Positions 1 to 64,000 of a stretch of DNA of 64,000 nucleotides are shown here, in pieces. The stretch comes from Phycisphaerales bacterium (GTDB taxonomy: Bacteria; Planctomycetota; Phycisphaerae; Phycisphaerales; SM1A02). Both the position numbers and the translations under genes were made by a program. The DNA lies in assembly GCA_029268515.1 (NCBI GenBank), contig JAQWNP010000010.1, positions 282,330 through 346,329 of the forward strand. The letters run 5' to 3'. Positions within the stretch are counted from its first letter, which is position 1. Each line of letters opens with the position of its first letter. The notes below the pieces were generated by a model that worked only from the letters and a program-made list of their open reading frames with translations, was not told the DNA's origin and searched no databases.

Positions 1-5
1 TTGCT

Positions 6-1124
6 TTGCTCAATGCAATGCATTACCAGCGCCCAGAGATCGTCATGTTGGCAGGATTGGTTATGCTGCTAGGTGGTGGTTTGGCAGCTTGTATTGCTCT
101 ATGCGGTGGTTTGTTTATGCGTCCAATACTAAGACTTCGGCAGCTCAATCGGAATTCAAGCATTGGTTGCTGGTTGACTATTGGATTCTTCTTGCTGATC
201 AGTATTGGGTGTCGTGGGCAATCATCAGAAGAAGATGTTGTTGGCCACTTGGATGTTGAGCGTATGTTTGGATCACCTGGCCTTTCTCTCGGCCAGTTTT
301 CTTATCCTCGGGCCATGGCAATTGATATTCATGGCGATTGCATGTACGTCATCGATAAGACTGCCCGTATTCAGCGAATTGGCCTTGATGGTACGCCGCA
401 CCGCCAATGGGCTACGCCTGAGAGTGCGCTGGGTAAGCCCACCGGCGTCTCAGTTGGCCCAGATGGACTGATCTACGTTGCAGACACGCACTATTACCAG
501 ATTCTGGTTTATGACGCTGATGGCAATGAGCAACTGAGATTTGGTGAATATGGGACTGGGCCGGGGCAGTTTATTTATCCAACTGATGTTGTGGTTGCGC
601 CAGATGGACGGTTGTATGTAGCAGAGTACGGCGGTAATGATCGAATTCAGATTTTTAGCCCCGAGGGCGTCTACATAGATCAGTTTGGTAGTTTCGGAAG
701 TGAGGCAGGTCAGTTGAATCGGCCGCAGTCCATGGCATTAGCCAATTCTGGGCAGGCAATAATCGTCGCTGATTCCTGTAATCACCGGATTAGTATCTAT
801 GATCTCGATGGAAAACTCATTCGTATGTTTGGTGAGCCTGGCGTAGCTTCGGGGCAATTACTCTACCCATATGATCTGGTGCAGCTACCAGATGGAACGT
901 TGCTTGTTTGTGAGTGGGGGAACCACCGGGTTCAGGCATTTACGGTGGATGGCACGCCAAGTGGCATCTTTGGAAACCTGGGATATGCCCCAGGTCAGTT
1001 ACGGACACCATGGTCAATCGATATTGATGCAAGTGGTGAGAATATCTTTGTACTTGATTCAGGGAATGAGCGGGTTCAGGTCATTCCAACCAACCATCTG
1101 GCATTTGATTTAGGTGACTCATGA
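6..1124 (+). CDS. NHL-repeat beta-propeller protein, membrane-anchored
   Basis: Six NHL-like repeats (about residues 97-365), each ending in patterns such as YVADTHYYQILVYD or GNHRVQAF, predict a six-bladed propeller used for protein or ligand binding. The N-terminus holds two hydrophobic stretches (about 12-37 and 54-69); the second ends in LLISIGC, a good lipobox with Cys69. The frame is open to the window edge, so the TTG at 6 is not secure: the true start may lie upstream, or at ATG 117 (residue 38), which would give a clean 336-residue lipoprotein. It shares ATGA with the next gene and leads a VWA/MoxR operon, so it probably acts at the envelope with those proteins. The exact function is unknown. 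Confidence 0.8.
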   Translation: MLNAMHYQRPEIVMLAGLVMLLGGGLAACIALCGGLFMRPILRLRQLNRNSSIGCWLTIGFFLLISIGCRGQSSEEDVVGHLDVERMFGSPGLSLGQFSYPRAMAIDIHGDCMYVIDKTARIQRIGLDGTPHRQWATPESALGKPTGVSVGPDGLIYVADTHYYQILVYDADGNEQLRFGEYGTGPGQFIYPTDVVVAPDGRLYVAEYGGNDRIQIFSPEGVYIDQFGSFGSEAGQLNRPQSMALANSGQAIIVADSCNHRISIYDLDGKLIRMFGEPGVASGQLLYPYDLVQLPDGTLLVCEWGNHRVQAFTVDGTPSGIFGNLGYAPGQLRTPWSIDIDASGENIFVLDSGNERVQVIPTNHLAFDLGDS

Positions 1125-4084
1125 GTCATTTGGGCCCCATTTATTTTGATCAGCCAGGCTGGCTACTGCTGTTGCTACTTGTGGTACCGGTACTGCTGAT
1201 GGCTTTGACAAGTCGTGGAGTTCTGTCCCGTAGCAAGCTCTGGTTGAGCACCGCACTGCGAATATTGGTGGTGATTTTGATTACGGTTGCTCTGGCTCAA
1301 CCATCGTGGCGGCAGCCAGGTCAGGGTGTGACGGCGACGTTAATCATTGATCGCAGTCAGTCGATTCCCATGGCGTTGAAGAAACAAGTATTAGAATCAC
1401 TTGAGAACGCAACGCAGGCAGGAACAGAAGATCGCTTGCCAGAAGATCGGCTTGCCGTTGTGACTGTTGCACGCGAAGCCATTATTGCTGCTTTGCCGCA
1501 TCGAAATTCAATGGTGACGGTTGGCCGCGATGTGAGTGATCTCACCGCAACAAATCTCGCTGAAGCGGTTCGAGTCGCGCATGCGCTCATGCCCGACGAC
1601 ACAGCCAACCGGATTGTGATTGCCTCTGATGGTAATGAGACAATTGACTCTGTTGCTGCTGCTGCCCGTCAGGCTTCGGCTTCTCAGGTACCAATTGATG
1701 TCTTAATTTTGCCATATGAATACGGTAATGAAGTCGTGTTCGAGTCTCTTGTTGCGGAGCCAATTGCAAGGCAAGGCCAGAACGTGACATTGCGGATGGT
1801 GCTTCATAGCACCAGTGATGCCAATGGTATGCTCTCTCTGAAAGTGAATGGTCAGCCTGTTGCTCTCTCCGAAAGTGCGGATAAACAACTCCCTGTCTCA
1901 CTCAAGGCAGGCACGAACGTGTATCGGGCGACTATTCCAATGATGCGGGCAATGCCGCATCGCTTTGAGGCACGTTTCACGCCGAGCGATCCATCCTTCG
2001 ATGCAGTCATACAAAACAATAGCCAGCTGGCAGTCACGTTTGTAAAGGGGCGTGGGCAGATCCTTATTATTGATGATGGTCAGGTAGAGACCGAGCATCT
2101 CAGCGCCGTGTTAAGGGAAGCAGGTCTGGAAGTAACCTCACGAACGCCAGGTGGCATGGGGGACTTGCTTGACCTGATTGGCTTTGATGCTGTTGTGCTT
2201 GCAGGGATGCCGCGCTGGGCCTTTAGCGAAGAACAAGATCGAGCGCTTTATCGCTATGTCCACGATATTGGCGGGGGGCTCATTGCCCTGGGTGGTCCCC
2301 AAGCATTCGGCGCTGGAGGCTGGATTGGATCGCATTTGTCCAGGGCGCTGCCAGTGCGGCTTGATCCCCCAGCTGAGCGCCAGATTATGCGTGGTGCATT
2401 GGCGCTCATTATGCACTCATGCGAAATGCCTCAGGGTAACTATTGGGGTCAACGTGTCGCTGAAGCGGCTATTTCAGCGCTTTCGCGGCTTGATATGGTT
2501 GGCATTATTGAACAAGGTTTTAGAGCTGGTGGTGCCAATAGTATCCAAGGTGCTGTCTGGGCATTACCGATGCAGGAGGTGGGTGATAAGCAGGCCGCAA
2601 TTGCAGCAACCCGTAAGCTGCAGTTAGGGGATATGCAAAATTTTGCACCAGCAATGCAGCTCGCCCTTCGAGGTTTGATATCTGTTAATGCTGGGCAAAA
2701 ACATGCGATCATTATTTCTGATGGCGATCCGCAGCCACCACCAGCATCACTTCTTGCAAAGTATCGACAAGCCAACGTCAGTGTTTCAACAGTGCTAGTC
2801 GGCGCGCATGGAAACCGGCAGCGTGATCGCAACACAATGCAGTCAGTGGCCAATGGAACTGGTGGTAGTTTTTATCCCGTAACAAATCTTCAAGCCTTGC
2901 CTTCTATTTTTATTAAGGAAGCACAACTTGTTTCTCGTTCTCTGATTCAAGAAGGCAGGATTTTTCAGCCTCAGGCCATCAATCTGCCTGGCCCCACAGA
3001 GGGCTTTAGCAGCGTGCCTTCAGTGGGGGGTTATGTTCTGACTGCAGAGCGGGTTGGGCTTACCCAGACGCCACTGTTCATAAAAGCCGAAGCAGATGAT
3101 CCATTGTTGGCATTTTGGAATTTCGGACTGGGCCGGTCACTGGTCTTTACCAGCGACTTATCTGGTCGCTGGGGATCCGCTTGGGCATCATGGCCGGAGT
3201 TCAATATCTTTTGGGAGCAGTGTGCACGCTGGGTGATGCGACCTACTGCGGAATCCAACACACTGATTCGAACTCGAATTGAGGGCGAAGAGGCAATTGT
3301 TGACTTGCAAGCGCTTGATGACCAGGGGCGTGCAATCAATCATCTTCAACAGCAAGCAATGGTCATTCCACCAGGCAGCGGCGAGCCGATTGCACTCACT
3401 ATGGATCAGGTTGGACCCGGCCGGTATCAAGGGCAATTTAAGGTCAGTCAAGCTGGCCACTATCTTGTGAATATTGTTCACGCGAATGGCACTATTCCGG
3501 CAGCAGTCTGTGTTCCTTATTCAAAAGAGTATCGCGCCATTCGTCATAACGAAAAACTACTTCGGGAATTGGCTGAGCAGACTGGTGGTCGAGTTATGAA
3601 CTTTAACAAGGATGGAACGCTGCCCGCGATTTTCGAACGCGCCGCATTAGAGATTCCATTTACGCCGACACAGATGTGGGACCTTTTAGCGATCCTCGCT
3701 GCAGCGCTGTTTCTTGTTGACGTTGCCATCCGTCGTCTCGCAATTGATTGGGAGCATTTTAGGGCTTGGTGGAGTTCTGCAATTGGGCAACGCACGGAGG
3801 GTTCTGCTGAGTCAGTTCTGGCATGGAAACGTGCTCGCTCTCAAGCATCTGGTCAATCGAATAGGAAGGGTGACAAGGCGACATCTCGCACGCGTTTTGT
3901 AAAATCTGAATCCATCTCTAAAGATGTTCAGCGGGCAGATCCGAGCGAGCGATCAAAAGCCGGGCTTGAGAAGCCAGGGTCGACCGTTCAAGATGCCAAG
4001 GATGATCAGTCAAGCCATACTGCAAGGTTGCTTAGAATTAAACGAAACATGGCACCAGATGATGAGGGGCCTGAGTCATCGTGA
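1121..4084 (+). CDS. Large membrane VWA protein with glutamine amidotransferase-like domain
   Basis: 987 residues. Two membrane segments (about 13-30 and 43-60) of the BatA type precede a von Willebrand A domain whose MIDAS reads DRSQS (77-81), so it can bind a divalent metal. Around 330-420 is a class I glutamine amidotransferase-like fold (DAVVLAG, GGGLIALGGP) with no obvious catalytic Cys. A second VWA-like domain (about 425-600) has a degenerate first MIDAS motif (MHSCEM) but keeps IISDGD near 530. An Ig-like region follows, then a membrane helix near 852-876 and a charged, low-complexity cytoplasmic tail of about 110 residues. Overlaps the NHL gene by 4 bp and the MoxR gene by 4 bp. Similar proteins are widespread in planctomycetes next to MoxR genes; the role is probably envelope assembly or stress, by inference. 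Confidence 0.85.
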   Translation: MSHLGPIYFDQPGWLLLLLLVVPVLLMALTSRGVLSRSKLWLSTALRILVVILITVALAQPSWRQPGQGVTATLIIDRSQSIPMALKKQVLESLENATQAGTEDRLPEDRLAVVTVAREAIIAALPHRNSMVTVGRDVSDLTATNLAEAVRVAHALMPDDTANRIVIASDGNETIDSVAAAARQASASQVPIDVLILPYEYGNEVVFESLVAEPIARQGQNVTLRMVLHSTSDANGMLSLKVNGQPVALSESADKQLPVSLKAGTNVYRATIPMMRAMPHRFEARFTPSDPSFDAVIQNNSQLAVTFVKGRGQILIIDDGQVETEHLSAVLREAGLEVTSRTPGGMGDLLDLIGFDAVVLAGMPRWAFSEEQDRALYRYVHDIGGGLIALGGPQAFGAGGWIGSHLSRALPVRLDPPAERQIMRGALALIMHSCEMPQGNYWGQRVAEAAISALSRLDMVGIIEQGFRAGGANSIQGAVWALPMQEVGDKQAAIAATRKLQLGDMQNFAPAMQLALRGLISVNAGQKHAIIISDGDPQPPPASLLAKYRQANVSVSTVLVGAHGNRQRDRNTMQSVANGTGGSFYPVTNLQALPSIFIKEAQLVSRSLIQEGRIFQPQAINLPGPTEGFSSVPSVGGYVLTAERVGLTQTPLFIKAEADDPLLAFWNFGLGRSLVFTSDLSGRWGSAWASWPEFNIFWEQCARWVMRPTAESNTLIRTRIEGEEAIVDLQALDDQGRAINHLQQQAMVIPPGSGEPIALTMDQVGPGRYQGQFKVSQAGHYLVNIVHANGTIPAAVCVPYSKEYRAIRHNEKLLRELAEQTGGRVMNFNKDGTLPAIFERAALEIPFTPTQMWDLLAILAAALFLVDVAIRRLAIDWEHFRAWWSSAIGQRTEGSAESVLAWKRARSQASGQSNRKGDKATSRTRFVKSESISKDVQRADPSERSKAGLEKPGSTVQDAKDDQSSHTARLLRIKRNMAPDDEGPESS

Positions 4085-5133
4085 CAAAACCCGAGCCAAC
4101 ACTCCGAGACACACGTGGTTTAGAACTCACGCTGAGCGATATAGAAGCCATCGCTTGTGCTTGCGCGGAGTTGCAGGATGTGATTAAGGAAGTGCGCTCT
4201 GAGATCGGCCGTGTGATTGTCGGTCAAGATGCAGTCGTCGAACAATTATTGTGGGCCCTTTTTGGTGATGGACATGTCTTGCTGGAGGGCGTTCCCGGTT
4301 TGGGAAAAACGCTCTTAGTGCAGACTTTAGGCCGTGTGTTAAAACTCGATTACGCTCGTATTCAATTTACGCCGGACCTGATGCCATCTGATATCACCGG
4401 TACCAATGTGGTCTATGATGACGCATCTGGTGGCCGCCGATTTGAGTTTGAACCTGGCCCGATCTTTAGCCAAATGGTTTTGGCAGATGAGATTAATCGC
4501 GCTACACCAAAGAGCCAAGCGGCGTTGTTAGAAGCAATGCAAGAGAAATCTGTGACCGTCGGTGGTACGACACGGCATCTTGAGCTGCCGTTCTTTGTCA
4601 TGGCAACACAAAATCCTATTGAGCAAGAGGGGACCTACCCTTTGCCAGAGGCTCAGCTTGATCGCTTTCTGCTCAAAATTACAGTGCCACTTACAAGTCG
4701 AAATGAACTAAATCAGATCATTGACCGCACCACCCGCAGTGGTCAGGCACAGGCAAAGCCGGTTCTTGATGCGACTTCCATTATTCGTGCTCAACGGCTT
4801 ATCGAACGAATTATTGTTGCCGACCATGTGAGTGACTATGCCGTTCGACTGGTGATGAGCACGCATCGCGGTAGCGCATGGATTTCGCCAGAAACAGAAT
4901 CCTATGTCATTGTTGGGGCCAGTCCGCGAGCCGCTCAGTCGATGGTCAAAGCGGCCAAAGTTCGATGTTTATTGGAGGGTCGTTATGCCGTGAGTTTTCG
5001 TGATATCCAAGCGGTTGCCCATCCGGTGCTACGGCATCGTATTCTCAGAAGCTTTGAAGCAGAAGCCGAAGGCATTTCAACAGATCAGATCATTGATACG
5101 CTTCTACAGCAGACACCGGTAGAAGGAGATTAA
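4081..5133 (+). CDS. MoxR-family AAA+ ATPase
   Basis: 350 residues, usual length for the family. Walker A is GVPGLGKT (70-77), Walker B is LADEINRA (about 135), and the sensor-1 region ATQNPIEQEGTYPLPEAQ is the MoxR hallmark. The C-terminal lid domain (AAA_lid) follows. MoxR ATPases are chaperones that help metal-binding VWA proteins mature; here the gene is embedded among three VWA/DUF58 proteins, matching that role. Start is GTG at 4081, overlapping the upstream TGA (GTGA), which implies translational coupling. Confidence 0.95.
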   Translation: MTKPEPTLRDTRGLELTLSDIEAIACACAELQDVIKEVRSEIGRVIVGQDAVVEQLLWALFGDGHVLLEGVPGLGKTLLVQTLGRVLKLDYARIQFTPDLMPSDITGTNVVYDDASGGRRFEFEPGPIFSQMVLADEINRATPKSQAALLEAMQEKSVTVGGTTRHLELPFFVMATQNPIEQEGTYPLPEAQLDRFLLKITVPLTSRNELNQIIDRTTRSGQAQAKPVLDATSIIRAQRLIERIIVADHVSDYAVRLVMSTHRGSAWISPETESYVIVGASPRAAQSMVKAAKVRCLLEGRYAVSFRDIQAVAHPVLRHRILRSFEAEAEGISTDQIIDTLLQQTPVEGD

Positions 5134-5137
5134 TATC

Positions 5138-6073
5138 GTGGCCACCTTTGGTACAAGTACCGAACCAAAACCGAAGCGAATTGACGAGCTGCTTGATACG
5201 GATCTCATGACGCGCTTAGGCCACCTTGATGTGCTCAGCCGGAAGATCTTTCAAGGTAAGGTTCAGGGAGAACGGCGCAGTCGTAAACGTGGCCTGAGTG
5301 TCGAGTTTGCGGACTATCGGCAGTATGTCGCAGGTGATGATCTTCGATTTATTGATTGGAATGTATTTGCTCGCCTTGATCGCTTATTTATTAAGCTGTT
5401 TATTGAAGAAGAGGACCTGTCATTGATCCTTGTTGTTGATGCAAGTGCATCGATGGATTGGGGCAACCCTAATAAGTTCATTTTTGCTCAGAAGCTCGCC
5501 ATGGCACTTGGCTATATCGGGTTGGTTAATCACAATCGGGTATCACTGATGTCATTCGGTGAAGAGGGCCTTCAAGTACTGCCTAATTTACGGGGGCGCC
5601 GACGTACCCAGGAGATGGGAAACTGGCTGCTTGAAAAAAATCCCGTTGGTAGTGCCGATTTCAATGAGACCATGCGGACCATTGCCACGGGGCGACAAGG
5701 GAAAGGTGTGATGGTCTTGCTCTCTGACTTTCTTTATAAAGAGGGCTACGAAAAGGGCCTTCGATTTTTAGCTGGTGGCCGGACGGGCTTCGACACTTTT
5801 TGTGTACAAACGCTCGCCCCAGAGGAGATTGATCCTGGTCAGCATGGTCTGACAGGTAATCTGCGTTTGACAGATATCGAGGATTCTGATGCGGCAGAGG
5901 TGACAGTCAGTCCGTCGCTTTTACGAAAGTACAAGTCAAATTTAGATCAATACTGTGGTCAGCTGCAAGAATTTTGCGTTCGTCGTGGTATTTCTCAGCT
6001 CACGGTTGATACGTCTACAGATATGAATGTGCTCTTAGTTGACTACTTGCGACGTAGGGGACTGCTCAAGTGA
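5138..6073 (+). CDS. DUF58 domain protein (VWA-like fold)
   Basis: 311 residues. The DUF58 signature is clear: RRSRKRGLSVEFADYRQY followed by GDDLRFIDWNVFARLDRLF (about 47-85). A VWA-like MIDAS DASAS lies at 101-105, so a metal site is likely. No membrane segment. DUF58 proteins almost always sit next to MoxR ATPases and are thought to be their substrate or partner. GTG start 4 nt after the MoxR stop; its last codons overlap the next gene by 4 bp (GTGA). Confidence 0.93.
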   Translation: MATFGTSTEPKPKRIDELLDTDLMTRLGHLDVLSRKIFQGKVQGERRSRKRGLSVEFADYRQYVAGDDLRFIDWNVFARLDRLFIKLFIEEEDLSLILVVDASASMDWGNPNKFIFAQKLAMALGYIGLVNHNRVSLMSFGEEGLQVLPNLRGRRRTQEMGNWLLEKNPVGSADFNETMRTIATGRQGKGVMVLLSDFLYKEGYEKGLRFLAGGRTGFDTFCVQTLAPEEIDPGQHGLTGNLRLTDIEDSDAAEVTVSPSLLRKYKSNLDQYCGQLQEFCVRRGISQLTVDTSTDMNVLLVDYLRRRGLLK

Positions 6074-8049
6074 CCTGGTTGACGCCATTTGCAGGTCTTA
6101 TCCTTGCTGCATCGGTGATTCCACCTTTGCTGTTGCTCTATTTTCTTCGCCTGCGACGGAGCAAAGTTCAAATTCCGTCGACGTTGTTATGGATGCAGTC
6201 GTTTGAAGACCTAAGAGCCAATGCGCCTTTTCAGAGATTGAGATGGAGCATCTTGTTGCTCTTGCAACTTTTGGTTCTGGCACTACTCGTATTGGCAGTC
6301 ATGCAACCTCAGATTGAAGGTAAGCAAGTAATGGGTGGTCGGCACGTGATGCTGATTGATCACTCAGGATCTATGGCTGCGCAGGACGATGAGGATGGTT
6401 TGACACGACTGGAAAAGGCGAAGGATTTAGCACGTACAAAAATTAAATCTCGATACCGATCTGGAATGTTTACAGATGATCCTGGTGAGACCATGATTAT
6501 CGCGTTTTCGGATCGAGCTGAAGTCATGACGCAGTTCACTGATTCAAGACAGAAACTACTGGACTCTATTGATGCCATTAACCAAACGCATGGCGCCTCT
6601 TCACTTGGTGAGGCATTGGAACTTGCTCGCGCCTATACAACCAATGTGAATCCGGATCTCCCAGATCAGTGGCCAGTCACAGCGCCGCCATCAATTCAAG
6701 TGATCAGTGATGGCCGAATTACAGATCTCGACACGCAAGTGGTTCGTGGAACTGATGAAGCAGTTTCATTTATCCCAGTTGGTGATCCGGGGGCACGGAA
6801 TATTGCAGTTGGCACACTTGCTGTGGAACGACCGTATGACCGGCTCAGTGATGTTGAGGTCTTTGCTGGCATTCTTAATTTTATCACTGAACCGCAGGAT
6901 ATTAATGTCCAACTGACGGTCAATGGTGTCATTCAGAGTGTTGAGTCTGTGAGCCTGCCTGCGGCAGCTGTCAGTGATGACACAGGTGTTCTCTCGCCAG
7001 GCGCACGAAATATCACTTTCTTGCCATTCAATCAACCAACTGATGCAGTCATCGAGGTCGAGATCCTGAGCAATGATTCACTGGGAGTTGACAATGCTCG
7101 TCGAGTGGTGGTTCCGCCCCCAGCACCATTAAGCGTTGCCGTGGTGTCAAAAGGGCAATCAGCGATCAAGACCATTCTTGAGGGTTGGAGTCGTTTACGT
7201 GAGTTGAAGACATTTACACCTGAGTCTTATGAGCTTGCCGCGGAACAAGGGCAACTCGATGAATTTGATGTCATTGTTATTGATGACTATGCGCCGACGA
7301 ACTTCCCGCCAGGTCGGTATCTCACAACTGGTAAGGCGCCACCGTTAGATGGATTCAATGAGTATGGTGTTGCCAAGGCTGATCTTATGCTGAGCTCGAC
7401 TGCTGAGCATCCAGTCATGCAATTTGTGAATGCCGACCGTCTCTATGTGGCTGAGTTAAACCTTATTCAGCCGGATCAAGATATTGATGTCATTATGGAA
7501 GGCAGCAAAGGACCTTTTGCAGCGGTACTTGCACGTGGTGAGCATACTGTTGTCCACGTTACATTTGCACCCCTTGATAGTAATTGGCCAGTCTTGCGAA
7601 GCATTCTGCCATTCACACTCAATGCCATAGAGTTCTTAGCTGCTTCTAATCAATCTATCACGGCGCAAGCACTACAGCCGGGGCAGGCTATTACAGCGAG
7701 ACTTCCAATGGGTGTCACTCAGGTGTTGCTGATTGCACCAGATCAAGAAGAATGGGACCTGTCGATTGGGGATGATCGTGAACTGGTATGGGGGCCAGCC
7801 CAACAAGCGGGTCGTTGGAAGCTCAAATACACTGATGACCAGGGTAGCCAGGAGCGAACAGTTGCCGTCAATATGGACACCGCCTCTGAGGGTGACCTAC
7901 GCGTGCGCAATGAAATGAAGTTTGGTACTGACCGCGTTGCTATAGAAGGGAGCGTGGAAATGTACCGAGCGTTATGGCCTTGGGCATTGCTCGTTTGTTT
8001 GGGCTTACTCATGATGGAATGGTGGGTCTTCCATCGAAGAACAATTTAG
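6070..8049 (+). CDS. BatA-like membrane protein with VWA domain
   Basis: 659 residues. N-terminal BatA region with two membrane helices (about 7-27 and 58-78) and the typical LLYFLRLRRSKVQIPSTLLW linker. The VWA domain follows with MIDAS DHSGS (97-101), then a long periplasmic region and a final membrane helix (about 635-653). GTG start overlaps the DUF58 stop. Last gene of the operon; the next gene is on the other strand. The Bat/Aerotolerance name comes from Bacteroides; the actual role in planctomycetes is not established. Confidence 0.88.
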   Translation: MTWLTPFAGLILAASVIPPLLLLYFLRLRRSKVQIPSTLLWMQSFEDLRANAPFQRLRWSILLLLQLLVLALLVLAVMQPQIEGKQVMGGRHVMLIDHSGSMAAQDDEDGLTRLEKAKDLARTKIKSRYRSGMFTDDPGETMIIAFSDRAEVMTQFTDSRQKLLDSIDAINQTHGASSLGEALELARAYTTNVNPDLPDQWPVTAPPSIQVISDGRITDLDTQVVRGTDEAVSFIPVGDPGARNIAVGTLAVERPYDRLSDVEVFAGILNFITEPQDINVQLTVNGVIQSVESVSLPAAAVSDDTGVLSPGARNITFLPFNQPTDAVIEVEILSNDSLGVDNARRVVVPPPAPLSVAVVSKGQSAIKTILEGWSRLRELKTFTPESYELAAEQGQLDEFDVIVIDDYAPTNFPPGRYLTTGKAPPLDGFNEYGVAKADLMLSSTAEHPVMQFVNADRLYVAELNLIQPDQDIDVIMEGSKGPFAAVLARGEHTVVHVTFAPLDSNWPVLRSILPFTLNAIEFLAASNQSITAQALQPGQAITARLPMGVTQVLLIAPDQEEWDLSIGDDRELVWGPAQQAGRWKLKYTDDQGSQERTVAVNMDTASEGDLRVRNEMKFGTDRVAIEGSVEMYRALWPWALLVCLGLLMMEWWVFHRRTI

Positions 8050-8077
8050 CTCATTGATTAAGCACGGTTTTAATGGC

Positions 8078-8716
8078 TCATTCGCTTGCAGCTTTTCGCC
8101 GAACTTCATCGGGGTCGATGCCGAGATACTCACACATATGGCGGTCGAATACCTCTTGGTCTTCCTCACGCGAAAAGTCGAGGCGTAGTTCATTAATGAC
8201 CTTGGTGCCCTGACCAATCCATTCATCCCAAGTTTCCTTAGCAATGTTCTCATAGATCCAAAGTCCAATTGGTCCACGGAATGGTGGTGCATCAAGTTGG
8301 TGGCCTGGTCGCCCAGTTCTTTGACATACAAAGCTACCACTGGCATTGAGGGCGTCAGATCGTTCCTGTGACTCTTTCGATATTGTTGGTGCTGAGCGTC
8401 CCATTGACTCAAGCAGTTTTTCAATACCGGTCATGACCTTACGTTCGCCCTTGCTGGCAGCAATCTGAAAGCCGCTGATCAGTACTTCACAGGCCTGATC
8501 TGTCCAGCCCGCATTGATCATCGCTTGGCCGGACAGCTCATAGGCACGGCTCATTTCGGGGTTAATCTCAATGGCTTTGGTGAGTGACTTAGATGCCTCT
8601 GCGGCCCGCCCCTCATCAAGATAGGCGCTGCCGAGGCTAAAATGTGCCATCTCATTGTCCGGATCTGCTGCGGCCATTTTTTCAAATTGAGCAATCCGGT
8701 CTGTTGTGTCGGTCAT
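8078..8716 (-). CDS. TPR protein fused to a YggX-like Fe(2+)-trafficking domain
   Basis: 212 residues. Residues 1-75 hold two tetratricopeptide repeats (SLGSAYLDEGRAAEASKSLT and the next). Residues 129-203 look like the small YggX protein: FVCQRTGRP with Cys131 at the position of the reactive YggX Cys, GLWIYENIAKETWDEWI, TKVINELRLDF, then CEYLGIDPDE. YggX protects Fe-S clusters against oxidation and is normally a free protein of about 90 residues, so this is a fusion. ATG start has AGGA 6-7 nt upstream; a 9-bp tandem repeat lies just before it. Convergent with the BatA-like gene. Confidence 0.82.
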   Translation of the reverse strand: MTDTTDRIAQFEKMAAADPDNEMAHFSLGSAYLDEGRAAEASKSLTKAIEINPEMSRAYELSGQAMINAGWTDQACEVLISGFQIAASKGERKVMTGIEKLLESMGRSAPTISKESQERSDALNASGSFVCQRTGRPGHQLDAPPFRGPIGLWIYENIAKETWDEWIGQGTKVINELRLDFSREEDQEVFDRHMCEYLGIDPDEVRRKAASE

Positions 8717-8725
8717 TTGGAGTCC

Positions 8726-8749
8726 TTGTCTAGGTTGTCTAGGTTGTCT
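8726..8749. repeat. 9-bp tandem repeat in the 5' leader of the TPR-YggX gene
   Basis: On the plus strand TTGTCTAGG occurs twice in tandem (8726-8743) followed by a partial third copy (TTGTCTGG). It lies 10-33 nt upstream of the minus-strand start codon, right at the ribosome-binding region. Unit-number change would alter the leader length; any regulatory effect is speculation. Confidence 0.6.
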
Positions 8750-8806
8750 GGCGGGATGGGCACTTGAGGGGGGGACATCATACGCGTTAGAGCGGAGTTG
8801 GATACT

Positions 8807-9739
8807 ATGGAGATCATGGCTGGCCTTGAAACGTCACTTGCAGGTGTCTCGCTGGTGACACCATTGGTGGCGGCAGCGGGCACCACCGGAACATTGGCAG
8901 AACTGCCAGCGGTGGCTGGCGTGGCCGGCCTGGGTGCACTCACCACTAAATCGATCACACCTGAACCACGGGCTGGTAATCGCCCCATACGGCTGGTTGA
9001 GGTTTCGGGCGGCATGCTTAATTCGGTGGGGCTGGCCAACCCTGGCTTAGAGCGTTTTGAAATCGACGCATTGCCCGCCGCTCAATCGCTCAGTATCCGT
9101 GTCTTTGGGTCTGTGGCCGGTCACAGTATTGATGACTACATCGCGGTTGCTCATGCCATGGATGGAGCTGATGGTCTCGATTTGATTGAACTGAACCTGT
9201 CCTGCCCAAATTCAGCCACAGGTCTGGATTTCGGAGGCCGGCCAGCTGAGCTGAAAACGCTGATGAAAGAAGTACGCCCCTTTGTTAAGAGCAAGCCACT
9301 TTCAGTGAAACTTTCTGGTGCCGGACCTGACGTTGTTGGGTTGGCCGTTGCTGCCATTGAGTCTGGTGCCGATGTATTGACACTCATGAATACGATTCCC
9401 GGTATGTCAATTGATGTCAAGACGCGCCGTTCAAAAATCGGCGCTGGTCGTGGCGGGGTCAGTGGACCATTAGTGCATCCCGTTGCAGTACGCTGTGTCA
9501 GTGATGTTTATCGTGAGGTGGCCCGTGAAGCAGGTGTGCCGATCATCGGTGTTGGCGGCGTCTTGGACTGGACGGATGCAGCGGAGTTTATCCTTGCAGG
9601 CGCTACAGCTGTTGGTATTGGTACTGGAATGATGATCAATCCTCGCTTACCCAAACGTATTTCCAAGAGACTATCGCGTTGGGTTGAGCGTCAAGGTTGT
9701 CAACGCGTTGATGAGCTTATCGGTGCCTTCGAGCCTTGA
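8807..9739 (+). CDS. pyrD: Dihydroorotate dehydrogenase, class 1 (1B-like)
   Basis: Oxidises dihydroorotate to orotate with FMN in pyrimidine synthesis. About 310 residues, cytosolic, no membrane helix. Visible motifs: NSVGLANPG, the active-site loop ELNLSCPN with the catalytic Cys (near 133) that marks class 1 enzymes, SVKLSGAG, TLMNT, and the FMN phosphate loops IIGVGGV and AVGIGTGMM. I prefer ATG 8807 because GGAG lies 9 nt upstream; a TTG nine bases earlier is also open. Class 1B needs a PyrK electron-transfer subunit, which is not in this window. The 3' end overlaps murD by 40 bp, convergent. Confidence 0.9.
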   Translation: MEIMAGLETSLAGVSLVTPLVAAAGTTGTLAELPAVAGVAGLGALTTKSITPEPRAGNRPIRLVEVSGGMLNSVGLANPGLERFEIDALPAAQSLSIRVFGSVAGHSIDDYIAVAHAMDGADGLDLIELNLSCPNSATGLDFGGRPAELKTLMKEVRPFVKSKPLSVKLSGAGPDVVGLAVAAIESGADVLTLMNTIPGMSIDVKTRRSKIGAGRGGVSGPLVHPVAVRCVSDVYREVAREAGVPIIGVGGVLDWTDAAEFILAGATAVGIGTGMMINPRLPKRISKRLSRWVERQGCQRVDELIGAFEP

Positions 9740-11016
9740 TCCAGATGATCAATGAAGCACTGTCCGCGTTGTTCGAAGTTATCAAACTGATCCCAGCTAG
9801 CGCAGCCCGGGCTCAATAACGCAACATCATCATCACCCATGCGTGATCTGATTTTTGCGACTGCAACTTCAACGCTGTGACAAGATTCGATATAGGCATG
9901 GGGGCAGTACTCATTTGCCATCGCCGTCAGCTTTGGTCCAGTTGTACCAATGGTATAGAGGCCAGCGAGGTCGGTTGCCAGCTGTGCAATAGATGAAAGG
10001 TCGATGCCTTTGTCATACCCGCCAGCGATCAGGTGCACTTTTTTAGGCTCTGAGAAGGCTGAAACTGCCAGGCAAGTTGCTTGTGGGGTCGTGGACTTGG
10101 AGTCGTTGTAGGCACGTTGGTTTTGATTTTTCCAAACCAACTCGAGGCGATGTGGCAGACCTCTAAAGTTCAGCAAACTCGCAGCGCCAAGATCGGGCGC
10201 CATGCCGGCAGCAAGATGGCAGGCTTGAAGAGCTGTTGCAGCATTCATTTGATTATGTTCGCCAACCACGCTCAGTGCTATTGCTGAGTGGCTCTGGTCA
10301 TCGCTTTTGATGTGATGATCGCTTTCTGTTTGAGAGCGCCAGATCACCTGTTTGCTCGCTTGGTAGTGTTCAAAGCTTCCATGCCAATCAAGGTGGTTGG
10401 GTGAAACATTTGTGGTGACAGCGATATGCGGGGAGTACCCAGGAGCAGTTTCAAAACCAACACCAGCATCAAGCCAGTAGAGCATGGCACTAGAGAGCTC
10501 AAGAACGATCCAGTCAGCATCCCGAAGCGACTCAGAATTCGTCAGCAGTGAGCCCCCATAATTGCCGCCTAATCTAGAATCAAAACCGGCATCCTTGAGC
10601 ACATGGTGGATCATCGCAGCAGTTGTGGATTTTCCAGCTGAGCCCGTGACACCGATCACGCGTTGCCGATCCAATCGTTCTGTGACGAGACGGATTTCAG
10701 TTGTAATTGGAATGCCAGCTTCTTGTGCGGATTTCAGAAAGACATTGTCCCAGGGGCGTGGGACAGCCGGGTTGGCAATGACAAGATCGCATGCGTTGAA
10801 GTCACTGAGGTGATGGCCACCCAATCGAAGTGTGACTTTCTTGGCGGTGATGAGGTCTTGGAGCTGCTCTAATTGAGGCTCAAGAGACGCTTCATCGGCG
10901 AGATCAGTCACAGTGACGTGGGCACCTTGCTCAGCGAGCCAGCGCGTCACGCCCAATCCGCCGCCAAAGCGACCCAGCCCCATCACGGTTGTTCTTAAAT
11001 CTCGCATACTGTCCAT
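9700..11016 (-). CDS. murD: UDP-N-acetylmuramoyl-L-alanine--D-glutamate ligase
   Basis: Adds D-glutamate to UDP-MurNAc-L-Ala in the cytosol. 438 residues, normal length. N-terminal Rossmann region (TTVMGLGRFGGGLG), ATP-binding P-loop GVTGSAGKST (122-131) where most MurD proteins have GTNGKST, a middle domain with NVSPNHLDWH, and a C-terminal domain with RGLPHRLE, NDSKSTTPQAT and LLSPGCASWDQF, which are diagnostic. Start ATG at 11016; a second ATG lies three codons in. The gene stands apart from other mur genes, and its 3' end overlaps pyrD on the opposite strand. Confidence 0.93.
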   Translation of the reverse strand: MDSMRDLRTTVMGLGRFGGGLGVTRWLAEQGAHVTVTDLADEASLEPQLEQLQDLITAKKVTLRLGGHHLSDFNACDLVIANPAVPRPWDNVFLKSAQEAGIPITTEIRLVTERLDRQRVIGVTGSAGKSTTAAMIHHVLKDAGFDSRLGGNYGGSLLTNSESLRDADWIVLELSSAMLYWLDAGVGFETAPGYSPHIAVTTNVSPNHLDWHGSFEHYQASKQVIWRSQTESDHHIKSDDQSHSAIALSVVGEHNQMNAATALQACHLAAGMAPDLGAASLLNFRGLPHRLELVWKNQNQRAYNDSKSTTPQATCLAVSAFSEPKKVHLIAGGYDKGIDLSSIAQLATDLAGLYTIGTTGPKLTAMANEYCPHAYIESCHSVEVAVAKIRSRMGDDDVALLSPGCASWDQFDNFEQRGQCFIDHLDQGSKAPISSSTR

Positions 11017-11131
11017 AACGCAGGTTAGTCTATGGTCACCAAACTCATTTTATCGGGTTAGAATCTCCACGATCCATAGGAAGGTCGGTTTCCCTCATAG
11101 CCATAGGTAGAGATGGCATCAAGCAATACTC

Positions 11132-11842
11132 ATGACTTTTGATCAGCCAGCGAATTCCTCAAATCAACAAGTGGTCCTAAGACCCACAGGCGTCTTGTCC
11201 GCTCTTGCTGTCGTTGGGTTGATATTGGCGGTCATTCCATGCTGTCCGCCCATTAATGCACTGGGGAGTGTCCTGGGTTTGGTGGCCTTGCGCAGAATCG
11301 ATGCATCAGCTGGAGGTTTGCGTGGTCGCGGCCTGGCCTTGGGTGCGATCTGGACGGGGTTGGCATTGACGCTCATGGGGATTGCTGCTTGGATTTGGGT
11401 GACTGATGAGCTTGAGGCCCAGTATCGAATTCGCATTGAGGAAGCAACCCAATCATTTATACAAATGGCGATGAGTGATGATCCAGCATCAGCCCTGACT
11501 CTTTGGGGCGGTGATGGTACGCCACCAAGTTCTGCAGAACTGACCGCTTTTGGCATTGATATCGAGAAGCGTTTTGGCCAGTTACAGAGCTTTACTTTAT
11601 TGACACAGGAGGTGGGCGGTTGGCCACTTGATCGTTGGCAAGCCGCAGGTGAGTTTCAGTTCGAAAAAGTGCGTTTGACCGGTGGGGTCGAACTGGCAGT
11701 TGAGACTGGCGAGCTCATACCCAACTTCCGTATTTCTGCGATTGAAATAGATGATCCATCGCAGGGTTCGCTGCGTCTGCCTCCGCTTCCTGAAAAACCC
11801 AGTGATCAACTGGACCCACAAGAGCAAGATGTCAGTGAGTGA
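11132..11842 (+). CDS. DUF4190-like membrane protein (first of two)
   Basis: 236 residues. Two membrane helices (about 18-50 and 65-88) separated by a short loop containing LGLVALRRID and GLRGRGLALGAIWTG, the pattern of DUF4190 proteins. The remaining 145 residues form a soluble domain of unknown function. The next gene encodes the same architecture with little sequence identity and overlaps it by 14 bp, and an ABC ATPase follows, so the pair may be partners of that transporter. This is inference from position only. Confidence 0.78.
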   Translation: MTFDQPANSSNQQVVLRPTGVLSALAVVGLILAVIPCCPPINALGSVLGLVALRRIDASAGGLRGRGLALGAIWTGLALTLMGIAAWIWVTDELEAQYRIRIEEATQSFIQMAMSDDPASALTLWGGDGTPPSSAELTAFGIDIEKRFGQLQSFTLLTQEVGGWPLDRWQAAGEFQFEKVRLTGGVELAVETGELIPNFRISAIEIDDPSQGSLRLPPLPEKPSDQLDPQEQDVSE

Positions 11843-12518
11843 TGCTCAAGCCAAAACGTTGCAAAGCGGTGCTCCGCGACGGCCCATGAGCCGCTGGGCC
11901 GTTGCCTCACTACTTCTGGGTATCGGTATCTGTCCGCCTCTTTCAGTGAGTGCCATATTTTGTGGTATTCGCGCTTTGATGGCCATGCGTTACCGGCCAG
12001 AGCTCCGGGGCCGCTCGTTAGCAATTCTGGGAATCATTGCTGGGTTCTTGTCATTGGCGTTGTTTGCCTGGTTAGCAGTTTGGTGGAACGATACCGCTCG
12101 CCGGCCCATGATTGATGGTCCAATTGCTGCGATCAAGGCAGGGCAATCGGGCGATGTTGCTCAGTTCAAGGCCTGGTTCACGGAAGCAGGGGCTTCAGCG
12201 AGTGATGAAGAGGCGGCCTCATTTCTCAACGCGCTGACCACGAGGTATGGTCAGCTTAGTGGGAGTCAGCAGCGGGTAGATCTCCTTGATCCAGAGGCTA
12301 TTCGGAGATTCAAGCAACCCGTTGTCTGGTATGAGTTTCTCTTCTCTTCAGGGAGTGTCCCTGCCATGAGTCAGTTCATCTTGTTTGACCCGGTGACAGG
12401 CAGTCGCCTGGCTCGATTTGCATTTGTGATGATTCAGGACGCAGACGCGGGGGATCTCGTTTATCCTCTGTCAATGCAGCCCGAGGCCCTTGCGTTGGAA
12501 CCAGACAATGTCCAGTGA
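11829..12518 (+). CDS. DUF4190-like membrane protein (second of two)
   Basis: About 229 residues from ATG 11829; an upstream in-frame ATG at 11751 lies deep within the previous gene and would add 26 residues with no hydrophobic or conserved character. Helices at about 21-45 and 58-82 flank GIRALMAMRYRPELRGRSLAILGI, again DUF4190-like, followed by a soluble domain of about 140 residues. Its end overlaps the start of the ABC ATPase gene by 11 bp. Function unknown; paralogue-like relation to the preceding gene is suggested by layout, not by strong identity. Confidence 0.78.
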   Translation: MSVSDAQAKTLQSGAPRRPMSRWAVASLLLGIGICPPLSVSAIFCGIRALMAMRYRPELRGRSLAILGIIAGFLSLALFAWLAVWWNDTARRPMIDGPIAAIKAGQSGDVAQFKAWFTEAGASASDEEAASFLNALTTRYGQLSGSQQRVDLLDPEAIRRFKQPVVWYEFLFSSGSVPAMSQFILFDPVTGSRLARFAFVMIQDADAGDLVYPLSMQPEALALEPDNVQ

Positions 12519-13398
12519 ACCAGTCATCAAGATTCGTAATGTTGTCAAGAGATTTGGCAGTCAGACCGTTCTTGATGGGATCAATTTAGATATTCAGCAG
12601 GGCGAAACCATGATCATCATGGGTGGCTCTGGTTCTGGCAAATCCACCATGTTGCGGATCATGATTGGTTCGCTCAAACCCGAAGAGGGAACGGTGGAAA
12701 TGTTCAATGAAACACTTGGTGAACTTGACGAAGAAGGGCTGAATGTTGTGCGTAAACAATTCGGCATTCTTTTTCAGTCGGGCGCTTTGTTTAACTCTAT
12801 GACAGTTGCTGAGAATGTGGCATTGCCACTGACGGAGCATACAGATCTTGATGCGAATATTATTGATGTCATGGTGAAGATAAAACTGGAACAGGTCGGT
12901 TTGCGTGAGGCTGCAGATAAGTACCCATCACAAATTTCTGGCGGCATGAAGAAGCGAGCTGGTCTTGCTCGAGCGCTGGCGTTAGATCCCAAAGTGCTGT
13001 TCTATGATGAACCCTCAGCCGGACTTGATCCGGTGACCAGTGCGGAAATCGATCGCTTAATGCTTGACCTGACAAAAAAACTCGGTGTCACCAGTGTGGT
13101 CGTGACCCATGAGATGGATTCAGCATTTACGATTGCTGATCGAATGGCGATGCTTGATAAAGGGCGAATGCTTATGGTCGGCACACGACAAGAGTATGAG
13201 CACTTGCGTGATCTATCTGTGGAAGAGATTCAGGAACGGACCGAGGCGGAGCAGCTCATAAGGCAGTTTCTGCGCGGCGATGCTGATGGCCCGTTGACTC
13301 GTAGGAAGATTGCTTCGAACTATGCGGAGGATCTTCTCGGTGAGCAGGGGCCCAAGATTGGTCACGGACCTGCTATTGAGCCAACCAGGAATGTCTAG
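12508..13398 (+). CDS. MlaF-type ABC transporter ATP-binding protein
   Basis: 296 residues from ATG 12508 (a TTG six codons earlier is less likely). Walker A GGSGSGKST (39-47), Q-loop FQSGALFNSMTV, signature ISGGMKKRAGLARALA, Walker B VLFYDEPSAGLDP and the H-loop VVVTHEM are all intact. The LFQSGALFNSMTVAENVALP stretch is typical of MlaF, the ATPase of MCE phospholipid transport systems. The C-terminal 50 residues are a family extension. An MCE-domain gene follows 144 bp downstream, supporting the call. No MlaE permease is in the cluster. Confidence 0.9.
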   Translation: MSSEPVIKIRNVVKRFGSQTVLDGINLDIQQGETMIIMGGSGSGKSTMLRIMIGSLKPEEGTVEMFNETLGELDEEGLNVVRKQFGILFQSGALFNSMTVAENVALPLTEHTDLDANIIDVMVKIKLEQVGLREAADKYPSQISGGMKKRAGLARALALDPKVLFYDEPSAGLDPVTSAEIDRLMLDLTKKLGVTSVVVTHEMDSAFTIADRMAMLDKGRMLMVGTRQEYEHLRDLSVEEIQERTEAEQLIRQFLRGDADGPLTRRKIASNYAEDLLGEQGPKIGHGPAIEPTRNV

Positions 13399-13542
13399 TT
13401 GATGCTTGATCTAGTAGTCTTGTCGCTAGGTATGCGATCTTAGGTCAGGTACGAATCCAGGAATCGATGAATCAGAGTGAGCGAACATTAATCGCTACGG
13501 GTACAAAACAGTGAGTTCCTAAAGCCAATCGGAGCAGGGTCA

Positions 13543-14823
13543 ATGGCCAATCCCAGCGAAAGAAATAAGAATAACTTCAAAGCGGGCGCCTTTATTTTGG
13601 CATCACTGATCCTGCTGATTGTTGTCATTGTGATTCTTGCGCCACTGCGAAAGTGGTTTGAAAGTGGTTCGCATTATCAGGTGGAGTTCCCAATTACCTC
13701 TGGTGTCAACGGAATGAATGCAGGGTCATCTGTACTGATTGGCGGTGTGTCGTCTGGAGAGATTGAAACTGTTAAGCCAAACGTTTTGAAAGATGGTCAG
13801 CTCAAGACAATCACTGTTTCTTTTGAAGTGTATGACACGTCCATCAAAATCTATCGCAACGCCAAGATACAAGTCGCTTCGCCGCTCATTGGAAGCAGCC
13901 CCTGGCTTAGTATTACAGACACAGGGTCTGAAACGCCCGAAGACAAAGACCCAAAATTTACTGGGAAACCAATTACAGGTACTGCAACTGGAATGCTCGA
14001 CAACCTTTTAGGAGCTTCGGGCGCCAGCGCTTTGACAGAATCGCTTGTGAATATTGAGAAGATTACGGCTGAACTTGCAGTTGCTGGCGGTGTCCTTGAA
14101 TGGGCTCTGGGCCAGCCCGGTAGTGCGGATGTTGAACAAATGCTCAAGTCATTGCGATCAGCCTCGGATGAGGCGGATCAAATGCTCGCTGAATTACTGA
14201 GTTCATGGTCAGGCTGGGATGAAGATGTATCAGTGATTCTTTCAGATGCTCGTACGCTTGTCGCAAATCTCAACACGGTATTGGCAGCAAATGAGAGTCG
14301 AATCAATAGCCTGATTGCGAATACGGATGACATCACCGCTCAAATCAATGAAGCTGTGCCCGGTATACGCAAGCAACTGACCGACTTGCTTGGCCAGGGC
14401 GATGAAGCAATGCACTCAGCCAACGAAGTCTTGATGCAGGTCCAAAACGACTATCAAGGCTGGGCCATTGACATTGGTGAACTCCTGGCCAATCTGTCTT
14501 TAGCGGGCCAGCAGTTGAAATTAGCAACAGTGGAGATCCGTAATAATCCATGGAAAATCCTCTATCGTCCGGAAGCCAAGGAGATGCAGCATGAGCTGCT
14601 TTACGAGACTGTGAGGCAGTTTGCATTTGCAGCTGCTGACCTGAAAGCATCGGCTCAGTCACTTGAGCGTTTGCAGACAAAAGGTAATGCTGAGGCGATT
14701 GGAAATGACCCAACCACGCGCCGGTTGATGGAAAATCTAACAAGAAGTGCATCGCAATATGAGAAGGTTCAAGAGCAACTGCTCAATGTGCTGCTTGTTG
14801 ATGTTGAGGAAAAGCGAAAGTAA
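13543..14823 (+). CDS. MCE-domain (MlaD-type) protein
   Basis: 426 residues. A short cytoplasmic N-terminus, one membrane helix (about 15-35) and an MCE domain (about 43-125) with YQVEFPITSGVNGMNAGSSVLIGGVSSGEI, the usual gating of MCE proteins. The rest (130-426) is helical and extended, which in longer MCE proteins forms a needle or tube across the periplasm. Works with the upstream ATPase in lipid transport between membranes. ATG 13543 follows GGAG/AGGG-rich sequence. Confidence 0.9.
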   Translation: MANPSERNKNNFKAGAFILASLILLIVVIVILAPLRKWFESGSHYQVEFPITSGVNGMNAGSSVLIGGVSSGEIETVKPNVLKDGQLKTITVSFEVYDTSIKIYRNAKIQVASPLIGSSPWLSITDTGSETPEDKDPKFTGKPITGTATGMLDNLLGASGASALTESLVNIEKITAELAVAGGVLEWALGQPGSADVEQMLKSLRSASDEADQMLAELLSSWSGWDEDVSVILSDARTLVANLNTVLAANESRINSLIANTDDITAQINEAVPGIRKQLTDLLGQGDEAMHSANEVLMQVQNDYQGWAIDIGELLANLSLAGQQLKLATVEIRNNPWKILYRPEAKEMQHELLYETVRQFAFAAADLKASAQSLERLQTKGNAEAIGNDPTTRRLMENLTRSASQYEKVQEQLLNVLLVDVEEKRK

Positions 14824-14864
14824 GCGGCGCTGTTTGATTTGCAGATCGTCACGGAGCAGAGCGT

Positions 14865-15689
14865 CTGTCGATTCTCGAGCCCATATCGGTTACATCAATT
14901 GATGATCCTCGTTTAGAGGTTTTTCGTGACGTACGTGATGCAGATCTTCGCGGACGCACGCACTTGTTCATGGGCGAGTCTGAGTTAGTTCTGCGCCGTT
15001 TGTTAGCAACGCCAGATCGACTGCATTCCTTATTGATGAGTCCCAATAAACTGGAACGTCTGAGCCCAGCATTGCAGGCAGCTTCTTTGACCTGCCCAGT
15101 TTATGTGGCACCTTTAGAGTGGATCTCTCAAATTGCTGGTTTTCATGTCCATCGCGGGGTTCTCGCATGTGGCCATCGCCTAGAGGCAAATGCGCTCTTA
15201 CCCAAAGTATCACTGCGTGAGGTCGTCGATCGAAAACGCTGTCGACTCCTTCTGGCTGAGGGAATTACCAACGTTGACAATATGGGCGCCCTCTTTCGAA
15301 ATGCTGCGGCATTTGGTATCGACGGAGTTATGCTGGATCCAAGCTGTTGTGATCCGCTTTATCGCAAAGCTATTCGGGTTTCGATGGGACACGTGCTGAG
15401 CCTGCCCTATGGCGTCAGTGAAGACTGGGGAGGTGATCTTGAGTGGCTTGTCACAGCGGGTGGTATGAAATTGGTGGTCGCAGAGACGCATTCTGAGGCC
15501 GTTGATGTGCGGTCAATACCAATTCCTGAGCGGATGGCATTGGTCGTTGGATCAGAAGGAAGCGGTGTTGCTGAAAGTACTTGTCAGAAAAGTCACTTTG
15601 TAGCCAAGATCCCCATGTCTGATTCCACAACATCCTTGAATGTTGCCACAGCGGCAGCTGTTATGCTTTTTGCGCTTACGAATCATTAG
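14865..15689 (+). CDS. TrmH/SpoU-family RNA 2'-O-methyltransferase, apparently without a standard start codon
   Basis: Methylates a ribose 2'-OH of tRNA or rRNA using SAM. SpoU motifs are intact: NVDNMGALFRNAAAFG, LVVGSEGSGV and IPMSDSTTSLNVATAAAV, forming the trefoil-knot site. The first usable standard start is TTG 14964, but the frame is open back to a TGA at 14835-14837 and that stretch encodes SVTSIDDPRLEVFRDVRD, matching the conserved N-terminus of the family. It contains no ATG, GTG or TTG. A GGAG at 14853-14856 lies 8 nt before CTG 14865, which I use as the start; ATT 14871 is an alternative. A sequencing or assembly error upstream is also possible. 3' end overlaps murA by 14 bp. Confidence 0.85.
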   Translation: MSILEPISVTSIDDPRLEVFRDVRDADLRGRTHLFMGESELVLRRLLATPDRLHSLLMSPNKLERLSPALQAASLTCPVYVAPLEWISQIAGFHVHRGVLACGHRLEANALLPKVSLREVVDRKRCRLLLAEGITNVDNMGALFRNAAAFGIDGVMLDPSCCDPLYRKAIRVSMGHVLSLPYGVSEDWGGDLEWLVTAGGMKLVVAETHSEAVDVRSIPIPERMALVVGSEGSGVAESTCQKSHFVAKIPMSDSTTSLNVATAAAVMLFALTNH

Positions 15690-17091
15690 TAGCAGTGCTA
15701 TCAGGCATCTGCTCGAGAATGGTCCCTGCAGCCACTGGTGTTTGTGGACGGTTCATTGTCTGGGGGAAGCTGGTTACCAGTGGTGACTCGTTCGTGACAT
15801 TGTCTTGATCGGGGTTAATCCGCTCGATCTTTGCACCAAGCTTATTCAACGATTCTTCCATTGCGATATATCCACGATCAAGATGGTAGACACGGTCCAC
15901 AATGGTCTCTCCCTCGGCCGCAAGACCCGCCAACACCAGAGAGGCAGAACCACGTAGATCACTGGCCATGACAGGTGCGCCGCGAAGCGGCGTTGGCCCC
16001 TGAATGATGGCGGTTGGCCCTTGTCGCACAATTTCAGCACCCATGCGTGTGAGTTCCGCAACATGGTTGAATCGTTCCGGGAAGATTTTCTCTGTAACGA
16101 TGCTGTTGCCATTTGCTTGGGTCAGCAAAGTCACAAGTTGAGCTTGTAGATCTGTTGGAAAACCAGGATAGGGCTGTGTGGTCATGACCAGTGGCTGTAA
16201 CACACGGTCTGAACAGACATGCACACTTGTGCGAAGGGGATCATCTGAGGTATCAAGATTTGAGATATGCACACCAATTCGATCAAGATGATCAACGACG
16301 CCGAGTAAGCAGTCGTAAGGAAAGTTGTCGAGTGTGATTGTTCCGTTGGTCATTGCGGCAGCCATTGCAAAGGTGCCAGCAACAATCCGGTCAGGCATTG
16401 TCTGGTGATCAACACCACCAAGTTGATCGACGCCTTCGATGGTGATGCGTGGTGTTCCAGCGCCAGATATCTTGGCGCCCATAGTGTTAAGCATGCGAGC
16501 AAGATCGACGATCTCAGGCTCAGTTGCAGCTGATTCAATGATGGTGCGACCATGAGCTAAGGTTGCAGCCGACATCACATTGGCGGTGCCAAGCACGGTT
16601 GAACCAAATGGGCCGCCAAGGAAAACAGTGTTTCCGATAAGGCGGTCGCATTTTGCAAGAATGTCGCCACCCTTCAAGTCGAATGTGACACCGAGCGCTT
16701 CGAGGCCACGAAGGTGCAAATCGACTGGCCGTATCCCTAACGCGCAGCCCCCTGGCATGGAGACTGACGCATGCCCACGTTTTGCAACTAAAGGGCCTAA
16801 GGCACAGATGCTTGCTCGCATCGTTTTGACAATTTCATATCGCGCATGGCAGGCATTGGAATCAACCGTTTCAATATGCGCTACGCCGTCTACATGATCG
16901 CAGCGGCAACCCAATTCGCGGAGCAGCATTCCCATATTGGAAACATCCACGAAGTGGGGCACATCGCGGAGAATCACTGGCTCATCAGCCAGGATGGCTG
17001 CGGCCATGAGTGGTAGTGCTGCGTTTTTAGAGCCTTCAACGCGGTGCTTACCTGAGAGGCGAGCACCACCCACAATCCTGAATGCATCCAT
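15676..17091 (-). CDS. murA: UDP-N-acetylglucosamine 1-carboxyvinyltransferase
   Basis: First committed step of peptidoglycan synthesis: transfers enolpyruvate from PEP to UDP-GlcNAc in the cytosol. 471 residues, about 50 longer than usual because of a C-terminal tail. Motifs: [17 protein letters not shown] at the N-terminus, [23 protein letters not shown] with the catalytic Cys (normally the fosfomycin target), [29 protein letters not shown] and [13 protein letters not shown]. The Cys is retained, unlike the Asp in naturally resistant species. Convergent overlap with the methyltransferase gene. Confidence 0.95.
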
Positions 17092-17399
17092 GCGCTAGGT
17101 CATCCTGTTGAAAGGTCAATTGTTTTTAGGGTGTCGTCATGACATCCCACTCGAAGTTCACCTGTGGTCTGAGATGGGCCAACGGCCGTCTATAGCTCAT
17201 CGGCATATTTCTGCCCACTTCAACATCAGGATACAGCATCCACGGCGGTTGAGGCTAATTGGACCTACCGGCATGGCTCCTACAAAAGGAAGTTTGAGAG
17301 TCCGGAAAGACATTTTAGGCTCAAGAACTGCTTGGGTTGGCCGACTGGAATTGTACGGTGATTAGGTATGTTTCCGGGGGGGATCGAAAGGAGTTCACC
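17092..17399. other. Divergent intergenic region between murA and the fibro-slime gene
   Basis: 308 bases with no convincing gene; a short open frame here has no coding character. It should hold the murA promoter (minus strand) and the promoter of the fibro-slime gene. I see no clear repeat or hairpin. Confidence 0.5.
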
Positions 17400-18314
17400 A
17401 TGAGACGTATTCATCTGATTCAAGTTGGGTCTGTGGGTAGCATTGCAGCCCTAGTAGGCGTTGCCTGCGTTGTTGAATTTGGATCTGGGCCAGCCACGGC
17501 TGGAGCAGAGGATCCGCCAGATACCCTGGAGCTAACGGGCTCAGTGCGGGATTTTCATAGGCGATCAGTGCCAGGCGGTCATCCTGACTTTCAGGCTGTC
17601 CCTGACCATGGCTATGGCCTCTACTGCGGCAATGTTGATTCAGATCTTGGTTTTGATGGGAAGCCCGTTTTTACCGGTGATGGATGGAAAGTTCGTAAGC
17701 AGGCAAGAGATGCTGCTGGGCGGGATATTTGCTACACGCTCGTGGACTCCAGCCTCGGTGATGAAGCTGGTCGTAAGGGTGCTGATGACAGTGGTGGTAT
17801 CGAGTCGGCTTCCAGTTTTAATATGTGGTACCGAGATGTGCCAGGTACGAATCTCTCACAGGCCTTGACGTTGACGTTCAATCGCCAGCCTGATGGCAGC
17901 TACTTATTCGATGACGAGCTCGATCCTTACTATGACTCGATCGATGGTTTCTTCCCAATTGATGATCAACTGTTTGGGAATTCCGGCCTCTGGCCAGACC
18001 ATAATTTCCACTTCACATTTGAGTTACACACAGAGTTCACGTACGACGCTGCCGGTAATCCTTACTTCATGTTTACCGGAGATGATGATGTATGGGTCTT
18101 TATTGATGGAAAACTTGTCATTGACCTTGGTGGCGTTCACTCTGCAGCGGATCAATACGTCGATCTCACACGATTGGATTTGGAGCATGGTGTGACATAT
18201 TCCTTGGACTTTTTCTTCGCTGAACGTCATACCACCGAATCCAACTTCAGAATCAATACATCGCTCAAGCTCGATACGGTGGAAATCCCTTCAGTAACCG
18301 CCTCATTCGACTGA
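17400..18314 (+). CDS. Secreted fibro-slime / PA14-like domain protein
   Basis: 304 residues from ATG 17400, preceded by AAGGAG 7-8 nt upstream. Signal peptide about 1-32 ([13 protein letters not shown]). The body matches the fibro-slime domain: [13 protein letters not shown] at the start, then [51 protein letters not shown], a beta-sandwich with a metal-binding Asp cluster (GDDDVW) related to PA14. Such domains bind carbohydrate or mediate adhesion at the surface. Unlike nearby exported proteins it has no PEP-CTERM or other anchor, so it is probably released. A hairpin terminator follows at 18352. Confidence 0.88.
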
Positions 18315-18351
18315 TCTCAGACGATGCTTACCCACGGAGATATACACAATG

Positions 18352-18375
18352 CAGCCCCGGAAGAAACCGGGGCTG
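18352..18375 (+). terminator. Hairpin after the fibro-slime gene
   Basis: CAGCCCCGG (18352-18360) and CCGGGGCTG (18367-18375) form a perfect 9-bp GC-rich stem with a 6-nt loop, 38 nt after the stop codon. The following sequence has only a few T residues, so it is a weak intrinsic terminator. Confidence 0.65.
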
Positions 18376-18480
18376 TATTGGTCTTGCGATCTCGGACGCT
18401 CTGTATCGCGATGGCTTAATGTGGACAACTGTTCCCCCGGTGGGTCCCAAAACGATAGCTGATTCGCATTAACTGGTGCC

Positions 18481-19506
18481 ATGCTTAAAGTAGGCATCAT
18501 GCCTTCACCATCTAATCAATTGCCAGGTAGTCCAGTTTTATCGTCGGCTCAGATGCACTGCGTCAAGCCGAATAAACCAGTGATTGGATATGTCACTGAG
18601 AGCTGGGTATGCAGCCGTTCGCAATCACCGAATATTGTGAGACATGTCGGAATTGATGTGACGGGAACACCTCTGGCAGGCAAGTTCATTGCCGGCCAGT
18701 CCTTTGGTGTGATACCGGTTGGTCTTGATAAAAATGGCAAGCCTCACAAAGTCAGGCTCTATTCAATTGCATGTTCAAGTAAAGGCGAGGATGGGAAGGG
18801 AGGCGTTCTTTCGACCACCGTCAAACGTTTGATTGAAGAGCATAAGCCTCAGCACAGTTCGGACCATGAGGATCAACATGATCTCTTCCTTGGTATCTGC
18901 AGTAATCAGCTCTGTGACCTGAAAATTGGGGCACCAGTCAATGTCAGTGGCCCGAATGGGCGGCGGTTTGTCCTTCCTGAGAATCGTGAACTCCACGACT
19001 ATCTCTTTGTCGCCACTGGTACTGGTATTGCACCATTTAGAGGAATGATCCAAGAGCTATTCCCGCAGTCTGGCGATGTCACAGAGAGACAAGTTCATTT
19101 GGTCATGGGTGTGCCATACAGCACTGACCTTCTTTACCACGACGAGTTCTGTCGCTATGCAGCGCAGTACGACAACTTTCATTATCACATTGCCGTCAGC
19201 CGGGAGCGTCCTGATGGCTGGCAATCTGATGGGCCTGGGCGTGGGATCTATGTTGGCCAGGCGATAGAGTTACGCTGGGATCTAATAGGGCCGATGCTTG
19301 AGCAGGAGGGGACCCTCATCTATGTCTGTGGAATAGAGGGTATGCAGCTTGGAATCTTCCAATCCCTCGTCAGGCATGGCCTGGAAGCGAGCTATCTGGA
19401 TCTTAAAGATGACCTAAGAAGTACGCCTTATCAAGATTGGACGGTTGAGCAGGTCCGACGCATGGCTCGCCCCACATCTCGTTGCATGCTTGAGGTTTAT
19501 GACTAA
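18481..19506 (+). CDS. Plant-type ferredoxin--NADP(+) reductase
   Basis: 341 residues. Transfers electrons between ferredoxin and NADP(H) via FAD. FAD motifs VRLYSIAC (91-98) and GICSNQLCDL (138-147); NADP motif VATGTGIAPFRGM (177-189); then HLVMGVPYSTDLLYHDEF, HIAVSRE and YVCGIEGM, which match cyanobacterial and plastid enzymes rather than the bacterial FprA type. The family usually ends in an aromatic residue (ETY) that stacks on FAD; this one ends LEVYD, with Tyr second from last. No ferredoxin gene is nearby. Start may be ATG 18481 or ATG 18499; neither has a strong ribosome site. The N-terminal 30 residues are not conserved. Confidence 0.88.
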   Translation: MLKVGIMPSPSNQLPGSPVLSSAQMHCVKPNKPVIGYVTESWVCSRSQSPNIVRHVGIDVTGTPLAGKFIAGQSFGVIPVGLDKNGKPHKVRLYSIACSSKGEDGKGGVLSTTVKRLIEEHKPQHSSDHEDQHDLFLGICSNQLCDLKIGAPVNVSGPNGRRFVLPENRELHDYLFVATGTGIAPFRGMIQELFPQSGDVTERQVHLVMGVPYSTDLLYHDEFCRYAAQYDNFHYHIAVSRERPDGWQSDGPGRGIYVGQAIELRWDLIGPMLEQEGTLIYVCGIEGMQLGIFQSLVRHGLEASYLDLKDDLRSTPYQDWTVEQVRRMARPTSRCMLEVYD

Positions 19507-19927
19507 AACCTCAGTTTCTACCAGCCAATCTTGGAACCAAGGCCTTGATCTGAGTGAGCTTGTAAGCTGAATGCAGCGAATTATCCGGCAAATCGAGTAC
19601 CAGGCAGTAGAAGCGATCCATATTTAAGACTATCTGGGATATGCAAAGTGTTCCATAAATGCATGTCCTATTGGGTCTTAGAGGTGATTCTGGCTGTATC
19701 TGTCCGATAATCATTATTTAGGCGCAATAATGTCGTGTTTTTGTCTATTAGCCCACTTCATCGCATCTTTGAATGTGTTATCCTATCGGCAACGTTTCGG
19801 GGTCCCACTTTCATCACTAGGGTCCCGGGGGAAACCTAAGTTTGGATTCGGTGCAAAAAATGGCGGGGGGCTATTTGCCGAACCAGAAGACTTTGATAGT
19901 GATGGATTGAGGGAAGGAAACAAAGAG
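19507..19927. other. Long leader upstream of the first PEP-CTERM gene
   Basis: 421 bases with no supported gene. The reading frame of the PEP-CTERM gene happens to be open back to 19730, but that part lacks coding features and a signal peptide begins only at 19928. The region holds G-rich tracts near 19798-19880 (GGGGTCCC, GGGTCCCGGGGG, GGCGGGGGGC). No recognisable riboswitch. Confidence 0.45.
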
Positions 19928-20695
19928 ATGAAAAAATTACTAGTTTTAGCTGGTGCAACCTCGATGATGCTCTCTGGCAGCCTGTTTGCTGGGCAGATCA
20001 GTGTGGATGCAATTGACGGTGGATTAACTCTGAATTCTGCCGATTTAGATTCGATCCTGTTTACAGATGCAAGCCCTACATTTGCTGTGGCTGATATGTA
20101 TAACGTTCAGGAGCACATCTTAAATAACAGCTCGGGTATTAGTTTAGATGGTCAGGTCACTATCTTTGCAGCTGAAACCACGATGGGACTTTCGATCATT
20201 TCATTGATCGATGAGCAAGCCGAACCAGATCGCAGTGGAGTAGCAAATACTGCTGTAGGTATGTCATCCACCACAACATCAACATCAGCCCGCATGGTGC
20301 GTGATGTAGATGGAACAATTACACAAACCGAGGTTGCTGGTGTTCAGACCGCAGCGGGCTTCTTTGAATGGGATTCTGCTGATCAGGGAAGTGCATTCGC
20401 TTGGACCGAGCTCGTCGCCGGCGATTATGGATCTTTCATGTTTACCGCCGGTAATGCTGAAAGTAGCCCTCCATTTCCGCACCCAACATTCCCTGGTTTG
20501 AATGAGCCAGATACCTTCCAGTTCTTGACTTGGAACGAAGTGCTAAATGAGTGGGAGGTCGTCAACACCTCGAGCTTCTCAAATATCGACCAGTTCTCCT
20601 TTGCATTCAATGTGCTTCCAGTACCCTCTGCAGTTGGCCTAGGAGCCGCTGGGTTACTTGGTCTTGCAGGTATAGGACGTCGCAGACGCGCCTAA
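19928..20695 (+). CDS. PEP-CTERM sorted exported protein (paralogue A)
   Basis: 255 residues from ATG 19928. Signal peptide KKLLVLAGATSMMLSGSLFAG (cleavage after FAG), a beta-rich body of about 205 residues with no known domain, and a C-terminal PEP-CTERM signal VPSAVGLGAAGLLGLAG followed by GRRRRA. Such proteins are cut and anchored by an exosortase; none is in this window. It is almost identical over its first 97 residues to the gene at 22670 and diverges after. A strong terminator follows. An upstream ATG in frame (19730) would destroy the signal peptide position. Confidence 0.9.
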   Translation: MKKLLVLAGATSMMLSGSLFAGQISVDAIDGGLTLNSADLDSILFTDASPTFAVADMYNVQEHILNNSSGISLDGQVTIFAAETTMGLSIISLIDEQAEPDRSGVANTAVGMSSTTTSTSARMVRDVDGTITQTEVAGVQTAAGFFEWDSADQGSAFAWTELVAGDYGSFMFTAGNAESSPPFPHPTFPGLNEPDTFQFLTWNEVLNEWEVVNTSSFSNIDQFSFAFNVLPVPSAVGLGAAGLLGLAGIGRRRRA

Positions 20696-20722
20696 TCCGA
20701 AACGTTGATACATGATTATTCA

Positions 20723-20758
20723 GACCGCGGCACCCCTCGTGCCGCGGTCTTTTTTTTT
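20723..20758 (+). terminator. Rho-independent terminator
   Basis: GACCGCGGCAC (20723-20733), loop CCCTC, GTGCCGCGGTC (20739-20749), then nine T. A perfect 11-bp stem ending PEP-CTERM gene A. Confidence 0.95.
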
Positions 20759-20821
20759 GCTACCGTGTAGCCGTTGATGTGATAGAAACAAGCCTCCTCC
20801 TCTCAATCATCAGATCGTGCA

Positions 20822-21520
20822 ATGGCAACAACAGAATGTTCCAGTTCGCTTCCGTCATGTGTCCTGTTTGATCTCGACGGAACGCTTGTCGATAGCGCAC
20901 CAGACCTTCATCTAGCGGCTGCAAAGATGAATGACCAGCTTGGCATAGCCACACGGTCAATAGAAGAGGTGCGCGCCTGGATTGGTGATGGGATGAAGGT
21001 CCTTGTCGAGCGCGTACTGAGTGGTTCGCAGAATCCCCAGTCGAATCCGGATCTTGCAGCCCAGGGCCTTGAGATCTTTCGAGGGGCGTACGCTCAAGCC
21101 CCATGCCTTGAATCACGCCTTTATCCTGGTGTGCGGCAAACACTTGATGATCTACGCGAGTGGGGGCTTCCCCTCGGTGTGGTCACCAATAAAGAGCATT
21201 CCTTTGCGCTACCCATTCTCAGACAACTCAAGATCGAGGCGTATTTCTCCGTGGTTGTTGGGGGCGATACCTTGCCAACGTGCAAGCCTGATGCGGCACC
21301 GGTCTTGTATGCCATGTCAGAACTCAATACGCCTGGTCGGGGTGTGCTGGTGGGTGACTCCGAAGTAGATATACGGGCGGCTCAGGCTGCAAAGGTGCCG
21401 GTCGTGGCGGTTTCCTACGGCTACAACCGTGGTCGAGAGGTTCAAATGATGGGGGCCGATCTCGTCATTGACTCGATGGACGAACTCCCAGAGGCTCTTA
21501 CCAGCCTGGTAGCGATGTGA
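20822..21520 (+). CDS. gph: Phosphoglycolate phosphatase-type HAD hydrolase
   Basis: 232 residues. HAD motif I FDLDGTLVDSAPDL (19-32), motif II VVTNK, motif III Lys in TCKPDAAP, motif IV VLVGDSEVDIRAA. The helical cap after motif I and the sequence LYPGVRQTLDDL fit the Gph subfamily, which removes phosphate from 2-phosphoglycolate arising in DNA repair or RubisCO side reactions. Related HAD enzymes with other substrates cannot be excluded by eye. Stands alone between the two PEP-CTERM paralogues. Confidence 0.85.
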   Translation: MATTECSSSLPSCVLFDLDGTLVDSAPDLHLAAAKMNDQLGIATRSIEEVRAWIGDGMKVLVERVLSGSQNPQSNPDLAAQGLEIFRGAYAQAPCLESRLYPGVRQTLDDLREWGLPLGVVTNKEHSFALPILRQLKIEAYFSVVVGGDTLPTCKPDAAPVLYAMSELNTPGRGVLVGDSEVDIRAAQAAKVPVVAVSYGYNRGREVQMMGADLVIDSMDELPEALTSLVAM

Positions 21521-21680
21521 AAGCACCGGCCACGACGTGAGGTATCGCTTCGAACCCCCGAAACCTGAGGAAAAGTGCAAGTGAAGTTCCACCCTGACCC
21601 GATGCCAAAGGTAGGGAGTCGTTTGCCAAAGGACGGACAACGGTCCCTTGTCCGATTTTATGCTCTAGGAGGCGATCATT

Positions 21681-22316
21681 ATGTCGCAGGAAGCGATGGC
21701 TCAAGAAGCCTGGCACCCACTTGGTACTGCGGCGAATCTACTCCAGGTCAGTGAGCGAACTGTTCATCGTTGGATTCTTTCAGGGCGTCTGCAATCGAAG
21801 CGTGATGAGTCTGGTCGCCGTATTGTGAAAGTCGACATCAAAACGACGACAGCGGGACAGATCGAGGCTGCAGTCAATCGTGTTCGCGAAGAGACTGAGC
21901 AAAAAGCCAGGCATACAGAAGAGGCATTAGCCAGTGCCTGTGAGGTTAATATTACGGCTCAGGAAATGTTTGAGGAGTCAAAAATAAGAGTCAAGATGGC
22001 GCGGCGAGCAGTTTTTACAGCCTGGTCGGTTGCGCTGATGGCTGTTGCGATCGCTATTGGGATGGCGGTCCTTCTCGCGCTGAGTGGTAATCAACGAGCT
22101 CAGCAGGTGCTCACACTGGTAGATAACCGGGACGCAGCTCTTTCAGTTGCGCAAATCGCAGAGGCGAAGCTGGCAAAGGCCGACCTTGAGGTGTCATCAA
22201 TAAGAGCCCAGTTGCGACAGTTGACATTGGAATTGCAGTCAGCTGAAAACCAGCGCGTAAGTCAACAGATCTGGGCAACACCTGCATCAACAATAGAAGT
22301 TGATCAGATTCCATAG
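21681..22316 (+). CDS. Membrane-anchored helix-turn-helix protein with coiled coils
   Basis: 211 residues. N-terminal excisionase/MerR-like HTH (about 12-50): PLGTAANLLQVSERTVHRWILSG followed by a wing RRIVKVD. A charged helical segment (55-110) leads to one membrane helix (about 113-137, FTAWSVALMAVAIAIG), then an alanine-rich coiled coil (140-200). The HTH would be cytoplasmic and the coiled coil outside, a layout suited to transmembrane signalling to DNA or to chromosome attachment. AGGAGG lies 8 nt before ATG 21681. Function unknown. Confidence 0.82.
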   Translation: MSQEAMAQEAWHPLGTAANLLQVSERTVHRWILSGRLQSKRDESGRRIVKVDIKTTTAGQIEAAVNRVREETEQKARHTEEALASACEVNITAQEMFEESKIRVKMARRAVFTAWSVALMAVAIAIGMAVLLALSGNQRAQQVLTLVDNRDAALSVAQIAEAKLAKADLEVSSIRAQLRQLTLELQSAENQRVSQQIWATPASTIEVDQIP

Positions 22317-22669
22317 CCGGCGTTTTAGGCCGTGTTGATTAGCAATCGTGCCAAGGCGTGGAAACAGATTGAACTTATTGTGAAGATAAAAGGGCGCGTA
22401 TATTGCGCTCTTTTGCATCTCTCTTTATAAATAACAAATGCAAGGCGAATATTATCGTCCCTGGATTTGACATGCGCACTTGTTTGAAAAACGAGTGCTA
22501 TCTCAATGATGGAATTGGTATACTCGCCCACTTACCGTATCCCCCAACGGTCCGTATAGAAAAACATTACAAAGTATGGACGAGGGGTTTTCTAGACTTT
22601 TTCGACGTTACCGGGGCGTCAACTGGAAGGTTCTATTACTGGTGGGTCGGTAGAATTGGGAGTCGATGG
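22317..22669. other. Intergenic region with terminator, upstream of PEP-CTERM gene B
   Basis: 353 bases. It contains the hairpin at 22388-22414 and the leader of gene B. The frame of gene B is open back to 22403 but shows no coding character there. Leader sequence is not similar to that of gene A, although the coding sequences are nearly identical. Confidence 0.45.
22388..22414 (+). terminator. Terminator-like hairpin after the HTH gene
   Basis: AAAAGGGCGC (22388-22397), loop GTATATT, GCGCTCTTTT (22405-22414): a 10-bp stem with one G-T wobble, ending in T residues, about 70 nt after the HTH stop codon. Confidence 0.7.
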
Positions 22670-23443
22670 ATGAACAAATTACTGGTTTTAGCTGGTGCAA
22701 CCTCGATGATGCTTTCTGGCAGCCTGTTTGCTGGTCAGATCAGTGTGGATGCAATTGACGGCGGATTATCTCTGAATGCTGCGGATTTAAATTCGATCCT
22801 GTTTACAGATGCAAGCCCTACATTTGCTGTGACTGATATGTATAACGTTCAGGAGCACATCTTAAATCACAGCTCGGGTATTAGTTTAGATGGTCAGGTC
22901 ACTATTTTTGCAGCTGAAACCACGATGGGACTTTCGATCATTTCATTGATTGATGAGCAAGAAGACCCATCTCGCGGCGTCGCAGTGACAGACACGGCGC
23001 TTGGTTTTTCATCGACGGCATACTCGACAGCAGCCCGTATGGTGCGTGATGTAGATGGCACTATTACACAAACTGAAATCGCCGGTCTTCAGACCGCGGC
23101 GGGTTTCTTTGAATGGGATTCAACAAACCAGGGAAGTGCGTTTGCTTGGACAGAGCTCGTTGCGGGTGACTACGGTACATTCAATTTTCATTCCGGTAAC
23201 GAAGAGAGCGAGCCTCCATATCCGTATCCAACATTCCCTGGATTGGAAGCAGACGGTACTTTTCAATTCTTGACTTGGAATGAAGATTCAAATGAGTGGG
23301 AGCTCGTCAACACGTCTAGCTTCTCAGCTAACGACCAGTTTGCGTTCGCATTCAATGTGCTTCCGGTACCTTCAGCACTCGGTATAGGTGCTGCTGGCCT
23401 GCTGGGTCTTGTATCAATCAGGCGCCGTCGAAAGCACGCATAG
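22670..23443 (+). CDS. PEP-CTERM sorted exported protein (paralogue B)
   Basis: 257 residues from ATG 22670; GGGAG (22658-22662) is 7 nt upstream. Signal peptide NKLLVLAGATSMMLSGSLFAG, beta-rich body, and C-terminal sorting signal VPSALGIGAAGLLGLVS with RRRRKHA. Nearly the same protein as the gene at 19928: the first 97 residues differ at about 7 positions, then an 18-residue variable patch, then moderate identity to the end. Likely a surface protein exchanged or duplicated with its neighbour. Confidence 0.9.
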   Translation: MNKLLVLAGATSMMLSGSLFAGQISVDAIDGGLSLNAADLNSILFTDASPTFAVTDMYNVQEHILNHSSGISLDGQVTIFAAETTMGLSIISLIDEQEDPSRGVAVTDTALGFSSTAYSTAARMVRDVDGTITQTEIAGLQTAAGFFEWDSTNQGSAFAWTELVAGDYGTFNFHSGNEESEPPYPYPTFPGLEADGTFQFLTWNEDSNEWELVNTSSFSANDQFAFAFNVLPVPSALGIGAAGLLGLVSIRRRRKHA

Positions 23444-23466
23444 CAAAATAAACAATGTAGAAATAG

Positions 23467-23501
23467 CAGCCGTCATCCAACTGGGTGACGGCTGTTTTTT
23501 T
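23467..23501 (+). terminator. Rho-independent terminator
   Basis: CAGCCGTCA (23467-23475), 10-nt loop, TGACGGCTG (23486-23494), then seven T. Ends PEP-CTERM gene B. Confidence 0.93.
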
Positions 23502-23668
23502 ATACGCAGTCGCCAAGCAAAAATGATGCCTATCTGATTAATCTGGTCAAAGCAGGGTGCCAAAGTTGCGAGGCAGACAGCGAAGGCCGATACAACTTGC
23601 GGTAGAGTGTTACCAACTTTGGAGAATCTCTCAAAGTACATCGTTTCTCATTGGAGCTAATTGAACTG

Positions 23669-23995
23669 ATGAAAGTCCGCATTCAGACTAATTCGATCCG
23701 CTTTCGTCTTGAAGGCCAAGAAGTCGAAGATCTAATCTCGTTAGGTCGGGTGTGTGAACAACTCACCTTACCTTGTGGGACCACATTTAACTTACTTCTC
23801 AATACCCAAGAGTCATTGCAGGAAACACGTATATCGGCGGGGGCAAATGCGATTGCGGTGGATCTCGATCGAGAGATCCTGACCAAGTGGAATAATAGTC
23901 AGTCACTGAGTTTGAAATTCGATTTGCAATCAGATGTTGAAGGCGATTCGCTCACTATCCTGGTAGAAAAAGATCTTCCTTGTCAGTCTCATTAA
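23669..23995 (+). CDS. Small DUF7009-like protein
   Basis: 108 residues from ATG 23669, with GGAG 12 nt upstream; a TTG six codons earlier is also open. The start KVRIQTNSIRFRLEGQEVEDL and the end SLTILVEKDLPCQ resemble a small family (I recall it as DUF7009) found in planctomycetes and Bacteroidetes, with a conserved NSIR.RL opening and EKD.PC ending. No membrane segment. Function unknown. Its last 4 bases overlap the stop of the convergent trehalose gene. Confidence 0.7.
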   Translation: MKVRIQTNSIRFRLEGQEVEDLISLGRVCEQLTLPCGTTFNLLLNTQESLQETRISAGANAIAVDLDREILTKWNNSQSLSLKFDLQSDVEGDSLTILVEKDLPCQSH

Positions 23996-26538
23996 TCTAT
24001 GGCTGTATGGCGAAGAGCAGCATCTAAATTCAATGCATTCTCGATGATCCCCAAGTGCGAATATGCTTGAGGAAAGTTACCCAATGCGAGTTTAGAATGA
24101 GGATCATATTCTTCGCTCAATAAGCCGGTCGGACCTGCGAGGGCAGCCAGGTCTTTAAAAAGCTGCTGTGCTTCTTTGATTCGACCTACATAGACCAATG
24201 CATCGATGAGCCATGAGGTACAAAGATGGAATCCACCTTCTACGCCAGGTAGGCCATCATCGTAGTGATAACGGTATACGGTTGGCCCGGTGCGGAGATA
24301 CCGCTCAACAAGATCGATCGTCCCTAGAAAGCGTGGATCGTCGGCATCTAACATGCCTGAGAGGCCAACAAGTAATGCTGATGCATCTGGATCACTTCCA
24401 TCGTATGCAGCAGTAAAGGCATTCACTTGTGGTTTCCAGCCGTGCTCTAGAATATCGTCTTTGATCGCATCTCTTAGCTCATACCAGCCTTCGGGTTCTC
24501 TGCGTGCAAGCTCTCTGGCGATCTTAATGCCACGATCAACAGTAAGCCAGCACATCACTTTTGAGTGTACATGGTGTCGCCGAGGCGTACGTAACTCCCA
24601 GATTCCATTGTCTGGATCACGCCATCGACGTTCTACGGCGCGGACCATTGCTTCGGTCAGTCGCCAGTGCTCAGATGAGAGTGGCGCATGTCGAATCACA
24701 AGCTCGTAGATCAGTTCTACAATTGGGCCAAACACATCAATCTGGATCTGAGAGGATGCAGCATTCCCAACACGTACTGGTCGGCTGCCCGCGTAACCTC
24801 TTAGTTCTGCAATTTCACCTTCAGACTGAAGCTCCGTTCCGCGAATCGTATAAAGAGGCGACAATCGCTCCGGATGTTCAACAAGGTCTAAGATGTTCAG
24901 CATCCATTCAAGAAAACGGATTGCCTCGCCCTCTCGACCTAAACGGGTGAGGGACTGGGCCGACAGGGCGGCGTCCCGTAGCCAGCAGAATCTGTAGTCC
25001 CAGTTACGAATGCCGCCTATGGACTCAGGTAGACTGGTCGTTGCAGCTGCAGCAATGCCACCAGATGGACCGTAGCAAAGGGCACGGAGCGTTAGTGCGC
25101 TCCGTAATACCAGCTCGGGAGCAAGATCAGGTAGTTTGAGCTGTGGGATCCAACTCCGCCAGTGAAGATCTGTATCACGTAGTCGTTCCATGACAGTGAG
25201 ATCGCCATCGGTGATTCGGCTGGTGCCAAAACGCAACTCGATGGCAAGGGGTGTTTCAGAAAGTTCGATCTCTGCTCTGGCAGTATGACTTCCACCCTCT
25301 TCAAAAAGTGACCATTGTACGCCTGGAGCAATCAGAACAATTGGATCAAGTGTATCGATAACCTCAAGATGATCTTCATGAACGCGCATTCTCGTGATAT
25401 CGCGCCCAAAGTCTCGACGTGGCGCGAAGTCAATGACCGCGGTTCCTTTTCCTTTGAGTAAGCGCACAAGATCACTTCGACCCGCTCGCCTTCGCCATCT
25501 GTTTTCTGAACAGTCCATAAAGTCTGTGACAACCATGTTGCCCCAGCTTGTTTCAACCACCATCGAGTCTTGCCAATACTTCTGTATAGGTTTTTTGCTC
25601 TGGTTCTTGGGTAACACACTGAAGTAACCTGCAGTGGTGCCACCGACGAGTTGAGAAAAAAGTGATGGTGAATCTAGTCTAGGCAGGCATCCCCAAACAA
25701 CTCGAGCATGAGGCGTGAGAAGAAGGCACGTCCGTTGATCAGATAAAAGAGTATGTTGTTCAATCGGCACAGCGTTGGCATCATGAATCCATTCATCACG
25801 AGATTCTGTCAGCTGCGCAAGCGTAATAGCTACTTCATCAGGATCAGAAACGCGGAATTCAGCAAGCGTGTCACCGTCGCCCACCTTGATGCCAATGTCT
25901 GGCCCGTAAAGGGTTTTGAACGCATCTTCATCCGTCGTGTCATCGCCTATAAAAAGTACTGCAGAGGCGCCTACTCGCCGACGCATCGTCTCGAGGGCAG
26001 CGCCCTTATCAGTAGCGATGACCGTAAGTTCGAGTACCATTTTTCCAGACTTTAGAAAGACACCTGGCAGTTTGGCTGGACCTTTTTCAATTGCTGCGAG
26101 TGCCGCCGATGCTGTTTCTGGTTTTACATTTCGATAATGGAACGCGACGCTTGCGGGTTTGACTTCAACTTTAAAAAGTGGATCGCCGGTCGCAATCTTT
26201 TTGATCTCAAATTCAAGGCGACGGCGGAGAGAAGTCTGTTGGTCTGTGAGCCGATGGTTAAAATCCGCGTCAAACTCACTTCCATGACTCCCAACTAAAT
26301 GAATGGCTGGATGAAAATCAGTCAGCGTTGAAAGATCTTGGAGAGACCTTCCTGAGATGATCGCCACATGTGTTTGAGGCATCTGTGCCAGTAGTCGAAT
26401 TGCAACAGCGCAATCTCGATTTGGTTTCGCATCACCTGGATTATCTACAATTGGTGAAATCGTGCCATCGTAGTCACAGGCCACCAAAATGTTTGGTGAT
26501 TTGGCTAGGTTGAGCATGCTATCGTCAAGTGAAGTCAT
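23992..26538 (-). CDS. Trehalose-6-phosphate phosphatase fused to a GH15 glucoamylase/trehalase-like domain
   Basis: 848 residues from ATG 26538. Residues 1-245 are an OtsB-type HAD phosphatase: VACDYDGTISPI (motif I), IISGRS, GSHGSEF, FIGDDTTDEDAF (motif IV). Residues 255-845 are glycoside hydrolase family 15: SIGGIRNWDYRFCWLRDA with the catalytic-acid region, RVGNAASSQIQIDVFG, LLSEEYDP with the probable general base Glu, and NFPQAYSHLG. GH15 includes glucoamylases and the actinobacterial trehalases. The fusion would remove phosphate from trehalose-6-phosphate and may then cut trehalose. Start overlaps the otsA stop (ATGA), so the two are coupled. Confidence 0.9.
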   Translation of the reverse strand: MTSLDDSMLNLAKSPNILVACDYDGTISPIVDNPGDAKPNRDCAVAIRLLAQMPQTHVAIISGRSLQDLSTLTDFHPAIHLVGSHGSEFDADFNHRLTDQQTSLRRRLEFEIKKIATGDPLFKVEVKPASVAFHYRNVKPETASAALAAIEKGPAKLPGVFLKSGKMVLELTVIATDKGAALETMRRRVGASAVLFIGDDTTDEDAFKTLYGPDIGIKVGDGDTLAEFRVSDPDEVAITLAQLTESRDEWIHDANAVPIEQHTLLSDQRTCLLLTPHARVVWGCLPRLDSPSLFSQLVGGTTAGYFSVLPKNQSKKPIQKYWQDSMVVETSWGNMVVTDFMDCSENRWRRRAGRSDLVRLLKGKGTAVIDFAPRRDFGRDITRMRVHEDHLEVIDTLDPIVLIAPGVQWSLFEEGGSHTARAEIELSETPLAIELRFGTSRITDGDLTVMERLRDTDLHWRSWIPQLKLPDLAPELVLRSALTLRALCYGPSGGIAAAATTSLPESIGGIRNWDYRFCWLRDAALSAQSLTRLGREGEAIRFLEWMLNILDLVEHPERLSPLYTIRGTELQSEGEIAELRGYAGSRPVRVGNAASSQIQIDVFGPIVELIYELVIRHAPLSSEHWRLTEAMVRAVERRWRDPDNGIWELRTPRRHHVHSKVMCWLTVDRGIKIARELARREPEGWYELRDAIKDDILEHGWKPQVNAFTAAYDGSDPDASALLVGLSGMLDADDPRFLGTIDLVERYLRTGPTVYRYHYDDGLPGVEGGFHLCTSWLIDALVYVGRIKEAQQLFKDLAALAGPTGLLSEEYDPHSKLALGNFPQAYSHLGIIENALNLDAALRHTAID

Positions 26539-27914
26539 CGGTTGACAGCACCTAAGAACGATTTCGCCCAATCATGAACAGTATGCCGACGAATGATATC
26601 GCGCATGGATCGCATTCGACGCGTTGTCGCAGTTGGTGACATTGAGAGCGCTTCTTCTATGCTGACCATTAAGCCATCAATATCATGTGGATTAACTTGG
26701 ATGGCTCCACGTAGCTCTTGGGCAGCGCCTGTGAACTCGCTGAGAACGAGCGTGCCTCTATTATCGACTCGAGATGCAACGAATTCTTTCGCAATCAAGT
26801 TCATACCATCTCGTAGTGGTGTGACAAGCATGACATCTGCGCAGCGGTACATGGCGATGAGCTCATCAATTTCTAGATTTCGATAGAGGTAGTCGATAGC
26901 CGGCATACCCAGCTGCCCATACTGACCATTTACCTTTCCAACTAATTCATCAATTCTTCTTCGCATCTCAATATACTCGTCAACGTCCTCGCGACTGGGG
27001 ACAGCAACCTGTACAAGAACACATTCGTGGGGAGCCCATCTTTTGCTGCCAAGTAGTTCTTCGAAGGCACGTATTCGAATATCGATACCCTTGGTGTAAT
27101 CTAAGCGGTCTACGCCGAGAATGATCTTTCGGTCATGCCCAATTCGTTTTCGAATATTCTGCATGCGTTGTATCACTGACTCAGTCTGGGCGAGATTGTC
27201 ATACCGGTTATAGTCAATGGAGATAGGAAAGGCGGCGGCGAGAATGGTTCGATCACCTAGTCGCAAGGTCTGTCCGGTACCGCGGGCATCGGTGTAACGA
27301 CGTGCAACTGCCTGAAAATTCTGAGCGCCAGGGCGCGTTTGGAAGCCAACTACATCCGCGCCGAGAAGCCCCTCAAGAATGGCTCGTCGCCATGGCAATT
27401 GCGCAAACAACTCTGATGGTGGAAATGGAATGTGGAGAAAGAAACCAATTCGAACATCAGGTCGGAGCTCTCGAAGCATCTTGGGTACGAGCTGAAGTTG
27501 ATAATCCTGAATCCAAACGGTTGAATTTTTTGGGGCAACATCTGCAGCATATTCTGCAAAGCGATGGTTTACTTCTTGATATGGATTCCACCATCGTCGA
27601 CGATAAATTGGTTTTCGAATGGCATCGTGATACAACGGCCAAAGAGTGCCATTGCTGAAGCCATGGTAGAAATCTCTCACATCAGATTTAGAGAGGCTCA
27701 CGGGTACATTCTGGATGCCGTCGTGGAGAAAGGGCTTCGGACTACGGCCACTGCGACCGGTCCAACCAACCCATTGGCCGCTCGATTCTCGCAAGAGGGG
27801 TGAGAGTGCAGAGACAAGTCCACCTGGACTGATTTCCCACTTCATTCCATTCCCACGAGAAATGCGATGGACTGGTAGCCGATTGGCGACGATGACGAGA
27901 TCTTGTGAGCTCAG
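26535..27914 (-). CDS. otsA: Trehalose-6-phosphate synthase, GT20, apparently without a standard start codon
   Basis: Makes trehalose-6-phosphate from UDP- or GDP-glucose and glucose-6-phosphate. GT20 motifs: SPGGLVSAL, VWIQDYQLQLVP, GFFLHIPFPPSELF, LGVDRLDYTKGI, TPLRDGMNLIAKEFVA. The first standard start is ATG 27845, but in-frame upstream codons encode DLVIVANRLPVHR, the conserved OtsA N-terminus (VVSNRLPV) that carries the sugar-binding Arg. That open stretch has no ATG, GTG or TTG before a TAG. I use CTG at 27914; ATC at 27920 with GGAG 8 nt upstream is an alternative. An assembly indel is also possible. Confidence 0.9.
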   Translation of the reverse strand: MSSQDLVIVANRLPVHRISRGNGMKWEISPGGLVSALSPLLRESSGQWVGWTGRSGRSPKPFLHDGIQNVPVSLSKSDVRDFYHGFSNGTLWPLYHDAIRKPIYRRRWWNPYQEVNHRFAEYAADVAPKNSTVWIQDYQLQLVPKMLRELRPDVRIGFFLHIPFPPSELFAQLPWRRAILEGLLGADVVGFQTRPGAQNFQAVARRYTDARGTGQTLRLGDRTILAAAFPISIDYNRYDNLAQTESVIQRMQNIRKRIGHDRKIILGVDRLDYTKGIDIRIRAFEELLGSKRWAPHECVLVQVAVPSREDVDEYIEMRRRIDELVGKVNGQYGQLGMPAIDYLYRNLEIDELIAMYRCADVMLVTPLRDGMNLIAKEFVASRVDNRGTLVLSEFTGAAQELRGAIQVNPHDIDGLMVSIEEALSMSPTATTRRMRSMRDIIRRHTVHDWAKSFLGAVNR

Positions 27915-28007
27915 AACGATCTGAAAATCTCCAGCCTTCTTGAATGAGGGACTTGTGAATGAGTCTGACGCGGCCCCATACTATCGTCCAGACCTATGCT
28001 CGGAGTC

Positions 28008-29627
28008 CTACTTCGAATGAGACTTATCTAGCTGTTGTAGAAATGACCGGCAGAAATTGTTGTATTGCTCTTCTATGCCCCTTAGTTTCTCAGCATCTTC
28101 GCCTGCTTGCTGGAGTTGCTGCTGAAGATCAGTAAGTTCTTGCATACTTGGGTGATGGGCAAGATTCGACCCGTCTTTATTCGCTTCCCACTGAGCTACA
28201 AGTTGCTCCAAGCGATCTAATGCTTTAGCGGTTGCGACACGTGCTTGAATATCACTGTATCCACGGTTAGCGAAAGGATTTGTGGGCATCAAATCCTTTG
28301 CTTCTGAATCAGTCAATCCAGAATAAACCATGAGGAAACGCTCCACACGATTCCATAGCTCGATACAGCTCTTTTTCAATTGACGCGATAGCCTGGAATC
28401 ACGGACTGATTTTTTTAGAAGCTCTTGGCAAGCGTTTGTTTGCTGCTCTATCTCCAATAAATCAGCAAGTCTCTGTTTGTCATCACCAATGAGCTTTGAG
28501 ATGGTCTTGTTGGCTTGCTTGAGTTGAATGGACCACGCTTGGTTTAACAAATTTGTGGCCGTTTCAACCTGTTTACGAGAGGCATCTACTTCTGAGCGAA
28601 TCTTATTGATATCACCCGACCGGCTTCGTAGTTGCCTTTGTATTTCGATAATCTTTGCTTGTGCAGCATAGACTTCAGTGAGTTGCTGATCGATCGATAA
28701 CTGTAGCTGTTGGCAAGCTTCTGAAGTGGCACTTATGTCTTGTTCAACTCGCTGTATTGCTTGTAATTGTGCCGCCTGTTGTGGTGTTGGGGGTGGGGGA
28801 GGCAGTAAGATGACTGTTTCACTCATGGCGCCATCTCGAAAGATCATCACACGTCCATCGTGAATAATCTCGTAGGCTTTTCCGTAAGGTACAGCGGCCT
28901 GTTTTTTACCCGAGGCCGAATCTAATAGTTCAGTGGCTCTCTTGAGATGACTTGTGGATTCTTTTAAGTCTCGATTGAGAGTGGCATAGGGCGCTGAAGC
29001 AGACTTGATGAGTTCCTGCTGTTGCGTAAGTTGGTTGAGCAGGTCATTGGCCTCTTTTCGGTCGAGTAAGTTCCCAGGCACACCACCAGATTCTGATGGT
29101 TGTGGATTCGTAACGGTTGAGATTGCTTTTTCTACGGCCCTCGAAAGAGCCTCGCCACGAGCAGAGTCACTTACAACTTTTCCATTTGCATCTATGAGAT
29201 ACATCTTAGGTATGCCGCGGACGCCGTATTTCTTGGCCAGTCTTGTATTCCAGCCACCACCTTCCATGATCTGCGGCCAATTCATTTTGTTTTGTCTCAA
29301 AAATGATTTGAATTTATTGCGATCACTATCTAGAGAGATGCTAATGACCTCCAGGCCACGGTCTTTGTACTTTTGATAGATCCTTTGGACGTTGGGTAAT
29401 TCACGGATGCACGGTCCACACCACGTTGCCCAGAAGTCAATCAAGACAACCTTGCCTCGGAAATCGATCAAGTTGACGGGGTTACCAGTGATGGCATCTT
29501 TGGCATCAAAGGGAGGAAAGACCCGGCCAACATCAACTGATTGGGCGAGGCTTTGATGAGGCCAGCCAAGATGAAGGAGGAGCAGAAGTAGGCACATCAA
29601 GTGGTGAATTGGTGTTTTCATGGCCAT
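28008..29627 (-). CDS. Exported thioredoxin-like (TlpA/ResA) domain with a long coiled-coil tail
   Basis: 539 residues. Signal peptide about 1-29 (MCLLLLLLHLGWP). Residues 35-170 are a TlpA/ResA-type thioredoxin fold with FWATWCGPC (active Cys 70 and 73) and the cis-Pro loop VRGIPKMYLID. From about 195 to 535 the chain is Gln/Lys/Leu-rich and helical, with heptad-like spacing, and carries one Pro-rich gap (LLPPPPPTPQQ, about 275). TlpA proteins reduce disulfides in the periplasm, for example in cytochrome c maturation; the long tail is unusual and could set a distance or form an oligomer. Confidence 0.87.
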   Translation of the reverse strand: MAMKTPIHHLMCLLLLLLHLGWPHQSLAQSVDVGRVFPPFDAKDAITGNPVNLIDFRGKVVLIDFWATWCGPCIRELPNVQRIYQKYKDRGLEVISISLDSDRNKFKSFLRQNKMNWPQIMEGGGWNTRLAKKYGVRGIPKMYLIDANGKVVSDSARGEALSRAVEKAISTVTNPQPSESGGVPGNLLDRKEANDLLNQLTQQQELIKSASAPYATLNRDLKESTSHLKRATELLDSASGKKQAAVPYGKAYEIIHDGRVMIFRDGAMSETVILLPPPPPTPQQAAQLQAIQRVEQDISATSEACQQLQLSIDQQLTEVYAAQAKIIEIQRQLRSRSGDINKIRSEVDASRKQVETATNLLNQAWSIQLKQANKTISKLIGDDKQRLADLLEIEQQTNACQELLKKSVRDSRLSRQLKKSCIELWNRVERFLMVYSGLTDSEAKDLMPTNPFANRGYSDIQARVATAKALDRLEQLVAQWEANKDGSNLAHHPSMQELTDLQQQLQQAGEDAEKLRGIEEQYNNFCRSFLQQLDKSHSK

Positions 29628-29833
29628 ATTCTAACCGGCCATCCTCATTTCCTTACCCATCAGGCCCAGGTATGCAGGAAAAGGGCCCGAGCCTCGGATT
29701 TATTCTTTCACTATTGATCCTCTGGGTTTAGGATTGGAGGTTGGAAAGGGGCCCTATGGTCCCAAATCCAGCTCAGGGCGGTAGGTTTCCAGTGGACCTT
29801 AAATGGCTTGCTACTGGACAGGAGGAGTTTGAG

Positions 29834-30523
29834 ATGTTGCATCGAAAGCAGTTAAGTGTCATGACTTGGGCAATCGGCTTGTCGAGTTCTTTGATTATTG
29901 TGGCAGGGTCGGCTGTTGCCGGTCCAGGCGTCAATGAGGACGATGGTGGTGATGCTGGTGGGTCCCTTGGTACCGCATTGGACTTAACTGGATCGGGGCA
30001 GTTGTTACAAATCACTGGCAGCCTTGGATCAGCAGATCGCCAAGATATCTTTAAGCTCAAACTCGAAAGTGGTGCTAATTGGGGCTTTGGCCTAACACTT
30101 AATGGTTCTCCCTTGGCGTCTAGTACTTTTCAAAGTGCTTTATGGCTTTTTAATTCCGATGGTGAGGGCGTACTCGCAAATACCATCAGCCCCAATCCAG
30201 AGTATCTATCGCTTCTAGCGCCTTCATTAGTGGAGGGTGGTTCTACGAGTTTGGCTGCGGGAGATTACTACCTTGCGATTACAGAGCAAGGTGACGAGCC
30301 CTTTTCAACCGAATCATTGTCAATGTTTGATTTCGGAGGGTTTCCCGAAGATGCAGTGGTGGGACCAGTTGATCCAAGCCTTCGATTTGAAGATTCCTGG
30401 GCAGGTACAACAGGTACTGGCGGTAGCTACTCGATCAATATTCAGCCGTATCCAATCCCGGCGCCAGCAACACTGGCATTACTTGGGCTAGCCGGATTAA
30501 TTGGTGGGCGTCGACGGCGCTGA
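29834..30523 (+). CDS. PEP-CTERM sorted exported protein with pre-peptidase-like body
   Basis: 229 residues from ATG 29834, with AGGAGG about 8 nt upstream. Signal peptide ends SAVAG. The body (DVFKLKL-like pattern QDIFKLKLESGANWGFGLT, ALWLFNSDGEGV, LAAGDYYLAITEQG) resembles the bacterial pre-peptidase C-terminal (PPC) beta-sandwich fold. The C-terminus PIPAPATLALLGLAGLIG then GRRRR is a canonical PEP-CTERM signal. Its last 27 bases overlap the 3' end of the kinase gene on the other strand. Confidence 0.9.
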   Translation: MLHRKQLSVMTWAIGLSSSLIIVAGSAVAGPGVNEDDGGDAGGSLGTALDLTGSGQLLQITGSLGSADRQDIFKLKLESGANWGFGLTLNGSPLASSTFQSALWLFNSDGEGVLANTISPNPEYLSLLAPSLVEGGSTSLAAGDYYLAITEQGDEPFSTESLSMFDFGGFPEDAVVGPVDPSLRFEDSWAGTTGTGGSYSINIQPYPIPAPATLALLGLAGLIGGRRRR

Positions 30524-32734
30524 GCCAGCCTCGTTTATTTGGGCATGGATCTTTTCCATTAGAGAAATGGCTTCCTGTCTTACATTGGCTTTCGTTCCTT
30601 GTGAATGATAGATATCGATCGCTTTTTGGCAGTGCTCCCGTGCTTTCGTAAGTTGATTCGTTTTCAAAAACAGCTCAGCTAATCTTCTATAAGTCATTGC
30701 TGCAGTCAGCGACTCTGGGCCGCGCTGAGCAATCTTTAGATCTAGTGATTGTTTAAAAAGTGACTCGGCTTCTTGTGCCTGGTCGAGCACCATTAAAGTG
30801 TATGCAAGATTGTGTGAAACACTTGACTCAATCCACAACTGTCTTTCTGGAAGACCTTGGAGTATCTCAAGAGATTCTCGAAAGTGTGGCTCTGCTTCAG
30901 CATACTTCTTTTGAAGCATGAGTTGCCAGCCAATATTATTTGTAGTGGCAGCGACCTGCTCACTTTGTGCTCCGTATAAGTCGATCTTCATCTTGCGAGA
31001 TCGTTCCGCGAGGGCTCTTGCTTCGTCAAAATCACCGAGCATCTGGTAAGTGCTACCGAGATAGTCAATGGTATCAGCAAGGTCCCCAGGTTCTACATTT
31101 GGATCTGAGTCTCTAATGCGAAGTGCTTGATTATACAAATCCAAAGCCACTTCATAGTCTTTGAGATACCATAGTGCGCTCGCGAGATTGTGCTGGCTTA
31201 GCGCAGTGAGAGGGTGATCAGCCCCACATACTTCAAGTGACAGATCAAGTGCGAGCTGAAATTGCTTCTTCGCTTCCTCGTACGCCTCCCAATCTTTTAG
31301 ATTTAGGCCGATTTCATTTCGATTGGTGATGACAAGAAGGGGTTCAGTGCCAGTTGCTTTATCGAGTTGTGATGCAGCTTGTAAAAGGCGAGTAACCGCA
31401 TCTTCTTGTTGAGTCGATTGCAAGCTCAGCTCTGCCGAACGTCGTGTTGATTCGATCATTGTCATGAAGTTCTGTTGCGCTTCTGCTGCGCGATCATGTT
31501 GCAAGTTAATTTCGCTGATTAGTAAGATTGCCACGGCCATTCCGACAATTAATAAAGCGATAACTAAAGCAGAGCCGAATGCGAGCAGGCGGTTGCGACG
31601 AACAAACATTGTTGTGTAATAAACGAGTGTCGGAGGTCTTGCAGTGATGGGCTCACGTTTTAGAAAGCGTCTTAAGTCATCGCCGAGGGCCGCCGCTGAT
31701 TGGTATCGTCGATTGGGATCTAGATCCATTGTCTTCATCACAATGGTATTGATGTCTTCAGGCAATCCAGGAACCAATTGCTCAGGTGGCGCAGGTTTTG
31801 AATGTTCTATGATACGAAGTGATTCACCGAGTCCTTTGCCATCAAGATCTCGTGGGGGTTTTCTTGTAATGAGTTGGTATAAGATAGCGCCCAGCGCATA
31901 GATATCAGTGCGGGCGTCAACAAGATCTGCGTTCCCAATACATTGTTCAGGGCTCATGTACTGAAGCGTGCCAAGAACTTGTCCTGAATGCGTTTGTGCA
32001 ATCGTGCTTGAGGCATCAAGATCGACCATGCGAGCGATACCGAAGTCTAAAATTTTCGGTTGTATTTCTTGGTCGATAAGAATGTTGCTTGGCTTGAGAT
32101 CGCGGTGTATCACACCTCTCAGATGTGCATGTTGGACGGCGTCACATATCTTTATGAGCACTTCAATCTGATCTTCTAGTCCGCAGTCCATTGTTTGAGA
32201 CCAGTCAAGTAAAGGTTGCCCTTCGACTAACTCCATGGCAAAAAACGGCTGTGATCCGGCCGAAGTGTCTGCTGTTCCAGATTCATAAATCTGAGCAATA
32301 CCAATGTGCTGCAGACGGCCGAGCATTTCGGCTTCTAACTCAAATCGTTTCGTGAGGCGTTGTCGCATGAGTCCGGGGCGAACAACTTTAAGAGCAACCG
32401 TTCGGTTTGGACTCGCCTGTTGGGCTCGAAAAACGACGCCCATTCCGCCCTCGCCAAGGATTTCAATGACTTGATAGGCGCCAAGTTTGAGCCCAACGAG
32501 CGTATTGACATCCCACGTCGACAAAATCTCCTTGGCACGCTCGACTCCAAGTTGTGGATTAAGAAAATTCTCGTCTTCAGCGGTCTCATAAGCCTTTATG
32601 AGAGCATGAACGTCGCGAAGTATCTTGGCATTGTCACCGCATGAAGCGACCAGAAAAGCTTCCCGCTTTTCTTCAGGCATATCTATTGCTTCACCAAAGA
32701 TCTCTGCGGGAGTGGGATAACTCTCATTACTCAC
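30497..32734 (-). CDS. Membrane Ser/Thr protein kinase with C-terminal TPRs
   Basis: 745 residues. Short N-terminal helical region, then a Pkn/STPK kinase domain (about 86-365): GEGGMGVVFRA glycine loop, ALKVV with the ATP Lys, HRDLKPSNIL catalytic loop, ILDFGIARM, and GTLQYMSPEQ. One membrane helix (about 382-406) separates it from about six tetratricopeptide repeats (440-735) outside. Such kinases are numerous in planctomycetes. It lies 19 bp downstream of an ECF sigma gene in the same direction, so the pair probably forms one unit in which the kinase or its TPRs modulate the sigma factor. Confidence 0.93.
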   Translation of the reverse strand: MSNESYPTPAEIFGEAIDMPEEKREAFLVASCGDNAKILRDVHALIKAYETAEDENFLNPQLGVERAKEILSTWDVNTLVGLKLGAYQVIEILGEGGMGVVFRAQQASPNRTVALKVVRPGLMRQRLTKRFELEAEMLGRLQHIGIAQIYESGTADTSAGSQPFFAMELVEGQPLLDWSQTMDCGLEDQIEVLIKICDAVQHAHLRGVIHRDLKPSNILIDQEIQPKILDFGIARMVDLDASSTIAQTHSGQVLGTLQYMSPEQCIGNADLVDARTDIYALGAILYQLITRKPPRDLDGKGLGESLRIIEHSKPAPPEQLVPGLPEDINTIVMKTMDLDPNRRYQSAAALGDDLRRFLKREPITARPPTLVYYTTMFVRRNRLLAFGSALVIALLIVGMAVAILLISEINLQHDRAAEAQQNFMTMIESTRRSAELSLQSTQQEDAVTRLLQAASQLDKATGTEPLLVITNRNEIGLNLKDWEAYEEAKKQFQLALDLSLEVCGADHPLTALSQHNLASALWYLKDYEVALDLYNQALRIRDSDPNVEPGDLADTIDYLGSTYQMLGDFDEARALAERSRKMKIDLYGAQSEQVAATTNNIGWQLMLQKKYAEAEPHFRESLEILQGLPERQLWIESSVSHNLAYTLMVLDQAQEAESLFKQSLDLKIAQRGPESLTAAMTYRRLAELFLKTNQLTKAREHCQKAIDIYHSQGTKANVRQEAISLMEKIHAQINEAGSAPSTPTN

Positions 32735-32752
32735 AGTTGATTAGTCCCGTCA

Positions 32753-33313
32753 TCATGACTGTTCTCTTGTTAATTCCTGAAACAGCCAGGTGCGTCCGTA
32801 AGCCCATCTTCGCTTGATCGTTCGTTCAGAGGTATCTAATGTATCTGCAGCAGCTTCGACTGACAGGCCGGCAAAGAAACGGAGCATGACAACTTCGTGG
32901 GCTTCGTGGTCGTGCTTGGCAAGTTGGTCTAGAACACGATCGAGTGTTTCGATATCAGCGTCACTTCCTTCCGGTATCAATACAGGATCAATAACCAAAT
33001 GTCCGGGACGATCCGCTGGTTGGCGACGTGCATGTTCAATAAGAATTCGCCGCATCGCCTGGGCTGCCGCAGCAAAAAAATATGACCGTCCTCGTTGGTG
33101 AATCTGTTCAGAACCGAGAAGTCGGGCATATGCTTCATGCACCAGTGCGGTTGCCTGGAGCGTATGATTGCCGCGTTCTCTGGCCATATAGCCACGTGCC
33201 ATGCCATGAAGCTCTTCATAGACCACAGCCCAGAGCTCTGCCTTAGCAACCTCATCACCATCCTTAACCGAGTCTAGAAGTTGCGTCACAGGTCCGTGCT
33301 GAGGGTTTGTCAT
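32753..33313 (-). CDS. ECF-family RNA polymerase sigma factor
   Basis: 186 residues. Region 2 features LVHEAYARLLG and GRSYFFAAAAQAMRRILIEHARR, and region 4 HTH VVMLRFFAGLSVEAAADTLDTSERTIKRRWAYGRTWLF. This is the planctomycete-type ECF group (PF07638), typically encoded next to Ser/Thr kinases instead of an anti-sigma factor, as here. It directs polymerase to a target promoter set that is not known. ATG start at 33313. Confidence 0.94.
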   Translation of the reverse strand: MTNPQHGPVTQLLDSVKDGDEVAKAELWAVVYEELHGMARGYMARERGNHTLQATALVHEAYARLLGSEQIHQRGRSYFFAAAAQAMRRILIEHARRQPADRPGHLVIDPVLIPEGSDADIETLDRVLDQLAKHDHEAHEVVMLRFFAGLSVEAAADTLDTSERTIKRRWAYGRTWLFQELTREQS

Positions 33314-33542
33314 AGTGAAAGAACCGATCGGCAGCTCTCTGGAAGCTGCATTTTTTTAAAAATCTAACTCTGTTGGCCTGGGCTCTCTAAAAGTATCGCA
33401 GGCACTGTTGTAGTGGGCAAGATGAGGTGCCCCTATTGCAGCTGAAACAGCTTCAAACCTACCTATAAGCGTGTTGCTGATGGGGGAGCTGTTCCTGGTG
33501 AGTGAGAGCAGCTGTATGGGTCTGAAAAATAGGAGATACGAA

Positions 33543-34256
33543 ATGAGGTTCAATCTGGTATTGGTCTATTGTGCAATTGCGCTGGGGTCTTTGTTATATC
33601 TGGTTTCTGCATCAGAAGTTTCTGCTGAAGAAGTGATCCAGGTTCCATATAGCTGGTCAGTTGAGAGGACTGGTGATCCCTTCGCAAGCGTCTTTGTTGA
33701 AAACACTGGTGGTATTGGTAATTCCATTTCCGATACGGATGCTTTAGCGGGTAGTTTTAAAATAACTTTAAATCATACGCCTCCAGAGTCGTTCATTGAG
33801 CGCCTCGATGATCTACCAACGGAAGTAACGTTGAAGATTAGTAGCTTATGGACAGGGACCCTATCTAATAGCACACTCGCATTAGATCCATTTGGGTTGA
33901 CCATAGATACGCATATTCGTGCGTCAGCGAACATGACAGTGGCTGGTGGATTTCCTGCCTTTAACGATGTGGAAATTGGTGGTGCTTCAACCGCCGACAT
34001 TAATCAACTTCGCACGCTTGCGTTGACGGTTGGTGAGGGCTCAGTTGCATTCGCTGGTAGCCTTGATCTTGATACGCTGTTCGGTTTTGGATCAGGGTTT
34101 CTGGGGGACTTCGCTATCGGAGCGACCAGCCTTGAGGTGAGTGGTTCGCTGCTGAACTCAACTGGAACAATCGGTTACGTCATTCCAGCACCAGGCTCTC
34201 TGGCACTTCTTGGCGTGGCAGGGCTCATCGGGCGTCGGCGCCGTCTCATTCACTGA
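33543..34256 (+). CDS. PEP-CTERM sorted exported protein
   Basis: 237 residues from ATG 33543; AGGAG is 7 nt upstream. Signal peptide ends SASEVSAEE. The body is beta-rich with no domain I recognise. C-terminal signal VIPAPGSLALLGVAGLIG then GRRRRLIH. Divergent from the ECF sigma gene, with about 229 bp between, so both promoters lie there. A hairpin terminator follows at 34388. Confidence 0.9.
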   Translation: MRFNLVLVYCAIALGSLLYLVSASEVSAEEVIQVPYSWSVERTGDPFASVFVENTGGIGNSISDTDALAGSFKITLNHTPPESFIERLDDLPTEVTLKISSLWTGTLSNSTLALDPFGLTIDTHIRASANMTVAGGFPAFNDVEIGGASTADINQLRTLALTVGEGSVAFAGSLDLDTLFGFGSGFLGDFAIGATSLEVSGSLLNSTGTIGYVIPAPGSLALLGVAGLIGRRRRLIH

Positions 34257-34387
34257 CAGTAAAGACCCGCCAGTTCTCAATGGCTGGTTCAGAGCATTTG
34301 AGGGCAGTCCCTTGGTATTGGTCGTCGCCCGCCCGCGATTTCAACCATTTCCAGTTGTTCTGGGAAAACCAATATACGGCCCTTAAG

Positions 34388-34423
34388 ACGCACCCGGCAT
34401 CAATAAGCCGGGTGCGTTTCTCT
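34388..34423 (+). terminator. Hairpin terminator after the PEP-CTERM gene
   Basis: ACGCACCCGGC (34388-34398), loop ATCAATAA, GCCGGGTGCGT (34407-34417), a perfect 11-bp stem followed by TTCTCT. It lies about 130 nt after the stop codon, before the small membrane gene. Confidence 0.85.
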
Positions 34424-34500
34424 GCGCAGAATCGCTGCATGGATTATCATGCACAGATCATAGATACAGAGCAGGGCTAGTGTGCAACAAGGAGTCTTTG

Positions 34501-34986
34501 ATGGCTTATGAGAACAGTCTGAGTATTCAAAACGATCCCGCAAATGACATGATGGGCTGTGGCTGCGTTGCAGTAGCATTCCTAGTCATCATCTTTGGAT
34601 GTGGCGGTGGGTGGTGGTATTGGTTAGGACCTTCAGCATCTGACCTTTGTGATCCAGCATCGATCAACTGCGACGGATCATCAGGCGCCGTTCAAGAACT
34701 TGTCCAAGAGAATCTTCTTACGAAGGCTCGTGCAGCTGATGATGGTTCTGGTGATCTTCATCTTGATGTTTGGGTCACAGCTTCATTCTGGGACCTGCCA
34801 GTACAAAACCGGACAGAAGCACTGGAGCGTGTTCGCGATGAGCTGCTCTGTGGTCAGCAGGGAGGAACATGGAGTGGTTGGGCCCTGGTTCTCTTTGATG
34901 CAGACTCGGGCCAACAGTTAGATCGGATCGAATGTGCGGAGTATGGTAATTGGATGCCAGTTGATTCGCTTATACCCTCTAATTGA
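34501..34986 (+). CDS. Small single-pass membrane protein
   Basis: 161 residues from ATG 34501; AAGGAG is about 6 nt upstream, which decides this start over a GTG seven codons before. One glycine-rich membrane helix (about 17-42, CGCVAVAFLVIIFGCGGGWWYW). The soluble part, with DPASINCDGSSGAVQELVQENL and a later acidic segment, does not match a family I know. No clear operon partner. Function unknown. Confidence 0.72.
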   Translation: MAYENSLSIQNDPANDMMGCGCVAVAFLVIIFGCGGGWWYWLGPSASDLCDPASINCDGSSGAVQELVQENLLTKARAADDGSGDLHLDVWVTASFWDLPVQNRTEALERVRDELLCGQQGGTWSGWALVLFDADSGQQLDRIECAEYGNWMPVDSLIPSN

Positions 34987-35002
34987 TAGAAGTATCGATT
35001 AC

Positions 35003-36544
35003 TCAGTCGCAGATCTCATTGGTAAATGTATCGAGGTAATCACCCACAATATTGATGCCCACATTATTGCAAATGTAGGTATCACTAATGACTGCGAAAC
35101 CGCTGCGAAGATGGAATCCTCCGACGAAAGAGTTCCCGTCTTCAAGCCCAGCGGCTCCCCAAGAAACGACGCAGTCCCGCACGATTCCATGGGCGTCGTC
35201 ACCAAATAGATTTCCGCCCTTGGCGCCTGCGGTGTTGTATTTCAGGCGTACGTCGTCCAACGTGAATTCACTATCTTCGAGCCGAATACCACCACCATGC
35301 TTCGATGCGGAGTTTTCTGTGATCGTCACATCTTTGATGCTGCCTACGGTGCTGTTGGCACTTATTCCGCCTCCGAATAGGCCGCTGTTCATATGAAATT
35401 CGCAATCGGAAATGGTAAAGGCAGCATCGAATACGCTGAGACCACCACCAGCAGCGGCAGACGCATTTCGTAGCAGACGACTATCTTTTAACGAAAAAGC
35501 ACCGCGCTTAACTGACATGGCGCCGCCGTCACCTTGAGCAACATTTTTTTCGAATGAGCTTCTTTTAACAGCTGGAGCACTATTCTGTATAAAGAGTGCG
35601 CCGCCGTCATGGTCAGCAATATTTTTCTTGAATTTACATTTGTTGATCTCTGATGCAACGAGATTTTTAAGATAGACAGCACCGCCATCATAGGCTGCTT
35701 GATTGTTTTTGAAATTACAGTCGTCGAGATCATAGACTGCCGTATCAAGCGAAAGGGCACCCGCATTATTGGCAGTGTTTTTTATAAATTTAGAATCTAA
35801 TATTTTCCCAGATCCTGCATGAATCCAACAGCTTCCACCATCTTGAACAGCGGTGTTCTTCTTGAACAGGGTAGATTGAATAACAAAGCTGCTCAGGTGG
35901 CTTTCCAAAGCGCCGCCATCATGAGTAGATGTATTCTTTTGGAATTCACATCTTTTGACTAAGACATCACTGGTCATGGCATACATTCCACCACCATGAT
36001 CGGCTTGGTTATTTTTCAACAGGCAGTCTTTTAAGACGAGTCCATCTGCTGCAATGGCACAAATGCCACCACCTAAATCGGCGCTATTATTGTGTACATA
36101 GCAATCTGAAAGAGTGGGACTGCTATTAAGTATCAGGATGCCGCCACCAAGTGACTCTAAGGAAAGTGGATCGAATCCTCGACCATTTTCGACAGTAAAT
36201 CCCTTTAGTTCAGAGTCTGTCCCCTCGCCAGAAAGAAAGAGAACGGCGCTGCTACTGCCACCAGCATTGATAATCGTTTTGCTGCGCCCCTCAATAGATG
36301 AAATCTTGATGGCCTTACCCTTGAAATCGATCGATTCAAAATAAGTACCCGCATGAACCTGGATGAGATCGCCATGACTTGAGGTATTAATGGCGGCTTG
36401 GATATTCGAAAAATCACCGGTTCCATCAACTGCTACTGAATAGGTATCAGCGAGCAGATGGAAGTTGATCGCTACAATCGGAATAAAAGAGGTGCGCCAA
36501 ATTGATCTGCATTTCTCTCGTTGAGTCAACATCGTTGAATGCAT
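35003..36544 (-). CDS. Secreted right-handed beta-helix protein, Pmp-like repeats (first copy)
   Basis: 513 residues from ATG 36544 (GGGGAG 7 nt upstream). Short N-terminal hydrophobic segment ending LLADTYSV. The body is a chain of about 14 beta-helix turns of about 23 residues with repeating GG(A/G) and F/C-x-x-N motifs such as DGGALFI and CKFKKNIADH, the style of chlamydial Pmp proteins and planctomycete surface proteins. The end reads YICNNVGINIVGDYLDTFT, matching the end of the next gene. No anchor motif seen. Its paralogue lies 195 bp upstream on the same strand; both are probably exported. Confidence 0.87.
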   Translation of the reverse strand: MHSTMLTQREKCRSIWRTSFIPIVAINFHLLADTYSVAVDGTGDFSNIQAAINTSSHGDLIQVHAGTYFESIDFKGKAIKISSIEGRSKTIINAGGSSSAVLFLSGEGTDSELKGFTVENGRGFDPLSLESLGGGILILNSSPTLSDCYVHNNSADLGGGICAIAADGLVLKDCLLKNNQADHGGGMYAMTSDVLVKRCEFQKNTSTHDGGALESHLSSFVIQSTLFKKNTAVQDGGSCWIHAGSGKILDSKFIKNTANNAGALSLDTAVYDLDDCNFKNNQAAYDGGAVYLKNLVASEINKCKFKKNIADHDGGALFIQNSAPAVKRSSFEKNVAQGDGGAMSVKRGAFSLKDSRLLRNASAAAGGGLSVFDAAFTISDCEFHMNSGLFGGGISANSTVGSIKDVTITENSASKHGGGIRLEDSEFTLDDVRLKYNTAGAKGGNLFGDDAHGIVRDCVVSWGAAGLEDGNSFVGGFHLRSGFAVISDTYICNNVGINIVGDYLDTFTNEICD

Positions 36545-36739
36545 GAAGAATCTCCCCGCCTCCAGCAACATGTCGGCAGGGTAATGCTCACACCTAAGTC
36601 AACTTTGTCACTTCGCTTCTGTTGCGGCAAGTAAGTAGTTGATCTGGCGCAATGATCAGTTAGATATCGGCCTTAGGTGGATGGACTTGGGCCGTCTTGC
36701 TCGATGCATTGGATTAGAGGATCTGTAGGGGGCAAACAA

Positions 36740-38251
36740 TCAGTTGCAAATATCATTGTTATTGCCGTTGATATAACTACCCTTGATGTTGTCAGGACTG
36801 TTATTACAAATAGTTGATCCTGAAATTAGGACATAGGCGTTCTTGACTCGAATAGCACCGCCGTTTTTTGCGGTATTGTCCTTGATACTACCTTCAGTGA
36901 TGGTGCCATTTGATGACTGCATATAAATCCCGCCGCCGTCATCGGTGCTGTCATTTTTGACAACTTTTAATGACAGAAGGGCAAAGCCTGAATTCGCCAA
37001 GAAGAGGCCACCACCCTGGTCAGTCGCATTATTTTTTTGAACTGATCCGAATCTAATATCAATGGTCGAATTGCTTGATCCAATTCCGCCACCGAGGAGA
37101 GCCTCATTCTGTTTGAACTGGGTGTCCACGATTAAACAGGATGCGTTGTTGAGGTCTAGGCCTCCGCCACTGAGAAGGGCTACGTTCTTTTCAATCTTAG
37201 ACTTGTTTGAATACACTGATCCATTATTAACAGCAATACCACCGCCATAGTTGTTTGCTTCATTGCTTTTCAATTTGCATTTCTCAAGATCCGCGTCTGC
37301 ATCGCCGCGAATATAGATGCCTCCGCCATCATCCTGAGCATCATTTTTAATGAAATCACATTTTGAAATAGTTGTCTTACTAGATTGAGTTATCTGAGCA
37401 CCAGCGCCACTTTTTCTCGCGGCGTTCTTTTTGAAATCAGAGTCATTGAGATCGACCGTGCTGTTTTCTAAAGAGATGCCTCCACCATATTGGCCCTCAT
37501 TTTTTGTAAATGTACAATCATCGAAGTAGCCAGTGGATTGGAGGGCCATGGCGCCACCACCCGATTTGTCTGCCGCATTTTGTTCAAAGGTACACTTTGT
37601 GAAGTAGAGATTTGCCCGAAAGGCTTTCAGGCCTCCGCCTTCTGCGCCTGAAATATTGGAACTGATTTCGGTCTTTGTCATTTCCACTTGGCCTGATTCA
37701 ATATAGATGCCGCCGCCGCCACCATCACTGGTGGCATAGTTCTTCTCAATCGTGCACTTCTCTATATAGGGTTCCGCTGCGTCATACACACAGATACCGC
37801 CGCCATAATCGGCCTCATTATCTTTGACTACACAATCCAAAATTTCTGGGCTGCTTCCAATGATGAGAATACCTCCGCCGAGGTGATCACTATTTAGCAA
37901 TGAATCTCCGCTACCATTTTGAATCGTAAAACCTTCAAGCTGTGCGTTTCTATTTTCACCCGAGTCAAATGTGACGACACTGCCGGTATTTTGGCCGTCG
38001 ATAATTGTGTTGCTACTTCCATCCTTCGAAAAGACCTTAATAGACTTGCCTAAGAAGTTAATGTTCTCGTTATAGCTTCCAGGATAGACCTTGATCTTAT
38101 CGCCGTTAAATGCAGCATTAATTCCACTCTGAATACGAGTGTAGTCAAAGCCGCCACCCTGGCCGACCGTAATCGTGTCTGCAAGAACGCTAGAGCTCAG
38201 AGCGAGTGTGAGGGCTAAAGTGGTCAGGGATCTTTGGTGAAGCATGTTCAT
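36740..38251 (-). CDS. Secreted right-handed beta-helix protein, Pmp-like repeats (second copy)
   Basis: 503 residues. Signal peptide TLALTLALSSSVLAD. Then GQGGGFDYTRIQSGINAAFNG, the same opening as the neighbour (TGDFSNIQAAINTSSHG), followed by 15 or so turns with GGG(I/L)xx and N-x-A motifs (GGGIYI, KKNAARKSG). Ends TICNNSPDNIKGSYINGNNN, again like its neighbour. The two share architecture but not high identity, so the duplication is old. A Met two codons in could also be the start. Confidence 0.87.
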   Translation of the reverse strand: MNMLHQRSLTTLALTLALSSSVLADTITVGQGGGFDYTRIQSGINAAFNGDKIKVYPGSYNENINFLGKSIKVFSKDGSSNTIIDGQNTGSVVTFDSGENRNAQLEGFTIQNGSGDSLLNSDHLGGGILIIGSSPEILDCVVKDNEADYGGGICVYDAAEPYIEKCTIEKNYATSDGGGGGIYIESGQVEMTKTEISSNISGAEGGGLKAFRANLYFTKCTFEQNAADKSGGGAMALQSTGYFDDCTFTKNEGQYGGGISLENSTVDLNDSDFKKNAARKSGAGAQITQSSKTTISKCDFIKNDAQDDGGGIYIRGDADADLEKCKLKSNEANNYGGGIAVNNGSVYSNKSKIEKNVALLSGGGLDLNNASCLIVDTQFKQNEALLGGGIGSSNSTIDIRFGSVQKNNATDQGGGLFLANSGFALLSLKVVKNDSTDDGGGIYMQSSNGTITEGSIKDNTAKNGGAIRVKNAYVLISGSTICNNSPDNIKGSYINGNNNDICN

Positions 38252-38296
38252 TCATCCGGCTGAAAGTGTGTTTCAGAAATAGATTCAGATCCTGTA

Positions 38297-38318
38297 TTAG
38301 ACCAGCTTGTCGGTCTAA
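38297..38318. promoter_or_regulatory. Inverted repeat upstream of the beta-helix gene
   Basis: TTAGACC (38297-38303), 8-nt spacer, GGTCTAA (38312-38318), a perfect 7-bp inverted repeat 46 nt upstream of the start codon of the minus-strand beta-helix gene. Could be an operator or a small hairpin; no regulator is known. Confidence 0.35.
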
Positions 38319-38399
38319 AATCCATAAAACACAAGAAAACACAGCATGCATTGGGTTGCGATGCTGAGCGTGTCAGGAATGAGGTCATTTTGTGTCTAT

Positions 38400-39869
38400 T
38401 TAGAATTCAGACGCAATGCGTAGGTAGAAAACGAGGGCATTTGAGAGTGATGCCGGATCTCCGCCTGATGGTGTGGAATACCACTCGATACCAGGTTGGA
38501 CCTGGAGCCAGGGTGTGGCCTGATACAGGTAGTAAGCCTCAAGAAAGCCTTCTCCGCCACCCGGGCTGCCGTTGGTATCGCTGGTCGAAGGAGAAAGGTA
38601 GATATCAGGGTTCTCTGAAAATGAAGAGTATCCTCCCATCAATCCCAGGGAGTCAGCTGGGCGTCCGGGTACGACGCCGGTTGCAGAAATTCCTGCATTG
38701 GCTGACCAGTTGACGGGGTTCTTATCAGGGTCACTCCAGCCCAGTTGGCCGAATACAACAACGCCGCCGCCTTGCTTTGCGATTTCTTCGCTTGGTGCCC
38801 AGATTGTCTGGCCTCCGTAGAGCAGCCAACCTGGAACATCTTGCACACCATCAGGTGCATTACCACTGGTTCCAGTCTTTCCAGTTTGGAGCCATCCTGT
38901 GGCAGAAATTGAACCACTTAATTGGCCGCCCAGCATCCATTGATAGGTACATTCAGTAATAAAGAACCAATGGCCGTCATTATCGAAGAAGTTGCCAGGG
39001 CCTCGGCTTCCAGATGAATAGATAAAGCCACCTGTTTCAGAGTCAAAGGCGCCATTACTTCCATCAAACCAACCGAATCGTCCCACAATGGTGTCATCGA
39101 GTTCCCACGATGCAATAAGGCCGACGGCTTGTTCTGGGTAAGAAGGAAAATAAGGGTTCAGTGTTGTTGCATACCCTGCTGCGCCATTAACAAAAGCGGC
39201 GCTTCCTGGAATCGCTGAAAAGAGAAGGTTGGCATCTTGCTTTCCGAAACGAATAGACAGGCCAGTGGACCCGAGTTGCTGGTCATACCAGAGTTGAGAC
39301 AGTTGATTGAGAGGTAGTCTTGCTGGCAGCTGAGATAGGGAGGTATTTGAGGCGCCAGTGGCATCAAAGGATTGTCCATTACCGAAGGGGCCACCAAATG
39401 AAGTCCATTGCTGATAGTTGGTGAAGAGGGTGCCGCCATCAAGTCCAAGAAGCTTATCTGTCTGAAAGGTGAGCCCTATAGAAAGTAGATTGCCGCCATA
39501 AAAGTCGGTGGCAAGCCCACCCTCTGTATTCCACCCTAGCATTGTAATGACCCCGCCATTAACAAAGATGCCATCTTTTTCTAAAGCACCTCGTAAGCCA
39601 AATGGATTACCCAAAAGACCGTCGGAACCCAGTGGCCATGACCCTTGCCTCGTCCTTGTTGTTGTTGCATTAAGGCTAGGATTATCTGTGTAGGGGTTCG
39701 GTTGCACCATACGGCTTGAAGGCTCGGACCCAATGTCAATCGCCTCTCGGCGATCGACTGGTTCAGGAGCATCTTCTGGTAATGGGTCTTGTTCCTGCGC
39801 CGTAATGCCACCAGCTAATCCAAGAACGATCAGAGACAAAGCAAGAGAGTATTTGAATGTATGAATCAT
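38400..39869 (-). CDS. OprB-family carbohydrate-selective porin
   Basis: 489 residues. Signal peptide [15 protein letters not shown]. The body shows alternating beta strands ([51 protein letters not shown]) and ends with a Phe (YLRIASEF), typical for an outer-membrane barrel. The [20 protein letters not shown] stretch matches OprB porins of 16 strands. ATGA overlap with the upstream RND pump gene, so it is translated with it. OprB normally admits sugars by diffusion; its coupling to a pump is odd. Confidence 0.88.
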
Positions 39870-42800
39870 TTATCTGATGCAGGCAACGTAGTCGCATTTG
39901 AATCGGCAGGAGAGTCGTCACGCCTGCCACCACCCAACTTTTCGCTGATCCACTGGACGATTGCATAGAGCATCGGTACTGCAACAAGACTAATAATCGT
40001 AGCCAGTAGCATGCCTCCAAAGACCGTTGTGCCCATGGCTTGGCGACTCATCGCTCCTGCGCCTGAGGCAATCAGTAGGGGAATCACGCCGAGGATGAAA
40101 GAAAGGGCTGTCATGAGTACTGCTCTAAATCGCAGCGATGCAGCTTCAGTAGCAGCTTGCAAAATAGGAACGCCACTATCTCTTCTTTCCTTCGCAAACT
40201 CCACAATGAGAATAGCACTTTTGGCAGAGAGTCCAATGAGCAGCACAATTCCGATTTGCGTATAAAGGTTATTGTCAATGTCTCTAATCATCAGCGCCGC
40301 TACTGCACCCAGTAGGGCAGTTGGAACCGCAAAGCAAACAGATAAAGGTAGTGACCAACTCTCATATTGAGCAGCAAGAACGAGATAGACGAGTAGGATC
40401 GATAGTAAAAAGATGAATATGGGTGATCCAGCAGATTGTTGCTGGAAAGCAATTTCAGTCCATTCATAGTCCATCGATCGAGGCAATGTTCGGTTGGCCA
40501 TTTGCTCCATTAAGACCATAGCATCGCCAGAAGTGAAACCAGGCGATGGACGGGCGACAAATTTTGCGGCTGGATAGCCGTTATGACGGTAGATCGTCTG
40601 TGCGCCCAGCGATTTTTTCACATCAATAAATGAACCAATCGGAATCAGAGCGCCTGATTGACCTCTGACATCAAGCCTGCCGATGTCAGCGGGCTTGTTT
40701 CTAAAGCGTCCCTCTGCTTGCGCCTTTACTTGATAGGTACGGCCGAAGAGCGTGATGTCATTGACATAGACCGAGCCTAGATTGGTCTGAAGAACGCGAA
40801 AGACGGAGTCCATACTGACGCCGCGGGCCAAAACCTGATCACGTTGTACATCAACAAAGAGTTGTGGAATATTTGCTTCGAAGCCATTGTAAGAGCCCAT
40901 CAGTGCCGATTGACTATCAGCATCGTCAACGAGCACATTGACCGTTTTTTCTAAAGCAACGAGTCCAGCGCCGCCTCGATCTTCAACCTGCATCGCAAGT
41001 CCACCTGATGTGCCAAGGCCGGGCAGACTGGGCATGCCTAAGGCCATCACAACGGCTTCTTGTATGTCCCTGAACTCGGTATTGAGGTTCTTGAGGATTG
41101 CGTTTTGTGATTTTTCCGGATCTTCTCTCAATGACCAGTCATCAAACAGCACAATAAGTGTTGCACTATTGGATGACGCGGCACCGTTTCGAAGTGAATA
41201 GCCCGCAATGGTAATGGTTTCTTTAACGCCAGGCGTCTTGAGAATGATCTCTTCCACTTGGTTGGCGACAGTATTCGTGCGTTCGAGGGCGGCTGCTTCT
41301 GGTAATTGCACATTGACAACGCACCATCCCTCATCTTCTTGCGGAACAAAGCCTGTCGGTAACTGTCCAAACCCATAAATGGCGATCAGAATAAGGCCGA
41401 TGAAACAGATTAATCCGACAACAGCAATACGAAGGAAGAATTGCACAATACGCGTATAGGCCTTGGTCGTATGAGTCATGCCTTTGTTAAATATTCGCCA
41501 GATAAAGAAAGGTTTTTCTGGGCTTGGTCGCATCAGAACGCCAGCAAGTGCTGGACTCATGGTCAGTGCATTAATGCTACTGAACACAGTCGCAATACAG
41601 ATTGTCAGCGCAAATTGCTGGAAGAGCTGCCCCGCAATACCCGGCATGAATGCAGTTGGTAGAAAGACGGCCAGCAAGACTAAAGTGGTTGCGATGATGG
41701 GGCCAGAAACTTCACTCATAGCAAGTGTTGCAGCTTCACGAGCCGAACATCTCTTTTCATCGAGGTGACGTGTCACATTTTCAACGACCACGATGGCGTC
41801 ATCAACAACAATACCAATCGCAAGCACTAATCCGAAGAGTGATAACTGATTAATAGAAAACCCTAATAACAACATGATGGCAAAAGTGCCGATCAGTGAA
41901 ACAGGTATGGTGATTGCTGGAATTAATGTTGCACGTACATTCTGTAGAAAGACGTAAACGGTAAGAACAACGAGCAAGATAGTGATCAAGAGTGTGATCA
42001 CTACTTCTTTAATGGATGCCTTAATTACATCTGTCGAGTCATAACTGACAACATAACTCATGTCGTCAGGAAATCGCTCAGAGAGGCGTTCCAGCGTTTT
42101 TTTGACACCATTGGCCACGTCGATGGCATTGGCACCAGGCAGTTGGTTGACACCGAGAACTGCGGCCGGCCGACTATTGTACTCGGCAGACATTTTGTAG
42201 TTGTGTGAGCCGAGTTCTACCCGAGCGACATCAGAGAGTCTGACAATTCGTCCATTCGAGTCAGATTTGATAACAATCTGCGAAAACTCTTCTGGTGAGA
42301 GGAGCCTGCCCTTGGTGGTCACTCCGAATTGGAAGACCTGCCCTTTAGGAACAGGTGGTTGGCCGATCTGCCCAGCTGCAACAACTGCATTTTGCTCTCT
42401 TACAGCCTGGAGAACCTCATCACTTGTCAGATTCAGTGCATGCATAAGTTCTGGATTGAGCCAGATACGCATGCCATATTCGCCCGCTCCAAAGACAGAT
42501 ATTCCACCAACACCATCAACGCGTTTAATGGGATCGACTAATTGTAAGACGGCATAGTTATTGAGAAAAAGAGCGTCATGCGTGGTTTCTGGTGAATACA
42601 GACAGATGAATAGGGTTGTTTCGCTTGATTGCTTATTGATGCTGATGCCCTGGCGTTTGACATCTTCGGGAAGGCCAGGTTCGGCAGCAGCAACACGGTT
42701 CTGGACCATCACACTGGCGAGGTCAAGATCTGTGCCAATCTCAAATGTAATATTGAGATTCATGGTGCCGTCATCAGTGCTGGTGCTGGTCATGTACATC

Positions 42801-43027
42801 ATGCCCTCAACACCGTTGATTTCTTGTTCTATGGGGGCCGCTACGGTTTCTGCAATGGTGGCGGCGTCTGCTCCTGGATAAACAGCTTCAACATTAATAG
42901 TTGGGGGAGCAATTTGGGGATAACGTGCAATTGGTAAGACGGCTAAGCAAATGCCACCAATCAACACCACCACGATCGATATGACCGATGCAAAGATAGG
43001 GCGATATATAAAGAAGCGGCTGAACAT
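39866..43027 (-). CDS. RND-family efflux transporter (AcrB/MexB type)
   Basis: 1053 residues, usual length for the HAE1 group. Twelve predicted membrane helices and two large periplasmic loops. Start [20 protein letters not shown] and the TM4 motif [20 protein letters not shown] with the two proton-relay Asp residues are characteristic. Uses proton motive force to expel drugs, dyes or detergents. The membrane fusion protein lies 36 bp upstream and the porin overlaps its 3' end, so all three are one operon. Confidence 0.95.
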
Positions 43028-43063
43028 ATTCTCAATCTTGCCACCAAAAAAGCGTGGCGTTAC

Positions 43064-44200
43064 TTATTCAGTATTGCTATCGACAGTGGCTTTCATTCCC
43101 GGCTGAACCTTCTGAACGCCAAGGACGATGACCCGATCATCTTTAGTAATTCCCTCAGTAACAACTTGCAATGGGCCATCCACTTGGCCCATTTTGACAT
43201 CTTTTCTTTGCACTTGATCATTCTTATCAAGTGTCAGTAAAAAGGAGCCAACGACGTCTTGTTGAAGAGCCGTGCGTGGCACTAAAAGTGATTGTTCTGT
43301 TGTGAGTGGTATTAAGACTCGTACGAATAAGCCAGGCACCAGTACTCCTTCTGGATTGGGTAGGGTGCCTCGTAACTCAATTGTCCCCGTATCTCTGTCG
43401 AGTCGATTGCTAAAATAATCGACGGTGCCTTTTGTCGCATATGGAGCCCCATCAGCCAACTCAATAGTGAATTGAGAGTTACTCCTCTGATCTTCTTCTG
43501 TTTTACTTGCTTGGCCCGGATTTTTGCGAAGGTGTTCGATCAGCATGCGTTCGTTTGCATCAAAGTAAACAAACATTGGATCAACAGTCACGATTGTTGT
43601 TAACAATGTGGGTTCGCCTGTGCCAACAAGATTGCCTTCAGTCACTAAAGTGCGGTCAATCCGACCACTGATTGGAGCGCGAATAATGGTGTAGTCCAGA
43701 TCAATTTGGGCAGCCATCACTGCTGCCTCGGCAGAACTGATGCCAGCAGCAGCAGTGTCCCGATTTGCGGTTGCCTCGATCAGTTCTTTTTCGCTGACAA
43801 CGCGGTTGCCATCTTGAGAGAGCGCTGAAACCCGAGTAAAAATCTCATTGCTCAGCGTAAACTGAGCTTTCGCGGCACTTAGATCTGCCTGTGCAGCAGA
43901 GAGCTTGGCTTGATAAGGACCTTTCTCAATAACGAAGAGAATCTGATCTTTCTCAACCAATGAGGCGGGTGAGAATTTTATTGACTCTAAAAAACCAGGC
44001 ACGCGAGCTCGAATCTCGACGAGCTCAACGGCATCTGTACGGCCGGTAAAGATATTGTGCGTGGTGACATCCTTCTCTACAGGGGTCTGCACAGTGACTG
44101 TTGGCGGCGGTGGAGCAATGAACTCATTACTTGACCCACACCCACAGGTCAACAGAAAAGCTGAGATGGCGAGCGTGTGAGAATTGATGTGTTTTAGCAT
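43064..44200 (-). CDS. RND efflux periplasmic adaptor (membrane fusion protein)
   Basis: 378 residues. Lipoprotein signal with Cys at 19 or 21 (LLTCGCGSS). Barrel-sandwich part EIRARVPGFLESIKF, an alpha hairpin (about 108-160) shorter than in AcrA, the second half-motif LDYTIIRAPISGRIDRTLV, and the beta-barrel domain with GTIELRGTLPNPEGVLVPGLFVRV. Links the inner-membrane pump to the outer-membrane channel. First gene of the operon with the pump and porin. Confidence 0.94.
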   Translation of the reverse strand: MLKHINSHTLAISAFLLTCGCGSSNEFIAPPPPTVTVQTPVEKDVTTHNIFTGRTDAVELVEIRARVPGFLESIKFSPASLVEKDQILFVIEKGPYQAKLSAAQADLSAAKAQFTLSNEIFTRVSALSQDGNRVVSEKELIEATANRDTAAAGISSAEAAVMAAQIDLDYTIIRAPISGRIDRTLVTEGNLVGTGEPTLLTTIVTVDPMFVYFDANERMLIEHLRKNPGQASKTEEDQRSNSQFTIELADGAPYATKGTVDYFSNRLDRDTGTIELRGTLPNPEGVLVPGLFVRVLIPLTTEQSLLVPRTALQQDVVGSFLLTLDKNDQVQRKDVKMGQVDGPLQVVTEGITKDDRVIVLGVQKVQPGMKATVDSNTE

Positions 44201-44392
44201 GGGCAGTTAGCTCATTTATATCGAGGATTAAAGCGGTGCACATCATAGCAAACCTTTCCTCTAGAGCAGGGTCTCAGTATTATCTATCCGTACGCTACAA
44301 TGGGCTTGATTGAACTCAGAAACCAGTAGCGTCGCGGTTTCGATGTCTGGGTTCAATGGCATGCAGATAAACAAGTGGAGCCTATTTCAGTA

Positions 44393-45238
44393 ATGGCCAG
44401 AATCTCACGAGTAATGTGGCTTTTCGTGCTGTGCATGAGTGTGGTATTTGTCAGCCATGCGATGGGGGATGATGCCTCTTCATATGTGGGACAGCCTGGA
44501 ACTACTGATTTAGAAGTTAAATTGCTTAGCGGTTTCGGTGGCGTAACCAATGCACCTGAAACATCTAAACATGGCGACGGTTTTCAGCAGTTAACGCGGC
44601 AGTGGGAATATATCACTGATTGGCAGCTTCTTGCTTCGATCATCATTGGTCTGGTTGTTGCAGCACTGTGTGCAGCCATGATTGCATGGCAGCCTGGGAC
44701 AGGTGCTGCCTCGCGTGACCCCAGCTACCTTGAGGAACGCAAGGCGCTTATTGCTCTTGGTGTACTTGGCGCAATGGTTGCCAATATTGTGGAAGTAAGC
44801 CCGCCAATGGCCTTGGTGATTTTCGGAATTGGTGGCCTCATTCGTTTTCGTACAGTCTTTGAACGCCCGAAGGTGACGGCAAGAGCAATTGGTGTTGTTG
44901 TAATTGGCCTGGCTTGTGGTTTGAACCTGATTGCGATGGCGATCATTCTTGCTCTCTTCTTCTGGATCTTACTGTTGTTGTTGGAAGCCAAGTCAACCGT
45001 TGAAGTGAAACTTCAGGTGGATCCATCTCGAGATATACAAGAAGTCATTGAACGTGCGCAATCCTGTTTGAATGATGCGGGATTGCAAGTGTATCGCACT
45101 ACTGCAAACCGCTCTGGTACACAAGTCACTGTAACCGTACAGTTGGATTCTTCAGTCACTGCATCAGAGCTTGCAAAAACAATACAGCAATCAATTCCTC
45201 CAGGGCCACCGGTCGTTATTCACTGGTCTATGAAATAG
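44393..45238 (+). CDS. Multi-pass membrane protein, DUF4956-like
   Basis: About 281 residues from ATG 44393 (a GTG six codons earlier is also open). Signal peptide or first helix VMWLFVLCMSVVFV, then helices near 75-97, 115-150 and 160-190, with the loop GIGGLIRFRTVFERPK and GVVVIGLACGLN that recall the RFR...D...A.GLACG motif of DUF4956/MgtC-like proteins. A soluble C-terminal domain of about 75 residues follows (VEVKLQVDPSRDIQEVIE). DUF4956 proteins are linked to surface polymer or phosphate-rich matrix functions; substrate unknown here. Divergent from the efflux operon. Confidence 0.7.
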   Translation: MARISRVMWLFVLCMSVVFVSHAMGDDASSYVGQPGTTDLEVKLLSGFGGVTNAPETSKHGDGFQQLTRQWEYITDWQLLASIIIGLVVAALCAAMIAWQPGTGAASRDPSYLEERKALIALGVLGAMVANIVEVSPPMALVIFGIGGLIRFRTVFERPKVTARAIGVVVIGLACGLNLIAMAIILALFFWILLLLLEAKSTVEVKLQVDPSRDIQEVIERAQSCLNDAGLQVYRTTANRSGTQVTVTVQLDSSVTASELAKTIQQSIPPGPPVVIHWSMK

Positions 45239-45249
45239 CAGACAATAAA

Positions 45250-45918
45250 ATGATGGTATTGAACATGATCAAGATTCTGCGTTCGAGCTGCGTAACAAGC
45301 ATCCCCTTATACGCGGCAGTGTTTGTATTGAGTGGTTGCGTAAGTTCTCATGGCTTGTCTCTTCCCTCAAACAAAGAGGAGTCACAAAAATGGCAAGAGG
45401 CGAGATCGCAACTTGCATTGCCTGATCCAATTGCAATGGCAAGATTGGAGCCATTTGTTGGAGAGTGGGATTGGGATGTTGCAGTCTGGCCCTTTCCTGG
45501 AGCAGAGCCACAAGAGGCCAAGGGCAAAGCAGTCATGGACATGGTTGCAGGCGGTCGTTTTCTCAAGATTGACTATGAGGAATCTTTGGGAGGAAGCAAC
45601 TGGGGGACAATGTTTTTAGGTTTCGACCGTGGAACATCTTTATACCAACTGGTTTCTTTTGGTACCACGAGTAGTGCAATGACAGTTGGGTGGGGTGTGT
45701 TTGATCGTACTGCTTGGAACTGGAAATTTGATGTGGCTTTTACAGATCCAATAACGCGTCGAGAGGCTCAGATCAATCTGACGATCCGGCGTCCAAGACT
45801 AAACACGCAAATCTGGACTGCTTGGCGACGTAATACTGAAGGCGAGATGGTGCGGTGGTCAGAAACCACGTTTACTAAACGTCCTGAATCAGATACGGCC
45901 GCCTCTATCAATAAATAA
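45250..45918 (+). CDS. DUF1579-like lipoprotein
   Basis: 222 residues. Lipoprotein signal with VFVLSGC. The body matches DUF1579: LEPFVGEWDWDVAVWPFPGAE, GKAVMDMVAGGRFL, NWGTMFLGFDRGTSLYQLV and GWGVFD. The DUF1579 fold is a beta-barrel like a lipocalin and often binds small hydrophobic molecules; role unknown. Twelve bases after the DUF4956-like gene, probably cotranscribed. Confidence 0.82.
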   Translation: MMVLNMIKILRSSCVTSIPLYAAVFVLSGCVSSHGLSLPSNKEESQKWQEARSQLALPDPIAMARLEPFVGEWDWDVAVWPFPGAEPQEAKGKAVMDMVAGGRFLKIDYEESLGGSNWGTMFLGFDRGTSLYQLVSFGTTSSAMTVGWGVFDRTAWNWKFDVAFTDPITRREAQINLTIRRPRLNTQIWTAWRRNTEGEMVRWSETTFTKRPESDTAASINK

Positions 45919-45925
45919 GATTGCG

Positions 45926-47404
45926 TCATTCGTCTTGCGAAGATTCTGATGTACTTTCGGGAACGCGACCCGGGGCACGATTCTCTTGTCCCTGCGTTTT
46001 GGTGAGTCGGTCTCCCAGTGCCTGGCGTTTTTTGTCTGCAAGGGCGACTAATTGGGCGACAACTTCAGGATGCTCATGAGCAACATTGTGTGCTTCACTT
46101 GGATCGGCTTCTAAGTCGTAAAGAGCAAGGTCAATTTTTGCCGAGTAGTCATATCTTCCTGGTTTCCCATCAATGCCAGCGACTTGATTATTCATAGTTC
46201 GATAGCGATGTGGAAAATGAAGTTTCCACTTGTTGTGTCGCATCGCTTCTAGGTCATTGTCGTGGTAATAAAAGTAGTATGTTTCTTGAGGTGATTTAGC
46301 GCCAGGTTTGCCGAGCAGTAGATCTTTATAACTGCGGCCATCAATGGGGCGTTCGCTCTCAGCGTTTGGCACAGGTGCATCTATTAAATCTGCAATGGTC
46401 GGTAGGACATCAATAGTCATCACAGGGGCGCTTGTGACTTGGTTTGCTGGAATACGGCCTGGCCAACGGGCTATTGAAGGGACGCGGACGCCACCTTCAA
46501 ATGTCGTGCCTTTTCCCTCTCGCAAATGACCTGTTTGCCCGGCATGATTGCCATAGCTGAGCCAAGGTCCGTTATCTGACATGAAGAGCACAATGGTTTG
46601 GCTGTCAAGATCAAGTTCATCAAGCGTATTGAGTATCTGCCCAACGGACCAGTCGATCTCACCAATCACATCAGCATACGTGCCCATGCCTGTTGCATTT
46701 TCTCGGGTGTTGTGCACAGCTAGCGGTACATGAGGCATCGGATGAGCAAGGTAGACAAAAAACGGTTCGTCCTTGTGAGTTTTTATAAAGTCAATAGCAC
46801 GTTGCGTAAATTCGGTGGTAAAACGGCCTTGGTCTGGACTTGTTTCTATGACTTGGTCATCTTCAATAAGTGGTAGTGGTGGATAGGTGCCTTTGCGGGC
46901 TTCGGGATGTTGGGGCCACATGTCGTTCGAGTAGGGGATGCCAAAGTAATCATCGAAGCCATGGTTGACTGGTAAAAACTGAGCATGATGCCCCAGATGC
47001 CACTTCCCATATGCTGCGGTTGCGTAGCCTTGCGTTTTGCAAATTTCAGCCAGGGTAATCTCGTCGTCGTGAATGCCATGGCGTGCATTGGGGTTGAGTG
47101 CGCCCGCAATGCCAATTCGGTTTGGATAGCAGCCTGTGAGTAGCGCAGCTCGTGAAGCTGAACAGACTGGTTGGGCCACATAAAAGTCAGTAAATCGAAG
47201 GCCTTCTGTCGCCATGCGATCAAGGTTTGGTGTTGCAACATGTGTTCCGCCATTGGCGCCCATGTCAGCCCAGCCCTGATCATCTGTAAAGATGATGACC
47301 ACATTCGGTGAGCGATTGGTATCGACCGTGGGCGTAGGTGTGTTGTTTGCACTGAAAATGGACGCCAGGATTAGTAATAAATGAGGGCTCATCGAAAACT
47401 CCAT
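45926..47404 (-). CDS. Exported sulfatase (type I, formylglycine-dependent)
   Basis: 492 residues. Signal peptide HLLLILASIFSAN. Sulfatase N-terminus SPNVVIIFTDDQGWADMG with metal Asp pair (DD), and the formylglycine motif CSASR (81-85), followed by LLTGCYPNRIGI; the motif has Ala at position 3 where C-x-P-x-R is commoner but A is accepted. Further GKWHLGHH, FFVYLAHPMPH and MSDNGPWLSYG. Cleaves sulfate esters, likely of algal polysaccharides. Start ATG 47404 or 47392. Confidence 0.93.
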   Translation of the reverse strand: MEFSMSPHLLLILASIFSANNTPTPTVDTNRSPNVVIIFTDDQGWADMGANGGTHVATPNLDRMATEGLRFTDFYVAQPVCSASRAALLTGCYPNRIGIAGALNPNARHGIHDDEITLAEICKTQGYATAAYGKWHLGHHAQFLPVNHGFDDYFGIPYSNDMWPQHPEARKGTYPPLPLIEDDQVIETSPDQGRFTTEFTQRAIDFIKTHKDEPFFVYLAHPMPHVPLAVHNTRENATGMGTYADVIGEIDWSVGQILNTLDELDLDSQTIVLFMSDNGPWLSYGNHAGQTGHLREGKGTTFEGGVRVPSIARWPGRIPANQVTSAPVMTIDVLPTIADLIDAPVPNAESERPIDGRSYKDLLLGKPGAKSPQETYYFYYHDNDLEAMRHNKWKLHFPHRYRTMNNQVAGIDGKPGRYDYSAKIDLALYDLEADPSEAHNVAHEHPEVVAQLVALADKKRQALGDRLTKTQGQENRAPGRVPESTSESSQDE

Positions 47405-47511
47405 CTTTTTGATAACGCAATTCTAACACTCGCTGGAGGGTCTTCGCTATTTGAATGCTGCGATCAGTAAAAACACTTTAGTTGATGGCATTCTCTAGGT
47501 AGACTGGTGCT

Positions 47512-49059
47512 GTGATTGAGTGGACTTTTACTCTGATATTGTGCTTTGCAGAGAGTCGCAGTGCGGCAGATACGCCTACTGCGCGGCAGCCAAATATTGT
47601 ATTTGTGATGACCGATGATCATGCTTCAGCAGCGGTCAGTGCTTACGGATCACATCTTAACCAGACACCACACATTGATGCACTCGCAGATCAGGGGACG
47701 CTATTTGAGAATGCATTTTGTACCAATGGAATCTGTGCTCCTAGCCGCGCCGTGTTTCTCACGGGCACGCACAGTCACATCAATGGAGTGGAAGATAACG
47801 GCGATATATTTGACGGTTCACAAGCAACGTTTCCGAGCTTATTGCAGGATGCGGGTTACCAAACAGCATTATTTGGGAAGTGGCATCTCAAAACCGATCC
47901 CACCGGTTTCGATCATTGGGAAGTGTTGCCGGGGCAGGGGCACTACTACGCCCCTGAATTTGTCACGGCTGATGGAAAACATAATGTCAGTGGGTATTGC
48001 ACAGATATAACCACAGACAAAGCAATCGACTGGCTTGCTGGCCGTGAAGATAAAGATCGCCCCTTCTTGTTAATGGTGCAACACAAGGCGCCTCATCGCA
48101 GCTGGATGCCTGGTCCAGATCATCTCAATTTGTATGAAGATGTGAAGATTGCTGAGCCGGCGACGCTCTTCGATGATTATGCAACGCGTAGTGATGCGGC
48201 AAGAAATCAAGAAATGTCGATTGCGAATCACATGTGGATGAATTATGACTTGAAAGTGCCACCAATAGATAAAGAGGGTGTACTTGATGGTCCTGATCGT
48301 TGGGCAGATGGCCTGCTAGAGCGAATGACGACGAGTGAGAGATCCAATTGGAACGCTGCCTTTGAGCCGCGCAATCAGTCCTTCCGAGAAGAAGGGCTTG
48401 AGGGTCAAGATCTCGTTCGATGGAAGTACCAGCGTTATATAAAGAACTACCTGCGTTGCATCGCATCGGTTGATGACAACGTGGGCCGACTCAACGAAGC
48501 GCTCGAAGCGGCAGGATTGAGTGGCAATACCATTTTTATCTACGTTTCAGACCAGGGGTTCTACCTGGGTGAGCACGGTTGGTATGACAAGCGCTTCATG
48601 TACGAACCTTCACTCCGTTTACCTATGATTATTCGTTGGCCTGGCCAGGCTATCGCAGGGCAGCGTCGTCAGGAGCTGGTTCAGAATCTTGATATGGCGC
48701 AGACGCTGCTGGATGCTGCCGGTGTTGCAGCGCCTGATCGTATGCAAGGCCAGAGCATGCTGCCGCTCATACGTGGAGACAGTGTGGATCCATGGCGGTC
48801 GAGTATTTACTACGAGTACTCAGAGCAAGGTATTCATAATGTGGAGCCACATTACGGTGTCCGTACAAGCCGATATAAGCTGATTTACTTTCCAGGATTA
48901 GACGCATGGGAGCTCTATGATTTGAAAGTGGATCCCAATGAAATCGATAATCGTATTGATGATCAGAAATATGCTGACATCGCAGCAAACTTGCGATCGG
49001 AACTCACTCGGCTCCGCCATCATTACCAAGTTGAGGAATCAAAGGGGCAAGACCAATGA
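47512..49059 (+). CDS. Exported sulfatase (type I, formylglycine-dependent)
   Basis: 515 residues. Short signal sequence WTFTLILCFAESRSAA. N-terminal PNIVFVMTDDHASAAVSAYG, formylglycine motif CAPSR (75-79) then VFLTGTHSH, GKWHLKTDPTGFD, HKAPHRSWMP, YVSDQGFYLGEHGWYDKRFMYEPSLRLPMIIRWPG and a C-terminal DUF4976-like end (YYEYSEQG...YGVRTSRYKLIYF). GTG start. ATGA overlap with the cytochrome gene that follows, so it heads a three-gene unit. Divergent from the other sulfatase, 107 bp apart. Confidence 0.94.
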   Translation: MIEWTFTLILCFAESRSAADTPTARQPNIVFVMTDDHASAAVSAYGSHLNQTPHIDALADQGTLFENAFCTNGICAPSRAVFLTGTHSHINGVEDNGDIFDGSQATFPSLLQDAGYQTALFGKWHLKTDPTGFDHWEVLPGQGHYYAPEFVTADGKHNVSGYCTDITTDKAIDWLAGREDKDRPFLLMVQHKAPHRSWMPGPDHLNLYEDVKIAEPATLFDDYATRSDAARNQEMSIANHMWMNYDLKVPPIDKEGVLDGPDRWADGLLERMTTSERSNWNAAFEPRNQSFREEGLEGQDLVRWKYQRYIKNYLRCIASVDDNVGRLNEALEAAGLSGNTIFIYVSDQGFYLGEHGWYDKRFMYEPSLRLPMIIRWPGQAIAGQRRQELVQNLDMAQTLLDAAGVAAPDRMQGQSMLPLIRGDSVDPWRSSIYYEYSEQGIHNVEPHYGVRTSRYKLIYFPGLDAWELYDLKVDPNEIDNRIDDQKYADIAANLRSELTRLRHHYQVEESKGQDQ

Positions 49060-51428
49060 TGTCAAAGTCATTAAGGCGAACATGCTTTGTCTCTCTGGCG
49101 AAATTCCGGATTCGTATTGCATTGGCCTTTGCTCTTTGTTTTGTTGGTACGGTCGATCATACGTTTTCTCAAAATCAGGATGAATTACTTGGCACATTCA
49201 TTAATCAGTGGTGTCTTGATTGTCATAGTTCGCCGCGTCCCAAAGCTGATCTTGATTTAGGGGCCGCTCTTGATGCACTCAAGAATGATGACATGTGGCC
49301 AGTTTGGCGCGATGTTCAAGCGAGGCTGATTGCAAAAGACATGCCTCCAAAGGGGGAGAAGCCCAGTGACGCTGAATATCAAGAACTAGTGGCACAACTC
49401 AAGCCAATAGTTGCAGCTTTGCCAATAACGGATGATGGTCGTGTTCGCACAACCATGCGACGACTTAACCGCGCAGAGTACGCAAATACAATTGCGGATC
49501 TATTTTTTGTTGACTTCAATCGAGACGATCTCCCTGTTGATGAGATCGGCCATGGATTTGATAATAATGGTGATGTGCTTTCTATTTCACCTTTGCTTTT
49601 TGAGAAGTACATGAATGCAGCAGAGCGAATTGCTCAAGCCGCATTTGTAGATTTGCAAAGCGCTGAGCCGGCACTTATTCAGCAAACGGCTTCAGAGCTT
49701 CATGCCGAGCGTGGCGCACACCTCAATAAAGAGGGTTGGGTGTTATTTACGAATAGTGTGGTTGAGGGCGAAATTGATGCGGTCCATTCCGGTCGCTATC
49801 GATTTGAGGCCGAAGTAGCGGGTAAACAAGCAGGTCCCGATCTGGTCGAAATGGCTTTGTTTCTTAATGGAGTTCAAATCAAGAAGTTTGAAGTATCTGG
49901 TGACATGCGTCTCCAAAAAATAGGTTCAGAAATAGACTTAAAGTCTGGCGTCTCCACATTTGGCGTCGGCTTTCTAAACGACTACTACGAACCTAAAAAT
50001 CCCAAGCCTCGAGAGCGGGATCGCAATGCTCATCTCTCATCGATTTCTTTGGAAGGTCCACTTGATATTCCCAGTCCAACAAAGCTACAGGTTCTGTTGA
50101 ATGCGAAAACTGAGCATCTTCCAGAGTCAGAACGTTTGAATGAGCAGGTGCGAATATTGGCATCGATGGCTTGGCGTCGGCCAGTTGACGATACTGAGGT
50201 AGAAGCACTTCTCAATATCGTGACAGAATTGGTTAGAGAAGATCAAAGTGATGCGCAGAGGCTCCGGATTGCATTGACAGCGCTCCTGGTGCATCCACGC
50301 TTCTTGTTCCGTATAGAAGCTGATCCACGCTCAGGCGAAGCACAACGAACAATTGATGCGTGGGAGTGGGCGACACGAGTGAGCTACTTTCTTTGGTCGA
50401 GTGCGCCGGATGCAATTCTGACTGAGGCAGCTGCATCAGGAGCGCTCAATGATTCAGCTGGAAGAAAGATGCAGCTTGATCGTATGATTGAAGATCCACG
50501 TGCTGCGGCCCTGGCAGAGCGATTTGGCGCGCAGTGGTTGCAGATTGACGGACTCGATCAGCTGCGTCCAGATCCTTCACAGTTTGGTGATTTTACTGAT
50601 GAGCTTCTTTCAGCAATGAGAGCAGAGACAGTTCTCGTCTTCGATGCAATCTTGAAGGAGGGGCGGCCAATGAGTGACTTACTCGAAGCTGATTGGACCT
50701 TCATGAATGAGGTGCTTGCAAGACATTATGGAATTCCAGGTGTGCAGGGTTCACATATGCGGCGCGTCTCGCTGGATCCCGAACTGCCCGGTGTTCCTGA
50801 TCGAATGGGCGTCTTTCGGCATGCGAGCGTACTACTTGCCACGAGTAATCCCACCCGTACCAGCCCAGTGAAACGGGGCAAGTGGGTTTTGGAAGTGCTT
50901 TTCGATGATCCAACACCGCCACCACCAGCCAATGTTGATGGCTTGCCTGAGGATGGGAGAGTCACTGGTAAGACTTCGCTACGAGCTTTGCTTGAAGCTC
51001 ATCGAAGTGATCCTGCCTGTGCTTCTTGCCACAAGCGTCTTGATCCACTGGGTTTTGCATTGGAGCCATTCGATGCGGTGGGCAGGTGGCGCGAGCACGA
51101 AAACAACTTACCTATTGATGACGCTGCGAGATTGCCAGATGGAACACTGCTTGATGGACCGCAGGGTCTACGTGATCTACTGCTGGCCAGACCAGATTTT
51201 ATAAGATCATGTTGCCGTCATTTGTTGACGTATGCGCTGGGCCGTGGCCTTTCAAAAGATGATGAAAATCAAGTCGATGAGATTCTCAATGGCATTGGTT
51301 CAAATCCGAGTCTACGAGCGCTCGTCTTCGCGGTCATTGAATGTGAGTCCTTTCGAACGCGACGCGCAGAGATATCTGACCCAAGCGAAAGCAGTTCAAG
51401 TAGTAACGCCAGGAGGAATAGCTCATGA
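49056..51428 (+). CDS. Planctomycete cytochrome/DUF1592-DUF1588 type exported protein
   Basis: 790 residues. Signal peptide RIALAFALCFVG. Cytochrome c-like motif CLDCH (53-57) at the front, then DUF1587 (RRLNRAEYANTIADLFFVD), a carbohydrate-like beta region, DUF1595, DUF1592 (WATRVSYFLWSSAPD, LAERFGAQWLQIDGLDQ), DUF1588 (GVFRHASVLLATSNPTRTSPVKRG) with a second CxxCH motif (CASCHKRLDPLGFALE, near 654) and DUF1585 (LLTYALGRGLS). These proteins are abundant in planctomycetes and are always paired with DUF1552 proteins; their reaction is unknown, likely an extracytoplasmic oxidoreductase. Start overlaps the sulfatase, stop overlaps the next gene. Confidence 0.93.
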   Translation: MMSKSLRRTCFVSLAKFRIRIALAFALCFVGTVDHTFSQNQDELLGTFINQWCLDCHSSPRPKADLDLGAALDALKNDDMWPVWRDVQARLIAKDMPPKGEKPSDAEYQELVAQLKPIVAALPITDDGRVRTTMRRLNRAEYANTIADLFFVDFNRDDLPVDEIGHGFDNNGDVLSISPLLFEKYMNAAERIAQAAFVDLQSAEPALIQQTASELHAERGAHLNKEGWVLFTNSVVEGEIDAVHSGRYRFEAEVAGKQAGPDLVEMALFLNGVQIKKFEVSGDMRLQKIGSEIDLKSGVSTFGVGFLNDYYEPKNPKPRERDRNAHLSSISLEGPLDIPSPTKLQVLLNAKTEHLPESERLNEQVRILASMAWRRPVDDTEVEALLNIVTELVREDQSDAQRLRIALTALLVHPRFLFRIEADPRSGEAQRTIDAWEWATRVSYFLWSSAPDAILTEAAASGALNDSAGRKMQLDRMIEDPRAAALAERFGAQWLQIDGLDQLRPDPSQFGDFTDELLSAMRAETVLVFDAILKEGRPMSDLLEADWTFMNEVLARHYGIPGVQGSHMRRVSLDPELPGVPDRMGVFRHASVLLATSNPTRTSPVKRGKWVLEVLFDDPTPPPPANVDGLPEDGRVTGKTSLRALLEAHRSDPACASCHKRLDPLGFALEPFDAVGRWREHENNLPIDDAARLPDGTLLDGPQGLRDLLLARPDFIRSCCRHLLTYALGRGLSKDDENQVDEILNGIGSNPSLRALVFAVIECESFRTRRAEISDPSESSSSSNARRNSS

Positions 51429-52813
51429 GTGGCCATTTATCGCGTCGGACTGTGTTAAGAGGCATGGGCACTGCGCTCGCTTTGCCTTGGCTTGAAGCAA
51501 TGCTGCCAAGTTCTTTGGCATCAGTTGCAAGAAGCGCTCAGCAATTAGGCAGCCAAGCAGGTTCACCGCCAATCAGGGCGGCATTCTTGTTTATTCCCAA
51601 TGGTGTGGATCCTCCTGCCTGGATGCCTAAAAAAACAGGCCATGACTACGTATTGCCTCCATCATTGCAGCCATTGGCTGGGGTACGTGATCGATTTTCT
51701 ATCGTCAGTGGGTTGGCTCATCGCAATGCGCAGGCACTCGGAGATGGGCCTGGAGACCATGCCCGATCAGCGGCCTGCTTTCTTACAGGCGCTCACCCCG
51801 TAAAGACGGCTGGTACTGATATCAATGTCGGCATGTCAGTCGACCAAGTGTTGGCCAATGCCATTGGTCATCAGACGCCATTGCCAAGTCTTGAGCTTGG
51901 ATGTGAACCAGCTATGCGCAGTGGTGCCTGCGACTCTGGCTATGCGTGTGCTTATAGTGGAAATATCTCATGGCGTACCGCACAGCAGCCAAATCTCAAA
52001 GAGATTCGGCCGCGTGAAGTCTTTGAGCGACTCTTTAGTATGGGGATGGGCCGAGAGAATGCAGCAGCACGAGCCCATCGACTTAAGTCTCGACGTTCGA
52101 TACTCGATTTTGTGAGCCAAGATTCCCAACAGTTAAACAATCGTTTAGGGCGGGCAGATCAAAATCGAATGGATGAGTACTTCGACGGAGTACGAGCACT
52201 CGAACGCCGTCTTGAGATGATTGAACGTGTCACGGTCGATCCTGAGGCAGCCAGAGAATTGGGCGGTATTACCCCAGAAGACCTTCCAAGGGGGACACCA
52301 GCGGACTATCGCGAGCATGTAGGCATTATGAGTGACTTGATGGTGTTGGCGTTTAAGCTTGATCAGACGCGTGTCACCAGTTTCATGCTTGCCAATGAGG
52401 GCTCTAATCGCAGTTTTCCGTATATCGAAGTTTCTGAAGGGCATCATCATCTTTCGCATCATCGTGGTGACCAAGCGATGGTCGAAAAGATCCGTCGTAT
52501 CAATCACTTTCAAAGTGGCTTATTAGCGAATGTCATTAAGAAGCTTGACGCTGTCCAGGAAGGTGATGGCACGTTGCTTGATCACACCATGCTGATCTGG
52601 GGAAGTGCTATCTCGGATGGAAATCGCCACAACCATGATCACCTTCCTGTGATTGTTGCAGGTGGTTCAGCCGCGGGCGTCAATCTGGGGCAGCATATCC
52701 AAGTTGAAGAGGGGACACCGATGTGCAACCTCTATACAGGAATGCTTGGGAAGCTGACCGAAGGTCAAGTGACAGAGAAATTTGGTGACGCGACCGGCAC
52801 GCTTCTAATCTAA
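51425..52813 (+). CDS. DUF1552 exported protein
   Basis: 462 residues. Twin-arginine-like signal SRRTVLRGMGTALALPWLEAMLPS, characteristic of DUF1552 proteins, then RAAFLFIPNGVDPPAWMP, HARSAACFLTGAHP, VDQVLANAIG, LELGCEPAMRSGACDSGYACAY and HHLSHHRGD. Partner of the preceding cytochrome-like protein, with which it shares ATGA. Export by Tat suggests it folds, perhaps with a cofactor, before crossing the membrane. Function unknown. Confidence 0.94.
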   Translation: MSGHLSRRTVLRGMGTALALPWLEAMLPSSLASVARSAQQLGSQAGSPPIRAAFLFIPNGVDPPAWMPKKTGHDYVLPPSLQPLAGVRDRFSIVSGLAHRNAQALGDGPGDHARSAACFLTGAHPVKTAGTDINVGMSVDQVLANAIGHQTPLPSLELGCEPAMRSGACDSGYACAYSGNISWRTAQQPNLKEIRPREVFERLFSMGMGRENAAARAHRLKSRRSILDFVSQDSQQLNNRLGRADQNRMDEYFDGVRALERRLEMIERVTVDPEAARELGGITPEDLPRGTPADYREHVGIMSDLMVLAFKLDQTRVTSFMLANEGSNRSFPYIEVSEGHHHLSHHRGDQAMVEKIRRINHFQSGLLANVIKKLDAVQEGDGTLLDHTMLIWGSAISDGNRHNHDHLPVIVAGGSAAGVNLGQHIQVEEGTPMCNLYTGMLGKLTEGQVTEKFGDATGTLLI

Positions 52814-52841
52814 GGAGCGGATCGCTTTGGCATTATTGTCG

Positions 52842-53210
52842 CTAGCTGCCTGGCGTTGGCTTATCGCCTTCATAGGTTGTGGGTACGAGACATAGAAATC
52901 GCAGTGGTTTGTCTTTGCTGTTGCAGAACTGATGCACGGTATTCGCCGGGATGTAAAAAGTATCCCCAACTTTGATTTCTTGAATGTCTCCGTCACATTC
53001 GATCGTCCCAGAGCCTTCAATAATGTAATTTTCGTGTTCGTAGTTGTGTTGATGTCGAGGGGTGTGTCCGCCAGGTTCGACCACAAAGTGACGAAGTGAA
53101 AAATGAGGCGCGTTGTCTTGGCGTCCGACCATGACTTGCATTGATACCTTTTCGGCACCATCCATATCGACTGGTGTTGTGTTTGTTGGATCTGCAGAGC
53201 GAATAAGCAT
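52842..53210 (-). CDS. Small cupin-domain protein
   Basis: 122 residues from ATG 53210, which has GAGG about 8 nt upstream and where family similarity begins; an earlier GTG (53300) would add 30 unrelated residues. Cupin motif 1 G(X)5HXH(X)3-4E(X)6G reads GGHTPRHQHNYEHENYIIEG (metal ligands H53, H55, E60 probable) and motif 2 GDTFYIPANTVHQF (H93). A one-domain cupin of the mannose-6-phosphate isomerase-like or dioxygenase-like group, with unknown substrate. Convergent with the DUF1552 gene. Confidence 0.85.
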   Translation of the reverse strand: MLIRSADPTNTTPVDMDGAEKVSMQVMVGRQDNAPHFSLRHFVVEPGGHTPRHQHNYEHENYIIEGSGTIECDGDIQEIKVGDTFYIPANTVHQFCNSKDKPLRFLCLVPTTYEGDKPTPGS

Positions 53211-53358
53211 CAGTGGAACCTCTTCTACATAGTCATTTGGTGTGTTCTGCCAGGAAGAATCTTCAGAAGATATACTATGGATTACTCGGGCATCGTTCAC
53301 TTGTAAGCAAGGCGTAGTGAGTGCCAGGGGTATCCATGTCTATTAAGGAGTGTAAAAA

Positions 53359-55890
53359 GTGATGATGCGGTTTTTTATAACAAGCATTATAGCAATCTCA
53401 CTAGCTCATCCATTAACGGTTTGGAGTCAGACCGCCAGCGAAGCGCCAGCAGTGGATGTATTACAGAACCCATCCCTACATCGTGTCTTTGAATATGTGC
53501 CTCAGGATTCCATAGGAATTCTAGTGATACAGACGCCGGAGAGTCTTGATAAGGCCATTATGGAAGTGGCCCAGTCGCTTCCCGATGATGCCCGTCCACC
53601 GGTAGGTTCGCATCCCAGCCTAGAGCTCATTGGGACGATGCTTTTAGCTGACCCCAATGTCATTGATCGTTCGAGTCCCGTCATTCTGGCATTTGTTCCG
53701 CATCCCAAGCCACAGGGGCAACCACAAACTTTTGTGTCACATCACATGATGCTCATCGCTAAAGCAGCAAAGGGCATCACTCAAACGCCAGCTGCTGGCA
53801 CACCTGATTCGACTTTGATGCCTTCGCCGAAAGTTCATTTGGTCGATGGCCTGATTATTGTGACAAACTCAATTGCTGCACCTGAGAAACAAAAAGAGAT
53901 TAATAAGCTGACGGACATGCTGCCCAATGGGCAGATTCGTATTGCGGTTGATTTTCAAACGCTTTGGAAACATTATGGTTTCCCTTTAGGACTATTTGTC
54001 ACCGGTGCTTTGCAATCCAGTGAAGATTCACAAGGAGCAAACGTGAATCTGGCAGTTCAGTCGTTAAGTGAACAGGCCAAGGACATCACAACAGTCGGCC
54101 TGGGCATTGATGTGGGGACCACATCTTCTATCACTCTAGATATGTCGACAACGGTTCATGAACCTGACGTAGAACCCAATAGGAAAATGGCAATGATGGC
54201 CAGTCGACTGAGGCATGGCACGGTTTTCGTTGCAGCTGATCAAACGATTTTGAATTGGGCCAAAGCATTAACGTTAACGGCAGCAAAAGAAGCTGAAGAG
54301 AAAGATGCTTCTCCGCAAGCAAAGGACCGTATAGCGCGACTCGCAGAGATCGATGCTGCATTGGCTTCCCAGAGCGAGACTGGAGCTGTCATGAGTGTGG
54401 AGCTCTATGATCAGGGCATGGGATTTGGTGCCTTTGCCGGTACAAATGCGCCCGAGAAATATATTTCTGAAACGCGTGAGATGCTTCGTCTCTTACAAGA
54501 TATCCCTGGAATAGAAACAGTAAAAGCAGAAATAGGTGATGGCGACACCATGCGTATGGAGTTTGTATCACAGCCTAATATGCAATCAAAAATGGCTCGT
54601 TGGTTTGATACGTATGGAAAACTAGAAGGATCCATACAGCCAGAGGGTGATGATATGGTTGCGATGCGACTCAAATCAGGGCAAGTGCCTGACTTTCAAA
54701 CAACTCAAATTAATCAATTAGCAGAGATGTTGGGAGGTGCTGACGCTGAGGTTCGACTGGCTTGGGCAGTCAATACACGATCGCTGTTTCAGTGGTCTTT
54801 TGGTGTGATGGGAATAGAAACAGATCCAGGTGCGATGGGCGTCGATAGTCATTGGATGCTGGGTACACTTGAGCGGAAGCCATTGATGTGGCAACTCAAA
54901 ATGCGCTTGCCTGTGCAACAGATCACAGAGGCATTGGTGCAATCAAGAGCGTCAAGGTCGTCTACTGCATCGCCAAAATCAGAAGCAAAAATAAAAACGC
55001 CACCGATCCATGAGTCAGTGGAGCAACGTGTCATTCAGCCTCAGGATGCCGATGGCTTGCAACGCGATCTTCTCCAAGCGATTCGCAAATGTGATCAATC
55101 GAAAATGAAGCAATTGCTGGCCGCAGGCGCCTCAGCGACCTTGCCTGAACAAAATGGTGCGACGCCATTGATGATTGCAGCAGGTCAGGGCTGTACAGAT
55201 GCAATTGAATTATTCATTGCAAATGGCGCTCATGTTGATGCCGTTGATTCAGCTGGAATGCCAGCCATGGCATGGGCAGTCAAAAAAGAGGAAGTAGATT
55301 CAATTACGGCACTCATCGCAGCCGGCTTTAATGTCAATACTTGTATGGGTACTGAAAATCCGGTGACGCCGTTGGGTCTCGCCACAATCAAGAACAGAGC
55401 CTCGGCAGTCAATGCGCTTATAAAATCTGGGGCAGAGATTGATAAGCGCTGTGGTGATGGGCCGACACCACTTCAGCTCTCGACACTACATGCAAAATTT
55501 CCTGTGACCTATAGTCTTGTTGAGGCTGGCGCTGATGTATCAGAAAAGTCATCGCGATTTGGACCACCACTCGTACTGGCGGCTCAATCAGGGAGGCAGA
55601 AATTAGTGATCACCTGTTTGCTGGCCAATGGTGCGAACGTCAACGCCACTGGGCCGAATGGCCAGACCGCTCTTTTTGAAGCAGCGAAGCGAGGTGATCT
55701 TCTTCAAGTCAAGGAATTGCTCAGCCATGGGGCAGATCCATTAATAAAAGATAATGCGGGTCATACCGCATTGTTTGCTGCTGAAAATGAAGGCTGGGGC
55801 GCGACATCCACAGTGAAAGCTCGGCATGAGCAAGTGATTGAAGCATTAGAGACCGCTATCAAGCGTCAGTCTGCGACACCAACCGAGTAA
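53359..55890 (+). CDS. Exported protein with C-terminal ankyrin repeats
   Basis: 843 residues. Signal peptide FITSIIAISLAHPLTVWSQ. Residues 30-540 form a domain I do not recognise, with low similarity to bacterial DUF3352-type proteins (SLHRVFEYVPQDSIGILVI). Residues 560-835 hold eight or so ankyrin repeats (NGATPLMIAAGQGCTDAIELFIANGAHVD, GQTALFEAAKRGDLLQVKELLSHGADP). Likely a periplasmic or surface protein-binding protein. GTG 53359 has AAGGAG 8 nt upstream; ATG 53362 is as good. The sialidase-like gene starts 3 nt after its stop. Confidence 0.85.
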   Translation: MMMRFFITSIIAISLAHPLTVWSQTASEAPAVDVLQNPSLHRVFEYVPQDSIGILVIQTPESLDKAIMEVAQSLPDDARPPVGSHPSLELIGTMLLADPNVIDRSSPVILAFVPHPKPQGQPQTFVSHHMMLIAKAAKGITQTPAAGTPDSTLMPSPKVHLVDGLIIVTNSIAAPEKQKEINKLTDMLPNGQIRIAVDFQTLWKHYGFPLGLFVTGALQSSEDSQGANVNLAVQSLSEQAKDITTVGLGIDVGTTSSITLDMSTTVHEPDVEPNRKMAMMASRLRHGTVFVAADQTILNWAKALTLTAAKEAEEKDASPQAKDRIARLAEIDAALASQSETGAVMSVELYDQGMGFGAFAGTNAPEKYISETREMLRLLQDIPGIETVKAEIGDGDTMRMEFVSQPNMQSKMARWFDTYGKLEGSIQPEGDDMVAMRLKSGQVPDFQTTQINQLAEMLGGADAEVRLAWAVNTRSLFQWSFGVMGIETDPGAMGVDSHWMLGTLERKPLMWQLKMRLPVQQITEALVQSRASRSSTASPKSEAKIKTPPIHESVEQRVIQPQDADGLQRDLLQAIRKCDQSKMKQLLAAGASATLPEQNGATPLMIAAGQGCTDAIELFIANGAHVDAVDSAGMPAMAWAVKKEEVDSITALIAAGFNVNTCMGTENPVTPLGLATIKNRASAVNALIKSGAEIDKRCGDGPTPLQLSTLHAKFPVTYSLVEAGADVSEKSSRFGPPLVLAAQSGRQKLVITCLLANGANVNATGPNGQTALFEAAKRGDLLQVKELLSHGADPLIKDNAGHTALFAAENEGWGATSTVKARHEQVIEALETAIKRQSATPTE

Positions 55891-55893
55891 TCC

Positions 55894-57183
55894 ATGATGT
55901 ATTTGATTCAATATTTTCTTTTATTCTTTGTTGCCAGTGCCAGTGCCAGTGTTGATGTATCGCCCCCTGCTCGTGAGGGAGCGTTTGCGCCAGGTCTCTT
56001 TAGAGATGACGCTGGGGTTGTGCTTGTATGGGCCGAGCCTGGGCATACAACTCAAGAGGTCAACGTAGGAAGCAGTAGTGAGATTTGGGCAATCCGAGGT
56101 GCTCGATTTGAAAACAATGTCTGGAGTGAGCCATTTACGGTCAAACAGGCAACCCGCGAATCTCTGTTTTTGAATTGGGCTGATGTCCCTGCCGTGGCTC
56201 GCAATAAAGAGAAACAAATTATTGTGACCTGGTTACCGATGGTTGGACAGGGCACGTATGCCTATCACATATTTGCTGCATCTTCGAAAGACGATGGAAA
56301 GACATGGCAGCTCTTGGGCCCAATTCATGATGATCATTCTCTCACAGAGCATGGCTTTGTTTCGCTGGTGGCTCAGTCCAATGATCGAGTTCGTGGTTTC
56401 TGGCTCGATGGTCGAGAGATGGCTCATAGCAAAGCCACAGACCATGCAGGCGAGCATGATCATGGCGCCGGTGATATGACTTTACGCACGGCGCTTCTTC
56501 CAGAAGAAGGGCAGGGCTCCTCAGAATCCATCTTGCTAGATGAACGGGTTTGTGAATGTTGTGGGACTGATGCGGTATCAACGCCGGCAGGATCAGTCGT
56601 GGTCTACCGCGATCGAAGCCAAGGGGAAATTCGTGATATTTGTTTCGTGTACCAAGACGAGAAAACCCAAAGTGGTTGGAGCCAACCGGCGCCAGTGCAT
56701 GTTGATGGTTGGGAGATAGCTGCATGCCCAGTCAATGGACCTGCCATCGACGCTGCCGCTGATGATCTGGTGGTCGCTTGGTACAGCGGTGCTGAGCATC
56801 GCCCCGGTGTCCATATATCGTTTGGCACGACCTCATCTTTTAAAGAGCCAATTTCGGTTGATACAGGCTCACTCGGTCGCGTCGATGTGGTCATGCTCGA
56901 TGGTGGAGACGAGGCGATCGTCAGTAGCATTGTGCAGGTCATAGGTAGCGGGCAATTGCAGCTGCATCGTGTTGGAGTAGACGGTGCTGTCGGAAAACCG
57001 TATCACGTGGCCCAAGTTGATGGTGGGCGGCCCAGTGGCTTTCCGAAGATTTGTCGCCTTGGCGACAAGGAGCTGTTTGTTGTTTGGACCAAACCAGCCA
57101 AGAAAAAAGGCGGCCCCTTGGGTTTAGGAGCCGCCCGCATTCCGCTGGCTGATATACCTCCAGTCAGCAGCGGTCAGTCATAG
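55894..57183 (+). CDS. Sialidase-like (BNR/Asp-box) exported protein
   Basis: 429 residues. Short signal peptide with a three-fold AS repeat (ASASASVD). Beta-propeller features: ASSKDDGKTWQLLGPIH (Asp-box), FWLDGREM, CECCGTDAVSTP, VVYRDRSQGEIRDICFVY, GWEIAACPVNGPAIDA. The CECC/CPVNGP pattern marks a sialidase-like family without proven catalytic residues, often found next to TlpA or Sco genes. Probably cotranscribed with the ankyrin gene. Convergent with the next gene, 6 nt apart. Confidence 0.85.
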   Translation: MMYLIQYFLLFFVASASASVDVSPPAREGAFAPGLFRDDAGVVLVWAEPGHTTQEVNVGSSSEIWAIRGARFENNVWSEPFTVKQATRESLFLNWADVPAVARNKEKQIIVTWLPMVGQGTYAYHIFAASSKDDGKTWQLLGPIHDDHSLTEHGFVSLVAQSNDRVRGFWLDGREMAHSKATDHAGEHDHGAGDMTLRTALLPEEGQGSSESILLDERVCECCGTDAVSTPAGSVVVYRDRSQGEIRDICFVYQDEKTQSGWSQPAPVHVDGWEIAACPVNGPAIDAAADDLVVAWYSGAEHRPGVHISFGTTSSFKEPISVDTGSLGRVDVVMLDGGDEAIVSSIVQVIGSGQLQLHRVGVDGAVGKPYHVAQVDGGRPSGFPKICRLGDKELFVVWTKPAKKKGGPLGLGAARIPLADIPPVSSGQS

Positions 57184-57189
57184 AAACCT

Positions 57190-58851
57190 CTACGAACCTG
57201 CCTGTGAAATTGGACGCTGCGTCGGTCCCTTCGGACACACATGTTCACAAGGGCCATACACGTCGTCTTCATCGCCAACCGGACTTTGAATGATCGGTGT
57301 TTGTTGGAAGGGGCCTTCGGAGCGTCGCCCTTCGGTAGGCTCAGTGTTTGTGCAGCTCACTTCATCGCATGAATCAAATAGATCTTGTGGGACGCCATTC
57401 ATGGCAAAGCAGTGCGCCTTACGAACCATCATGCACTGACCATTGGGCAGACAACAAGGCGCATTGACATAAAAGTAATTGCAGTAGAGCGGATCATTCT
57501 CGCTTGGATCGGTAATAGCGCAGTCAAGGGCTGCCAGAATAGCGCAGACATCACGAGTGGCGCTGCATCGCACATTCGGGGTGCCAGGAATCACTTCGCA
57601 AGGATCGCCAGATTGGCAGGGGAATTGACCATCTTCTGATCCGACTTTATTTCCATTGATCTGTTCATTGATCGGTCCATTGAAAACGCCGCTGACGAAC
57701 GAATCGACACTTGGTATCAGTGGAAAGATGGTCGTGCCAGCAAAGGTGCCATTAATACGAAGCTCTTTGCCAGTTGGATCCAATTGAATGGGCAGTGCGA
57801 TAGCGACATTGTGTAATGGTCCGACGCCAAAGCTGACACCATCAAAAGTGATGTCGATTGCGACGACAGCAGCCATATAGCCTTGGCCAGCTTGGTTGAT
57901 CGTGACCTGATTGCCCTCGCTGGGTTGGAGTGTGATGGCGGTTGATAAGCCGGCGATCGGGCTGCTGAGTGTGATATGAAGTTTGGTTAACGTGGCGGTT
58001 TGCACATCGATCAGATCTTTGAAGTTGGCCACTTCAATCACACCGCTGATGTCAAAGTCGAAGGCGCCGAAAGCCTCGCTTGCAGTGAGCCAGCTTGTAG
58101 GTTCAATCACATAACCTGTCACAGTCTCAATCCACAGCTGCTTAATCTGCGCTGTTTGGGTGCGGTCTTGGCTCTGCTCGAAGCTATTGCCCAGCTGGTT
58201 CAATGGGATCGATGCGTCGTTGACAAGAGCAAGAGGGATCGACTTGATGTAGGAGGCGGTCGCAGTGGTATGAAGGTCAACTTGACCTTGGGGGTCCATG
58301 ATCAAAATGGGATTCATTGGTACCTGCGGCACGCCAGCAGGGAGTTCGAGTGGAAACACCTCGGGGAGAATCTCCTCAGGTAGATGGCGATCGATCAGCA
58401 ATGGTCCAAGTAAGGGGAAAAAGTCTTTCCAGAGCTGATCAAAGAGGCCCGTGATGCGCCGCCATTCTTCGTGCTCACAGAGGCAGGTGGTGCATTCAAG
58501 CAAGCCAATGACCGCTTGTTGAAATGCGACCAACTGATCACAGGGACTCGTGCCTTCACTGTCACCAGACACCTCAAATCGCTCTCGAAATGCTTCGTCA
58601 CAGCAGTTGTTCTGTAATGTCCAGAATCGTAGCGCCACCATTTGCACGCTGGTGCAGAGCCCTTGGCTTCCCTTCTTGCACTGACAACCACTTGTCAGTG
58701 ACAGCACTGCGGCAAAGACGGTCAGCACCAACCACCAGATCACCATTGATCTGGTGGTACGTCGGGTACGGGATCTGGCAAGAGCATTTTGCCTGATCCC
58801 ATCAATAGCCTGTGAGCCACCAGCGCATTGTTTCTTGAAATGGACGTCCAT
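57190..58851 (-). CDS. Lipoprotein-like exported protein with C-terminal Cys-rich 'CCLPNGQC' module
   Basis: 553 residues from ATG 58851 (AAAGGA 6 nt upstream); an earlier TTG at 58908 would add 19 residues. Membrane segment VIWWLVLTVFAAVLSLTSGC with the lipobox Cys near 56. The middle is a beta-rich domain I do not recognise. Near the end CCLPNGQCMMVRKAHCFAMN and SCDEVSC form a Cys-rich module frequently repeated in Phycisphaerae proteins (CC-PDG-C...C...C pattern). Role unknown. Confidence 0.78.
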   Translation of the reverse strand: MDVHFKKQCAGGSQAIDGIRQNALARSRTRRTTRSMVIWWLVLTVFAAVLSLTSGCQCKKGSQGLCTSVQMVALRFWTLQNNCCDEAFRERFEVSGDSEGTSPCDQLVAFQQAVIGLLECTTCLCEHEEWRRITGLFDQLWKDFFPLLGPLLIDRHLPEEILPEVFPLELPAGVPQVPMNPILIMDPQGQVDLHTTATASYIKSIPLALVNDASIPLNQLGNSFEQSQDRTQTAQIKQLWIETVTGYVIEPTSWLTASEAFGAFDFDISGVIEVANFKDLIDVQTATLTKLHITLSSPIAGLSTAITLQPSEGNQVTINQAGQGYMAAVVAIDITFDGVSFGVGPLHNVAIALPIQLDPTGKELRINGTFAGTTIFPLIPSVDSFVSGVFNGPINEQINGNKVGSEDGQFPCQSGDPCEVIPGTPNVRCSATRDVCAILAALDCAITDPSENDPLYCNYFYVNAPCCLPNGQCMMVRKAHCFAMNGVPQDLFDSCDEVSCTNTEPTEGRRSEGPFQQTPIIQSPVGDEDDVYGPCEHVCPKGPTQRPISQAGS

Positions 58852-59071
58852 GGTGATTCCTTTCAACCATTGTTGTGGCACCCAAACCGGCAAGGCGGTG
58901 TCGGTCAACCGTGAGACGATGTCTCTTGCAGCTAATCTAGGGCGGTTGTGTTTGTTGGTTGAAAGTCTGATGTAGAAAAAGCGTATTGCTCATTCACACC
59001 AGGCGGCGTTCTGGCTGGTTCGCGGCGCAAAGGCAACCAAGGGGGCAGTTCGCAAGAATGAGCGCATAGAA

Positions 59072-59116
59072 ACACCGCCGGTTGCAAGTGATGAACATTT
59101 GCAGGTCCGGCGGTGT
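59072..59116 (-). terminator. Hairpin after the Cys-rich membrane protein gene
   Basis: ACACCGCCGG (59072-59081) pairs with CCGGCGGTGT (59107-59116) in a 10-bp stem, with inner arms TGCAA/TTGCA. It lies 33 nt downstream of the minus-strand stop at 59149. The T tract is weak, so it may be bidirectional or only a 3' end stabiliser. Confidence 0.7.
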
Positions 59117-59148
59117 GTGGGGGGATCAAATGAGAAAGAATATGTTTG

Positions 59149-60582
59149 CTAGTAGTCGATTACCCCGTAGCAAGCTTCTATCGCGTCAATTGTACCGGCA
59201 CTTAATACCGCCACTATCGTTAGTCTGCAATCGCTTGCGCAGGGGCCCATACAGGCGTAAGCTTTACAAGCGAAAAGAATCCCAGTGCAAATGAGCGCAC
59301 ATGCGACGCCGCCCCACCAGGTCCATACGAGCGCCAGGCAAAGACCATAGCAAACGCGAGCAGCAACGCCACACGCGAGACACGCAAGCTTGCAGGCGGC
59401 TCTACATAACGCGTATGCAACAAGAGCCATAAGAATGCTCCAACCAAAACCTCCGACTGCTGCCCAAACACATTCAATGAACGCCTCCCAGGCTCCATCA
59501 TCTTCTGATGATCTGAATTCTCCGCCGCTTTCAGAGCCCTTTGAGCCCTCCCAGATTATGAAGTTACCGAGACCATTTTCATTTACATTTACAAGAGGCG
59601 AATCACTATCAAAATGAATAGTGCGGCCATTTGTGTCGACGCTGTTTTGTCCGGTGATTGCTGCATTGAACAGTGGCATATAGAGAGCATCGCCAGGCTT
59701 GACAAGCTTGCCACCATGAGGCTCCAACACATCATTGAAGATCTCAGTCATATCGATGTTCATCATCGCTTGACGGAAGTCACCGCATCCATCACTTCCA
59801 GCAAGGGTCTCATCGAGTGCTTGCACGAAGAGTTGATACTGAAGTGGACTCAGTTGGTTAGGCGTTGATAAGAGGTCTGGGAGTAGCGGAGTAAATTGGC
59901 CTGGCCTTTTTTTACTCAAGACGGGTTTTGGCCCTCCTCCCAGAGCATCGATAAGTGTTAAGTCATTAACAATCTCCGTCATTTGGTAATGGAAGTCTAA
60001 TGAAGCGTCCCCAGGCGAACCGTCTGTAGATAAGCCAGCTAATGTATAGTAGTTGTTGATCATGCTGAAACAGTTGATATAGGCGCCTGTTTCTTCATTG
60101 TGAATGGTAACCAAAGCGACAAACATCTCACCCCACCAACTTGGATGATCGGGGATTGGTTCACGTTCACCGACTTCCTCTAAGTAGTGAACGACAAATC
60201 TTGTATCGACACGTGCTTCAGGTTCGGTCATATCCTCAACTGCAGTACCTAATGGAATGTGATGTGAGGGTCCGTAGTAGGTTCCACAGGAGTTGATTTC
60301 CTCCTGAGGGAAGTACCATGGGTGAGCATGCTCGTCTGCAACAGGACCAAAGAGATGGGTGTGAATTTTCTTGTTAAAGGCAGTGAACTCTTCTACCTCT
60401 GAGTCATCTTCTTCCATCAGACTCAGTGCGCTCGCTGACATTGATGACATTATTGTTGTTGTCCCAGGCAATGAAGCCTCCGCACTGGGCAAAAACCAAT
60501 CTTGCTCAGGCATGACGAGGTTCATGGTCAACATTGCTAACAGAGCAATGTTTCCTTTTTTGACGATTGAATGTGTTTGCAT
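59149..60582 (-). CDS. Exported protein with a 14-Cys hydrophobic C-terminal domain
   Basis: 477 residues. Signal peptide KGNIALLAMLTMNLVMP. Residues 40-365 are an acidic, soluble domain of unknown fold. The last 110 residues are almost entirely hydrophobic and carry 14 Cys in closely spaced sets (ALCRAACKLACLACG, VCYGLC, CALICTGILFACKAYACMGPCASDC). The pattern suggests several disulfides or a metal-rich membrane hairpin; it recalls some Cys-rich bacteriocin domains but I cannot assign it. AAAGGGG lies 9 nt before ATG 60582. Probable single transcription unit with the hairpin at 59072. Confidence 0.75.
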   Translation of the reverse strand: MQTHSIVKKGNIALLAMLTMNLVMPEQDWFLPSAEASLPGTTTIMSSMSASALSLMEEDDSEVEEFTAFNKKIHTHLFGPVADEHAHPWYFPQEEINSCGTYYGPSHHIPLGTAVEDMTEPEARVDTRFVVHYLEEVGEREPIPDHPSWWGEMFVALVTIHNEETGAYINCFSMINNYYTLAGLSTDGSPGDASLDFHYQMTEIVNDLTLIDALGGGPKPVLSKKRPGQFTPLLPDLLSTPNQLSPLQYQLFVQALDETLAGSDGCGDFRQAMMNIDMTEIFNDVLEPHGGKLVKPGDALYMPLFNAAITGQNSVDTNGRTIHFDSDSPLVNVNENGLGNFIIWEGSKGSESGGEFRSSEDDGAWEAFIECVWAAVGGFGWSILMALVAYALCRAACKLACLACGVAARVCYGLCLALVWTWWGGVACALICTGILFACKAYACMGPCASDCRLTIVAVLSAGTIDAIEACYGVIDY

Positions 60583-61467
60583 TGCAATATCCCCTTTCTT
60601 CGAGGTGGTTGATTTTTCTCAAAAAGAGATATGTCAATCGCTGCTTGACATTGCGCGTAATTCCAGAGATTTCATGAAGTTGGCGTTTGTGGGAGATGCT
60701 GCTCAGGTGGGTTGCCTTGATCGCTCGCATCTGAAAAGGGCGGTGGCTTGATTCCGAGGGCTGATATGAACCAGGCAAAAAAAAGCCCGGCGGGCCCAGA
60801 GCCGAAGCTCCGGGACCCACCGGTATGGGGGGGGCATATAAATGGCAGGATCGATACGCAGAGGTATCGTTCCTTGTTCAAAATGGGCCATCACACCTGA
60901 GCACCTGGCTAGGCAATGGCTCAATAACCATTAGATTTGAATCGTATTGCTGGTTCCTGGGGGCTGGGGAGGAGTGTGGTATTCACCCTCCGGACTCTTC
61001 TGTGACTCGATCCTTGTGGAGCCCCCCTCAGCTAAATCCTAAACCAATCTTCGGCCAAGGCAAATCGAATCAGCCAGTCAAAATAGAGATGTTCTTCTGC
61101 ATGCTCTTAGGACTTGGAGAATGAGCCAGAAAACATCGATCAATGAAGCGCGCAGAGCGATCGAACTCCCATTTTTGGTGCTCTATGGAGGTTTTTGAAG
61201 TTGCGATCCTCAAACAGGGGCAATCTGTTGATTTGTGAGGGAGGTGGGCTGTTCGATGCTTTTTTTGGCAAGTAGAGTGATTGTTTGGTTGGTCTTCTAG
61301 GAACTCAGTCATCTTTAGGTCATAAGCGACAGTATGAAGACGCCTGTTTGAGGACGTGATTAATCGCCGAAGAAGATTCTTCGAGCCACAGGGGACCAGA
61401 ATGGCACTCGCTTCCTTCACGGATTGAGCTGAGGGCGTCACCTCAAAACAGGACCCACTCTATGTTT
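60583..61467. other. 885-base gene-free region
   Basis: No reading frame here has coding character (short frames on both strands are uneven in composition and have no conserved motif). It holds a strong terminator on the minus strand (60777-60823), the leader of the Cys-rich protein gene (60583-60776) and about 640 bases beyond, down to the pseudouridine synthase stop. A non-coding RNA ending at the terminator is possible. Confidence 0.5.
60777..60823 (-). terminator. Strong terminator with UUCG tetraloop, minus strand
   Basis: Read on the minus strand: CCGG, GGG, CC stems close over GAGC-TTCG-GCTC, the extra-stable C(UUCG)G tetraloop, with about 14 pairs and three small interruptions, followed by eight T (60784-60777). 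It sits 195 nt upstream of the minus-strand gene at 60582, not downstream of any gene, so it ends either a long 3' leader of the pseudouridine synthase transcript, a separate small RNA, or an attenuated leader. Confidence 0.88.
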
Positions 61468-62163
61468 CTAGAAGGGGGAAGGGCTATTGAATTGCAGCCA
61501 GGAATTGGTTTTGGGTTCTGAAAAAGCCAAGTGGCTCGCATGGAGCAGTAGTCGCGGCGCAAGCTTTGAATTGCCGTACAGGGAGTCCCCCAGAATGGGG
61601 CAACCGAGGCCACCTAATTCTCGAGGCGTTGCAGCATGGACGCGTAGTTGGTGAGAACGCCCCGTAATGGGTTGGAACTCAACGAGCGTATTATTCTCAT
61701 TACGCTGAAGCACGCGATAGCGGGTTTGGGCTGGACGACCTTCTTCATAGCAAACCTTTTGGCGTGGGCGTTTGGGCCAGTCCACAATCAATGGTAAATC
61801 AATCTCCCCACCTTCCTCAGCGATCACTCCCTCGACACGAGCAAGATAGGTTTTTTCAACTTTCCGATCTTGGAACTGCGTCGCGAAGTGCCGATGAGCC
61901 AGCGGATTCAATGCCGCAATGATGAGTCCGCTGGTGTCTTGATCGAGACGATGTGGTGAAATAGGGCCGGTGGACTTTGGAAAAGCCTGCTTCACTCGGT
62001 ACTGAATCGAGTCGATCTTTTCTGGGCCGCGTCCAGGTACAGACAGAAGGCCAGACACCTTCTCGAGAACAGCATATCCAGGCCCAATGTGATGAATACA
62101 TAACAAAGGTCCTTCCCGTACTGTCGGCGGGGAAAAATCCAAGCTGTTATGGCCTTCAGTCAC
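61468..62163 (-). CDS. RluA-family RNA pseudouridine synthase
   Basis: 231 residues. Catalytic motif HRLDQDTSGLIIAAL with the Asp nucleophile, LEKVSGLLSVPG in the N-terminus, KTYLARVEG, and the end motif TGRSHQLRVH followed by GDSLYG. No S4 domain, so it belongs to the smaller RluA/TruC-like group that isomerises uridine in 23S rRNA or tRNA. ATG start 62163. Divergent from the SYLF gene. Confidence 0.92.
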   Translation of the reverse strand: MTEGHNSLDFSPPTVREGPLLCIHHIGPGYAVLEKVSGLLSVPGRGPEKIDSIQYRVKQAFPKSTGPISPHRLDQDTSGLIIAALNPLAHRHFATQFQDRKVEKTYLARVEGVIAEEGGEIDLPLIVDWPKRPRQKVCYEEGRPAQTRYRVLQRNENNTLVEFQPITGRSHQLRVHAATPRELGGLGCPILGDSLYGNSKLAPRLLLHASHLAFSEPKTNSWLQFNSPSPF

Positions 62164-62250
62164 TGTTTGATACTACCTTTTATGAACTCGATATGCTAAA
62201 CAAGGCAGCGTAGGTGGATGATCAATCTAAAAGGCATAAGGGGAATCTCG

Positions 62251-62808
62251 ATGCGACTTGTTTGTCAAATAGCAGTGCTGTTTTCATTGGCTTTGGTACT
62301 TGGATGTGAGACAACCCCAAAAAATGAAAAAGAGAAAGAAGCACTCGATTCTAGTGTGACGGCCACCATTAAGGAGATGAGCGACAAAGACCCACGGGTT
62401 GCTCAGTTCATGGGGACAGCCTATGGCTATGTCTGTTTTCCGACAGTGTCTTACGGTGGGTTAATCGCTGCTGCGGGATCTGGTCAGGGTGAGGTGTACG
62501 TTCAAGGCAACTTGGTTGGGTATGCAAGAATATTTCAGGCGTCTGTTGGCGGAAATGTCGGTGGACGCTGGTATTCAGAGATGATCTTCTTTAAGAATGA
62601 ACAAGCCTTTCAAGATTTTAAGGACGGCAATATTAAATTTCAGGCACATACTGCAGCGGTCGCTGTGACAGCTGGCGGTGGAACGCAAGTTGACTACCAA
62701 AAAGGTGTTGCTGTCTTCACGCATGACAAGTTTGGCTTGTCGGCACAAGCATCTATTGGTGGTCAAGAGTTCAAGTTTGAACCCGCCAAGGCAATGCCTG
62801 ATGCTTAA
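62251..62808 (+). CDS. SYLF-domain (YSC84-like) lipoprotein
   Basis: 185 residues from ATG 62251, preceded by AAGGGG 8 nt upstream. Lipobox VLGC at Cys19. The body matches the SYLF/DUF500 fold: AYGYVCFPTVSYGGLIAAAGSGQGEVYVQG, YARIFQASVGGNVGG, FFKNEQAFQDFKDG, VAVFTHDKFGLSAQASIGGQEF. SYLF proteins bind phospholipids; bacterial versions are exported lipoproteins of unclear role. Confidence 0.9.
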   Translation: MRLVCQIAVLFSLALVLGCETTPKNEKEKEALDSSVTATIKEMSDKDPRVAQFMGTAYGYVCFPTVSYGGLIAAAGSGQGEVYVQGNLVGYARIFQASVGGNVGGRWYSEMIFFKNEQAFQDFKDGNIKFQAHTAAVAVTAGGGTQVDYQKGVAVFTHDKFGLSAQASIGGQEFKFEPAKAMPDA

Positions 62809-62954
62809 AGCAGTTTCATGTCACAATCATGTACTCGAGATGAACGACATTCGCGCCGAAGCTCTTAGTGATTTTATGACCCCGAGTCTGCACAGCGACT
62901 TAATGAAATGAGCAAAGGGCATTAAGCTGATGGATGGAGTGTCCCTTTTAGGGA

Positions 62955-63593
62955 TTAGTTTGGATTGAGTAAAACGCCATGCTGTTTTAGGCCTCGGCGA
63001 ATTTGTTCACAGGTTGGCTTTTTGGGATCAATTTGTACGGCCTCCCAGCCAGCAACATGAGCAGCAACAATATTGTTGCGATCATCATCGAAAAAAAGGA
63101 TGTCATTGGCACGTCGACCTAGTTTTCGTTGCATTGTTTCGTAGATAGAAGGTTGAGGCTTCGCCAGACCTAAGAGATGCGATGCTTCACATCGATCAAG
63201 TAAAGAGACGTTGGGATAGTTGATAAGTAAGTTCCAATGCGCGTCATTCGTATTTGATAAGCAGCACGTCTCATAGCCTGCCTCCTTTATTTCTTGTATC
63301 AGCTCAGTGGTGCCTTGATAGGGGCCTCGAAGCCAAGCGGCATGTGCTAGCTCAATTTCCGATGGGCGGTATGCTCCCTCAAGGAGAAGGCTCAAACGAT
63401 CGTAATACTCTATTGAGGAGAGTTGGCCTGTTTGGTGTTCATTGATAAGTTGTGCGTGTGCCGTATGGAACTCGTTGGTGATCGCAATGTCACGCGCTGG
63501 CAGGCCTGCATAGGCAATCGCTTCTTCAATAGATGCACTCAGTCTTACGAGCACACCGCCGAGATCAAAACAGATAAGAGGTGAGTGAGCCAT
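62955..63593 (-). CDS. HAD-superfamily hydrolase (YihX-like)
   Basis: 212 residues. Motif I CFDLGGVLVRL (8-18), where many HADs have DxDGT; the DLGGVLV form is typical of YihX and epoxide-hydrolase-type members. Motif II LSNTNDAHW, Lys in LAKPQPSIYE, and motif IV ILFFDDDRNNIVAAHVAGW. A helical cap lies between I and II. Substrate unknown, possibly a sugar phosphate. Confidence 0.88.
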   Translation of the reverse strand: MAHSPLICFDLGGVLVRLSASIEEAIAYAGLPARDIAITNEFHTAHAQLINEHQTGQLSSIEYYDRLSLLLEGAYRPSEIELAHAAWLRGPYQGTTELIQEIKEAGYETCCLSNTNDAHWNLLINYPNVSLLDRCEASHLLGLAKPQPSIYETMQRKLGRRANDILFFDDDRNNIVAAHVAGWEAVQIDPKKPTCEQIRRGLKQHGVLLNPN

Positions 63594-64000
63594 TGTCTTG
63601 TTTCTTCAGTTGGCCATCGATGGCAACAGTTAAGGAAAATAGGTTGGTGGCGGCAGCCATGGGCTGGCTTTGATCGCCTCGGTGTACTGAAATCTAGGTC
63701 GGCCCTCTTTCCTAGCAGAGTCCATCAGTAAAAGAGGTTCAACAGATTGCTTTATGGTAGCTTCAGTGGCCTGCTATGCTGAAATAAAGCAAGTGGCATG
63801 TATCGGCTGATGATCTACAGCCACCGAGAGCCGGGGTCGATTATTATTCCAAGTTAGCAGAGGTCTTTCGCAGATAAAACGAGCACGGGCCGGTGTGCTA
63901 AAAAGGCATAGGCAGAGAAGGCGAGCATTGGACTTAGATCGATCGAAGACAATTTTAGTGAGTCACCCTCGAAGTGGGCTTAATTGGCTGAGATATTGCA
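63594..64000. other. Terminal 407 bases, no supported gene
   Basis: No convincing frame reaches the window end. A small imperfect hairpin (GTGGC at 63792 pairing with GCCAC near 63823) is visible; nothing else. The next gene probably begins beyond 64000. Confidence 0.4.

Follow-up and report, generated by a model that had tools for sequence, protein, structure and literature searches.

The otsA-type gene in this 64,000-nucleotide stretch of a Phycisphaerales genome (the window) raises the question of where its translation starts. Its frame is open from stop to stop, and the first ATG, GTG or TTG in it is the ATG at 27845, codon 46; none of these three codons occurs in frame between the upstream TAG (27983-27981) and that ATG. 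The initial annotation had claimed that the gene lacks a standard start before its conserved N-terminus, and had named a CTG and an ATC as possible starts. The features discussed are listed below.

27981..27983, minus strand: in-frame stop TAG, upstream boundary of the otsA frame, not present in the same-genus relative G001 (sequence, alignment).
26535..27980, minus strand: otsA-type (GT20) open frame, stop to stop, 481 aa (ORF reading with Pfam, NCBIfam and PDB matches).
27911..27979, minus strand: out-of-frame ATG frame of 22 codons, whose TGA end overlaps the CTG at 27914 (sequence).
27936..27938, minus strand: AAG, gap-free partner of the in-frame ATG of the G001 orthologue (alignment).
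27929..27932, minus strand: GGAG, Shine-Dalgarno (SD) core, in both genus members (sequence, alignment).
27918..27920, minus strand: ATC, the most likely start, 8 nt after GGAG, in both genus members (sequence, alignment, spacing statistics).
27912..27914, minus strand: CTG, second candidate start, 14 nt after GGAG (sequence).
27843..27845, minus strand: ATG, first standard start, within the conserved region (sequence, Pfam match, G001 comparison).
23992..26571, minus strand: downstream gene, trehalose-phosphatase domain fused to GH15 trehalase (Pfam, NCBIfam).

The reading of the frame and the family matches both bear out the claimed lack of a standard start. In the Pfam scan, PF00982 aligns from residue 27 onward, with 482.7 bits against a curated cut-off of 32.5, and the match is full-length, covering profile positions 2-471 of 473. 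In the NCBIfam scan, TIGR02400 matches from residue 28. The score of 532.6 bits misses the TIGR02400 equivalog cut-off of 564.85, and the exact name OtsA therefore rests on homology and neighbourhood. A trehalose-phosphatase gene adjoins otsA, as the overlapping downstream gene has PF02358 and T6PP matches, and its ATG at 26538 overlaps the otsA stop (ATGA). This downstream gene combines a trehalose-phosphatase domain, a trehalase-like N-terminal domain and a GH15 domain in one protein; trehalose synthesis and probable breakdown are encoded in overlapping genes.

The best match among solved sequences is PDB 5jij (E = 6.4e-154), which aligns from residue 26, and 12 of the 22 solved sequences matching otsA align from before residue 46 (8fhw via a second stretch). 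Judged by this homology, about 19 residues of the conserved OtsA N-terminus (DLVIVANRLPV) are encoded upstream of the ATG at 27845. They include the LVIVANRLPV motif, which we take to contact the sugar phosphate. One alternative is that the ATG at 27845 alone is used, giving a shortened and probably inactive protein, or that the gene has begun to decay. In its favor, this ATG is the first standard start, the MKWEISPGG that it begins is kept in G001, and 10 of the 22 solved relatives, 1gz5 included, align only from residue 50 or later. However, residues matched by the OtsA family models would be lost with such a start, and the comparison with G001 speaks against both versions.

The same-genus comparison consists of two genomes, the window's own and G001, a fragmented assembly of 540 contigs. 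The otsA orthologue of G001 is 84% identical, and the DNA of the two genus members aligns without a gap from the G001 ATG through to the stop. We therefore reject the view that an indel or a frameshift removed the standard start of otsA, and the recurring assembly indels suggested in the initial annotation find no place here, as the difference is a single base, ATG in G001 against AAG (27938-27936) in the window. Counting otsA codons from 0, codons 0-13 share 55% nucleotide identity without a coding pattern. Codons 14-25 have six changes, none of them at a third position, and 5 non-synonymous codons in 12. Across codons 26-44, 10 of 16 changes are at third positions, and the changed codons comprise 9 synonymous and 4 non-synonymous; from the ATG at 27845 onward, 241 of 324 changes are at third positions. 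On this pattern, coding-like change begins just after the ATC and CTG, well upstream of the ATG at 27845, and purifying selection is visible in this upstream part. Such selection argues against exclusive use of the ATG at 27845, and the remaining frame, free of stops and gaps against G001, argues against early decay. We consider either version improbable.

The principal alternative places the real start at 27938, with a miscalled base in the assembly or a very recent mutation, so that the cell or most of the population has an ATG. The AAG is one base from ATG and lies, gap-free, opposite the ATG of the same-genus orthologue. Furthermore, a run of 12 codons with identical third positions begins exactly at the AAG codon, the next longest run in the gene being 5. 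We rejected this run as something special, as runs among 17 gene pairs with G001 (otsA included) reach 15, several of them 5', and we read it as a sign only that the 5' end is near. Against a start at 27938, the contig is 445 kb long and otsA is otherwise intact. In codons 14-19 the differences are non-synonymous only, unlike translated sequence, although six codons are few. The G001 ATG itself has no GGAG, GAGG or AGGA in the preceding 22 nt, in an assembly that is, again, fragmented. We regard this alternative as unlikely.

More distant relatives did not share the missing start. Searches of 61 and 181 genomes gave relatives of otsA in 18 and 13 of them, respectively (the window's own genome counted in both), and a contig scan for close relatives gave one from 14 stretches. 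In each of the 22 relative loci that we read, the frame offers an ATG, GTG or TTG at the NR motif or before it, and the distance varies widely. The NR anchor was misplaced for five loci (L002, L003, L009, L020 and L021), which were judged from separate readings; among the 18 well-anchored loci, one (L007) has GGAG, GAGG or AGGA at 4-11 nt before such a codon. The non-standard start of otsA is not conserved in its relatives.

We weighed four candidates for the start: AAG 27938, ATC 27920, CTG 27914 and ATG 27845. The CTG and ATC are present as the initial annotation had stated, with GGAG ending 8 nt before the ATC, and all three elements are identical in both genus members; the G001 ATG sits six codons upstream of the ATC. 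The ATC (27920-27918) is the sole CTG, ATT, ATC or ATA upstream of the ATG at 27845 that has GGAG, GAGG or AGGA at 5-10 nt. At the first standard starts of 510 sampled genes, 8 nt is the commonest SD spacing (32 of 156 genes with a motif; other spacings have 4 to 26 genes each, and 354 of the 510 have no motif at 3-14 nt). The otsA gene thus has a near-cognate codon at the usual spacing (GGAG-8-ATC). Predicted folding is less favorable: the 40 nt at the otsA ATC fold at -8.1 kcal/mol, a stability reached by only 13% of 179 sampled ATG starts (median -4.6), and GGAG is mostly paired (0.16 unpaired).

If translation began at the CTG at 27914, perhaps through ribosomes re-initiating where the short upstream frame ends, a short leader would remain before LVIVANR. 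A standard codon lies 7-15 codons before the NR motif in 9 of the 18 well-anchored relatives, and the CTG of the window lies at 9. The CTGA overlap also copies the ATGA overlap between otsA and the next gene. However, no SD motif lies within usable reach of the CTG, which is predicted to be paired (0.02 unpaired). In G001 the stop of the short upstream frame is not kept, the aligned frame stopping after 7 codons. Moreover, CUG output is 0.86% of that of AUG (as cited in PMC11497404). We find a start at the CTG quite unlikely, and of the two codons proposed in the initial annotation the ATC is the better.

Our preferred reading is that otsA is translated from upstream of the ATG at 27845, most likely from the ATC at 27920 by way of the GGAG 8 nt before it, and we hold this with about even confidence. 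A non-AUG start of otsA, with the ATC first among candidates, is probable on these sequence features. The GGAG would select the ATC, which would be read as Met by the initiator tRNA. Initiation at the ATC would be weak and, as for E. coli infC, sensitive to initiation factor IF3, and the OtsA enzyme would therefore be made at a low, perhaps regulated level; ATC use, the low level and any regulation are what we infer. The intact frame, the family homology, the selection, the SD motif at the commonest spacing and the layout shared with infC support the ATC. Against it stand an SD motif that is only a 4-nt core and not extended, a stable predicted fold and the lack of conservation of the start.

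Is non-standard starting a habit of this lineage? The initial annotation had counted otsA as a second case in 64 kb, which is real as an observation if the following gene was meant.

14838..15689, plus strand: SpoU-type methylase, the second gene whose conserved N-terminus has no standard start ahead of it (domain scan, relatives).

In this gene a CTG (14865) is located 8 nt after GGAG, in sequence that is likewise predicted to be folded (-9.5 kcal/mol). Of 121 genomes, 111 contain a match, its own included. Ten best relatives were read; one (L065) has no motif, and the nine with the motif all carry an ATG or GTG 11 or 12 codons ahead of DPR (-11 or -12). The window has an ATT (14871) at -11 and the CTG at -13 relative to DPR. 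In G001 the gene is truncated where its contig ends.

For 510 genes, taken from 767,865 bases of a genome of 3.2 Mb, we scored the sequence before the first standard start for coding potential. The SpoU gene has the top extension score (8.4, 42 codons), and otsA ranks fifth of 510 (3.6, 45 codons) and fourth within its own contig, C10 (295 genes in one run of the scan and 294 in another); the genes ranked between the two have 22 or fewer codons before their first standard start. Only otsA and SpoU combine more than 40 such codons with a score above 3. Given this rank and these thresholds, the upstream coding signal of otsA is unlikely to be due to chance. Two of the 510 genes, again otsA and SpoU, have a long coding-like extension and also a near-cognate codon that follows an SD motif. 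The window happens to contain the two best cases of the sample.

Next to these two cases, a general excess of near-cognate codons is marginal. We compared how often CTG, ATT, ATC and ATA, as against other codons, follow an SD motif in the stretch before the first standard start (one-sided Fisher test), in counts that include otsA and SpoU, the genes that prompted the test. At a spacing of 5-10 nt, 34 of 371 near-cognate and 269 of 4421 other codons qualify (p = 0.016), and at 7-9 nt the counts are 18 of 371 and 133 of 4421 (p = 0.042). With the last four codons excluded, they are 16 of 237 against 128 of 2917 at 5-10 nt (p = 0.07). Near-cognate codons after SD motifs are the count by which the initial annotation had suggested judging its idea; in the 510 genes it gave, at 7-9 nt with the same exclusion, a marginal excess (10/237 vs 64/2917, p = 0.048). 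Among those ten near-cognate cases, otsA and SpoU alone have clear coding support. The idea that the lineage favors CTG or ATH starts is thus left with a marginal excess (p = 0.016-0.07, prompting genes counted), whereas a habit is not seen, as only two of 510 genes are clear. A lineage-wide excess is at most weak. CUG is cited as 0.024% of bacterial starts (as cited in PMC11497404, PMC9845219).

A further 10 genes besides otsA and SpoU were scanned, from 68 with at least 12 codons before the first standard start and a score above 0.9. One of the ten (GreA) has a match upstream of its first standard start, in one NCBIfam model and by one residue; the other nine have no Pfam or NCBIfam match there. 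A relaxed initiator tRNA was also considered and rejected, as the putative initiator (L111) has the usual GGG/CCC anticodon stem; 30 of the 46 tRNA loci found were read, three of them with a CAT anticodon. The 16S rRNA matches (G000:C17:227240-228591) end at model position 1387 near a contig end, and the anti-SD region lies beyond.

We also noted a formyltransferase-like gene (L075:13851-14687 in G000:C9 and L147 in G001:C306; score 2.6, 39 codons). In both genus members its conserved main-frame N-terminus (KIRIxILTG) is encoded ahead of codon 40, the first standard start. Just upstream is a conserved ATG, one base out of frame, and the changes in the first 20 nt fall mostly on third positions of that ATG's frame. 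This gene has either a non-standard start or a frameshift common to both genus members, and it is not among the genes listed with a near-cognate codon 7-9 nt after an SD motif. Together, infC, otsA, the SpoU-type methylase and perhaps the formyltransferase-like gene could form an IF3-tuned group of AUC and CUG starts that includes trehalose synthesis, with output that would follow IF3 level or growth state. We consider such a group very doubtful.

Common gene finders accept only ATG, GTG and TTG as starts, and non-AUG starts outside infC are easily overlooked for this reason. If the ATC at 27920 is the start, a standard annotation would drop 25 residues of the conserved OtsA N-terminus, and trehalose synthesis would stand under a weak start, a known but uncommon means of holding protein output low. 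Switches to CUG or AUU in place of an AUG start are reported as very rare, with 2 and 1 cases among 61,358 (PMC5622118). A literature search on otsA and non-canonical start codons gave no paper on an otsA start, by title and abstract opening. One on Planctomycetes, start codons, AUC and infC gave nothing on a case of the otsA type among the matches listed, again by title and abstract opening. It is plausible that otsA is a new example of a known rare kind, genes with a natural start other than AUG, GUG or UUG; its sequence features would place it there, and conservation does not.

The closest comparison is infC, which we used as a control. The infC gene of the window's genome (L086, G000:C11 near 45006) lacks a standard start ahead of the IF3 N-terminus, and AGGA stands 8 nt before an ATC, with a predicted fold there of only -2.1 kcal/mol; otsA likewise has no ATG, GTG or TTG before its conserved N-terminus and an ATC 8 nt after an SD core. 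We found infC in 57 of the 61 family genomes searched, with no match in G001, and 30 loci were returned and examined. Seven had no recognised motif and were excluded; all 23 readable loci have a near-cognate codon 7-9 nt after an SD motif (ATC in 18, ATT in 3, ATA in 1 and CTG in 1). In eight of these 23, the frame additionally contains a standard codon before the motif or at it; of those listed, at most three per locus, none follows an SD motif. Thus infC has the look of an ATC start in this family, and otsA, as a candidate for such a start, shares that look. Unlike infC, otsA is without a standard start in one genome only.

Other systems offer parallels to a candidate start of this kind. Baudet and colleagues (2010) reportedly found non-canonical starts in Deinococcus deserti by proteomics, on which those starts rest, whereas that of otsA rests on sequence. 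The start codon of E. coli pcnB is reportedly called inefficient in the title of Binns and Masters (2002), and it was studied by experiment, unlike that of otsA. Like the candidate otsA start, the AUU of pcnB serves a function other than IF3, as described in PMC9410913. The same source gives AUU as the start of E. coli infC and states that IF3 limits its own synthesis, a known reason for the near-cognate start of infC there. In S. aureus, infC (AUA), cvfC1 (AUU) and ccpN (AUA) are described as beginning behind extended SD motifs (PMC13009471). The cvfC1 and ccpN starts resemble the candidate otsA start as non-AUG codons selected by an SD motif, but they have an extended SD and ribosome profiling (PMC13009471), whereas otsA has GGAG only. 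The mechanism at otsA would nevertheless resemble that of infC, pcnB, cvfC1 and ccpN, in that an SD motif would guide initiation to a near-cognate codon, giving low output and perhaps sensitivity to IF3.
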